Position numbers and translations under genes: made by a program
Shown here: piece by piece, positions 1-38,476 of the stretch
How positions within the stretch are numbered: position 1 is the stretch's first letter
Layout of the letters: each line of letters begins with the position of its first letter
DNA from: Fimbriimonas sp.
GTDB lineage: Bacteria > Armatimonadota > Fimbriimonadia > Fimbriimonadales > Fimbriimonadaceae
Assembly: GCA_031292555.1 (NCBI GenBank)
Contig: JARLGV010000035.1
Coordinates: 1-38,476, forward strand
Direction: 5' to 3'
DNA length: 38,476 nt
The notes under the pieces: model-generated
Seen by the model: only the letters and a program-made list of their open reading frames with translations
Told to the model about the DNA's origin: nothing
Database searches by the model: none

Positions 1-1
1 T

Positions 2-1765
2 CTACTCAAACTGAATGTCGCTGATGTAGACCGTGACGCCTTGTCCTTGGCCTCCGATCGTCATCAACAGGCCGGTCTTGATACGACTCAGGTTCTTTCC
101 AGAGAGGTCGACGGTGAACTTGCGCCATTCCTGCGTGAGTTCGACCTTGCCACCATCGACAATCGCCGTGTCGGCGTACTTCTTGTCGTTCTTGATGATC
201 CCTACTCCGAATGAGACCTTCTCTCCGCCGTTCTGCCCCCGAGCCCATAGGGTGAGCTTCTTTGCGCCAGTCAGGTCGAAGCCGCCCGGCTTGTCGCCCC
301 AATCGCCCTCGGGACTTTGCCAAGCGATCGCTCCCCAACTGTCGCCGGCGGTGTAGTCCCAGCGGATGCACTTGTCACCGGAGTGGGGATTCGCGGTGGA
401 TGCCATGTCGATCTTCATTGCGCCGGCGTTGCCCATCCAGCCGGATGGGATATAGCCTTGAGTGCCGTTCGTGCCGCTATAGATCGAGTACGGCAAATTG
501 ACCTTTGCGCCCATCGCAAGCGGGATCGCACCACGGACCCGAAGCGGCACATTGGCGACGGCGGCGCCACCGTGCTGGTTGCGCACGACTGCGAACAGGC
601 GATAGGTTCCCGGCGTAGTGGGCATTTTGACCGTCGCGGTTGATGGCGTGGAGGCAGTGACTGCGCCGGGGATCGTGTCGGGAACGTCCTCTTTGTCGCC
701 ATTGATCGTTTGAACCCCGCTATCACCGGTGAGGCTCCATCTCACGTTGAGGTTGTCACCCTTCGGATCGGCGACGATAAGGTGGGCCTGAACCGTATCT
801 CCGGAGTCCACCGCCGGATCGCCATCGACGGTCAGCTTCGAGATGTGTGGACAAGGATGCTCGGGCGCTTTACCCGACCATAGCTTCTGCATAGCGTCGA
901 CCGCGCCTAGCCGTGTGCCGTCGGCAAGGAACATCCCGAACCATGTCGCGGTGGCCTCCTGCTTGTTGCCCCAAATGAAGGAGAGACAACCAAGGCAGAG
1001 GTCGGGGTGATCGACGACGTTGGCTTTGTATGCCTTCTCGTACCAACCCTCCTTCTCGGTGCTGCTTAGTTCGATCGGTCGGTTCCACGGTGTGCTCGCC
1101 GCCTCCCACGTGCCGGGAGGGCCGCACTCGGTGATGATATACGGCTTGACGCCGCCCTGCTTGACGTACCGGTCGTAGATCGACTGACACCCGGCATAGC
1201 TGTTGATGCCAATGATGTCGATGCTGGGGCACATTCGGTGGATCGCCGGTATCTTCTTGCCGCCGACCTCCGCGACGATCGTCGCGGTCGGATGGTTCGG
1301 GTCCAATTTGTGGGCCATGTGTGCGATATCCTCGACGGCAGTCCAGAGGTTTGGATCGTCGCCTTGCCCATAGTTCTCCATCTCATTGCCGATGCCCCAC
1401 ATCAGAACCGCCGGATTGTCCTTGTACTTCTCGATCACCGCCTTGGCATTTTCGAATTGCTTCTGGACCTGTGCCGGGTCGTCGTAGTGGAAGCCATGCT
1501 CGGCGTGGCCCAGCCAGATGCCAACCATCACCTTGATGCCCGCCTTCTGGGCCTTTGCGAGATCCTCGGCGGCGCCATCGGCGCCCCAAGTCCGAGTGGC
1601 GTTTCCGCCCACCGATGCCAGCAACGGCCAGGAGGCGCTCCCTCCCGCTCCTTTGACCGTGAACGGCTTGCCGTCCACGGTCAACAACCAATGCTGCGCC
1701 ACCTGCTTCACCGCCACGTGCGATGGACCCTGTAACGCCAAAGCCGCAATCAACGCGCCAACCAT
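2..1765 (-). CDS. Secreted TIM-barrel glycoside hydrolase (GH2/GH5 clan-A type) with C-terminal carbohydrate-binding-like domain
   Basis: The 587-residue protein starts with a short hydrophobic segment (about residues 2-12), probably a minimal signal peptide. Residues 25-300 look like a GH clan-A TIM barrel: the acid/base would be E128 in GIGNEME and the nucleophile E213 in IITECGPPG, both at expected strand ends. Residues 305-415 resemble an Ig-like beta-sandwich and residues 420-587 a jelly-roll carbohydrate-binding module (ends YISDIQFE). The family is inferred from the two Glu motifs, so substrate (beta-glucan, mannan or galactan) is unknown. No closer in-frame start lies upstream of the ATG. 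It stands alone on the minus strand. It complements the GH32, GH29 and GH127 enzymes further right. Confidence 0.8.
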   Translation of the reverse strand: MVGALIAALALQGPSHVAVKQVAQHWLLTVDGKPFTVKGAGGSASWPLLASVGGNATRTWGADGAAEDLAKAQKAGIKVMVGIWLGHAEHGFHYDDPAQVQKQFENAKAVIEKYKDNPAVLMWGIGNEMENYGQGDDPNLWTAVEDIAHMAHKLDPNHPTATIVAEVGGKKIPAIHRMCPSIDIIGINSYAGCQSIYDRYVKQGGVKPYIITECGPPGTWEAASTPWNRPIELSSTEKEGWYEKAYKANVVDHPDLCLGCLSFIWGNKQEATATWFGMFLADGTRLGAVDAMQKLWSGKAPEHPCPHISKLTVDGDPAVDSGDTVQAHLIVADPKGDNLNVRWSLTGDSGVQTINGDKEDVPDTIPGAVTASTPSTATVKMPTTPGTYRLFAVVRNQHGGAAVANVPLRVRGAIPLAMGAKVNLPYSIYSGTNGTQGYIPSGWMGNAGAMKIDMASTANPHSGDKCIRWDYTAGDSWGAIAWQSPEGDWGDKPGGFDLTGAKKLTLWARGQNGGEKVSFGVGIIKNDKKYADTAIVDGGKVELTQEWRKFTVDLSGKNLSRIKTGLLMTIGGQGQGVTVYISDIQFE

Positions 1766-1799
1766 GTCGCGATTATGAGTGGAATAAACGTTTCACGTT

Positions 1800-2030
1800 A
1801 GTCGGAGTAAACGAGATGTCGAGGACACGGGAGTTCCTCGGGTTCGGTGTTCAGGGTTGAGGGTTCTGACCTCCCTGGGCCTGTGCCTCGTTCGTCGGTT
1901 CTAGTCGTGCTCTATACACCACCCAACTGGCACCCAAAGCCCTGCCAGACGCTGAACCCTGAACCCCAAAATCACTATCCGCCCCTCGTCCCGCGCCCCT
2001 CTGACCCCGCTCCGCGACCCTCTGACAGAT
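1800..2030. repeat. Degenerate intergenic repeat tract (TTCAGGG-type and 22-bp tandem repeats)
   Basis: Around 1847-1866 the plus strand reads TTCAGGGTTGAGGGTTC, and around 1950-1967 the complementary CTGAACCCTGAACCCC, making a loose inverted pair of TTCAGGG-like units. On the minus strand, two tandem copies starting TCAGAGGG, each about 22 bp, cover roughly 1985-2030. These fall inside the last codons of the neighbouring epimerase gene. The function is unknown; it could be a mobile intergenic repeat or decayed DNA. Confidence 0.5.
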
Positions 2031-2931
2031 CCGCTGCCGCTTCCCGCCAATGCGGGAAACGAAAGGCGAAGCCGGCTTCGAGCAGCCGAGTCGGCACGAC
2101 CCGGCGGCTCTTGAGGATCAACTCTGTCTCGGTGCCCATCGCCCAGGCGCCGATTTCCGCCATCCACTTCGCGGCTGGGAGGCCGATCTTCACGCCAAGA
2201 GTCTCTCGCAGAATCGTCATGAATTCGGCTTGCGGGATAGGATTGGGGGAACAGATGTTCACTGGACCCGATATGTCCTCCCGCCCGATCAGAAAATCGA
2301 CTGCCGAGCAGAAGTCGGCCTCGTGCACCCACGAAACGAACTGTCCCCCGCCGGCGATCGGGCCGCCCAGCCCTCGGCGGCATAGGGAGCAGAGCACGTC
2401 GAAGATACTGCCCGGGATGGCGCTCATCGTCATGGCCGACCGCATGGCGACTTTACGGGTACGTGGCGTCGGGGCCGCCTCAAGTTCGGCCTCCCAGGCG
2501 AGCGCTATATCCAAACTCCTCACCCACTTCCAGGGAGTCCCCGGTTCCGGCTCGATGTGTCCGGTGATCTCGTCGTTCGGCGCATCGGACCGGTGCCGAT
2601 AGATGGTCGAGGTGCTCGCATTCAGCCAAACCCGCGGAGGGTTTTTGCTTTCGGCAATTGCCTGTCCGAGTACTTTCGTCGACTCCACCCGGCTGGCCGT
2701 CAACTCGCGGAACACCGCGTCCGAATACCGGCAGTTCACCGACTTCCCCGCGAGGTTGATCACTGCATCCGCCCCGTTAATCTCCCGGGTCCAGGCCCCC
2801 AACGTCCGCCCATCCCACCGTATTCCGGGCCCGCTGCGCGACAGGATGACGACCTTGTGTCCGGCATTTGTGAGATGCCGGGATAGACCCTGCCCTATAT
2901 GACCGGACCCACCTGGAATGACGATCTTCAT
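1975..2931 (-). CDS. TIGR01777 / YfcH-type NAD(P)-binding epimerase-family protein
   Basis: An extended short-chain dehydrogenase fold. The N-terminal nucleotide-binding motif GGSGHIG lies directly after the start, with NLAGKSVNCRY further on, a typical signature of the YfcH/SulA-like TIGR01777 family. The C-terminal part (about residues 245-300, EIGAWAMGTETELILKSRRV) matches the small DUF1731 domain that closes this family. The reaction is not established for most members. I chose the ATG at 2931 over the upstream GTG at 2940 because it places the Rossmann strand at the very N-terminus. The last 16 residues are Gly/Arg/Glu-rich and encoded by tandem repeat DNA, so the natural C-terminus has probably been replaced by read-through into repeats. 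Confidence 0.85.
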   Translation of the reverse strand: MKIVIPGGSGHIGQGLSRHLTNAGHKVVILSRSGPGIRWDGRTLGAWTREINGADAVINLAGKSVNCRYSDAVFRELTASRVESTKVLGQAIAESKNPPRVWLNASTSTIYRHRSDAPNDEITGHIEPEPGTPWKWVRSLDIALAWEAELEAAPTPRTRKVAMRSAMTMSAIPGSIFDVLCSLCRRGLGGPIAGGGQFVSWVHEADFCSAVDFLIGREDISGPVNICSPNPIPQAEFMTILRETLGVKIGLPAAKWMAEIGAWAMGTETELILKSRRVVPTRLLEAGFAFRFPHWREAAADLSEGRGAGSEGRGTRGG

Positions 2932-3154
2932 GGTTCGCACTTAGTCTAGATGCGAACTGGCACTCAATGTAGTAGCCTAGGCGATCACACGGGTGGTGGC
3001 CAGTGGTCCAACTGTCGTAGTTCACTGATTGAGGAAGGCAAAGGCGTGGACCCATGCGGTGAGCGGGGCCCCATGCTGTGAGAGCGCTGGTTAAGACTGA
3101 GCGACCGAGGGAGATCGGCCACGTCGGTTATGGTAAACCTCGAAGCGGAGGACG

Positions 3155-3604
3155 ATGATCGTGCTGTCAAAACTTGCTTCGATAGTTGTACTGGCTTGCG
3201 TCGCACATTGGGCGTGTGGTTTCCAGGGGAAGCCGGCCGAAAGGCTGGTTGGGGTTGGGAACGTGGCGCAATTCAATCCATATCCAGGGAAGGCCCTAGC
3301 GGCGCATGGGATTCAGCCAATGGTGATCGGCGGGGCGGGAATCGATGGGTACTCGGTTCCGGCGAGCCAGGCCGCGAAGGCGCGCGCGGTGTTGATCGCC
3401 GACTGGCGTGCGCATCACTACTGCCTGACGATTCGGCTTGACCACAGCAAATGGAAGCACTACGACGGCAAAGTGGCCGATCCAATGGTGTACGACACGC
3501 CATACTCGCCGGCGTTCCTAAAGGAACGGTCCGATACCGCCAGGCGGCGGCTTATGGACCGCGGCAAGCACGGAAATAAGCCGATCGGGCGGTCCTTGTT
3601 CTAG
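3155..3604 (+). CDS. Small exported protein of unknown function
   Basis: 149 residues with an N-terminal hydrophobic segment (about 5-21, ASIVVLACVAHWACG) that looks like a signal peptide without a good lipobox. The mature part is basic and rich in Tyr and His. I recognise no family. A GGAGG at 3147-3151 sits only 3 bases before the ATG but 9 bases before an in-frame GTG at 3161, so GTG may be the true start. Its TAG stop shares the palindrome CTAG (3601-3604) with the stop of a gene fragment on the minus strand. Confidence 0.6.
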   Translation: MIVLSKLASIVVLACVAHWACGFQGKPAERLVGVGNVAQFNPYPGKALAAHGIQPMVIGGAGIDGYSVPASQAAKARAVLIADWRAHHYCLTIRLDHSKWKHYDGKVADPMVYDTPYSPAFLKERSDTARRRLMDRGKHGNKPIGRSLF

Positions 3605-3745
3605 TAGGCCGGCCCGATCTTGACATTACCCATCGGCGGTTTGAAGCAGTTGTTGGTGGCATCGGCGACGGTGACGCCGAACTGGAATTGGGTCTGAACA
3701 CCGTTGCCGGTTCCGATGCTCTGCGCCGGCGACGCAAATGTCCCA
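3601..3745 (-). pseudogene. C-terminal fragment of an unidentified gene joined to the AbiEii remnant
   Basis: In a minus-strand frame different from the AbiEii remnant, about 45 codons end at TAG (3603-3601) and read like natural protein: SIGTGNGVQTQFQFGVTVAD, then an NNCFKPPMG segment, ending GPAY. No start codon leads into it. The GTGNGVQTQFQF segment vaguely recalls phage tail proteins (GDGVTTTFQ type), but this is weak. The most economical reading is that a deletion or recombination replaced the 3' part of the AbiEii gene with the tail of another gene. Confidence 0.45.
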
Positions 3746-4018
3746 GAGGATCTCGGTGACGGCAGATACGTCGAATTGGCCGTACGCCAAGAAATCCATG
3801 TCCTTCGTGGCGCGAATTTGTGTTTTGCTCCAGACTTGAAACAGCATCGCCCCCTTCAAGATCAGAGCGGATCGGTGCGGGCTGCGGCCGAGTCGATAGA
3901 GAAATCGTTCCAGCACGTAGCGCCGTAGGACAAGGTTGTAGTTTTCGCCCCGTTGCTCTGCAATATTGAGCAGCCTTTGCCGGACCGATGCGGCCAGGCC
4001 CTTGTTCGGTTGACTCAT
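3735..4018 (-). pseudogene. Truncated AbiEii-type nucleotidyltransferase toxin
   Basis: The first ~95 residues fit the AbiEii toxin family of type IV toxin-antitoxin systems: YVLERFLYRLGRSPH, then LKGAMLFQVW and the nucleotidyltransferase acidic motif TKDMDFL. Similarity ends near ILWDIC. The sequence then runs out of frame into an unrelated tail, so most of the toxin (normally roughly 250-300 residues) is missing. The ATG overlaps the antitoxin stop as ATGA (4015-4018), the usual translational coupling of abiE operons. A toxin this short, without its C-terminal domain, is almost certainly inactive. Confidence 0.75.
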
Positions 4019-4617
4019 ATCGACATCGCTTCCATGTAGGGTCGCATAATATTCTCCACCCGATTGGTTTTCGCGTACTGCCGAAGTTCATCCCTGTTGC
4101 AGCGTCGTTCGCGTAGCACTTCTCGAAGTGCCTCTAGAGCAACGTCCAACCCGATCTTGTTGCGGAACTTAAAGCAGTCTGCAACCGTCTTCGCGATTGA
4201 GTAAACCGCCACGTCCACGCCTTCAAGCCTGTGCCATTCGATACCTGCCTCATAGCCGGGAGAAGTGGCGACGACGACTCGCAGAGAAAGGCCGTTGCTC
4301 TTGGCAATCCGGGTCCCGTATGGAATGGCAAGCCAAACCTGATAAGGTAGTTAAGTTCCGACATCGTGAAAGCTCAAAGCAGAAAGCAGGCATACCACGC
4401 CCTTGGATTGCCTGCGCACTGCCTCGACAAGGCTGTGAGACTCGGTGAATTCATGATCGGATAGCCTGTAAAGACCACGGGCCGCACGGGTGATGGCGCC
4501 TGCGGCAACCAAACCGCGGAGTTGGGAGTTGGTTGCCCCAAGTTGCTTCAGGTCGCTGGGGCGGATGATGCCCTGAGCCTTGGCAAGCGCAAGCACGCGT
4601 TCTTGTTTCTCAGTCAT
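4015..4617 (-). pseudogene. AbiEi-type antitoxin/regulator interrupted by an in-frame TAA
   Basis: A 201-codon frame with one stop, TAA at 4353-4351 (codon 89), where the context LSFHDVGT*LPYQVWLAIP strongly suggests an original CAA (Gln). The part before the stop is the winged-helix AbiEi_4-like DNA-binding domain (MTEKQERVLALAKAQGII...); the part after it is the AbiEi antitoxin domain (VVVATSPGYE, DVAVYSIAKTVADCFKFR, ending YMEAMSI). There is no frameshift. I chose the ATG at 4617 because longer in-frame starts would include the promoter. The partner toxin is also broken, so the module is dead or being lost. Confidence 0.85.
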
Positions 4618-4639
4618 ATATCGCCTAATAAGTCTATAA

Positions 4640-4668
4640 ATATTATCATTTTTAGACGCTTTAGTCAA
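4640..4668 (-). promoter_or_regulatory. Sigma-70-type promoter for the degenerate AbiE operon
   Basis: On the minus strand TTGACT (4668-4663) is followed after exactly 17 bases by TAATAT (4645-4640), 22 bases before the AbiEi ATG at 4617. This near-consensus promoter implies a leader of about 15 bases. The surrounding 60 bp is far richer in A+T than the neighbourhood. Confidence 0.7.
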
Positions 4669-4809
4669 TCTAAAGGATCCGAATGTTCTGAAGCGCACCA
4701 ATACGTCGATCCGGGCGGATGACCGAAAACGCCCGAAACGCCTAAAAATCTTCTCAGTTTTATGCGTTCAAGTCAAAAAAGAGATTGGGCGGTTTGAGGT
4801 TGACTGACG

Positions 4810-5716
4810 CTACCCCGCAGCCTGTGCCGCCCTCAAATGCCTATGCAGTTGCCGAGCGTGCTGCAAAGCCGTCTTGGAGTTGAAGTCGGCGTTTGTAGCT
4901 CCGTTGAACGTGACGTGCAAGTCCGTCTGGTTATGAACGCCTCCACCGACGGCCGAGTTGGGGATATCCGTGCCAGATCCTCGCGGATTGAGGATCTCCG
5001 GCCCGTTCTCTCCAACCCACATCGGCCCGCCACAGTCGTCGCCTCCGCTGTCGAATCCGGGAATGAACCGCATGAGGCTCATCGCGCTTGACAACACACT
5101 GCCCTTAGGACCGGCTATCCCAGGCAGACCGGCTGCAATTCCCGCCGCCACTCCGATCGAAGATGAGCCTGTCCCGCCCCCGGTCGGTGGAGTTCCTCCC
5201 ATTTGCTTGATCAGGGCGTTGATCGATTGCGTGAGGGTAGCAACATCTGACGTGTTTGCCTGCGAGGTCAGCCTGCAGCAGAGCCATTGCCATCGACGAA
5301 CTGCCCATCCGCCCGGAAAACGTCACCGGCGCCTGCGAGTTGAACGTCCGGTTCAGAGCCTGCATGTCTGCCCTGAGGCCGACAATGTCGGCACGCAGAA
5401 CGCCCGTGACGCCAGACATGTTGGCCAGAGCCGCCGCATAGGCTGCCACCGCAGCCGGGTCCATCGACCGACCAAGCCGCACGGCTGAACTAGCCAGACC
5501 CCTAAGCTCGTCCGTGAACGCCGACACACGCTCCGTCGCCCGAGTCAGAATCCCAGCCAGCCGATCGATCGCAGTGCCAACCGCATTGACTTCCCGGGTC
5601 GCTGATGATGCCACGTCGTCAATCGCAGTGAGCCCCGCCTGTACGCGCCGGTTCGCAGGATCAAACAAACTCGTGTTCCCCGTGAACAGCACGGAGAGTT
5701 CAGCAATCGCCGGCAT
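4810..5716 (-). pseudogene. Phage tail tape measure protein, very short and frameshifted
   Basis: The N-terminal frame (from ATG 5716) begins MPAIAELSVLFTGNTSLFD and carries helical, heptad-like sequence typical of tape measure proteins. The C-terminal frame contains SGGDDCGGPMWVGENGPEI, the well-known GPxxVGExGPE signature near tape measure C-termini. The two frames join by a +1 shift near TTT 5255-5257 (AAA on the coding strand); removing one A gives a continuous LLQADLAGNTSDVATLTQ. The reconstructed protein would be only about 302 residues, against usually 600-2,000, so the middle has probably been deleted too. It lies downstream of the tail chaperone gene in phage order, but an AbiE pair on the other strand separates them. 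Confidence 0.75.
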
Positions 5717-5764
5717 GGCTAATCTAGGGAGATCAAATGGCCAACGCGTTACCGCCTTGGCCTA

Positions 5765-5864
5765 GACTAATCGTATGCGAAATAAGACACCCTACCGGTG
5801 TTTATGCGTATGATTAGTCATATGCGAAATACAACATTCAGCGGCTGATTTTGCGTATAATTAG
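5765..5864 (+). promoter_or_regulatory. Inverted/direct repeat operator and leaderless promoter of the intact AbiE operon
   Basis: Four related copies of one motif occur. GACTAATCGTATGC (5765-5778) and GCGTATGATTAGTC (5806-5819) form an inverted repeat with 12 of 14 positions paired. TATGCGAAATA occurs at 5774-5784 and again at 5821-5831. A further inverted copy, TTGCGTATAATTAG, lies at 5851-5864 and contains a perfect TATAAT (5856-5861). That -10 box lies only 5 bases before the GTG start at 5867, so transcription would begin at or next to the start codon. AbiEi antitoxins are known to repress their operon by binding inverted repeats, so these are probable operator sites. Confidence 0.65.
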
Positions 5865-5866
5865 TT

Positions 5867-6682
5867 GTGAGCTCGATTGAGGCATTTCTGGATGAGCAGC
5901 TTGTAAGCGGACGATCCTACTTCTCTCTCGATGAGGCCGTCCGACAGCACTCCATGTCGCCTCAGGCCTTTGCCGCCGCTGCACGCAGACTGATCAAGAA
6001 GCAGAAACTGATTAGGCCAAGACAAGAGTTCTTTGTGATTCAGCGTCCCGAGGATCGAATTGCAGGACCGGACCCGGTTAAGTGGATCGACGGGTTGATG
6101 AAGTACCAGAAAATTGACTACCGGATTTCTTTGCTGAGCGCTGCTGCGCATCACGGATCGTCCCACCAATCGGCGATGGTGTTTCAGCTTGTTGTTCCCA
6201 AGCAGTTGCGCGGAATTCAAGTCGGCCGGCACCGCTTGCAGTTTGTGTATCAGAAGGCGCCGATCTTCAACAAGGTCAACCGGTCCGACTGGGTAGGTCA
6301 GATCAAGAGCGACGAGGGATTTGCGAAGGTCGCCGGGGTCGAACTGACCCTTCTTGATTCGATGCGCTACTACCGTAGCGCTGGCGGAATCGATGGAGTC
6401 GCCCAAATGTCGAAGGACATAGGTGGTAATGCGAATCCACGAAAACTGGCTCAGGTTGCCGCCGGCTATGAGAACTCGACGGTGAGACGACTCGGTTATC
6501 TGTTGGAGCTTTCAGGGCACGAACGGCAAGCTCATGCGCTGTTGCCGTTTGCTGCCAAGGCCAGCTCAATTCAACCCCTCAATCCATCGGTTATGTCGAG
6601 CCCATCGCTCGCAATGGATCGGCATAAGAAGGACGAGACGTGGCGCCTCGACATCAATCAAGTCGTGGAGATTGACAGTTGA
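5867..6682 (+). CDS. AbiEi-family antitoxin / autorepressor of a type IV toxin-antitoxin system
   Basis: 271 residues. The N-terminal third is a winged-helix-like region (SYFSLDEAVRQHSMSP..., ARRLIKKQKLIRPRQEFF), followed by an AbiEi-type antitoxin domain (KYQKIDYRISLLSAAAHHG, VELTLLDSMRYY). The GTG start is supported by the adjacent TATAAT promoter and the antitoxin length. The stop codon overlaps the TTG start of the downstream AbiEii gene (TTGA, 6679-6682), the standard coupled arrangement. It should neutralise the toxin without direct protein contact and repress its own promoter through the repeats at 5765-5864. It is transcribed against the surrounding phage tail operon and is inserted between chaperone and tape measure genes. 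Confidence 0.85.
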   Translation: MSSIEAFLDEQLVSGRSYFSLDEAVRQHSMSPQAFAAAARRLIKKQKLIRPRQEFFVIQRPEDRIAGPDPVKWIDGLMKYQKIDYRISLLSAAAHHGSSHQSAMVFQLVVPKQLRGIQVGRHRLQFVYQKAPIFNKVNRSDWVGQIKSDEGFAKVAGVELTLLDSMRYYRSAGGIDGVAQMSKDIGGNANPRKLAQVAAGYENSTVRRLGYLLELSGHERQAHALLPFAAKASSIQPLNPSVMSSPSLAMDRHKKDETWRLDINQVVEIDS

Positions 6683-7545
6683 TTCCACGAGCACACCTTC
6701 AAGCATGGAGGAACCATACTCCGTGGCCAGATCTCCGGCAGGTTGAGCAGGACCTGATCATTTGCCGGGCCTTGTGCGATCTCTTCACTTTTTCCGCGCT
6801 TAAGGGAAAGATTGCCTTCCGTGGCGGAACCGCGATTCATAAACTGCTGTTCCCGACGCCCCTGCGCTACTCGGAAGACATCGACCTGGTCCAAATCCAA
6901 GCTGAGCCTAGCGGCAAGACGATCGATGCAATTCGAGATGCGCTCTCATGGCTTGGAAAGTGTCGGCGAACTCAAGCGGCTCACTCTACGCATCTCGTCT
7001 TCCAATTCGAGCCCGAATCTAACCCTGGCGCAAAGCTAAAGCTTAAGGTGGAATTCAATACCCGAGAGCACGAGAGCCTACTGGGGCTCAAAGAGTATCC
7101 ATTCCAGATCGACAATCCTTGGTTCAGCGGCAAGGCGAACATAGTGTCGTTCGAAGCGGAGGAACTGTTTGGCACGAAGCTGCGTGCCCTCTTACAGCGT
7201 CATAAGAATCGCGACCTGTTCGATATGCAAGAAGGGCTAAAGCAGCTGAACATGGATCTCGACAAGCTGATAGCGGTGTTCGAGCACTATCTCGCGCTTC
7301 AAGATAGCCCGATCAGTCGCGCGGAGGCAGAGATGGTTATGGTTGGCAAATTGAGGCGGAGCCTGACCGACGATATTGCGCCGCTGCTTCCTGCCGGAGT
7401 CGTCTACGATCACCGTGAATCGGTTAGAGCCTTCAACATGGTTTGGACCGATCTAATCTCCCGAATATCGGGAGACGGTTGGAAGAATTCCGAGCAAGTC
7501 ATCGCGGAACTTCGAGCAGGAAGGTATCCAGACCTTCTAAAGTGA
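6679..7545 (+). CDS. AbiEii-family nucleotidyltransferase toxin
   Basis: 288 residues starting MIPRAHLQAW, a start well conserved in this family, from a TTG codon overlapping the antitoxin stop. The nucleotidyltransferase core is intact: RGGTAIHKLLF (residues 48-58) followed by RYSEDIDLV with the two metal-binding Asp at 67 and 69, then KLKVEFNTRE and an EELFGTKLRALLQRHKNRD helix. The C-terminal part is helical as in AbiEii. These toxins transfer nucleotides to cellular RNA targets and cause abortive infection. The gene ends 13 bp from the convergent end of the tail-chaperone extension (7559), so the module is inserted with almost no spare DNA. Confidence 0.9.
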   Translation: MIPRAHLQAWRNHTPWPDLRQVEQDLIICRALCDLFTFSALKGKIAFRGGTAIHKLLFPTPLRYSEDIDLVQIQAEPSGKTIDAIRDALSWLGKCRRTQAAHSTHLVFQFEPESNPGAKLKLKVEFNTREHESLLGLKEYPFQIDNPWFSGKANIVSFEAEELFGTKLRALLQRHKNRDLFDMQEGLKQLNMDLDKLIAVFEHYLALQDSPISRAEAEMVMVGKLRRSLTDDIAPLLPAGVVYDHRESVRAFNMVWTDLISRISGDGWKNSEQVIAELRAGRYPDLLK

Positions 7546-7558
7546 GGGAAGGCATTGA

Positions 7559-7831
7559 TCAAGGAGCCGGAAAGGCGCGCCTCAGCGCCTTGGAATTGGC
7601 TTCACTGTAGGCGGAGAAGCAGGCGAACACCACTGCTCCGAGGCCTGGATATTCGTCGACACCCCAAAGCCAAGGGACGTTTCTCAAAGAGTCTTGAAGG
7701 CGCCCTTCGGAATCTTGAAGATTCGCAAAGACGGCGGCCCACCATGGGCAGGCGGCAACGCCGGGCTCATTTGGAGGAACTCCGCCTTTGTACCAAATGA
7801 AGAGCCACTCCTCGAGATCCCTTACTTCGCT
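7559..7831 (-). CDS. Frameshift extension (T part) of the tail assembly chaperone
   Basis: Reading in the -1 frame from the slippery site gives 90 further codons to TGA at 7561-7559, with protein-like sequence (EVRDLEEWLFIWYKGGVPP, then PWWAAVFANL and PWLWGVDEYPG) and no start codon of its own. This matches the G/GT arrangement of siphophages, where a few percent of ribosomes slip and make a longer chaperone needed for tail assembly. The fused product would be about 237 residues. It fills the apparently empty space between the upstream chaperone stop (7822) and the AbiEii gene. Confidence 0.75.
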   Translation of the reverse strand, partial: SEVRDLEEWLFIWYKGGVPPNEPGVAACPWWAAVFANLQDSEGRLQDSLRNVPWLWGVDEYPGLGAVVFACFSAYSEANSKALRRAFPAP

Positions 7832-8271
7832 TTTGGGACCAGGGGCACCTTTGCCACCTCGTCCAAGATGCTCTCCAGCATCTCCGTAGGGACCTTCGAA
7901 TCGTAGAGAGGTTGGGCTGAAAGCGGCATCGGGGCGCCGTCGTCGTCGACCAAGTCGGTCTCGATGATCGATTGCGAGAACCGTTCGCAGACCTGCATCC
8001 GCTCGTCGCTGGCAATGGCGATCTCAAGCTGGTTGGCAAGGTTCTGCATCGCCAGAATCTCGTCGTCTTCGCTGAGTGGCTCCGCCTCCTTGTTCTTCCG
8101 CCGCGAGATCAAATCGTCAATCGCCGACTTGCCCTCAAACAACTTGGCCCGCGCCTGTTGAATTGGTGCCGGGTCCTTGTAAAGCTTTTCAGTGATCTTA
8201 ATGGGCGTCCCAAAGATCCGAATTTCAAGCTCGCGTACCGCAAGCGGAATGATAAGATTGTAATTAGCCAT
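7822..8271 (-). CDS. Phage tail assembly chaperone (lambda gpG analogue)
   Basis: 149 residues, acidic and helical, starting MANYNLIIPLAVRELEIRIFG and ending LVPKAK. Family assignment rests on three points: its place between the tail tube and tape measure genes, its size, and the slippery heptamer just before the stop that opens a second overlapping frame. I see no enzyme motif. A Shine-Dalgarno sequence is not obvious, so it may have relied on coupling to an upstream gene that is now displaced by the 3-kb defence insert. Confidence 0.7.
   Translation of the reverse strand: MANYNLIIPLAVRELEIRIFGTPIKITEKLYKDPAPIQQARAKLFEGKSAIDDLISRRKNKEAEPLSEDDEILAMQNLANQLEIAIASDERMQVCERFSQSIIETDLVDDDGAPMPLSAQPLYDSKVPTEMLESILDEVAKVPLVPKAK
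7831..7837 (-). promoter_or_regulatory. -1 ribosomal frameshift slippery site CCCAAAA
   Basis: The coding strand reads GTC CCA AAA GCG AAG TAA. C CCA AAA fits the X XXY YYZ rule, letting both tRNAs re-pair one base back as CCC AAA. The zero-frame stop follows two codons later (7824-7822), and the -1 frame stays open for 90 codons. The position at the 3' end of the tail chaperone gene is exactly where phages place this signal. Confidence 0.75.
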
Positions 8272-8461
8272 AAGTGAAAATGGTGCTGACCAGAGTTCGG
8301 GGTTTGGTCTTGCAGAGATCGATGAGGCTCAGTAGAACGGTCGTTGCGATTAGTCGGCCCAGCCTGTCGGACCTAAACTGATTCGAGGCGTAGTGCCAAT
8401 TGCTGCGCTTCTACCTAATCAAGTGGCTCCCGACCTTGTAGTCAGTTATCATAGGAGTGCG

Positions 8462-9604
8462 ATGACAAACCTTGCGCAACTAGGAAGCAAAATCCAGCGG
8501 TTTCGCGTGCAAATGGTGTTGTCCGAGGATGAAGTTGAGGAAAGAACCGGCATCAGTGCCGACATTATCAAGGGCATTGAGTCTGGAACTTCGGCGCCGT
8601 CCGGAGACCAGCTTTTAATTCTTGCCGAATTGTTCAACCAAGACTACAAGTACTTCTTATCGAATGACGTGCAGTCGCCGCTTGAACAGACGGAATCCCT
8701 ATATAGAAGATATGGCAACTATCTCAGCCGCGAAGACCGATGGGCGATCCAAGAGGTTCTGTTTTTTTGCGAGACGGAAGAATATCTCCAGAATGAACTT
8801 GGCCGACGTAAAAGGCAGTTGCCTTCTGTCGACATATCGGGAACGTACTTCAAAGCCCACGGCTGGACTGCCGCAAAGCAAATCCGTGCCGCTCTTGACC
8901 AGGCAGGCAAACAAGTACCAGTCAATGTCTTTCAGCTTTTTAGGAGCCTAGGCATTCATATATTCCGACGTCGCCTGTCAACGTCGGAGGTATCTGGCAT
9001 TTTCATGAAGCATCCAGTAGCAGGACCATGCATCCTTGTGAATTACCATGAAGACGAGTATCGGCAGCGGTTTACTGTTGCCCATGAAGCAGCACATGCG
9101 ATCTTGGATGCATCTGAGACTGACCCACTGGTGACCCTCAACTCAGACCACAGCGCCCTTCGTGAAGTTAGAGCAGATGCGTTCGCCGGTGCATTCCTAG
9201 TAGCTCCCGCAGCAATTTCCGAGCTTTCTTTAGATTCAATGTCCCGTGACTCGTTTATAGCGATATGCCACAAGCTAAGGGTCAATGCAAAGACTCTCCT
9301 AATCGCGTTTGAGGCGTTCAACGGGGCCAACAATGAGGCAACTCAACGCTTTTCCGATATCAAACTCGCTCGATCAACCAAGGATGATCCGGAACTCGGG
9401 CCGGATCTCACCGACGCTGGTCGAGCACGTAGGCAAGCCCTGCTTGAACGAGGGTTGTCCTACCCGTATCTTCGACTATGTTTGGATGCCTACCGCGAAG
9501 ATAAGATTTCGCTTCTGCGTTTGTCCGAAGTGCTTCTAATGGACCTGGATGAAACAATACAAGTAATGCGTAGTTTTGGTGAGGTGGTGCGACATCGCGA
9601 TTGA
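8462..9604 (+). CDS. XRE-family regulator fused to ImmA/IrrE (M78) metallopeptidase
   Basis: 380 residues from ATG 8462, preceded by AGGAG at 8453-8457. Residues 5-65 are a helix-turn-helix domain of the XRE type. Residues about 195-255 carry the zinc peptidase motif HEAAH (208-212) with a downstream acidic ligand in LREVRADAFAGAFLV. Fusions of this kind (COG2856) usually act as antitoxins or regulators beside a small toxin, or as regulators that cleave phage repressors. Here the next gene starts inside its last codons and encodes a PIN-like protein, so a toxin-antitoxin pair is likely. An upstream in-frame GTG (8393) was rejected for lack of a ribosome site. Confidence 0.85.
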   Translation: MTNLAQLGSKIQRFRVQMVLSEDEVEERTGISADIIKGIESGTSAPSGDQLLILAELFNQDYKYFLSNDVQSPLEQTESLYRRYGNYLSREDRWAIQEVLFFCETEEYLQNELGRRKRQLPSVDISGTYFKAHGWTAAKQIRAALDQAGKQVPVNVFQLFRSLGIHIFRRRLSTSEVSGIFMKHPVAGPCILVNYHEDEYRQRFTVAHEAAHAILDASETDPLVTLNSDHSALREVRADAFAGAFLVAPAAISELSLDSMSRDSFIAICHKLRVNAKTLLIAFEAFNGANNEATQRFSDIKLARSTKDDPELGPDLTDAGRARRQALLERGLSYPYLRLCLDAYREDKISLLRLSEVLLMDLDETIQVMRSFGEVVRHRD

Positions 9605-10181
9605 TGTAACTTCATTCCTCCTGCTCAACGTTACCGACACTTGTGCCGTTTGGAATCTGCTTTCTTCGGGAACCCTCAACCGGGCCGCGAAGAATGCAAG
9701 ATGTAAATTCTGCATCACTGAATACGTGCGGTTTGAATGTCTTATTAAGACGAGATCTAACCCAGATAAACAGCAGATAGAGCTGCAGCGAAGGCTAAAA
9801 GCGGCTATCTCGACCGCTCAAATATCAATCCATTCGATCTCTCTCGAAGACCTATTGGAGGTGGAAGTGCTAGAAACTCGAAAGCAGTTAGGACGAGGCG
9901 AGATAACGACAGTTCTGTTTGCGAAAACGACGAATCAGGCTGCAATGTCGGATGATGGTGGTGCGCGAGAACTTGCCTCGGACATGCTTGGAGTGCCGAG
10001 ATCTCAGACGACTTGCCACTTATTCGGATGGCTCTTTTACACGGGCCATCTTGTCGACCACGAGCGCGTTGATATTCAGAACGAGCACATCGCAATGGGG
10101 CGTCCATTAGCTCCTCATTTCGACGTCGCGTACGAAATGGCGATGAGAGCAAAGCTGTATGATAGTCAAAAGAAGACGTAA
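9579..10181 (+). CDS. PIN-like putative toxin paired with the XRE-ImmA protein
   Basis: About 200 residues. The order of acidic motifs is PIN-like: an early Asp in NVTDTCAVWNLLSSG, Glu in ITEYVRFECL, Glu in GRGEITTVLFA, and paired Asp in MSDDGGARELA. PIN proteins of toxin-antitoxin systems are Mg-dependent RNases. The start is uncertain: no ATG fits, and GTG 9579 (or TTG 9576) overlaps the end of the upstream gene by about 26 bases, implying coupled translation. It ends 26 bp from the convergent end of the restriction endonuclease gene. The toxin role is inferred from domain and pairing. Confidence 0.7.
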   Translation: MRWCDIAIDVTSFLLLNVTDTCAVWNLLSSGTLNRAAKNARCKFCITEYVRFECLIKTRSNPDKQQIELQRRLKAAISTAQISIHSISLEDLLEVEVLETRKQLGRGEITTVLFAKTTNQAAMSDDGGARELASDMLGVPRSQTTCHLFGWLFYTGHLVDHERVDIQNEHIAMGRPLAPHFDVAYEMAMRAKLYDSQKKT

Positions 10182-10207
10182 CCCCAAATGCCGATACTTC
10201 GGATTGT

Positions 10208-11224
10208 CTATTCCCCGAGGAATACTCCGGAGCCGGGTGTTCGCATTGCCTCGACCCAAACCTTTAGCGTTTTTCGGTTGGCTTCGCCAATGGGGTATGA
10301 GCGAGCGGAGTTTACAGCAACTGCCCCTTTTGCTAGTCTGCTCGTTGTAACAATCAGGCCCGCGCTTGCGCTTTCATGCGAGACGTCCGCGTAAAGCGCC
10401 TTGACGACGACCTGTTCAACTGTCGCCTTCTGCCGCTTGCATTGGATCAGAACTGTTGGAGGTTTGTCTTGTTGGCCCGTGGTTGGCCATATTCGAATAT
10501 CGACCCCACCGTCTTTTCGTCCCGGACCGACCTCGACGTGAAACCCGAGTCGATCGAAAAATTCAGCAGTTAAGCCCTCGAATTGCCTCCAGTGGACTTG
10601 GTCGATATCGTTGAAATTCCGTTCGAGATAGGTGACAAACCTTTGATCGAAGAACTCACCATATTGCGTCGCAAGATGTTCACTTTTGAAGAGGTCATCA
10701 AGCTCGCGCGTGTCTTTCCAATCCACCTGGCGAATCTTTCCCCACGGACTGTGCTCTTGGGACTCTGCGAGCAACTTGATGAATTCAATGGACATGAGGC
10801 AACCTGCGGGGCCATATAGTCGCATTGCCTCATCCAAATATGGTTCAGGGTCGATCCTCTTAGTCCCTGACTGTTCCGCCGACTGCATCAGTTGATCGAA
10901 CATGTCCATGAAAAGTTGCTGAACCTTATTCGACAGGTCTAAAGCCTTAGCATCTTTTTTGTATTGATGGAAAAGGGCAATCCCGGGAGGCATATTCACG
11001 GGACTATCAACAACGCCAACCCGATACAGCAACTGCGACACCATCTCTTCGAATTCCTCAGATCGAATTCGAAGACCATCATCGTCGCGGCCATAAAATC
11101 GATTTCCTTGTCGTGCAAGATGGCCAAGAATCTGTGCTCGGTTTAGTGCGAGTCCAGATTTATATCCAACGATTTCGCTCAATGTCGAAATGACGGCACG
11201 ACGCGACATCCATGCAGCACCCAT
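10208..11224 (-). CDS. Mrr-like restriction endonuclease (PD-(D/E)XK)
   Basis: 338 residues. The C-terminal third is a Mrr_cat-type nuclease: WRQFEGLTAEFFDRLGF (residues 212-228) supplies the helix with the conserved Glu, followed by D242 in KDGGVDIRI and the Q-x-K motif (Q261, K263) in VLIQCKRQ, then a helix ending in LIVTTSRLAKGA. This is the fold used by type IV modification-dependent endonucleases. The N-terminal 200 residues are helical and not recognised, possibly a target-sensing or dimerisation domain. It lies on the phage-gene strand immediately after the tail tube gene, facing the XRE-ImmA/PIN pair, and forms a small defence island with them. Confidence 0.85.
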   Translation of the reverse strand: MGAAWMSRRAVISTLSEIVGYKSGLALNRAQILGHLARQGNRFYGRDDDGLRIRSEEFEEMVSQLLYRVGVVDSPVNMPPGIALFHQYKKDAKALDLSNKVQQLFMDMFDQLMQSAEQSGTKRIDPEPYLDEAMRLYGPAGCLMSIEFIKLLAESQEHSPWGKIRQVDWKDTRELDDLFKSEHLATQYGEFFDQRFVTYLERNFNDIDQVHWRQFEGLTAEFFDRLGFHVEVGPGRKDGGVDIRIWPTTGQQDKPPTVLIQCKRQKATVEQVVVKALYADVSHESASAGLIVTTSRLAKGAVAVNSARSYPIGEANRKTLKVWVEAMRTPGSGVFLGE

Positions 11225-11261
11225 TGAGCAAAATTTACCTATAACATCGTGAATTCTAACC

Positions 11262-12614
11262 TCAGGCCGCCGAGTACGACTCCAACTCGTTGATCGCGGT
11301 AATGCGCCGGCAGAAGATGCCGTTCACGTCGAATAGATTTTCCAGATCAAACTCGCAAGTGCGAATGTTGCCTTGTCCCTCGCCATTGGCCGTCTTCCAC
11401 TCCACTGAGCAGAAGTAGTCGAACGCGAGCGATCGATTCACGCCGGTAATTCCAATCTCAGGACCCGTGAACAAGATCCGGAAGTAGAGCCCGTTCCCCA
11501 CCAACCGAGACCCCGCGATAAAGCCGGCAACTTCCGCCGTATACGCCAGCATCATCGACTGCATGTGCTTCTGGTCGGCAGCCTTTTTCTCCGAAATCCC
11601 GCCCGGCCCAACGTCGGTTGGATTCTGCCGCCAAACAAACTCCCAGCGATCTCCAACCTGCAGATCCGTCTTGTACTGATTCACCGGTGTCGTAGGCGAA
11701 TTGTCCAAGCCGGCCATTGAAGCGGCCCATCCGATCGAGATGTCTCCCGGCATGACCTCAAACGACGGGTTCATCTTCATGCCCCCGACCGTCGTATGCA
11801 CCCAAGCCGCCGAAGCGCCTCCGTTCAAGCCCGCAGTTAAAACCGAGTACTCCTGAACGGCAATTCCATTCTCATCCGTGACAGCGTAAGGCCCGCCTGC
11901 CCCGCCGCTAACTAGAGCCGTCGCATGCCCTCCGCCCAAGGCACGAAAAGCCGACTGAAAGGTCGCCGCAGTAGCGCCATAGGCGATCGGTGCCGTCTGC
12001 TGATTATCGGCAACGACGATGAAAGTCCCGCCCGTCGCGTCGGTGAGGGTAAGCGTCTGAACGTCGTTCTGTCCGGTGCTCGCCACAATCGGGTCACCGC
12101 CAGAATCAGCGTCTTGGATCGCCTTGGCGATGGCGGAGGCTTCGAATGTAAGCGGCTTGTCGCGCTCGGTCCCGATCTTGTATCCCGTGAACAGAAGCCC
12201 GTTGACCTTTTGCACGCGGTCGCCCACCGATCCTGGGAATTCGACCGTGTACGTCTGGGCCGTATCAGCGTTGTAAGCCGATGACTCCCACACGTGCTGG
12301 TAGACGCCCGTAACCGGTTCGCCCCCCGGGGAATAGGCGCCCTCTGTCGGCAGACCCTCGACGCCCGAGAGGACATATCCAACGTCGATGTAGTCGAGGA
12401 TCCCCTTAACGGACGCCTTTGACGTCTCCTTGACCGTGTTGCTGCGAATGAGGTACTTCAGACCCTGAGTTCCGGTCGCCGACTTGGTCTGTTCGGGCGC
12501 AGGGTCGAACGTCTCGATGTTGATCAGGAGCCGGGTCGCTGCGGCATTCACGCCGAATCCCCCGCTCTCGATGCCGAATTGTGGCTTGACTAGACTAAGT
12601 AGGGGTGCTCCCAT
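11262..12614 (-). CDS. Phage tail tube protein with an inserted beta-sandwich module
   Basis: 450 residues, preceded by AGGAG 10 bases before the ATG. The position after the terminator-like gene, the sequence style (FPGSVGDRVQKVNGLLFTGY, KPLTFEASAIAK, then FEVMPGDISIGWAASM and LVGNGLYFRILFTGPEIG) and the start NIETFDPAPEQTKSATGTQG all fit a major tail tube protein. Residues about 182-265 are different: QTLTLTDATGGTFIVVADNQ with APIAYGATAATFQSAFRAL and GGAGGPYAVT, a module otherwise seen as tandem repeats in secreted surface proteins of several phyla. It is probably a decoration domain on the tube. The frame is intact. Confidence 0.7.
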   Translation of the reverse strand: MGAPLLSLVKPQFGIESGGFGVNAAATRLLINIETFDPAPEQTKSATGTQGLKYLIRSNTVKETSKASVKGILDYIDVGYVLSGVEGLPTEGAYSPGGEPVTGVYQHVWESSAYNADTAQTYTVEFPGSVGDRVQKVNGLLFTGYKIGTERDKPLTFEASAIAKAIQDADSGGDPIVASTGQNDVQTLTLTDATGGTFIVVADNQQTAPIAYGATAATFQSAFRALGGGHATALVSGGAGGPYAVTDENGIAVQEYSVLTAGLNGGASAAWVHTTVGGMKMNPSFEVMPGDISIGWAASMAGLDNSPTTPVNQYKTDLQVGDRWEFVWRQNPTDVGPGGISEKKAADQKHMQSMMLAYTAEVAGFIAGSRLVGNGLYFRILFTGPEIGITGVNRSLAFDYFCSVEWKTANGEGQGNIRTCEFDLENLFDVNGIFCRRITAINELESYSAA

Positions 12615-12644
12615 GTGTTGCTTCTCCTAAAGCGATCCAATCCG

Positions 12645-13253
12645 CTATTGGACTCGAAACTGGTATTGGTGGCCAACCATGACGTTGAAACCGCCGTGGG
12701 CGGGCTCGATCATCTGGTAGGCGAATTGCTGAAAGGCGGCAAACTGAAAGGTGCGGCCGTCCGCCAAGGTGACGACTTCATTGCGGGCGTCGAGCAAACT
12801 CACGAGCCTGAGCGATCCGTCTTCGAGGTGTCCGTTTGAGCCGCCGACCTTATCGATGGAACCGCCATGCTGCCGATCGAGTATGCACACCACGAAAGTC
12901 GGCTGCGATTCTGCTCGCCCTGCCCGGCCGTCTTGACGCTTGACGTCTCTGCCCGGCGCTTGCATCCACCATCGCACGCAAGGGAAGCAGAGTTGCCAAG
13001 CTGCCGGAGAAGTCGTCGGGCTGTTCCCAACGTTGCCATTGATCAGCGAATGGTAAGGCTGCTCGTCAGGGCCATTCGCCATGTCGCCGAACGCATACGT
13101 GAGCGTCCCTTTCCAAGACTTGTTGACCACCTGGTCCGGATCGTTCGCCCAAAACCCACCCGGCGCATATTCCCGAAGCAAGGCGTCGACCGACAACACG
13201 CCAAAAAGCCACCGATCGGCGTCGGTCACGAGATACGGTTGGCCTGCTGCCAT
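12645..13253 (-). CDS. Phage tail completion/terminator-position protein with a carbohydrate-binding-like motif
   Basis: 202 residues in one open frame, 30 bp before the tail tube gene and 3 bp after the gp10-like gene, so it sits where siphophages place the tail terminator. Residues 67-86 (YHSLINGNVGNSPTTSPAAW) match the Y-x-S-L...N-x-G-N-x-P...S-P-x-x-W motif of CBM5/12-like modules that often decorate phage tail fibres and chitinases. The rest (DADRWLFGVLSVDALLREYA, TLADGRTFQFAAFQQFAYQM) is not recognised by me. The presence of this motif in a terminator is unusual. Confidence 0.55.
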   Translation of the reverse strand: MAAGQPYLVTDADRWLFGVLSVDALLREYAPGGFWANDPDQVVNKSWKGTLTYAFGDMANGPDEQPYHSLINGNVGNSPTTSPAAWQLCFPCVRWWMQAPGRDVKRQDGRAGRAESQPTFVVCILDRQHGGSIDKVGGSNGHLEDGSLRLVSLLDARNEVVTLADGRTFQFAAFQQFAYQMIEPAHGGFNVMVGHQYQFRVQ

Positions 13254-13256
13254 AGC

Positions 13257-13694
13257 TCAAATCCGATCCAACTCGGCCGGTATAGCCGCAACGTGTTGCT
13301 GAACCGTTTCCTCACCAACAACCGAAGCTGGCCCAAGAAACGGCCGAGGTGCCATCTTCGAAGTGCCGAGCTCCAGGTAAACCCCGTACTCCGCACCCAC
13401 CGCCGCCTCAGCCCCAATACCAATAATCTCGGGCTCCAGATTCACGTGGATCGAATCGTGAAGCACCTCAAACTGATTGACCGGCGCCTCACCCGGCGCC
13501 GAAGACCGGTTCGGCAGCCGAGGATATTTCCGCCCAGAACCAGCCTGCTCCGCAATCTGCTCCCGAGCGTCCTCCACCGTCGCCTCAGCCCCAGCAACGC
13601 ACGCCAACCGCGCCTGTTCCACGATGACCTGCTCGAACTCGTCGAGCTTATTGATGCGAAGAGACGAGGACGCTTGCAACATCGGACTAGTCAC
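13257..13694 (-). CDS. HK97 gp10-like phage head-tail / tail completion protein
   Basis: About 145 residues. The signature GVYLELGTSKMAPRPFLGPA near the C-terminus is characteristic of the HK97 gp10 family, which works at the head-tail joint in siphophages. The N-terminal half is helical and acidic (DEFEQVIVEQARLACVAGAE). The longer open frame to 13892 adds unlikely sequence. I prefer GTG 13694, which has GGAG 10 bases upstream, with ATG 13682 as an alternative. The stop lies 3 bp before the next phage gene. Upstream, about 2.9 kb of non-phage genes separate it from the head-tail adaptor. Confidence 0.8.
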   Translation of the reverse strand: MTSPMLQASSSLRINKLDEFEQVIVEQARLACVAGAEATVEDAREQIAEQAGSGRKYPRLPNRSSAPGEAPVNQFEVLHDSIHVNLEPEIIGIGAEAAVGAEYGVYLELGTSKMAPRPFLGPASVVGEETVQQHVAAIPAELDRI

Positions 13695-13929
13695 GCTTAT
13701 TCGACTCCAAGACTCATGGGACGTCGCTTCCACGCCTATTGAAATACAGTACAGTTCAACCAAAAAAGTCAAACCAGTTGCAATTCGCGACAACGGCGCC
13801 TCTAGGATCTTCACTGGTATCGCTGAATAGGAATTCACTGGTGTGACAATCCGAAACGCCCGATTTCCCCGCGTGAGCCTGCGACGTATCACTGCGCGGT
13901 AAGCGCCCCGTCAACAGGAACACCCTCTC

Positions 13930-14418
13930 CTATCTGATCTGCTCGAACAGCTTTCGCTGCGTCGGTTTCAGCCAAACGTCATCCGGAACCATGGGGCCAC
14001 CAGGCTTAAACAGGACTTTCCCATAATCTTTCGTTTGGATCACCAATCTTTTGCCATCGGACACGGCCTTATTGCTGAGCAGCTTTATTGTCGTGTTGTG
14101 TACCTTAAATGAGGTAATAGTTCCCTGAGCCTTGGAAGCGTCACTGTAGGTTTGTGTCATCTTGCCGCCTCGCAGCAAGTAGCCTTCATTCAGATTGCTT
14201 ATCTCCCACGTAATATTGATGCCCAAGGCTTCCGAATCCACGTGCTCGAATTTCTCGTCTGCGGCAGCGGCCAAAGCAGTTTGCGGTGACGTTTTAGCAG
14301 TGCTTTCCTGATTCCCGCCCTCTCTTGGGCCACAGGATATGACGGCAATGACAGCAAAACCACAAGCCAAAACTCGTCTGAAGCGCGTCACTAAGGGGAG
14401 GTGGAGGAAAATCATCAC
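13930..14418 (-). CDS. Predicted lipoprotein of unknown function
   Basis: 162 residues with a basic N-terminus (TRFRRVLACGFAVIAVISCG) and a lipobox-like VISC cysteine at about residue 29, followed by a Gly/Gln/Ser-rich linker, so probably a lipoprotein. The mature domain (about 110 residues, containing INITWEISNLNEGYLLRGGK and TTIKLLSNKAVSDGKRLVIQ) reads as a beta-rich fold. I recognise no family. It is divergent from the ankyrin-repeat gene and belongs to an island of three exported or membrane proteins between phage genes. Base composition is visibly lower in G+C than the flanking enzymes. Confidence 0.65.
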   Translation of the reverse strand: MMIFLHLPLVTRFRRVLACGFAVIAVISCGPREGGNQESTAKTSPQTALAAAADEKFEHVDSEALGINITWEISNLNEGYLLRGGKMTQTYSDASKAQGTITSFKVHNTTIKLLSNKAVSDGKRLVIQTKDYGKVLFKPGGPMVPDDVWLKPTQRKLFEQIR

Positions 14419-14568
14419 TCGCTATTCCCCTGCAAGTAGGATTCTTCGATTGGTGGGCAGCCAGCACCCAATTCAAATCGGATAGACAGCATTGAACCTC
14501 TTGCAGTCATTGTCCGAAGTATACTCAAATTCCCCCTTGTTGAAGGGATGCCGAAGTAACAAACGAGC

Positions 14569-15516
14569 ATGAACGCAGACGACACCGCAGAACGCAAGCC
14601 AAGCAAAATGAAAAGGCAAAGTACTCGATGGTATCATATTGGTGTAGCAGTTTTATTGCCTGTAGTGGGATTGCCTTGGGGCCTGTTCAATCTCACGAGG
14701 AGCAAAAGCCGCGGCTCTGGTCTCGCAATGATAGCTTTGTCCAGCGTCACCGTGCTGGGCGCCGCAGCGGTCCCTCCCGATTTCATATCGGAATACAAAC
14801 GGCAATCGTCAGCTTCGCGCTCTAGAGCAAACGATGCCCTCATGGTTTATGCCTCCACTGGAGACGTCGATCACGTCAAATCGCTCCTGGCGCCCCCATC
14901 GTTTGAATGGGGCAAGGATCCGGCTAGCTATGACAGCGTTGGCGCATTCTTGGCGACAGCGATGGTCTCTATGTCCCCTGCGCTGCGTAGGCCTGACGTC
15001 AACATGGAGGACAGATTGGGTCTGACACCTTTGATGGAGGCCACGGGAATATTTAGTGGCATTGATTCAGCCTTTCAGAGCGTTCATGGGCACGGGACGG
15101 GAAATGCGGAAATTGTAAGAGTACTGATCGCCGCAGGAGCGAAAGTGAATGCACAGAACACCCACGGTGAAACAGCATTGACATTGGCGGATTCACCAGA
15201 AGTCATATCCGCAATAAAGAACGCCGGAGGGAGGTCAGAAGCTTTTCGTCTGTTAGTGCCTGACGATAAACTAGATTTCAGATTCTCAAGTGCCGGCTCA
15301 GTGCAAACGAATTCCGGAATCACGACGTTCGAGCAACCTCACTTAACATGCAAAGACGTCAACGGTAAACCGTACGAAATAGAACTAGATGGGGCCAACG
15401 TTACTGACGAGTTGGAAACAAAACAATTTGGTAGGATACTCCTGGATTCAAGAGGAGCACTTCGCCTCCGAGATAGCCAAATCAAGAAAATAAGGACCCT
15501 TCTTGCCTTTAAGTGA
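14569..15516 (+). CDS. Membrane-anchored ankyrin-repeat protein
   Basis: 315 residues. Two hydrophobic segments (about 22-44 and 51-69) are joined by a short basic loop (NLTRSKSRGSG). They are followed by ankyrin-like repeats: ALMVYASTGDVDHVKSLL, a degenerate unit around DRLGLTPLMEATGIFSG, and a clear unit EIVRVLIAAGAKVNAQNTHG followed by ETALTLADSPEV. The last 100 residues form an unrecognised beta-rich domain. It probably mediates protein contacts at the membrane. Nothing in the sequence ties it to phage assembly. Confidence 0.7.
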   Translation: MNADDTAERKPSKMKRQSTRWYHIGVAVLLPVVGLPWGLFNLTRSKSRGSGLAMIALSSVTVLGAAAVPPDFISEYKRQSSASRSRANDALMVYASTGDVDHVKSLLAPPSFEWGKDPASYDSVGAFLATAMVSMSPALRRPDVNMEDRLGLTPLMEATGIFSGIDSAFQSVHGHGTGNAEIVRVLIAAGAKVNAQNTHGETALTLADSPEVISAIKNAGGRSEAFRLLVPDDKLDFRFSSAGSVQTNSGITTFEQPHLTCKDVNGKPYEIELDGANVTDELETKQFGRILLDSRGALRLRDSQIKKIRTLLAFK

Positions 15517-15698
15517 TCAGTGGAGCCCACGATATAGACCATCATCCATTGTTCGTCTGGCCGAAAGGATGAACTGAGCCAGTCTCCCCCTCCCCAACAA
15601 GTCGGTCGCCATCCAATTGTCGATCTCGGAGTTAAGCCGTGCGTCAGGATCACGCACCACTCTAATGCGGCGGCTTGAATTCAGGATCTAACAATGAA

Positions 15699-16601
15699 TT
15701 AGGGTTCGAACTGCTTCAGATCAATCTTCTCGAAGATCGGTGGGGGGCCGGCGGAAACACAATAGTATAAGCAAGATGAACTGAGTTCAATTGCCTTGCC
15801 TCCATTGCCAAATATAGGGGGACCGTAAACTGCTGTGCCAAAAAGTGGAATCGTAGATTCCTCGAATTTGACTGCATTGCCCTTTATTGAGAAAGGACTC
15901 GCCCCTTTGGGGTACCCAAACAGATTCATCCCCCATGAAAACCCCTGGACGGTGCCGAGCCCCGAAAAACTGTCGACTTTATTACCCCAAACCTTAACGT
16001 TGGCGCTCAACGTTAGCGAGTATGTCCCGCTGCCCTCCTCTGCCTTCTTCAGTCGAGCGAGTTCAGCGGAAGAAAGACCCCCGTAAACTAGTGTCATCCC
16101 GGTCGGAATCCTCTGCTGCTGGCGAAGGAAATCGATTTCTGGCTTGCTTGCCGTAAGCAAGAACCCCGGAACAGCCACTCCTTCCTTGCCCTTTGAGACA
16201 AGCCATTTGACTGGGGGACCATCCAGCTTCTTGAGAAGCTTGACCTCATCTCCGAATGACAAAACTGCTCTGCCATTTCCTGACGTTGTGTACTGTTTGT
16301 CTTCGCTTGCGTACGTTAAACGCTTTACTCGCACATACGCAGTCCCACCTTCCTTCAAGGTGGGTAATTGAACAATATCGACAGGCCTAGCACGGTTGGT
16401 CGCAGATGGCGGATTTGGAGCACTCACCGTCGATTCATCCGACGATGAGCAACCGCTTTGCATAACAACAATCAACCATACGAATCCAATTGTAGTAGCC
16501 TTCTGTCTCATTCGAACTGCCTGCGCCCTTTGGGCCTCAGCCATATTATCACGGGCTTTCCGCGATTTGTTGCGTCTCCATGGTATTCGAAGGCTCGCCA
16601 A
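15699..16601 (-). CDS. Predicted lipoprotein of unknown function
   Basis: Up to 300 residues. The likely start is the Met at residue 31 (ATG at 16511), which gives MRQKATTIGFVWLIVVMQSG followed by CSSSDES, a good lipoprotein signal peptide with cysteine at the cleavage site. The longer form would add a basic 30-residue leader. The mature part begins with a Pro/Ser linker, then a beta-rich region (VLSFGDEVKLLKKLDGPPVK, GTAYVRVKRLTYASEDKQYT) and ends FEKIDLKQFEP. No family is recognised. It is the third member of the exported-protein island at 13.9-16.6 kb. Confidence 0.65.
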   Translation of the reverse strand: MASLRIPWRRNKSRKARDNMAEAQRAQAVRMRQKATTIGFVWLIVVMQSGCSSSDESTVSAPNPPSATNRARPVDIVQLPTLKEGGTAYVRVKRLTYASEDKQYTTSGNGRAVLSFGDEVKLLKKLDGPPVKWLVSKGKEGVAVPGFLLTASKPEIDFLRQQQRIPTGMTLVYGGLSSAELARLKKAEEGSGTYSLTLSANVKVWGNKVDSFSGLGTVQGFSWGMNLFGYPKGASPFSIKGNAVKFEESTIPLFGTAVYGPPIFGNGGKAIELSSSCLYYCVSAGPPPIFEKIDLKQFEP

Positions 16602-16685
16602 GTCCGTGGATTTGCTAGACTGGCTTGATGCGCAACTTATTCAATTCAATTGCAGGAGATCTCTCTTCAGATTACCTCCGCCAAA

Positions 16686-16979
16686 CTACGATGGTGCCCT
16701 GACTTCAGACCCAGGGTGGATCGTCTCGACCGAACCGCCCTCGCCCTTGATCACCACCGTCTCGCGTGGGGCCTTCGGCTTTGCAGGCTGTGGCTCTGGC
16801 GCTGGACTCGGCGCAGGTTCAACCGCAAGATTCCCTCCACTGACTTCCTCGAAGACTCCCGCCTTGATGAAGTCCTCATAGGTCCCGCCGAAAGTGTCAG
16901 GATCTACTTCCAGCGTTGTGCCGGCAGGTATCGCCTTGCCTTGGTGGCCGAAATTCTTTAGAGCTTTGATACCTGTCAT
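16686..16979 (-). CDS. Small phage head-tail region protein
   Basis: 97 residues. The first 45 (IKALKNFGHQGKAIPAGTTLEV, then YEDFIKAGVFEEV) match a widespread small-phage-protein pattern: KALxxFxxxGxxxxxGxxxEV followed by LIxAGxxEEV. These are found next to head-tail adaptors. The rest is a Pro/Ala/Glu-rich tail. The ATG follows directly on the TAA of the upstream adaptor (16982-16980), so the two were translated together. Confidence 0.6.
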   Translation of the reverse strand: MTGIKALKNFGHQGKAIPAGTTLEVDPDTFGGTYEDFIKAGVFEEVSGGNLAVEPAPSPAPEPQPAKPKAPRETVVIKGEGGSVETIHPGSEVRAPS

Positions 16980-17417
16980 TTAATGCACCAACTTGCAGTC
17001 GAGAATGATCTGAACCGCGTTTGCGTTTGAGTCGTCCACGCCCTGGATTTCATAAACCGGACCACCGACTAGAGCAACGCGATTCTTGGTGGTAACGGGC
17101 GTGCCGAGCGGCAACGCACATTTATATCGGGAGACCTGCTGGACGACGCCGGACTCTTCCTCGGTGACTGTGAAGATCTTGTCCCGCCAAATCAGGCACT
17201 TGAATGGCCCGCCGGCGATCGGATTCCAATTGGAGTTGGCCGCATTCCGTCCACCAGCAGAGTTCAAACCAGCCCCCGAATTACTGAGGATATTGCACGT
17301 CTGGGTCTCGCATCTCGCCGGATGTCGACGAGCACCTGGAATGCGTTTCGGGACAGTTAATGTCGAGTAGGAACCGCAGCCGGTGGAGACGATGGAGTTC
17401 GAATCCACATGCTTCAC
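16980..17417 (-). CDS. Phage head-tail adaptor-like protein, N-terminus doubtful
   Basis: 145 residues. The C-terminal 85 (GPFKCLIWRDKIFTVTEEES, GTPVTTKNRVALVGGPVYEI, GVDDSN...QIILDCKLVH) resemble head-tail adaptor/stopper proteins with their G-x-x-YEI-x-GVDD ending. The N-terminal 55 residues are Arg/Asn/Ser-rich and less convincing, so a frameshift or wrong start is possible. It is the most upstream phage gene left. Portal, protease, capsid and terminase genes, which should precede it, are missing, and only about 70 bp separate it from the tRNA-Ala-derived scar at 17486. Confidence 0.55.
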   Translation of the reverse strand: MKHVDSNSIVSTGCGSYSTLTVPKRIPGARRHPARCETQTCNILSNSGAGLNSAGGRNAANSNWNPIAGGPFKCLIWRDKIFTVTEEESGVVQQVSRYKCALPLGTPVTTKNRVALVGGPVYEIQGVDDSNANAVQIILDCKLVH

Positions 17418-17485
17418 GCTGCGATCGGGACGGCGCTACATGTGAGGAATCTGGGCTCCGCCATATCGCTCAGATTGAGAGGTTG

Positions 17486-17529
17486 GGTGGAGATGATGGG
17501 ATTCGACCCCACGAGCCCTGAAGTGCGAT
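17486..17529 (-). other. tRNA-Ala 3'-half copy, candidate attachment-site scar
   Basis: This 44-bp stretch matches the tRNA-Ala gene at 18409-18452 at 40 of 44 positions, covering the anticodon-loop region, T-arm and 3' acceptor strand. The 5' half of a tRNA is absent. Displaced 3' halves of tRNA genes are left when tyrosine-recombinase elements integrate at tRNA genes. It marks the edge of the phage-derived block. Confidence 0.65.
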
Positions 17530-17676
17530 ATAAGCGCCACTATAGCGCTTCAGGTTCGCTGAAATAGTAGAGGAAACGCTCGCCTTCGACTACAGGCTTG
17601 GTTCAACGAACCGTTTACGACACGTTCTTCTGGTCCGTCCTAGCTCGGTCTGTGAGCGTATCGCTCGTGGCGGACG

Positions 17677-18084
17677 CTAAGCGATCTGCTCGCCCGCATT
17701 TGGGCCACCGCTCATGTCCCAAACAGAGTGGACCTCGATCTCAACCACGTATTGGACCGGCGGAAGCCCCATGCTCAGGCTGCTGATCCGCGCCTGTACC
17801 TTGTCGAATAGCTCACCCGAGTCCACCAGCTTCGCGATCCCCTTCACCTGCACCGCCAGCTTCGGGTCGGCGCTGTGAACGCCGAGTGCGACCTTGGGGC
17901 TATGCCGCAGGTTCTCTCGCGTCTTCCTGGAGAAGAGGTCGGCGAAGTAGATATGCTCGTCGTCGATCAACCCACCGCTGCCCTTCGCCGCCACGTTCGG
18001 CCAGCCATCCGCGCCAATCGTAGCCACCCACACGGTGTGGCCCTTTCCCAGAATCTCCTTCACATTTTCCGGTAGCTTCGTCAT
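17677..18084 (-). CDS. Pyridoxamine 5'-phosphate oxidase-like flavin-binding protein
   Basis: 135 residues from ATG 18084, preceded at 8 bases by AGGGGG (a GTG at 18093 is the alternative). The split-barrel PNPOx fold is shown by VWVATIGADGWPNVAAKG at the N-terminus, IDDEHIYFADLFSRKTRENL in the middle and KVALGVHSADPKLAVQVKG, followed by a C-terminal QYVVEIEVHSVWDM. Members bind FMN or F420, and the substrate cannot be told. The gene stands alone between two tRNA-derived fragments, so it may have travelled on an element that integrated into the tRNA-Ala gene. Confidence 0.75.
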   Translation of the reverse strand: MTKLPENVKEILGKGHTVWVATIGADGWPNVAAKGSGGLIDDEHIYFADLFSRKTRENLRHSPKVALGVHSADPKLAVQVKGIAKLVDSGELFDKVQARISSLSMGLPPVQYVVEIEVHSVWDMSGGPNAGEQIA

Positions 18085-18320
18085 CACCTTCACCCCCTGA
18101 ACCGATATCCTATATTAGCCCTAAGGAACCCCTTGATGTACGCCTCGCTCATCCGGGCCAACGCGTGAGGCAGCTACGAGGCTGGGCGCCCGCCGGGCGC
18201 GCGCACGCCGCACTTAACGACGAGATCGTACTTTGGCTCAAAACTGCTGAGAAGGATGGGCGTAGAGTCGAAAAATGGGTGGCCCGAACACGAGCCCCGA
18301 GATCGTGTGGGCTGAGCCTT

Positions 18321-18380
18321 GGTGGTGATGATGGGATTCGAACCGACGACCTTCCCGATGGCTATCGGGACGCTCTCCCC
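18321..18380 (-). pseudogene. tRNA fragment (D-arm end to acceptor 3' strand)
   Basis: Sixty bases resemble the 3' three quarters of the adjacent tRNA-Ala but with a different anticodon arm (TCCCG, 8-base loop, CGGGA), a mispaired T-stem and no 5' acceptor. Similarity stops at 18381. It is not a functional tRNA. Confidence 0.65.
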
Positions 18381-18407
18381 TTCGAGGTAATCCTGTGCAT
18401 TGATAGT

Positions 18408-18483
18408 TGGTGGAGATGATGGGATTCGAACCCACGACCTCTGCAGTGCGATTGCAGCGCTCTCCCAGCTGAGCTACATCCCC
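18408..18483 (-). tRNA. tRNA-Ala (anticodon CGC)
   Basis: A complete 76-base cloverleaf with encoded CCA. The acceptor stem GGGGATG pairs with CATCTCC (one G-T), the D-arm is AGCTCAGCTGGGAGAGC, the anticodon stem CTGCA/TGCAG encloses the loop ATCGCAC with anticodon CGC, and the T-arm is GTGGG-TTCGAAT-CCCAT, followed by A and CCA. It reads GCG alanine codons. The 3' end faces the accessory block, and partial copies of this gene lie on both sides. Confidence 0.95.
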
Positions 18484-18519
18484 AAGTTTATGCGAGTTCT
18501 GTTCATTTCCAAGGAAGAT

Positions 18520-18577
18520 CCGAACCCACGACCTTCCCGATCCGATCGGGACGCTCTCCCAGCTGAGCTACATCCCC
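18520..18577 (-). pseudogene. tRNA fragment (5' end to T-loop)
   Basis: The 5' acceptor strand, D-arm and flanking leader (CTTGGGGATGTAGCTCAGC) match tRNA-Ala, with an anticodon arm TCCCG-ATCGGAT-CGGGA. After the T-loop (GGTTCGG) the sequence diverges, so neither T-stem nor acceptor stem can close. It shares its unusual anticodon stem with the fragment at 18321-18380, suggesting both came from one lost tRNA gene. Confidence 0.65.
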
Positions 18578-18624
18578 AAGAGACGAAACTAAAGATACCC
18601 AAATGGGCCTGGGGTTGGCACGTT

Positions 18625-20487
18625 CTAGTCGGAAACCCCGTCTTTCCAGGCCGACTGGAGGGGGTAGACGGTTACGGATTTCACGGTCGCGGGACCGCCT
18701 TCGGCTCGGATCGAGATGCCGTTTTGGTGGGGAAGCACGAACCGCGTGGACGAGACTTCGCCGTGGTTCACGAACGTCTCGATCGACGTCCGGTCGACCA
18801 GGATCTCTACATAGGACACCTTGTCCTGCACCTGCCCATGGGCCGGGCCCGATTCAACGCCCGACGAAGTCAAGACCACCGACTCGCCCCGGATGTCGAA
18901 GACAAGCTTCGACCCAATCGGAACCTCGACCTCGGCTTGGATGTGGTACATGCGGCCGGACGGCTCCAGCGGAAGCGTCTCGCCCGGTTGTAACGTCTTC
19001 TCGCCCCACGTCTCCTTATCCCGGTGAAGCGTGGCAATCTCCTTGACCGGTTCGCGGTACACGCGCAGACCCGCTGTCGTCGTCCGCAACGTCAGTTCGC
19101 AAGGGAAGCTGATCTGCTGGCTGAACGGCATGTCCGGGAAGTTGGATTCGGCCAGCCAGGCGGCTTGAACCCGTCGCCCGTCGCCGGTTTCCACGTTTGC
19201 CCAGGATTGAGTGGCGTAAAACTGCGGGCCGATGTCGCACGGGAAGCGCTCGCTCTCCTCGGTGAACTTGAACCCGTCGAACGTGCCGATCGAGTACTTG
19301 CCGTTGCCCTGGATCAGCACCCACTTCTTACGGCTCGCGTCGCCGTCGATAAGCATCTCAAAGAAGTCAGGACACTCGTAGCTATTCGGGATCGGGTTCT
19401 TGGCGTCGGTCCAGTCGAGCAGGTTGGGCGACGTGAAGATGTGGTACTGGCCGTCGCCGTACATGACCATGACCCAATGCTTGCCGGGCGCGTACCAGAA
19501 GACCTTGGGGTCGCGCTCCGGGTAGATCATGAACGGGTTCTTCTCATAGAACTTCCAGGTTCGGCCATGATCCAGGCTGTAGGAGAAGCACTGGCTGCGA
19601 TTGTCCGCCTTCGACCAAAAAGCGATCATTGCCGGATGATCTTTGCTGGTCGCCAAACCGGATGTGTTGTCGTAGTCGATCACGCACGTGCCGGACTGAC
19701 AGCCGCTCTCCAACTCCTCTTCGATGAAGGCAGGCTCAAGTTCGGTCCAGTGGACGAGGTCCCTGCTGACAAAGTGCAGCCAGGCCTTGTTCCAGCGCTG
19801 GGCAAACATGTGATATTCGCCGTCGTAGTAGATAAGGCCGTTCAGGTCGTTGATCCACCCTTCCTCACGCCGCGCCGGGTTGAGCTTATTGACGGTCCAC
19901 TGGCGGGCGGTGACGTGGAACTGTGGCCGCAGCGATTCCTGGTAGAGTGGCCCGGTCACCACGGGTAGCCGCTCCGGTTTGTCGGTCTGAACGATACGAT
20001 CCACATCGATGTGCCCCCAGTCGCCGCTCACATGGTCGACGATCTCAATTTGCGCCGACTGACCGCGAAACTCGCCGACGTCCCAACTTGTGGGCGTTAG
20101 CCGGTCGCTCCGCCATCCGGTCGCGCTACGAACTATTCTGCCACGCACAAGCAGGTTCAAGCATGTCTCGTGCTGATAGTCTCCCCCGCCGATGCGGAAG
20201 GCGATGAATCGGCGCGAAATGCGGAATGGCAGGGACATTAGGGTCCCCTTCGGGCCGTCGCCATCTGCCTTGCTTGTAGCTACCGGTTCTTCCGCGTTTT
20301 GAATGCCGAGGCGGTTGATGTCCTTGCCGGACACGATGCCTGACTTGAATGCATCGCCCGATGCAACCCATCCGGCGAAACCCTCGCCGATTGGCAAATC
20401 CACCGATGGTTGGATTGCTCCGGCGTCGGCGAGGAATGGGAAACAAAACTGAGCCAAACCAAAGACCGCCGCCAGCTTTCCGTCCAT
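18625..20487 (-). CDS. GH32 fructan hydrolase (levanase/inulinase/invertase type)
   Basis: 620 residues. The five-bladed beta-propeller motifs are clear: nucleophile D214 in GWINDLNGLIYYDGEYH, the RDP transition-state Asp (D327) in YPERDPKVFW, and the acid/base E372 in YECPDFFEM. A C-terminal beta-sandwich with GSVESGPAH-like context and YVEILVDRTSIETFVNHGE closes the enzyme. Residues about 25-175 form an extra N-terminal beta domain seen in some extracellular levanases. A weak hydrophobic leader (residues 5-24) suggests export. NDLNG replaces the more common NDPNG. It should release fructose from fructan or sucrose, and the substrate cannot be chosen from sequence alone. Confidence 0.93.
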   Translation of the reverse strand: MDGKLAAVFGLAQFCFPFLADAGAIQPSVDLPIGEGFAGWVASGDAFKSGIVSGKDINRLGIQNAEEPVATSKADGDGPKGTLMSLPFRISRRFIAFRIGGGDYQHETCLNLLVRGRIVRSATGWRSDRLTPTSWDVGEFRGQSAQIEIVDHVSGDWGHIDVDRIVQTDKPERLPVVTGPLYQESLRPQFHVTARQWTVNKLNPARREEGWINDLNGLIYYDGEYHMFAQRWNKAWLHFVSRDLVHWTELEPAFIEEELESGCQSGTCVIDYDNTSGLATSKDHPAMIAFWSKADNRSQCFSYSLDHGRTWKFYEKNPFMIYPERDPKVFWYAPGKHWVMVMYGDGQYHIFTSPNLLDWTDAKNPIPNSYECPDFFEMLIDGDASRKKWVLIQGNGKYSIGTFDGFKFTEESERFPCDIGPQFYATQSWANVETGDGRRVQAAWLAESNFPDMPFSQQISFPCELTLRTTTAGLRVYREPVKEIATLHRDKETWGEKTLQPGETLPLEPSGRMYHIQAEVEVPIGSKLVFDIRGESVVLTSSGVESGPAHGQVQDKVSYVEILVDRTSIETFVNHGEVSSTRFVLPHQNGISIRAEGGPATVKSVTVYPLQSAWKDGVSD

Positions 20488-20663
20488 AGGGTCTCGTTAT
20501 ACCGGCTGCCAATGCTCGCCTTCGCATTCCTTACTGCTGTTGCGTGAAATGACAAACCCTGTGTAGGCATGAACCAACTGGTCCGGGGAGGCCACGTCGG
20601 CCAAAGGTCTTTACGCAACGGCCAGCAGGGGCAAAAGGGGCCGCGCAATGGCCGGAGCCAGGG

Positions 20664-21119
20664 TTACGGGTGGCTTAGGCTAGCCAGGACGCCCCGGCAC
20701 GCCGTCTCCAGCATGTCGGCAACAGCTTCGAAGTCGCGGGTGTCTCCGTAGTACGGGTCGGGGACCTCTTGGGTAGTGGCATCCGCATCGAAAGACCGGG
20801 TGAGCCGGACCTTCTCCGGCTTGGCGCCGGGCCAGGCGCATAGGTCTTGGACGTTGCGAAGGTCCATGCCGAGGATCAAGTCGAATTCCTCGAAATCCCT
20901 TGAACCGACCTGGCGTGCCGTCATCGACATCTGGCATCCGTGAGCGATTCCGACACGAACCGCGCGCCGGTCGGGAAGCTGGCCGATGTGCCAGTCGCCG
21001 GTTCCCGCCGAGTCAACGACAAGGGCGATCCCTGCCTCTTTGGCTTGCCTTCGGAGAATTCCCTCCGCCAAAGGACTTCGGCAGATGTTGCCGAGACAGA
21101 CGAAGAGGATGCGATGCAC
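20664..21119 (-). CDS. Low-molecular-weight protein tyrosine phosphatase
   Basis: 151 residues from a GTG start. The P-loop CLGNICRS (Cys8 nucleophile, Arg14) directly follows the first strand, and the catalytic Asp is in EVPDPYYGDTRDFEAV near residue 130. Such enzymes often regulate tyrosine kinases of polysaccharide export. Its place about 100 bp downstream of rfbC on the same strand fits a role linked to surface-polysaccharide synthesis, though no kinase is seen here. Confidence 0.92.
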   Translation of the reverse strand: MHRILFVCLGNICRSPLAEGILRRQAKEAGIALVVDSAGTGDWHIGQLPDRRAVRVGIAHGCQMSMTARQVGSRDFEEFDLILGMDLRNVQDLCAWPGAKPEKVRLTRSFDADATTQEVPDPYYGDTRDFEAVADMLETACRGVLASLSHP

Positions 21120-21223
21120 GGGCTATAGATTACCGCTCTCGGGCGGGGCGTGGGGCGGGGGGAGAGGGGCGGACTGGGCTTGGCGCAATCAGATTGGTGG
21201 ACCGGTTCGGGAAGGTGTCCGAC

Positions 21224-21796
21224 CTAGTGACGATTCTTCAACGGGTCAAGTGTGGGCAATCTATCCGGTGGCACGGCGGCCAAAGATAGGCCGGCTTGGT
21301 CTTTGGCGGAGACGGTGGGGCTATCGATGCCCCACTCGACTCCGATTTCGGGGTCGCTCCATAGGACCGTGACTTCGTTAGCTGGATCGTAAGGGGTGGA
21401 GCATTTGTAGGAGACGAGGGCACGGTCGCCGATGACGGCGAAGCCGTGGGCGAAGCCGACCGGGATGAACAACTGGCGATGGTTCTCGGAAGATAGAACT
21501 CGGCCGATCCACTTTCCGAAGCGCGGAGAACCCAGTCGTACGTCGACGGCGACATCGAGAATCGCCCCGTCGAGTACCTGGATCAGCTTGTCCTGGGCGG
21601 ATGGCCATTGATAATGCAAACCCCTCACCACCCCGCCGGAGGAAAATGACACGTTGTCTTGCACGAAAGGCCACTCGATTCCTGCTTCGCGGTACCGAAG
21701 CGCGTTGAAAGCCTCGAAGAAGTAGCCCCGCGAGTCGCCAAAGACCCTGGGCTCGATCAGCAGCACTTCAGGCAGTTCGGTTGGCTCAACCGTCAC
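21224..21796 (-). CDS. rfbC: dTDP-4-dehydrorhamnose 3,5-epimerase
   Basis: 190 residues. Family motifs include [31 protein letters not shown] (with the catalytic His), the HGFAV segment in [14 protein letters not shown], and [20 protein letters not shown]. The start is GTG at 21796, with AGGAGG six bases upstream; it overlaps the rfbA stop as GTGA. A longer frame to 22102 is only rfbA read out of frame. It epimerises C3 and C5 of dTDP-4-keto-6-deoxyglucose on the way to dTDP-L-rhamnose. Confidence 0.94.
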
Positions 21797-22677
21797 AAAG
21801 GCCCTCCTGAATGGGCAATGCTCACCAAGTACTCGCCGTATTCGTTCTTCTTGAGCGGTTCGGCAAGGCGCAAAAGCTGCTCGGCGTCGATCCAGCCGTT
21901 CCGGAACGAGATCTCCTCCGGACAGCAGATCTTCAGACCCTGCCGCTGCTCGACAGCCTCGACGAAATTGGTCGCCTGAATGAGCGCCTCGTAGGTCCCG
22001 GTATCGAGCCAAGCAGCGCCGCGTCCCAGTCGCTCGACCGTCAGCGCGCCGCGATCGAGATACTCCGCGTTGACCGAGGTGATCTCCAACTCGCCGCGCC
22101 ACGAGGGCTTCACGTGCTTGGCGATCTCCACCACGTTCGAGTCATAGAAGTAGAGACCGGTCACCGCCAGGTTCGACTTGGGCTCCTTCGGCTTCTCGAC
22201 GATGCTCACCGCTTTCCCGTCCGCATCGCACTCCACCACGCCGTATCGTTCCGGGTCCTTCACCCAATAGGCGAACACGGTTGCGCCGGTCTCTCGGCTC
22301 GCCGCATCGCGAAGTTGAGCCTGCATGCCCTGGCCGTAGAAAATATTGTCGCCGAGTACGAGGGCGCATGGATCACCGGCGATGAAAGACTCGGCGAGGA
22401 TGAACGCCTGGGCAAGTCCGTCGGGGCTCGGCTGAGCGACATATTCGATGGAGAGTCCCCAATCCTTGCCGTCTCCCAGAAGCCGTTTGAACGTTTCCTG
22501 TTCGTGGGGCGTGTTGATGACGACGATCTCCCGAATGCCGGACATCATTAATATGCCCAACGGGTAGTAGATCATCGGCTTGTTGTAGATCGGCAGAAGC
22601 TGTTTGCTCACCGCCCGGGTGACCGGCCACAGGCGGCTGCCCGTTCCGCCGGCCAAGATGATGCCTTTCGTCGTCAA
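21793..22677 (-). CDS. rfbA: Glucose-1-phosphate thymidylyltransferase
   Basis: 294 residues, full length. The nucleotide-binding signature [20 protein letters not shown] is at the N-terminus, followed by [24 protein letters not shown] and [20 protein letters not shown], all typical of RmlA. The start is a TTG preceded by AGGA. It makes dTDP-glucose from dTTP and glucose-1-phosphate, the substrate for the upstream rfbB product. It is the middle gene of the rfbBAC operon. Confidence 0.95.
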
Positions 22678-22698
22678 CGTCTTCGTTCCTGGCTGCGC

Positions 22699-23757
22699 CT
22701 AGCGCTGGGTGTAATTCTGCTCGATCCAGAGTCGATATTCGCCGGAGCGCACCTGCTCGATCCAATTTCTGTTGGAAAGATACCAACGAACCGTCTGCCG
22801 GAGGCCGGACTTGAAAGTCTCGGACGGCTGCCATCCCAGTTCATCGCGGATCTTCGACGCGTCGATCGCGTAGCGGAAATCGTGTCCCGGCCGATCCTTC
22901 ACGTGCTGGATAAGGGCAGTCATGTCCTCGGCTCGCTTGCCGGTCGCGTTGGCCACCTCTACCAAGATCCGGTTGACTACGTCGAGATTGGTCATCTCCG
23001 CGTTGCCGCCGACGTTATACGTTTCGCCGGACTGGCCGCCGATCAGAACCGCCCAAATCGCCTCGCAGTGATCGTCCACGTAGAGCCAGTCCCGTACCTG
23101 GTGCCCGCTGCCGTAAATCGGCAGCGGTTTCGCTTCCGTCGCATTGAGAATCATCAACGGGATGAGCTTCTCCGGAAACTGCCGTGGTCCATAGTTGTTG
23201 GAGCAATTCGTAATCGTGACCGGCAGACCATAAGTGCGGTGGTAGGCGCGGACGATGTGGTCGCTCGCCGCCTTAGAAGCGGAATAGGGGCTGCTTGGGT
23301 CGTACCGGGTCTCCTCCGTGAAGAGCCCATCGTCGCCCAGGGCGCCATAGACCTCGTCGGTGCTGATATGGTGGAAACGACGGCTCTCGGCGCCGCCCAA
23401 TTCGGCGCGAAACGCCTCTAGCAGGTTCAGCGTGCCCAACACATTCGTCTCGATGAAATCGGTCGGACCGGAGATGCTCCGGTCGACGTGGCTCTCAGCG
23501 GCAAAATGAACTACCGTATCCGGCCGGTGCGCTTCCCATACTCGACGCACGACGTCCCGGTCCCGGATGTCGCCGTGCTCAAACTTGTAGTTTCGACTCC
23601 CTCGAATCGGCTCAAGGCTCGCGAGATTCCCGGCGTAGGTCAATGCGTCGAGGTTGACGAACTGGACGTCAGGGAAGCGCGGCACCATTAGGTTGAGGAA
23701 GCTGCTGCCGATAAACCCGGCCCCTCCCGTCACCAAAATCGTCTTGGGCTCAATCAT
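22699..23757 (-). CDS. rfbB: dTDP-glucose 4,6-dehydratase
   Basis: 352 residues. Extended SDR with the NAD motif [14 protein letters not shown] at the start, the catalytic THR/Asp/Glu set in [17 protein letters not shown], and the YxxxK pair in [26 protein letters not shown]-like C-terminal elements are replaced by WIEQNYTQR. It converts dTDP-glucose to dTDP-4-keto-6-deoxyglucose. It is first in the operon, 21 bp ahead of rfbA. No rfbD (final reductase) is in this window, so the end product could be dTDP-rhamnose or another dTDP-6-deoxysugar. Confidence 0.95.
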
Positions 23758-23818
23758 TGCTTGAGATTAACACTGCCGGCCCTGATTTCGTCCCCGTAAT
23801 CTCCTCGAATGGCTCGCC

Positions 23819-25252
23819 CTACTTCCTCAACGACAGCCTAATCGCCCAGGCTTGCCCTCCGAAAGACTTGGCTCGCATCGCATCAGGAATGGCGATGGAA
23901 CCCGATGAATCGACGTTGAGCCGTCCGTATCCCAGAAGTTTGGCTCGCGAGACCCGCGAAGCCAAATCGGCCGGAAGGACGATCGACTCCGGAAGCGGGG
24001 CCGAGTCGTCCGCGGCCAGCACGATGGCAAAGACGGTGCCGTCCTTCTTGCGAGTGAACACACAGTTGGCCTGTTCGTACGGGTGAACGGGCCGGGTGGA
24101 GTAGATGGCTTCGCCGTTTATTTTGAGCCAAGATCCGATACCTTTGAGACGGTCGTACACGTTTGGATCGAACTCGCCGTGCGAGTCCGGCCCGATGCCG
24201 ATCAGATAATTGCCTCCCCGGGCGACGATTCGGCAGAGGTTTCGCACAAGGGTGCCGACGCTCTTGAAGTTATCGTTTGGCTTCCAGGGCCAAGACGTGC
24301 CCATGGTCATGCAGGTCTCCCAAGGGTAGGGAAGATAGTGGTCGGGGATCTGGCCCTCCGGTGTGACGTAGTTTTCGTTCACTCCGGACACAGTTCGGTC
24401 CACGACGATGAGCCCAGGCTGGTACTTGCGCGCCATCGCCGCCATACCGTTCATGTCGATGTCCGCGTCGGGGGGGCGCACCGCGCCCCCGTCGAGCCAT
24501 AGGATGTCTTGCCGCCCGTATCCCTGCATCAACTCGGCGATTTGTTTCCAAGTGTAGTCCTTGAACTTCTTCCACTCTTCGGGGTGCTGGGTCGTGTCGT
24601 AATTGGGCCCCTGGCCGCTTCCCGGTCCGAGTTCGGGAAGCCAGTAGTAGGGGCTGTGCCAGTCCGCTTTTGAAAAATAGAGCCCGGAGCTGAGGCCGTG
24701 CTTCCGGAACGCGTCACTCATCACCTTCACGGTATCGGCGCGCGGATCCGAATGGAAGGGGCAATTGTCGGCCGTGATCTTGTAGTCGGTCTGCTTTGTA
24801 TCCCACATACAGAAGCCGTCATGGTGCTTCGTCATCGAGAAAACGTACTTGACGCCGGCGTCGTGGAAGGCGGTCGCCCACTTGTCCGCGTCGAACCGGG
24901 TGGGGTTGAAGGTGGTGGGAAGTTGCTCGTAAATCTTGCGATAGCTGCTGTCGTCGAGGCTGGCGTACTGCTTGGGGCGGTTATTCCAGCTGTATCGGGT
25001 GGTTACGAGGCTCCATGATTCCACGATGCCCCACTGGCTGTAGGTGCCCCAGTGGATGAGGATGCCCAACTTCTGGTCCTGCCACTTCATCAGTTTTTGG
25101 AGTACGGCCGGATCGGAGGGCGGAGTCCACTCCTTGCTTGCTTGAAGCGCGCCGTACACGCCGTCGTCGGCCGGCTGCGCGGCGAGAGCCGACGTGGTGA
25201 TGTTGGTTGCCATGAGAATTCCAGCGAAGGTGGCTATGCGGATTGGATCCAT
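23819..25252 (-). CDS. GH29 alpha-L-fucosidase, secreted
   Basis: 477 residues from ATG 25252, giving a signal peptide that ends near SALAAQPADD. The GH29 barrel shows LGILIHWGTYSQWGIVESWS, the conserved FSMTKHHDGFCMWDT, and the catalytic nucleophile Asp in DILWLDGG (residue 254 from this start). The C-terminal beta domain is short. It removes alpha-L-fucose from plant or animal-type glycans outside the cell or in the periplasm. It is followed on the same strand by rfbB at 62 bp, but the pathways are unrelated. It lies next to the GH127 gene, suggesting a small glycan-degradation cluster. Confidence 0.93.
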   Translation of the reverse strand: MDPIRIATFAGILMATNITTSALAAQPADDGVYGALQASKEWTPPSDPAVLQKLMKWQDQKLGILIHWGTYSQWGIVESWSLVTTRYSWNNRPKQYASLDDSSYRKIYEQLPTTFNPTRFDADKWATAFHDAGVKYVFSMTKHHDGFCMWDTKQTDYKITADNCPFHSDPRADTVKVMSDAFRKHGLSSGLYFSKADWHSPYYWLPELGPGSGQGPNYDTTQHPEEWKKFKDYTWKQIAELMQGYGRQDILWLDGGAVRPPDADIDMNGMAAMARKYQPGLIVVDRTVSGVNENYVTPEGQIPDHYLPYPWETCMTMGTSWPWKPNDNFKSVGTLVRNLCRIVARGGNYLIGIGPDSHGEFDPNVYDRLKGIGSWLKINGEAIYSTRPVHPYEQANCVFTRKKDGTVFAIVLAADDSAPLPESIVLPADLASRVSRAKLLGYGRLNVDSSGSIAIPDAMRAKSFGGQAWAIRLSLRK

Positions 25253-25392
25253 TGGGAGTTCCACGATGGGGCGAGTTTATCCTAGACCATAGTGCGCTGG
25301 GGATGAATCGCGGAGGGGCGCGGACAGCACCGAATACACGCTGCGTCCGCCGCGCTAAAGCCGAGTTACTTTGGACGGTGGTAGACCAAGAC

Positions 25393-27645
25393 CTAGTTGC
25401 GATAGGCCTCGATCTCAGCGCAACTGCTGAAGGCTTGGGCCGGGTTGTCGCCGTGGCTGGGCCTGCCCACAATGCGCACGCCGTAGACCTTCGTCGGTGC
25501 ACACCGGAACTCGAAGGCTTGGCCCCGATTGAAGCCAGGATCGTGCGACCCATCGGTTTGTGGGTAGCTGCTCAATGCGCCTATCGTCTCCCATGTGCCC
25601 CCCTTGGCTCGCTTCACCTGAACCTCCGGTTTTCCGGACGAAGTGTCGAACCATCCCCCGTCGTGAAAGGTCTCGCCATGTCTGAAGACGATTCGGCCCG
25701 CTACGATTGGGCTCGCAAGGTCGACGGCATACCAATCCCTGTCGGCGCTCTTGCCGGTGAACGTCACCGAATAGGTGAAAGGATCGCCGTCGGCGAACGA
25801 GCCTTGAACGTTGCCGATCCGGGACGACGACTCGTCGGCGCCGAACACGAGCGACTTCGGCGATTTGAGCGCGCTCTTCGTGGGAAGCCAGACCGTATAT
25901 CGGGAGTTGTTGGCGCCGGCTTGGAAGAATGGCTCGAGCGGCAGTTTCTGCGAAGCAAGGACTCCGCCTTGGCGAGCAATCAGTCCGTCAACGACAATGC
26001 GCGATTCGCCGGTTCGTTTTGGAACGCCTCGACCGATTCCGAACCGTAACTTGGTCGAATTGCCTGACATTAGGGAGTTGTCGGCAGCAAAGACGAGCGG
26101 ACCGGCCATTACCGCGCAGTAGCCTTGATTGCTGCCCGAGCCCTTAACGATTTCGACCGGCATTGGGAAGTGAAGCCTGACCCGATCGCCGGCTCTCCAT
26201 ACCCGGCGCACCGGTAGATACTCGCCTGGCTGTACCGACTTTGTGGACCGTCCGCTAACTTTAACGGTTGCCCCCTGCGCCCAGGCCGGAATGCGGAATC
26301 GAAGGGTCTCCGCCGTCGAGGATCCCTTCGTTACGAAGACGTCGACGTCCGGAGTAAACGGGTATCGGCTGGTCTGGCGAAGCCCCAATGAGCCGTTGTA
26401 GCTCGAGGCGCCATAGAGGTTGACGTCGACGCCATCGGTGCGGGAGGCATAGGCGAAAGCCGGCATCAAAGCGATCCCGCGCGGACCGCTCGAAAGACAG
26501 CAAGTCGTCTCGCTTCCTGGGTGGCGGACGCCGTCAAGCGGAGTGTAGTAACACCATGCGGCCCCGTCTGCGCGTTGGGCGGCGAACAGGTGGTTGTAGA
26601 CGGACCGCTCGATCTGGTCCAGGTACTTCGATTCGCCGGTAAGCCGCTGCAATTCCAGGTTGAGCTGGATCCAGGTGACGGTGACGCACGTTTCTCCGAC
26701 GTCCGCGCCCTCTCCGTTCGGCATCTGGCCATCCCCGGTCCAGTGCTCCATTGAACTTCCGGTACCCGTGATATAGAGGCGGTTCTGGACGATGTCGTTC
26801 CACGCGATCTGAACCGGTTTGAGGTACCGCTGCTCGCCGGTCGCTCGATAGAGTTCGGCGAGACCGACTAGATTGGAAAGCATCTCGTAGGCTTTCCCGT
26901 TTGCCGTTTTGGCAACCGAGTGCGTTGTCAGCAGGTCCCTTTCGATGTGCGAACCGCCCGGCTCGTTGAACGCTTCGACGATTCGACGGGCGAATTGCAA
27001 GTACCTGGCGTCTCCAGTTGCCCGGTAGAGGAGTACGGTGGGCTCGAGAACGCTTGTGGCTGCCATACCTTGATGTTCGCCGGCTCGGCTGAACAACTGG
27101 CCGCCCGGCCCAAACGTGCGAATCAGGAGGTCGGCGATTCGGCGCGCACTTTGAAGGGCGGCAGCCTCGTGGGTCGCTTGGTAATAGCTGAGCAGGCCGA
27201 TCATGCAGTATTTGCTCACCCAGACATCCCAATCGGAGTCGTCCGCCATGCTGAACCGCTTGCCGGGAGGATAGGTACCCATGTATCCATCGTCCTCTTG
27301 GGTCTGCATAAGTCCGTGAGCAACGCGGTCCATCTTGGCTCGAAGCTGTGGATCGTGGTGAGCCTCATATGTAAGCGATGCCGCGTGCAACCACTTGCCG
27401 GCGTGCTCGCCGATCCATGCCTGTTTGCCTGGCCGACGGCGGAACCCGCTCAGCATCTCGTCCTCGTCGACATAGGGGAGGCGATGCCGCTCGCTAGCGG
27501 TGTACCGATCGCCGAGGAGCCCGGCAAGATGGACCTGAGAGGGGATGGAGAGCGTGACGACGTCCTTGACTTTCGCGGTACCGGGAAGTGCCAGGCCCGT
27601 CGGGTTCTGTTGCCCGGCAAGAATGAATGCAGCAAGCGCCAACAT
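25393..27645 (-). CDS. GH127 beta-L-arabinofuranosidase, secreted, with C-terminal binding domain
   Basis: 750 residues with a short signal peptide (MLALAAFILAGQQ). The (alpha/alpha)6 barrel holds the GH127 zinc site: Glu318 and Cys320 in VGETCVTVTW, plus Cys382 and Cys383 in ETTCCLSSGPRG; in this family the second of these regions provides the nucleophilic cysteine. Residues beyond about 590 form a beta-sandwich of the discoidin/NPCBM type (KVYGVRIVGRPSHGDNPAQA). It should release L-arabinose from beta-arabinofuranosides such as plant hydroxyproline glycoproteins. It is divergent from the M20 peptidase gene and on the same strand as the fucosidase. Confidence 0.9.
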   Translation of the reverse strand: MLALAAFILAGQQNPTGLALPGTAKVKDVVTLSIPSQVHLAGLLGDRYTASERHRLPYVDEDEMLSGFRRRPGKQAWIGEHAGKWLHAASLTYEAHHDPQLRAKMDRVAHGLMQTQEDDGYMGTYPPGKRFSMADDSDWDVWVSKYCMIGLLSYYQATHEAAALQSARRIADLLIRTFGPGGQLFSRAGEHQGMAATSVLEPTVLLYRATGDARYLQFARRIVEAFNEPGGSHIERDLLTTHSVAKTANGKAYEMLSNLVGLAELYRATGEQRYLKPVQIAWNDIVQNRLYITGTGSSMEHWTGDGQMPNGEGADVGETCVTVTWIQLNLELQRLTGESKYLDQIERSVYNHLFAAQRADGAAWCYYTPLDGVRHPGSETTCCLSSGPRGIALMPAFAYASRTDGVDVNLYGASSYNGSLGLRQTSRYPFTPDVDVFVTKGSSTAETLRFRIPAWAQGATVKVSGRSTKSVQPGEYLPVRRVWRAGDRVRLHFPMPVEIVKGSGSNQGYCAVMAGPLVFAADNSLMSGNSTKLRFGIGRGVPKRTGESRIVVDGLIARQGGVLASQKLPLEPFFQAGANNSRYTVWLPTKSALKSPKSLVFGADESSSRIGNVQGSFADGDPFTYSVTFTGKSADRDWYAVDLASPIVAGRIVFRHGETFHDGGWFDTSSGKPEVQVKRAKGGTWETIGALSSYPQTDGSHDPGFNRGQAFEFRCAPTKVYGVRIVGRPSHGDNPAQAFSSCAEIEAYRN

Positions 27646-27700
27646 GTCCGCAATTTACCTAGGCAAGGCGGAGGGAGCGCGTTTCGCGCAAAATAGTGCG

Positions 27701-29119
27701 ATGAAGCATGAGACGAACGCATCTGAGGCCTGGCATGACGTTCTTCGGGCGAACCGGGAATCCAGCCTTGCCGAGCTGATCGAATTGCTCAAGATTCCCT
27801 CCATTTCGACGAGCGAAGCCAATGTCGCGGACGTGATGACGGCGGCGTCTTGGGTTGCCGAACGCCTCAAACGGGCCGGAATGGAGAACGTGTCGATTCA
27901 TCCAACCGGCGTTCATTCCTGTGTCTATGCGGATTGGATTCATGCGCCTGGTAAGCCAACGGTGCTGATCTACGGGCACTTCGACGTCCAACCGCCGGAC
28001 CCGCTCGACCTCTGGAACAGCCCGCCTTTCGAGCCCGTTATCGTCGACGGACGCCTCTATGCGCGCGGCGCCAGCGATATGAAAGGGAACCTGCTGCTAA
28101 GCGTTCTCGCCGCCGAAGCGGTGCTGGCGGCTGAGGGCAAACTGCCGATCAACCTGAAATTCCTGTTTGAGGGCCAGGAGGAGATCGGGAGTCGCGACCT
28201 GGGTCCGTTCGTGGCTGGCCATCGCGAACTCCTGGCTTGCGACTTGGTTCTGACGCCCGACAGCATGCAGTGGACCGAAGATCGGCCCGCACTGTGGATG
28301 TCCACGAAGGGACTATGCGCGATTCAGATCGATGTAGAAACTGCCGCCATGGATCTGCATTCCGGGCTCTACGGAGGGGCCATTCCCAATGCGGCTCACG
28401 CTCTGGTGCAGTTGCTGAATTCAATGCGAGATTGCGAAGGTCGGATCCTTATCGAAGGGTTCTACGACCAGGTCGTGCCGATCTCAGATGTCGAAAGGGC
28501 GAATATGGCGGAGGTGCCATTCAACTCCGTGGCCTATCGAGAGCAGATTGGCGTTGACGCGTTGGTCGGCGAGCCGGGTTACACGACGTATGAGCGGGCG
28601 TGGGCACGACCGACCCTCGAAGTGAATGGCATATGGGGCGGATACCAAGGGGATGGAGTTAAGACGGTGATCCCGGCAAAGGCCCATGCCAAGATCACTT
28701 GCCGTTTGGTCGGATACCAAGATCCCGATGCCTTGCTGCACTGCCTCGAATCTCATATTGCGAAGCACAAGCCGACGGGAGCGCGGGTGACGGTAACCCG
28801 TTCGGTCGGAAAGGCCCGCTCATACCAAATGTCCTCCGATCACCCTGGGGTCACGGCGGTAGCGGGAGTCTTGGCAGACGAGTACGGTCAGCCGCCTTAC
28901 TTCGTTCGAATCGGCGGGACGTTGCCGATCATGGACATGTTCCTTCAGGAACTCGGGGCCCACACAATTCCGCTAGGCTTCGGCCTGGACGACGAGTGCA
29001 TCCACAGCCCCAACGAGTTCCTGAGAGTGGCCAACTTCGAGCGAGGCCAAGTCGTCTACGCCCGCGTGCTGCAACGGCTAGGCGAATCGCTTAGCCGAAG
29101 CGCTCAAGCCATCCAGTGA
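27701..29119 (+). CDS. M20-family dipeptidase
   Basis: 472 residues from ATG 27701; the longer open frame overlaps the GH127 gene and adds no conserved sequence. Metal ligands are visible: His93 in IYGHFDVQPPDP, Asp126 in ARGASDMKGN, and Glu160 in FEGQEEIGS, with the dimerisation-domain motif MDLHSGLYGGAIPNAA and the C-terminal His in GLDDECIHSPNEF. This is the typical M20A/CNDP-like layout for a cytosolic zinc dipeptidase. Its 3' end overlaps the convergent DinB-like gene by 16 bp. It may process peptides from the glycoproteins attacked by the neighbouring hydrolases, but this is only a guess. Confidence 0.93.
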   Translation: MKHETNASEAWHDVLRANRESSLAELIELLKIPSISTSEANVADVMTAASWVAERLKRAGMENVSIHPTGVHSCVYADWIHAPGKPTVLIYGHFDVQPPDPLDLWNSPPFEPVIVDGRLYARGASDMKGNLLLSVLAAEAVLAAEGKLPINLKFLFEGQEEIGSRDLGPFVAGHRELLACDLVLTPDSMQWTEDRPALWMSTKGLCAIQIDVETAAMDLHSGLYGGAIPNAAHALVQLLNSMRDCEGRILIEGFYDQVVPISDVERANMAEVPFNSVAYREQIGVDALVGEPGYTTYERAWARPTLEVNGIWGGYQGDGVKTVIPAKAHAKITCRLVGYQDPDALLHCLESHIAKHKPTGARVTVTRSVGKARSYQMSSDHPGVTAVAGVLADEYGQPPYFVRIGGTLPIMDMFLQELGAHTIPLGFGLDDECIHSPNEFLRVANFERGQVVYARVLQRLGESLSRSAQAIQ

Positions 29120-29589
29120 ACTTCGCCGTCGCCGAGTAGCCCTTGGATGTAGTTGAACTGGCCGTCGTGATACCAGACGTGGTTGACCGAGATGGTCGCC
29201 AAGGTGAAGACGGGAGCCGGCATTTGCCAGGGCGCCATGACAGTGCGGTTCAATGCTTCGTCATCGGCAGCCGTGATGGCGGCAGCTAGTCCAGCCGAGG
29301 CTTCAGCAAATGCGGCAACTCCGGCCGCTTTGTCGGCAAATTTCTCGGCGAGGGCGTCCATGCCGTTATAGGCATCGGATTCCTCACCCTTGACTGTTGC
29401 GGTCGTCCACAGTAGGTTCGTAACTGTGTCGGCAAGCAGGGCATTCGCCGTGCGGGCGCAACCGCCATGGGGCGCCGTCCACTTGTCGTCGGGGATCGCG
29501 TTAATGTCGGCGATCGTCATACCAGTGACCATTTGCAGCCAACCGGCCAAATATGCGCGGGCATCAACGCCCTGAACTGTTGTGCTCAT
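29104..29589 (-). CDS. DinB-like / mycothiol-dependent maleylpyruvate isomerase-like protein
   Basis: 161 residues, all-helical four-helix bundle style. The C-terminal NHVWYHDGQFNYIQGLLGD carries the two His three residues apart that help form the metal site in DinB-like proteins. The expected first His of the triad near the N-terminus is not obvious, so the site may be altered. The biochemical role of most members is unknown, with thiol transfer or stress functions proposed. It overlaps the end of the M20 dipeptidase gene and is separated from the next gene by 186 bp without visible coding signal. Confidence 0.75.
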   Translation of the reverse strand: MSTTVQGVDARAYLAGWLQMVTGMTIADINAIPDDKWTAPHGGCARTANALLADTVTNLLWTTATVKGEESDAYNGMDALAEKFADKAAGVAAFAEASAGLAAAITAADDEALNRTVMAPWQMPAPVFTLATISVNHVWYHDGQFNYIQGLLGDGEVHWMA

Positions 29590-29775
29590 GTTTGTTCCTT
29601 GAGAACGAGTGTCTCAGTGCGGATTTTGACACGGTCACCATGGCAACCCACCCAATTGGAGTGTTAAGAGACGGTTTCTCGGCACAAGACCCATGCGATT
29701 GCCGCGAAGGACGCCGGGGCGTCCAGTTGCACGTCTCGCCCCGCAATCAGCAAGGGCTGCCAATCATGCGGATGG

Positions 29776-31272
29776 CTAGCTGCCGTCGCGGATAATTCGG
29801 CACGAGGCGATGTCGAACGTGACCTCGCCGATCGTCCACTTGCTCTGATCTCGGAACTCGGCGACAAACTCGTAGAAACGCCACACATCGGCGAAGTTCG
29901 ACACGATGCCCAGCGAGGCCCGGATTGCGCCAGCGCTCTTGTTCTGCCCCCGCTCCTGAAGGAGCCTCACGAAACTCTGCAGGTTGATATCATCCTGGAG
30001 TTCGTAGCCGGCTTTCATATCCTCTTCGGTAAGTCCCTCAGCGATCTCTCCCGCGCCCGGGTTACAAAAGCAGCCGGTTCGTAGCGATATGCCCCTCTCC
30101 CCCGCTAGTTCCTCGATGCGGCGGTAATCCATCAGGTGCCCCTGAGAGTCGTAAACGTTGAACGTGATCGTGCCACCCCTTGACTCCGTCGTGACCGGAC
30201 CATAGATTCGAACCAATGGTCGACCGTTCGAGTGGCGGAGCGAAAACAGCGAATCGAGCAACCATCCGGTTAGGCACCGAACCCGCTCACCGATGCGATC
30301 GACGCCAACTGATTCCAGATGACGAAGGCCGATTTCCACTGCGGGGATGGAGAGGTAGTTCAACGTTCCGTCTTCGAAAGCGGCCTCGTTCTCCGAGAGC
30401 ATGTGTGCACGGGCCTGGACCGAAGAGAAGTTGACGGTCCCTCCTGCGAACCATGGGCGGTGAAGAACCGAATAGGTTGAACGCTTGATCAGCAAAGCCC
30501 CTACGCCGGTTGGATAGCCGAACATCTTGTAGAACGACATGCTCACGAAATCGGGCTTTATAACCGACAGGTCCAAGCGGTTGGTGGGAAGGAAGGCAGC
30601 CACATCAAGCAACACACGCCATCCCTTTTCCTGTGCCAAACCGACCACTTCGAGAGGGTGCTTCACGCCGGTGAAGTTTGACTGTGCCGGAAAGGCGAAA
30701 AGGCTCTCGACTCTCGTGTCGATTCGATCGAGATGAGCCTCTAGCTGCTCCATATCCAGTCGCAGGTCGGGTGGCGTGAGGGGGGTGTAGTCCACTTCGG
30801 CCCCCCTAGATTGCGCAAACGACCGGATTCCGTTCACCGAGTTGTGGTTGTCGAAGGCTGCTAAATAGCGTCCTCCCGGCTCGAACGGGAACGACTCTCC
30901 AATCAGCTTCAAGGCTCCTGAAGCGTTCAGCGTGAAGACGATGATGTATTCGTCGCCGGCGTTGAAGTAGTTCAGAACGTAACGGCGAGTGCGCTCGATC
31001 AATGTCGTCATCGCCGTGGATGTTGGATTGGCCGAATGCGGGTTTCCCAGCACACTTGTCCGCAAGATCTCCATGTGCCTCTCGATCTGCGACTCGGCGT
31101 ACAGCGATCCGCCCGTGTAATCGAGATACACATGGTTCAGGTTGTCGAGGCGGCGATATTCGCGTTCCCGCAGGGCGTCGATTTCGACGGTGTCCATGTA
31201 ACTCGGATACCTACTGACGAAATCGGAGTAGTCCTGGGTGAACTTCGACGTCAGTCCGGATAGTTGCGCCAT
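29776..31272 (-). CDS. Class V aminotransferase / MOCOS-like PLP enzyme
   Basis: 498 residues from ATG 31272, preceded by AAGG; the GTG at 31299 is an alternative. A class V fold: the cofactor pocket Asp lies in GWRVLLDVAAFLPTN, and the PLP lysine is in VSMSFYKMFGYPTGVGALL. LYLDYTGGSLYAESQ opens the enzyme, and a late ISLRTGCFCNPGAGE carries cysteines as in cysteine-desulfurase/molybdenum-cofactor-sulfurase relatives. The C-terminal FNVYDSQG and DVWRFYEFVAEF part resembles MOCOS-type proteins. The substrate is unknown: sulfur transfer from cysteine is possible. It is about 150 bp downstream of the 1,151-residue gene on the same strand. Confidence 0.85.
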   Translation of the reverse strand: MAQLSGLTSKFTQDYSDFVSRYPSYMDTVEIDALREREYRRLDNLNHVYLDYTGGSLYAESQIERHMEILRTSVLGNPHSANPTSTAMTTLIERTRRYVLNYFNAGDEYIIVFTLNASGALKLIGESFPFEPGGRYLAAFDNHNSVNGIRSFAQSRGAEVDYTPLTPPDLRLDMEQLEAHLDRIDTRVESLFAFPAQSNFTGVKHPLEVVGLAQEKGWRVLLDVAAFLPTNRLDLSVIKPDFVSMSFYKMFGYPTGVGALLIKRSTYSVLHRPWFAGGTVNFSSVQARAHMLSENEAAFEDGTLNYLSIPAVEIGLRHLESVGVDRIGERVRCLTGWLLDSLFSLRHSNGRPLVRIYGPVTTESRGGTITFNVYDSQGHLMDYRRIEELAGERGISLRTGCFCNPGAGEIAEGLTEEDMKAGYELQDDINLQSFVRLLQERGQNKSAGAIRASLGIVSNFADVWRFYEFVAEFRDQSKWTIGEVTFDIASCRIIRDGS

Positions 31273-31424
31273 GGTAAGCCTTAGCAAATGGACGGCCACG
31301 AAACGCAGACTGCGTCTCGTGCCGAGAGGTATTTTTGCATGGACACGTAGCCAATGGCGATTACAGATCGGGCGCGACGGTCAAGCACAGACGCGGGCAC
31401 ATGGAAATTTGTTAGGGCGCCGAA

Positions 31425-34400
31425 CTAATGTGTGAGGATTTCGTTCGCTGAAAGGTGGACGTCGATTCGCTGTATTTCGCCCGTCCGGCCATAGAGTTTT
31501 CGACTGATTCCCTCGGACAGCTTGAGCCCGGTGGTTTCGGTGCAAAACCCGCCTTGGCCAAACACCGAGACCCGGGGGGCGCCGGCACCAAGGTGGTAAA
31601 TCACCGGCACGCCACAGATCGTAAATGCCAAAGTACCCGTCGGCAAGTCCAGATATTCGATCGCCCCAAGAACGTTATAAAGCGCCCATGGTTGGGGTGC
31701 AGACAAGAACGCTTCAGGCTTTAGCATCGACGGCTGAAACTCAATGCACCCGTAGACTGAGAAGACACCGCATTCCATCCAGCGGGCTAGAATATCTTCC
31801 TTCGATTGACCGGTCATGCCCGGTTGCTTGGCGCCGCGGTTCGCGGGCGTATGAGAATACGGATCGGAGGGGAAGGCGCCGAACTGATGGGGGGTCTTGT
31901 TGAATCCCATGCCGCTCCTCACCCGGTAATAGACCTTGGCGAGCTTTGCGAGATCGTGTTTGGCTGCCCCGACATGGGCTGCTTGATGGAAGGATTCCTC
32001 GATCGCCACGAGCAGCTTGGAAACCATATGCCAATAGACGCTGCCAAGCCCTTCGTAGCCGTACATAGAACCGGATCGGCCAGTAAAGAACCGGTGTCCG
32101 AAGACTGATTCGTAGGCATCGAGGATCGACTGGCGCTGTTCGCGAATCCTCGAAGACCAGCGGGGATCCTTCTCGATGGCGTCGAGCGTTTCCGAAAGGA
32201 CAGAGGCATTCCGGAGATTGGGCGCAAACCGGTAGACGCCGGCAGCGTCCTTAGTGATCACTCGGTTGTCTCCGACTTCGATCAGCTCGCCGAGCAATGT
32301 CGCTCGATCCAAGCAGGCACTGGGGATCACGTTCTTTTCTAGGAAACCGGGTAGTTTCCGCTCTGGATAGAGCATGAATGTCTCTTGGTCTTCACGGTAA
32401 ATCTTGCTTTTGAAGAGGGCATTGACCAGCGCCAGAGCCTCGTTCGCACCTAGCATGCCAGCACTCAGAACAGCGACCTGCCCTTCCAGCATCTCATAGA
32501 GGTGACCAACTTTGGCTTTGCCCGGCTCCCTCAGGTCAACCAAGTTATAGGCGTGGTACAAGCCGTCGCTGCGTTTGGACGCATGAATCGAATGCTCCAG
32601 ATAGGGCAGGGCCTCTTCGCAAAGACGGACAACCTGGCTCGGCTGGACCTTTCGTTGGCCACTGAATCCCTTTTCGTACACTTTGCGCCGGTAGTCTGCG
32701 AACTGACTCTCAAGCTGGTCGAGTAACGTACGCCGGTCCTGATCCGAAATACGCGCGTTGGAGACGATCGATCGATGCGCCTCGAAGGTGCCGGCGATGC
32801 CTTCGAGCCAGTCTGCAACCTCCGTAGAAATCGAAAAGGGGCCTGGAGCGTTTGCGAACAACTCCCGGCAAAAGACCAGATATCGGCGCAGGTAGCAAAG
32901 GGTGACCATCGAGACGCCGTTGCCGACCAATGCGTTGTTGGCGTCGTTCCACTCGGGCCGTTGCGTATTCATCCAAATGCCGGCATCCGCTACGAGGTTG
33001 GACAGCTTGGAGAGCGCTGGAACCAGCAGCTTCTCGGCCAGAGTTGCGTGATAGACATCGCCGGAGGCCGTCGGGACCAATCTCGCGTCTTCGCCCTCGG
33101 TGGGGATACGGCCGGTGATCGATTTATGCAGATCGTAGTCGAAGTCGATCGTCGAGTGCGGAGTGTGCACCATCGCCTCATACGGTCGAAGGCGGAGCGG
33201 AACATTCGCGTAGCTGTAGCATGCCTCTCCAAGACGATCGTTCAATCCGCAAGGATCAATCTGCCTTGCCTGTTCAAGGAACTTGAGCAGATAGATAATC
33301 TGGTGGTCGCCCCAATATCCCATCGCTGACCACTCGTCGTCTGGATCTGGAACCTCCCAGTCGATTCCTTCGCGTGTAATACGATAGGGGTTGAAGCCGT
33401 CGATCGTCGAGGCGTTGACGAACTTGGCGATGATGCTCTGGATGAACATCGGGTAGCTCAGCGAAAGCGCTTCCCAATTCTGGAAAATATCGCGCCAGTT
33501 CCCCTCGTAGGCAAGCAAAGGAGTCCCGTCCTCATTCTTCAGTCGGATCGCAAAGCGATTCCATGGCCGACTGGGATCTCCATGTCGGCGGCTAAAGGTC
33601 AGGGGAAGGTATTCAAGCACCAGCCGGGTGAGATTTGGGTCGTTGACCTGGCTTGCTTGTTCCTGCAATTGTCGGTACTTCAATGAGCAAGGCAGTGCTC
33701 CCAACCATAGACTGTGCTTAGTTGCTTGAGCGTGGTTACGGCCCTTCACAAACTCACGGAAGTCGCTAGCATTTACGTTATCGCCGTCGGCGAAGATGCC
33801 GCCGCGCATGATATTGAACAGCACGCACGCCTCATGGTGCCGATCGGCCGAGGTATCGGCCGAACATGACTGCCCGTCGGCCGCTGCTACATACTTCGCA
33901 AGATTCTCAGCACTTTGCGCGAGGTTGGCACGTAATGATTCTCTCGGCTGCCGGTCCGAAGTTAGAAATGCTCTTAATTCCTCGACCTGACTCTGAGAAA
34001 GCCCGACATCGGAAACGATATCCCAGCTTCGGTCGGCGCCTGGCGCCAGGCTCAGCGAACCGGAAAGCAGGTAGTTCGCCCGCTGACCCTTCATCATCGA
34101 TTCGTTTCGAAGGGCGCGACCCTGGCGAAATGCAGCGATCTGAGACAAGGATAGCAGCACGTCCGCTTCTTCGAATCCACGGCTCCAGACGACGCTGGCA
34201 TGGAGCGCCTCACCAGGCTCCGGCTTGTCCACGATAAGCGATGCAAGCGAGATGATCGCCACGCCGGTGATCGGGTCAACCTCGCACTCGGTGTAGGCGT
34301 CGGCGAGCACGCTCATCCGCTGGATGAAGGTGCTCGTCACTCCGGGCGGCAGCATGTTGAGCAAGCCGTCGATGATGTCCAGGCTCACCGCGTCTGGACC

Positions 34401-34880
34401 TTCGTTGAAAACCTCGGTGGTTCGAACAAACCCAAACCGCTCGCTTGGCGCCCACGTGTAGCGCAAGGTTAGAGATAGCCGGAGATTCCTTTCCTCAAAG
34501 GTGATCCGATTTCCCAGCACGGACTTGGAGAGTTGACGCTCGCATCCCTCAGGCGCCGTCGTGCCGCAAAACGGCTCCCAGATTTCGAAAGTTCCACCCT
34601 TTTGCCAAACGCGAACGATCGTTGAGGGGCCGGTTTTGCCTGCCGTCCGATGGATTTGATCTTCGACACAGTACGGAAAGAGGCTGTGATCCGGATCGAT
34701 CCTTCCGGCTGAAAGCGAACCAAGACTGGAGACATACATCCAGAGGTCGGACTCGCTTACGAGGCTCATGAGGAAAGGCTCCATGAGATCGTATTGTCGG
34801 ATTTCCGTGTAATCGTGCCCAGTAATATTGGGGGCCCGGTCTTTGGCAATACGTAATTCGGAATCTATCGTCGTTCCCAT
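31425..34880 (-). CDS. Giant (alpha/alpha)6-type glycosidase/phosphorylase-like protein
   Basis: 1,151 residues, no signal peptide, so cytosolic. The layout resembles GH94-type phosphorylases and related enzymes: an N-terminal beta-sandwich (residues about 40-330, with LRLSLTLRYTWAPSERFGFV), a helical linker, an (alpha/alpha)6 core beginning around NRFAIRLKNEDG and YEGNWRDIFQNWEAL, and a C-terminal beta cap after residue 1050. Repeated acidic-aromatic stretches such as GIDWEVPDPDDEWSAMGYWG could line a sugar site. I cannot name the catalytic pair or substrate. It is divergent from the gene remnant and the PbfA-like gene, and co-directional with the MOCOS-like enzyme, about 150 bp apart. Confidence 0.6.
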   Translation of the reverse strand: MGTTIDSELRIAKDRAPNITGHDYTEIRQYDLMEPFLMSLVSESDLWMYVSSLGSLSAGRIDPDHSLFPYCVEDQIHRTAGKTGPSTIVRVWQKGGTFEIWEPFCGTTAPEGCERQLSKSVLGNRITFEERNLRLSLTLRYTWAPSERFGFVRTTEVFNEGPDAVSLDIIDGLLNMLPPGVTSTFIQRMSVLADAYTECEVDPITGVAIISLASLIVDKPEPGEALHASVVWSRGFEEADVLLSLSQIAAFRQGRALRNESMMKGQRANYLLSGSLSLAPGADRSWDIVSDVGLSQSQVEELRAFLTSDRQPRESLRANLAQSAENLAKYVAAADGQSCSADTSADRHHEACVLFNIMRGGIFADGDNVNASDFREFVKGRNHAQATKHSLWLGALPCSLKYRQLQEQASQVNDPNLTRLVLEYLPLTFSRRHGDPSRPWNRFAIRLKNEDGTPLLAYEGNWRDIFQNWEALSLSYPMFIQSIIAKFVNASTIDGFNPYRITREGIDWEVPDPDDEWSAMGYWGDHQIIYLLKFLEQARQIDPCGLNDRLGEACYSYANVPLRLRPYEAMVHTPHSTIDFDYDLHKSITGRIPTEGEDARLVPTASGDVYHATLAEKLLVPALSKLSNLVADAGIWMNTQRPEWNDANNALVGNGVSMVTLCYLRRYLVFCRELFANAPGPFSISTEVADWLEGIAGTFEAHRSIVSNARISDQDRRTLLDQLESQFADYRRKVYEKGFSGQRKVQPSQVVRLCEEALPYLEHSIHASKRSDGLYHAYNLVDLREPGKAKVGHLYEMLEGQVAVLSAGMLGANEALALVNALFKSKIYREDQETFMLYPERKLPGFLEKNVIPSACLDRATLLGELIEVGDNRVITKDAAGVYRFAPNLRNASVLSETLDAIEKDPRWSSRIREQRQSILDAYESVFGHRFFTGRSGSMYGYEGLGSVYWHMVSKLLVAIEESFHQAAHVGAAKHDLAKLAKVYYRVRSGMGFNKTPHQFGAFPSDPYSHTPANRGAKQPGMTGQSKEDILARWMECGVFSVYGCIEFQPSMLKPEAFLSAPQPWALYNVLGAIEYLDLPTGTLAFTICGVPVIYHLGAGAPRVSVFGQGGFCTETTGLKLSEGISRKLYGRTGEIQRIDVHLSANEILTH

Positions 34881-34936
34881 CGCTACTAACGCGGCTCTGC
34901 TTAGCCTTTGGAAATGCTAAGTCGATTATGGTTAGA

Positions 34937-35164
34937 TGAAACGTTTATTCAGCCAACGGCAAGGTTCTGTGGACCCATTGGGCGGACGGCGACACAGTTT
35001 ATCTATTCCTGCAGCTAGAATCAGCCTCGGGCGCGAGGCCAAGGCACTCCGATCGATATCGCGATGGGCGGCAAATTGGTTGGCTGAGCGACAGTGGCGT
35101 CACGCGGGGCCACATTCTGTTCCAAGTTAGCGACTACATGCTGCTAATATTCCGATCGGCGTAA
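34937..35164 (+). pseudogene. Possible 3' remnant of a gene, no start codon
   Basis: The 331-bp gap between divergent genes (34881-35211) contains an open frame of about 75 codons opened directly after a TGA (34937-34939) and closed by TAA at 35162-35164. It has protein-like content (GKVLWTHWADGDTVYLFLQL, then GHILFQVSDYMLL) but no usable ATG, GTG or TTG near its beginning. I read it as the tail of a lost gene, but it may be chance. I see no other clear feature in the gap. Confidence 0.35.
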
Positions 35165-35211
35165 GCAGGAGAAAGCTGCACCAGACAACCGGGCCCAGAG
35201 CGGAAAGCGGA

Positions 35212-36546
35212 ATGAACCTCGATAACCGATCCATTGCAGTCGAAGGCGACGTCAACCTGTCCGATCGGCGGCAAAGATGGCAGGTTGAGCAGTTGAGCGA
35301 GTCCACGCTCCAAATGCTTGCCGACGACGCGGACGTGTTCCTCCGTCAGTCCTTGTCCACGCCGTGCCTCAACGCAATTCGGGCGGCTCAAGGATCGTGG
35401 ATCGAAGACGTGGAAGGGCGGCGGTATCTGGATTTCCACGGTAACTCGGTGCACCAGGTCGGATACGGCCACCCGAGGGTCGTGCAGGCGATCAGAGATC
35501 AACTGGACTCTCTGCCGTTCTGCCCGAGGCGCTACACGAATGCACCGTCCATCGCCCTGGCACGAAAACTAGGGGAGCTTGCGCCGGGAAGGTTGAACAA
35601 AGTTCTGTTCGCCACCGGGGGAAGTTCCGCCATCGGCATCGCAATGAAGCTCGCGAGAGTCGCCACGGGACGGTTTAAGACGGTGTCGATGTGGGGCTCG
35701 TTTCACGGCGCGTCGCTTGACTCGATTTCGGTGGGTGGGGAAGCGCAGTTTCGGAGCCACATCGGGCCTCTGCTCCCGGGCACGTCTCACGTGCCGCCAC
35801 CCGACCCCCGGCGATGTCCGCTCAATTGCGGAGGCGTCTGTTCGATGGCTTGCGCCAGTTACTTGAGCTACGTTTTGGAGCATGAGGGCGACGTTGGCGC
35901 CGTGATCGCGGAGCCGATCCGTGCCACGACCGGCGTGGTTCCGCCCGAAGGTTACTGGAGGGAGGTTAGGGATGCCTGCGACCGGCACGGCGCTCTTCTG
36001 ATATTCGACGAGATCCCGGTTGGACTAGGGCGTACCGGTTGCATGTTCGCTACCGAATGGACGGGTGTAGAGCCGGACATCCTTGTGTTGGGCAAGGGCT
36101 TGGGCGGCGGGATTTTTCCGCTTGCAGCGGTGATCGCCCATGAAGATTTGGATGTGGCGGGACAGGTCTCGCTCGGCCACTACACTCACGAAAAGAGTCC
36201 TGTCGGGGCTGCCGCCGGGCTGGCAACTCTCTCCATAATCGAAGAAGAGAATCTGCTCGAACGAAGCCGGACCCTAGGTCACGAGTTGGTTTGTCGCTTG
36301 AAGGGAATGATGAAACGTCATTCTTCGATGGTCGAGGTACGAGGCGTTGGACTGACGGTCGGCGTGGAGATGGCGAGCCGGACCGTGGCGGAGGAGACGA
36401 TGTACCGCGCCCTGGACCACGGCCTGAACTTCAAGGTTTCCGAGGGTACGGTTCTCACGCTGACCCCGCCGCTAACGATCAGCAACGAAGAACTGGACCT
36501 GGCCGTCGACGCCCTCGATGCGGCCCTCGGCGAAGCGGAGAGCTAG
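35212..36546 (+). CDS. pbfA: Class III PLP enzyme, PbfA-like (R)-1-hydroxy-2-aminoethylphosphonate ammonia-lyase
   Basis: 444 residues, aminotransferase class III fold: Asp266 in LLIFDEIPVGLGRTG binds the PLP nitrogen and Lys295 in LVLGKGLGGGIFP holds PLP. The N-terminal FHGNSVHQVGYGHPRV and PFCPRRYTN, a WGSFHGASLDSISVGGEA stretch, the Cys-rich insertion CPLNCGGVCSMACASYL (residues 202-218) and the C-terminal GLNFKVSEGTVLTLTPPLTI match my memory of PbfA-family proteins. These eliminate ammonia from (R)-1-hydroxy-2-aminoethylphosphonate to give phosphonoacetaldehyde. The convergent neighbour is a phosphonatase-like hydrolase, which supports the assignment. An ornithine/GABA aminotransferase is the main alternative. 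The start has a weak GGAAAG-type ribosome site. Confidence 0.7.
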   Translation: MNLDNRSIAVEGDVNLSDRRQRWQVEQLSESTLQMLADDADVFLRQSLSTPCLNAIRAAQGSWIEDVEGRRYLDFHGNSVHQVGYGHPRVVQAIRDQLDSLPFCPRRYTNAPSIALARKLGELAPGRLNKVLFATGGSSAIGIAMKLARVATGRFKTVSMWGSFHGASLDSISVGGEAQFRSHIGPLLPGTSHVPPPDPRRCPLNCGGVCSMACASYLSYVLEHEGDVGAVIAEPIRATTGVVPPEGYWREVRDACDRHGALLIFDEIPVGLGRTGCMFATEWTGVEPDILVLGKGLGGGIFPLAAVIAHEDLDVAGQVSLGHYTHEKSPVGAAAGLATLSIIEEENLLERSRTLGHELVCRLKGMMKRHSSMVEVRGVGLTVGVEMASRTVAEETMYRALDHGLNFKVSEGTVLTLTPPLTISNEELDLAVDALDAALGEAES

Positions 36547-37214
36547 CGAAGGAGGGCTGGCATGGATCGTACGTTGTCGACGATATGGGTATGGGGGTGT
36601 ACCGCCAGTAGCTCTCTGGAGTGTGTACCTTCGGTCACGCCGATTACCATTCCGCACCCTGCGGCGGTTCCTTCTTGGAGGTCCGAAGGCGTGTCGCCCA
36701 CTTTTGCGACTGCCTGAGCGTTCTTGACTCCCGTTCGCTTCATGGCTTCGAATACCAAGTCAGGATACGGGCGTCCTCGCTCGACCTCATCGCTCGTCAC
36801 GGATGCGTCGATCACGCCGGCATCCCATCCTAGACGAGCGAGGATCACCTCGACGATGCTTCGATCGAAGCCGGTATCGAGGGCCACTTTGACTCCCCTG
36901 GAACGGAGCAGTTGAAACGTCTCTGCCGCCCCGGGTACCTCTCGAACGTCAGGGCACGTGCGATAGTATTCGATCATCCTCTGCTTGAAATCGGCATGAA
37001 TCAAAGCCACTCGGTCTTCGCCTGCCGGCTCGCCGGCAACCATGAGGAGTTCCTGGATTGCGAGTGGTTTCGGGATTCCCATGACCGAATTGACTTGTTC
37101 GGCGTTCCAAACCACCCCGTCTGCCGTCAGCGCCGACTTGAGGCATCCCCCAACCCCATCCGGATCCTCCACGGTGGTTCCGGCAATATCGAAGATCACC
37201 AACTCAATTTGCAT
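36543..37214 (-). CDS. PhnX-like phosphonatase-like HAD hydrolase (TIGR03351 type)
   Basis: 223 residues. HAD motif I is FDIAGTTVED with nucleophile Asp9; motif II lies in VALDTGFDR; motif III/IV are GRPYPDLVFEAM and VAKVGDTPSDLQEGTAAGC; the ending EGTHSRELLAVHPHTHIVDN is typical of the TIGR03351 branch. The cap region has a lysine in MGIPKPLAIQELL near where phosphonatase places its Schiff-base lysine, which I cannot confirm. Phosphonatase cleaves phosphonoacetaldehyde to acetaldehyde and phosphate. Its stop codon shares the palindrome CTAG (36543-36546) with the PbfA-like gene on the other strand, so the two genes are convergent and overlapping. Confidence 0.8.
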   Translation of the reverse strand: MQIELVIFDIAGTTVEDPDGVGGCLKSALTADGVVWNAEQVNSVMGIPKPLAIQELLMVAGEPAGEDRVALIHADFKQRMIEYYRTCPDVREVPGAAETFQLLRSRGVKVALDTGFDRSIVEVILARLGWDAGVIDASVTSDEVERGRPYPDLVFEAMKRTGVKNAQAVAKVGDTPSDLQEGTAAGCGMVIGVTEGTHSRELLAVHPHTHIVDNVRSMPALLR

Positions 37215-37394
37215 CGATCAGATCTTGCCATAACCGCCCGGCCCGATTTGATCCCGATTTCGAACGTTAACAAATTCGAGCGTCAGGCCACGGCTCGATG
37301 TATATTGCGCCGTCGTTGAAGTGCTTTGGACTTTCCAAGGCTCACCGTTTCTGCAAACTTAACTTGCCTGATCGGCGTCCAATTCGGTGAGCCT

Positions 37395-38476
37395 ATGCGA
37401 AGTCATTTTCTTTCCGTTGCCGCAACCGCCTTTGTATTTAGCAGTGTCGCGTACGCCCAGTCCTTACACGACTATCTGGTGGCACAGAAGTGGAACGCGG
37501 TCAAGTCGGGCCCTCTGATCGCTATCGGCGCCAAAGAGCAGTGGCCCCGGCCAGTGGAAGGACAGGATCAGCCTCCTGCAACCATGGATTCCTACGGGCG
37601 CCAACTGGTAAAGATCGGGCGACTTACGGTGGCTGCTCCTCTATCTCGACTCGACTTTCCAGACGACGGTCTGGCAAACCCGTATGACGCATTGACCGAC
37701 CAGGACAAATTCATCGCCTTGCTGGGGTCACTAAACGCGTCTCAGTGGCATCAGTTGTCGTCGGGCGGGATCGCTCCGAGGGATCTGTCCGGACAACTCA
37801 AGAAGTTGCTCCTAGCCCTGATTCCGCACCCGCTCAAGGCTCAGGAATTCGTCTATGGTAAGGACGGCTATGGCTCGACTGGCGAACCGATCCCAATTAC
37901 TAGCGAGGTTGTGCAGGGAGTCAAACTCCAGCTCTTCAAAGCTCTGGATGTCGGATTCAGCCCGCTCATCGATCCGATATCGAAGGCTGCGATGAACTAC
38001 GGCGTGTCCAGCGGGAGCTATCGCCCACCCGGCACCCACGTGTACCGGGCGGCATCGAACGATGCCAGGGCCGGATACGGGGGGTACGCCGGCCGTTTCG
38101 TAGATAACGATGAAAAACCGTCCCAACTCGACTACAAGAACCCGGCACTCGCAAAGCCCGTTGCCGTAGGACAGAGTGAAACGGTTTCGACTCTTGTGGC
38201 CAAGGCTGCTCAAGCCGGAGGACTGGAGATCTGGGCGGACGCTCGGATTGCCAAGGATGAGGTGGATATCTTCGGTGAACAGGCAACCGCTTCCGAACTT
38301 CTTCGGGGCTTAGCACGTGCAGTGTGCGGTACGTATCGGCGCGTTGGAGGCACATACGTGCTCACATCCGACCTGGAGGGCCTGGCCACCCGTGGAACAA
38401 GAGCCCTTGCGGCCCGGGCACTCGTCAAGCTAGACGTTCAGTCGAAGGTTGCCGAGCTCCGCGACCGAATCCGAAA
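37395..38476 (+). CDS. Exported protein with a secretin N-domain-like segment, cut by the window end
   Basis: An open frame of 360 codons runs from ATG 37395 to the end of the window without a stop. The N-terminus MRSHFLSVAATAFVFSSVAY followed by AQS is a clear signal peptide with an Ala-x-Ala-like cleavage site. Residues about 280-325, with LEIWADARIAKDEVDIFGEQ then TASELLRGLARAVCGTYRRV, resemble the STN/secretin short N-domain pattern. The first 250 residues are not recognised. Function is open: it could be a surface-associated or secretion-linked protein. Confidence 0.75.
   Translation, partial: MRSHFLSVAATAFVFSSVAYAQSLHDYLVAQKWNAVKSGPLIAIGAKEQWPRPVEGQDQPPATMDSYGRQLVKIGRLTVAAPLSRLDFPDDGLANPYDALTDQDKFIALLGSLNASQWHQLSSGGIAPRDLSGQLKKLLLALIPHPLKAQEFVYGKDGYGSTGEPIPITSEVVQGVKLQLFKALDVGFSPLIDPISKAAMNYGVSSGSYRPPGTHVYRAASNDARAGYGGYAGRFVDNDEKPSQLDYKNPALAKPVAVGQSETVSTLVAKAAQAGGLEIWADARIAKDEVDIFGEQATASELLRGLARAVCGTYRRVGGTYVLTSDLEGLATRGTRALAARALVKLDVQSKVAELRDRIR

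Follow-up and report, generated by a model that had tools for sequence, protein, structure and literature searches.

The DNA analysed here (hereafter the window) spans positions 1 to 38,476 of contig JARLGV010000035.1 of Fimbriimonas sp. (GenBank assembly GCA_031292555.1). Its minus strand carries a series of phage tail genes. One of them is a 149-codon ORF whose place is between the major tail protein gene and the tape measure gene, with inserted cassettes intervening on either side (Table 1). Close to its 3' end, this ORF contains a slippery heptamer of the XXXYYYZ type, C CCA AAA, in a phase that fits a -1 slip. A preliminary inspection of the DNA (the sequence-only reading) had placed this heptamer two codons ahead of the zero-frame stop and had described a 90-codon open -1 frame ending 13 bp from the AbiEii gene. 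All of these details were borne out: the heptamer (7837-7831) is followed by GCG AAG TAA, and the -1 frame runs for exactly 90 codons before it reaches a TGA (7561-7559), with the end of AbiEii at 7545. No clear Shine-Dalgarno sequence was found before the start codon of the ORF (window positions 8272-8330), and the gap between this gene and the upstream major tail protein gene is made up of inserted genes, so that the signal for translation of the chaperone gene may have been lost.

Table 1. Features of the tail gene region (window coordinates; L032 is phage contig IMGVR_UViG_3300031788_000069)
Feature	Coordinates	Strand	Evidence and remarks
Putative zero-frame tail assembly chaperone (gpG-like), 149 aa	7822..8271	-	ORF; position between the genes of major tail protein and tape measure shared with L032
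Slippery heptamer C CCA AAA	7831..7837	-	in phase; same in L032; CCCAAAA/C in G137, G100, G108 and G125
Zero-frame stop TAA	7822..7824	-	two codons past the heptamer
Putative -1 frame extension (gpT-like), 90 codons plus TGA	7559..7831	-	fusion of 237 aa
Major tail protein, 450 aa, intact	11262..12614	-	phrog_10909, E 1.3e-9; 61% identical to L032
Two neck/tail-completion genes, intact	12645..13892	-	phrog_5, E 6.5e-8 for 13257-13892
Tape measure, N-terminal remnant	5105..5716	-	comparison with L032 (residues 1-177)
Tape measure, C-terminal remnant, another frame	4810..5202	-	comparison with L032 (residues 1170-1266)
AbiEi/AbiEii toxin-antitoxin pair, between chaperone and tape measure remnant	5867..7545	+	PF09407, E 7e-21; PF08843, E 4e-25

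The major tail protein of the window led us to its closest relative, an IMG/VR phage contig (L032), and comparison with this contig revealed the extent of prophage decay. The two neck/tail-completion genes are 64% and 57% identical to their neighbours in L032, and their order is kept. The tape measure gene, which the sequence-only reading had described as broken, is indeed reduced to its two ends, lying in different frames, with approximately 990 residues missing relative to the intact L032 protein (1267 aa). The missing part was not detected elsewhere in the assembly in a search with L032 residues 1-580. Only about 40 residues remain of the gene that follows the tape measure, and the contig lacks most head and distal tail genes. 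Since the tape measure is gutted and most of these other genes are absent, the tail module is almost certainly non-functional in this genome, which makes the chaperone gene an intact relic. The chaperone, major tail and neck genes are all open despite the broken tape measure, as would be expected if the host had kept the tail module for a new role (a domesticated tail), with the chaperone and tail-tube genes still under selection. However, we regard such retention as very unlikely, given the state of the tape measure and of the gene after it and the interruption of the operon by cassettes; moreover, a search of 291 genomes of the phylum revealed no further genome with a close relative of the chaperone gene.

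The cassettes (window positions 3552-11224 and 13930-16601) occupy the gaps between tail genes and leave the neck, major tail and chaperone genes uninterrupted. They contain ankyrin and lipoprotein-like ORFs, an Mrr-type endonuclease, an HTH-IrrE (ImmA-like) protein with an ORF weakly matching PIN next to it on its 3' side, the AbiE pair, and a second, truncated AbiE pair (AbiEi_4 plus an AbiEii fragment). It is worth mentioning that unrelated extra genes are present between the chaperone and the tape measure in three phages: AbiE in the window (5867-7545), an ORF with a weak zinc-ribbon match in L032 (10182-11069), and a DUF6941 protein together with another gene in L051 (3457-4577). This suggests that the gap is a cargo spot.

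Directly 3' of its major tail protein gene, L032 also carries a 149-codon ORF, with CCCAAAA two codons before a TAA and a 90-codon -1 extension. The 237-aa fusions of the window and L032 align over 237 columns with no gaps (46% identity); there are no indels between the two genes and the stop position is common to both. The slip site, GTCCCAAAAGCGAAGTAAGGGA, is identical in the two over 22 nt, while the DNA of the zero-frame part is 53% identical; an identical run of this kind was obtained in only 0.25% of codon-permutation trials (P = 0.0025). When the DNA was scanned for the slip site, the only match was in the L032 contig. L032 differs from the window in its intact tape measure and in having another extra gene in the gap between the chaperone and the tape measure. 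The decay of the surrounding prophage might invite the view that an indel or a sequencing error had broken a single-frame chaperone, leaving a pseudogene frameshift, but the same split, at the same base and with an identical heptamer, is found in a separate metagenomic contig whose tape measure is complete, and we give this explanation practically no credence.

The conservation of the extension is higher than that of the chaperone body, both in amino acid identity (57%, 51/90, in the extension versus 40%, 59/147, in the zero-frame part) and in substitution pattern. Neither of the two outcomes that the sequence-only reading had named as refuting was observed: the -1 frame of L032, the closest relative, contains no stops, and the extension has a homologue in the -1 extension of the L032 chaperone. 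The nucleotide differences between the two extensions are distributed as 32, 21 and 52 over the three codon positions of the -1 frame. Read in this frame, the extension gives pN 0.29 and pS 0.72 (dN 0.36, dS above 2.5), whereas in both other frames pN exceeds pS (and dN exceeds dS); the corresponding values for the zero-frame part are pN 0.41 and pS 0.69. With dS near saturation in this pair, dN/dS is approximately 0.32 in the zero frame and 0.14 in the -1 frame. The comparison of synonymous and nonsynonymous changes shows that purifying selection acted on both frames over the window and L032 lineages taken together, and the pattern by frame shows that the extension is coding and is kept as a protein.

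The question of whether this protein segment requires a frameshift was addressed by inspecting possible start codons. Counted from the beginning of the extension, the -1 frame contains no ATG, GTG or TTG over 48 codons in the window and over 21 in L032, and the motif PKSEVRDxEEWL, conserved in both, precedes the first possible -1 start. With no start codon ahead of this motif, only a frameshift can express the segment. The feature that would speak for a separate -1 protein made by reinitiation or translational coupling is the short overlap of the two frames, a few codons long, of the kind seen in coupled genes; the lack of a start before the conserved residues in both phages is difficult to reconcile with such a protein. 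A related possibility is that the shift occurs in transcription, but a run of four A residues is short for transcriptional slippage. Taken as one explanation, these routes seem to us highly improbable.

An open -1 frame is by itself weak evidence, since a frame of this length is often open by chance: 90 codons stayed open in 8.6% of the sequences produced by dinucleotide shuffling of the extension, and in 19% of slices drawn at random from the window. The heptamer CCCAAAA is not enriched in the window either (3 occurrences versus 4.5 expected). These figures are what could be cited for a -1 frame open by chance in GC-rich coding DNA next to a coincidental heptamer. We also scored the combination of an in-phase slippery heptamer no more than 30 codons from the stop, a continuous -1 frame, and at least 50 codons past the stop. 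It was sought in 746 stop-to-stop frames with a length of 150 codons or more, taken from all retrieved loci (redundant loci included). A single non-chaperone ORF showed this combination, the remaining matches being the gene described here or its relatives. Conservation of the chaperone frameshift in an independent phage, with the extension kept as protein and a coding substitution pattern in the -1 frame only, removes the remaining doubt and leaves coincidence with a negligible probability.

Relatives of the major tail protein were also identified in five other genomes of the phylum. In each of these prophages a gene of 112-135 codons lies between the major tail protein and the tape measure, and carries an in-phase heptamer followed by a -1 extension of 67-79 codons: CCCAAAC in G137 (75 codons), G108 (79 codons) and G125 (72 codons), CCCAAAA in G100 (67 codons) and CCCTTTA in G077 (79 codons). 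A PWW motif is shared by the extensions of the window and L032 and by two of these five extensions. The extension profile of the window pair gave no significant match to those of the five prophages (hhalign E 0.064), and the zero-frame parts matched the gpG-position proteins only weakly (one pair, hhalign E 6e-4, probability 28%), so that homology across the whole set is indicated mainly by gene order. The programmed -1 frameshift with a gpGT-like extension, originally proposed for the window, is supported by its relatives. In addition, two loci (L053, 2621-4921, and L054, 11534-13828) encode major tail proteins of approximately 765 aa with an extra N-terminal part of about 300 residues, which the 450-aa protein of the window does not have.

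Searches with the chaperone itself were less informative. No chaperone family of Pfam or PHROGs matches the zero-frame part or the extension; weak Pfam matches to MR_MLE_C and FolB were far under the cut-offs and were discarded. Direct protein searches with the 237-aa fusion detected nothing real, whether in the 291 genomes of the phylum, among viral contigs or among GenBank phages, and the same was true of a search of genome contigs with the two-sequence (window and L032) alignment. A plasmid search revealed no relatives. No stimulatory RNA structure was found downstream of the slip site beyond the level of shuffled controls (z 0.05 and -0.46). Confidence in the structure models is modest (pLDDT 69 and 59), and they matched no solved structures. 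The AlphaFold model of the zero-frame part (pLDDT 69) is mainly helical, and its best viral fold match (BFVD) is protein O80209 of the archaeal siphophage psiM2 (E 0.0058, probability 1.00), which we took as ORF19 by its length (189 aa).

The gene coding for psiM2 ORF19 (L065, NC_001902, 13209-13948) is annotated as hypothetical. Its neighbours are a structural protein gene on one side and the tape measure on the other. It contains AAAAAAG in phase, followed by a -1 extension of 55 codons, so that it has the appearance of a chaperone frameshift that went unannotated in an archaeal phage. With the window it shares the weak fold match of the zero-frame part, the gene position, the in-phase slippery run and the -1 extension; its heptamer is different, and no sequence similarity is established.

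This arrangement is known from the G/GT tail assembly chaperone pair of phage lambda (Levin 1993; Xu 2004, 2013, 2014, as reviewed in PMC5009743). There, the tape measure protein is bound by gpG and by the G portion of gpGT, and the tail tube protein by the T portion (PMC5009743). The gene of the window resembles the lambda pair in its position just ahead of the tape measure and in the -1 frame of the extension, but it uses CCCAAAA as a putative slip site and has no detectable match to described chaperone families. Such a match is not a defining feature of these proteins, since the frameshift is conserved among tailed phages although the ORFs share low sequence similarity (PMC5009743). The layout, with a slippery site at the 3' end of gpG, is also that of gpG/gpGT of TP901-1, a lactococcal phage in which the heptamer is GGGAAAG and the slippery site was mutated experimentally (PMC4493119), whereas the gene of the window is known from its sequence. 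We are confident that this gene, which resides in a decayed prophage, encodes a lambda G/GT-type tail assembly chaperone of a siphophage, with a putative -1 slip.

By analogy with lambda, most ribosomes would terminate at 7822 to give the 149-aa gpG-like protein, while a minority would presumably slip by -1 on C CCA AAA, with tRNA-Pro re-pairing with CCC and tRNA-Lys with AAA, to produce the 237-aa gpGT-like fusion; both the slippage and its low efficiency are predicted. The zero-frame domain may coat the tape measure protein, and the -1 domain may recruit the major tail protein.

The sequence-only reading had also held that the tail genes were under selection until recently. The selection itself is upheld by the purifying pattern in both frames over the two lineages; for its recency, the data give an upper bound only. 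A random substitution in the 237 chaperone codons has a chance of about 3.7% of producing a stop; since the frames are open, the time since inactivation is at most approximately 0.11 neutral substitutions per site (95%, no stops seen, indels ignored). With two sequences compared, the selection is not assignable to one branch and the loss is not datable; recent selection on the chaperone frames is consistent with these observations.

Judged from the compared sequences, the frameshift chaperone is real, conserved and of a well-known class, and otherwise represents ordinary phage biology. Routine gene calling would overlook the extension because it lacks a start codon. With this finding, the tail chaperones that apparently rely on a -1 slip gain a sequence-divergent gpG/gpGT family from phages of Armatimonadota. 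It also shows that gene order combined with an in-phase heptamer finds tail chaperones where Pfam and PHROGs fail.
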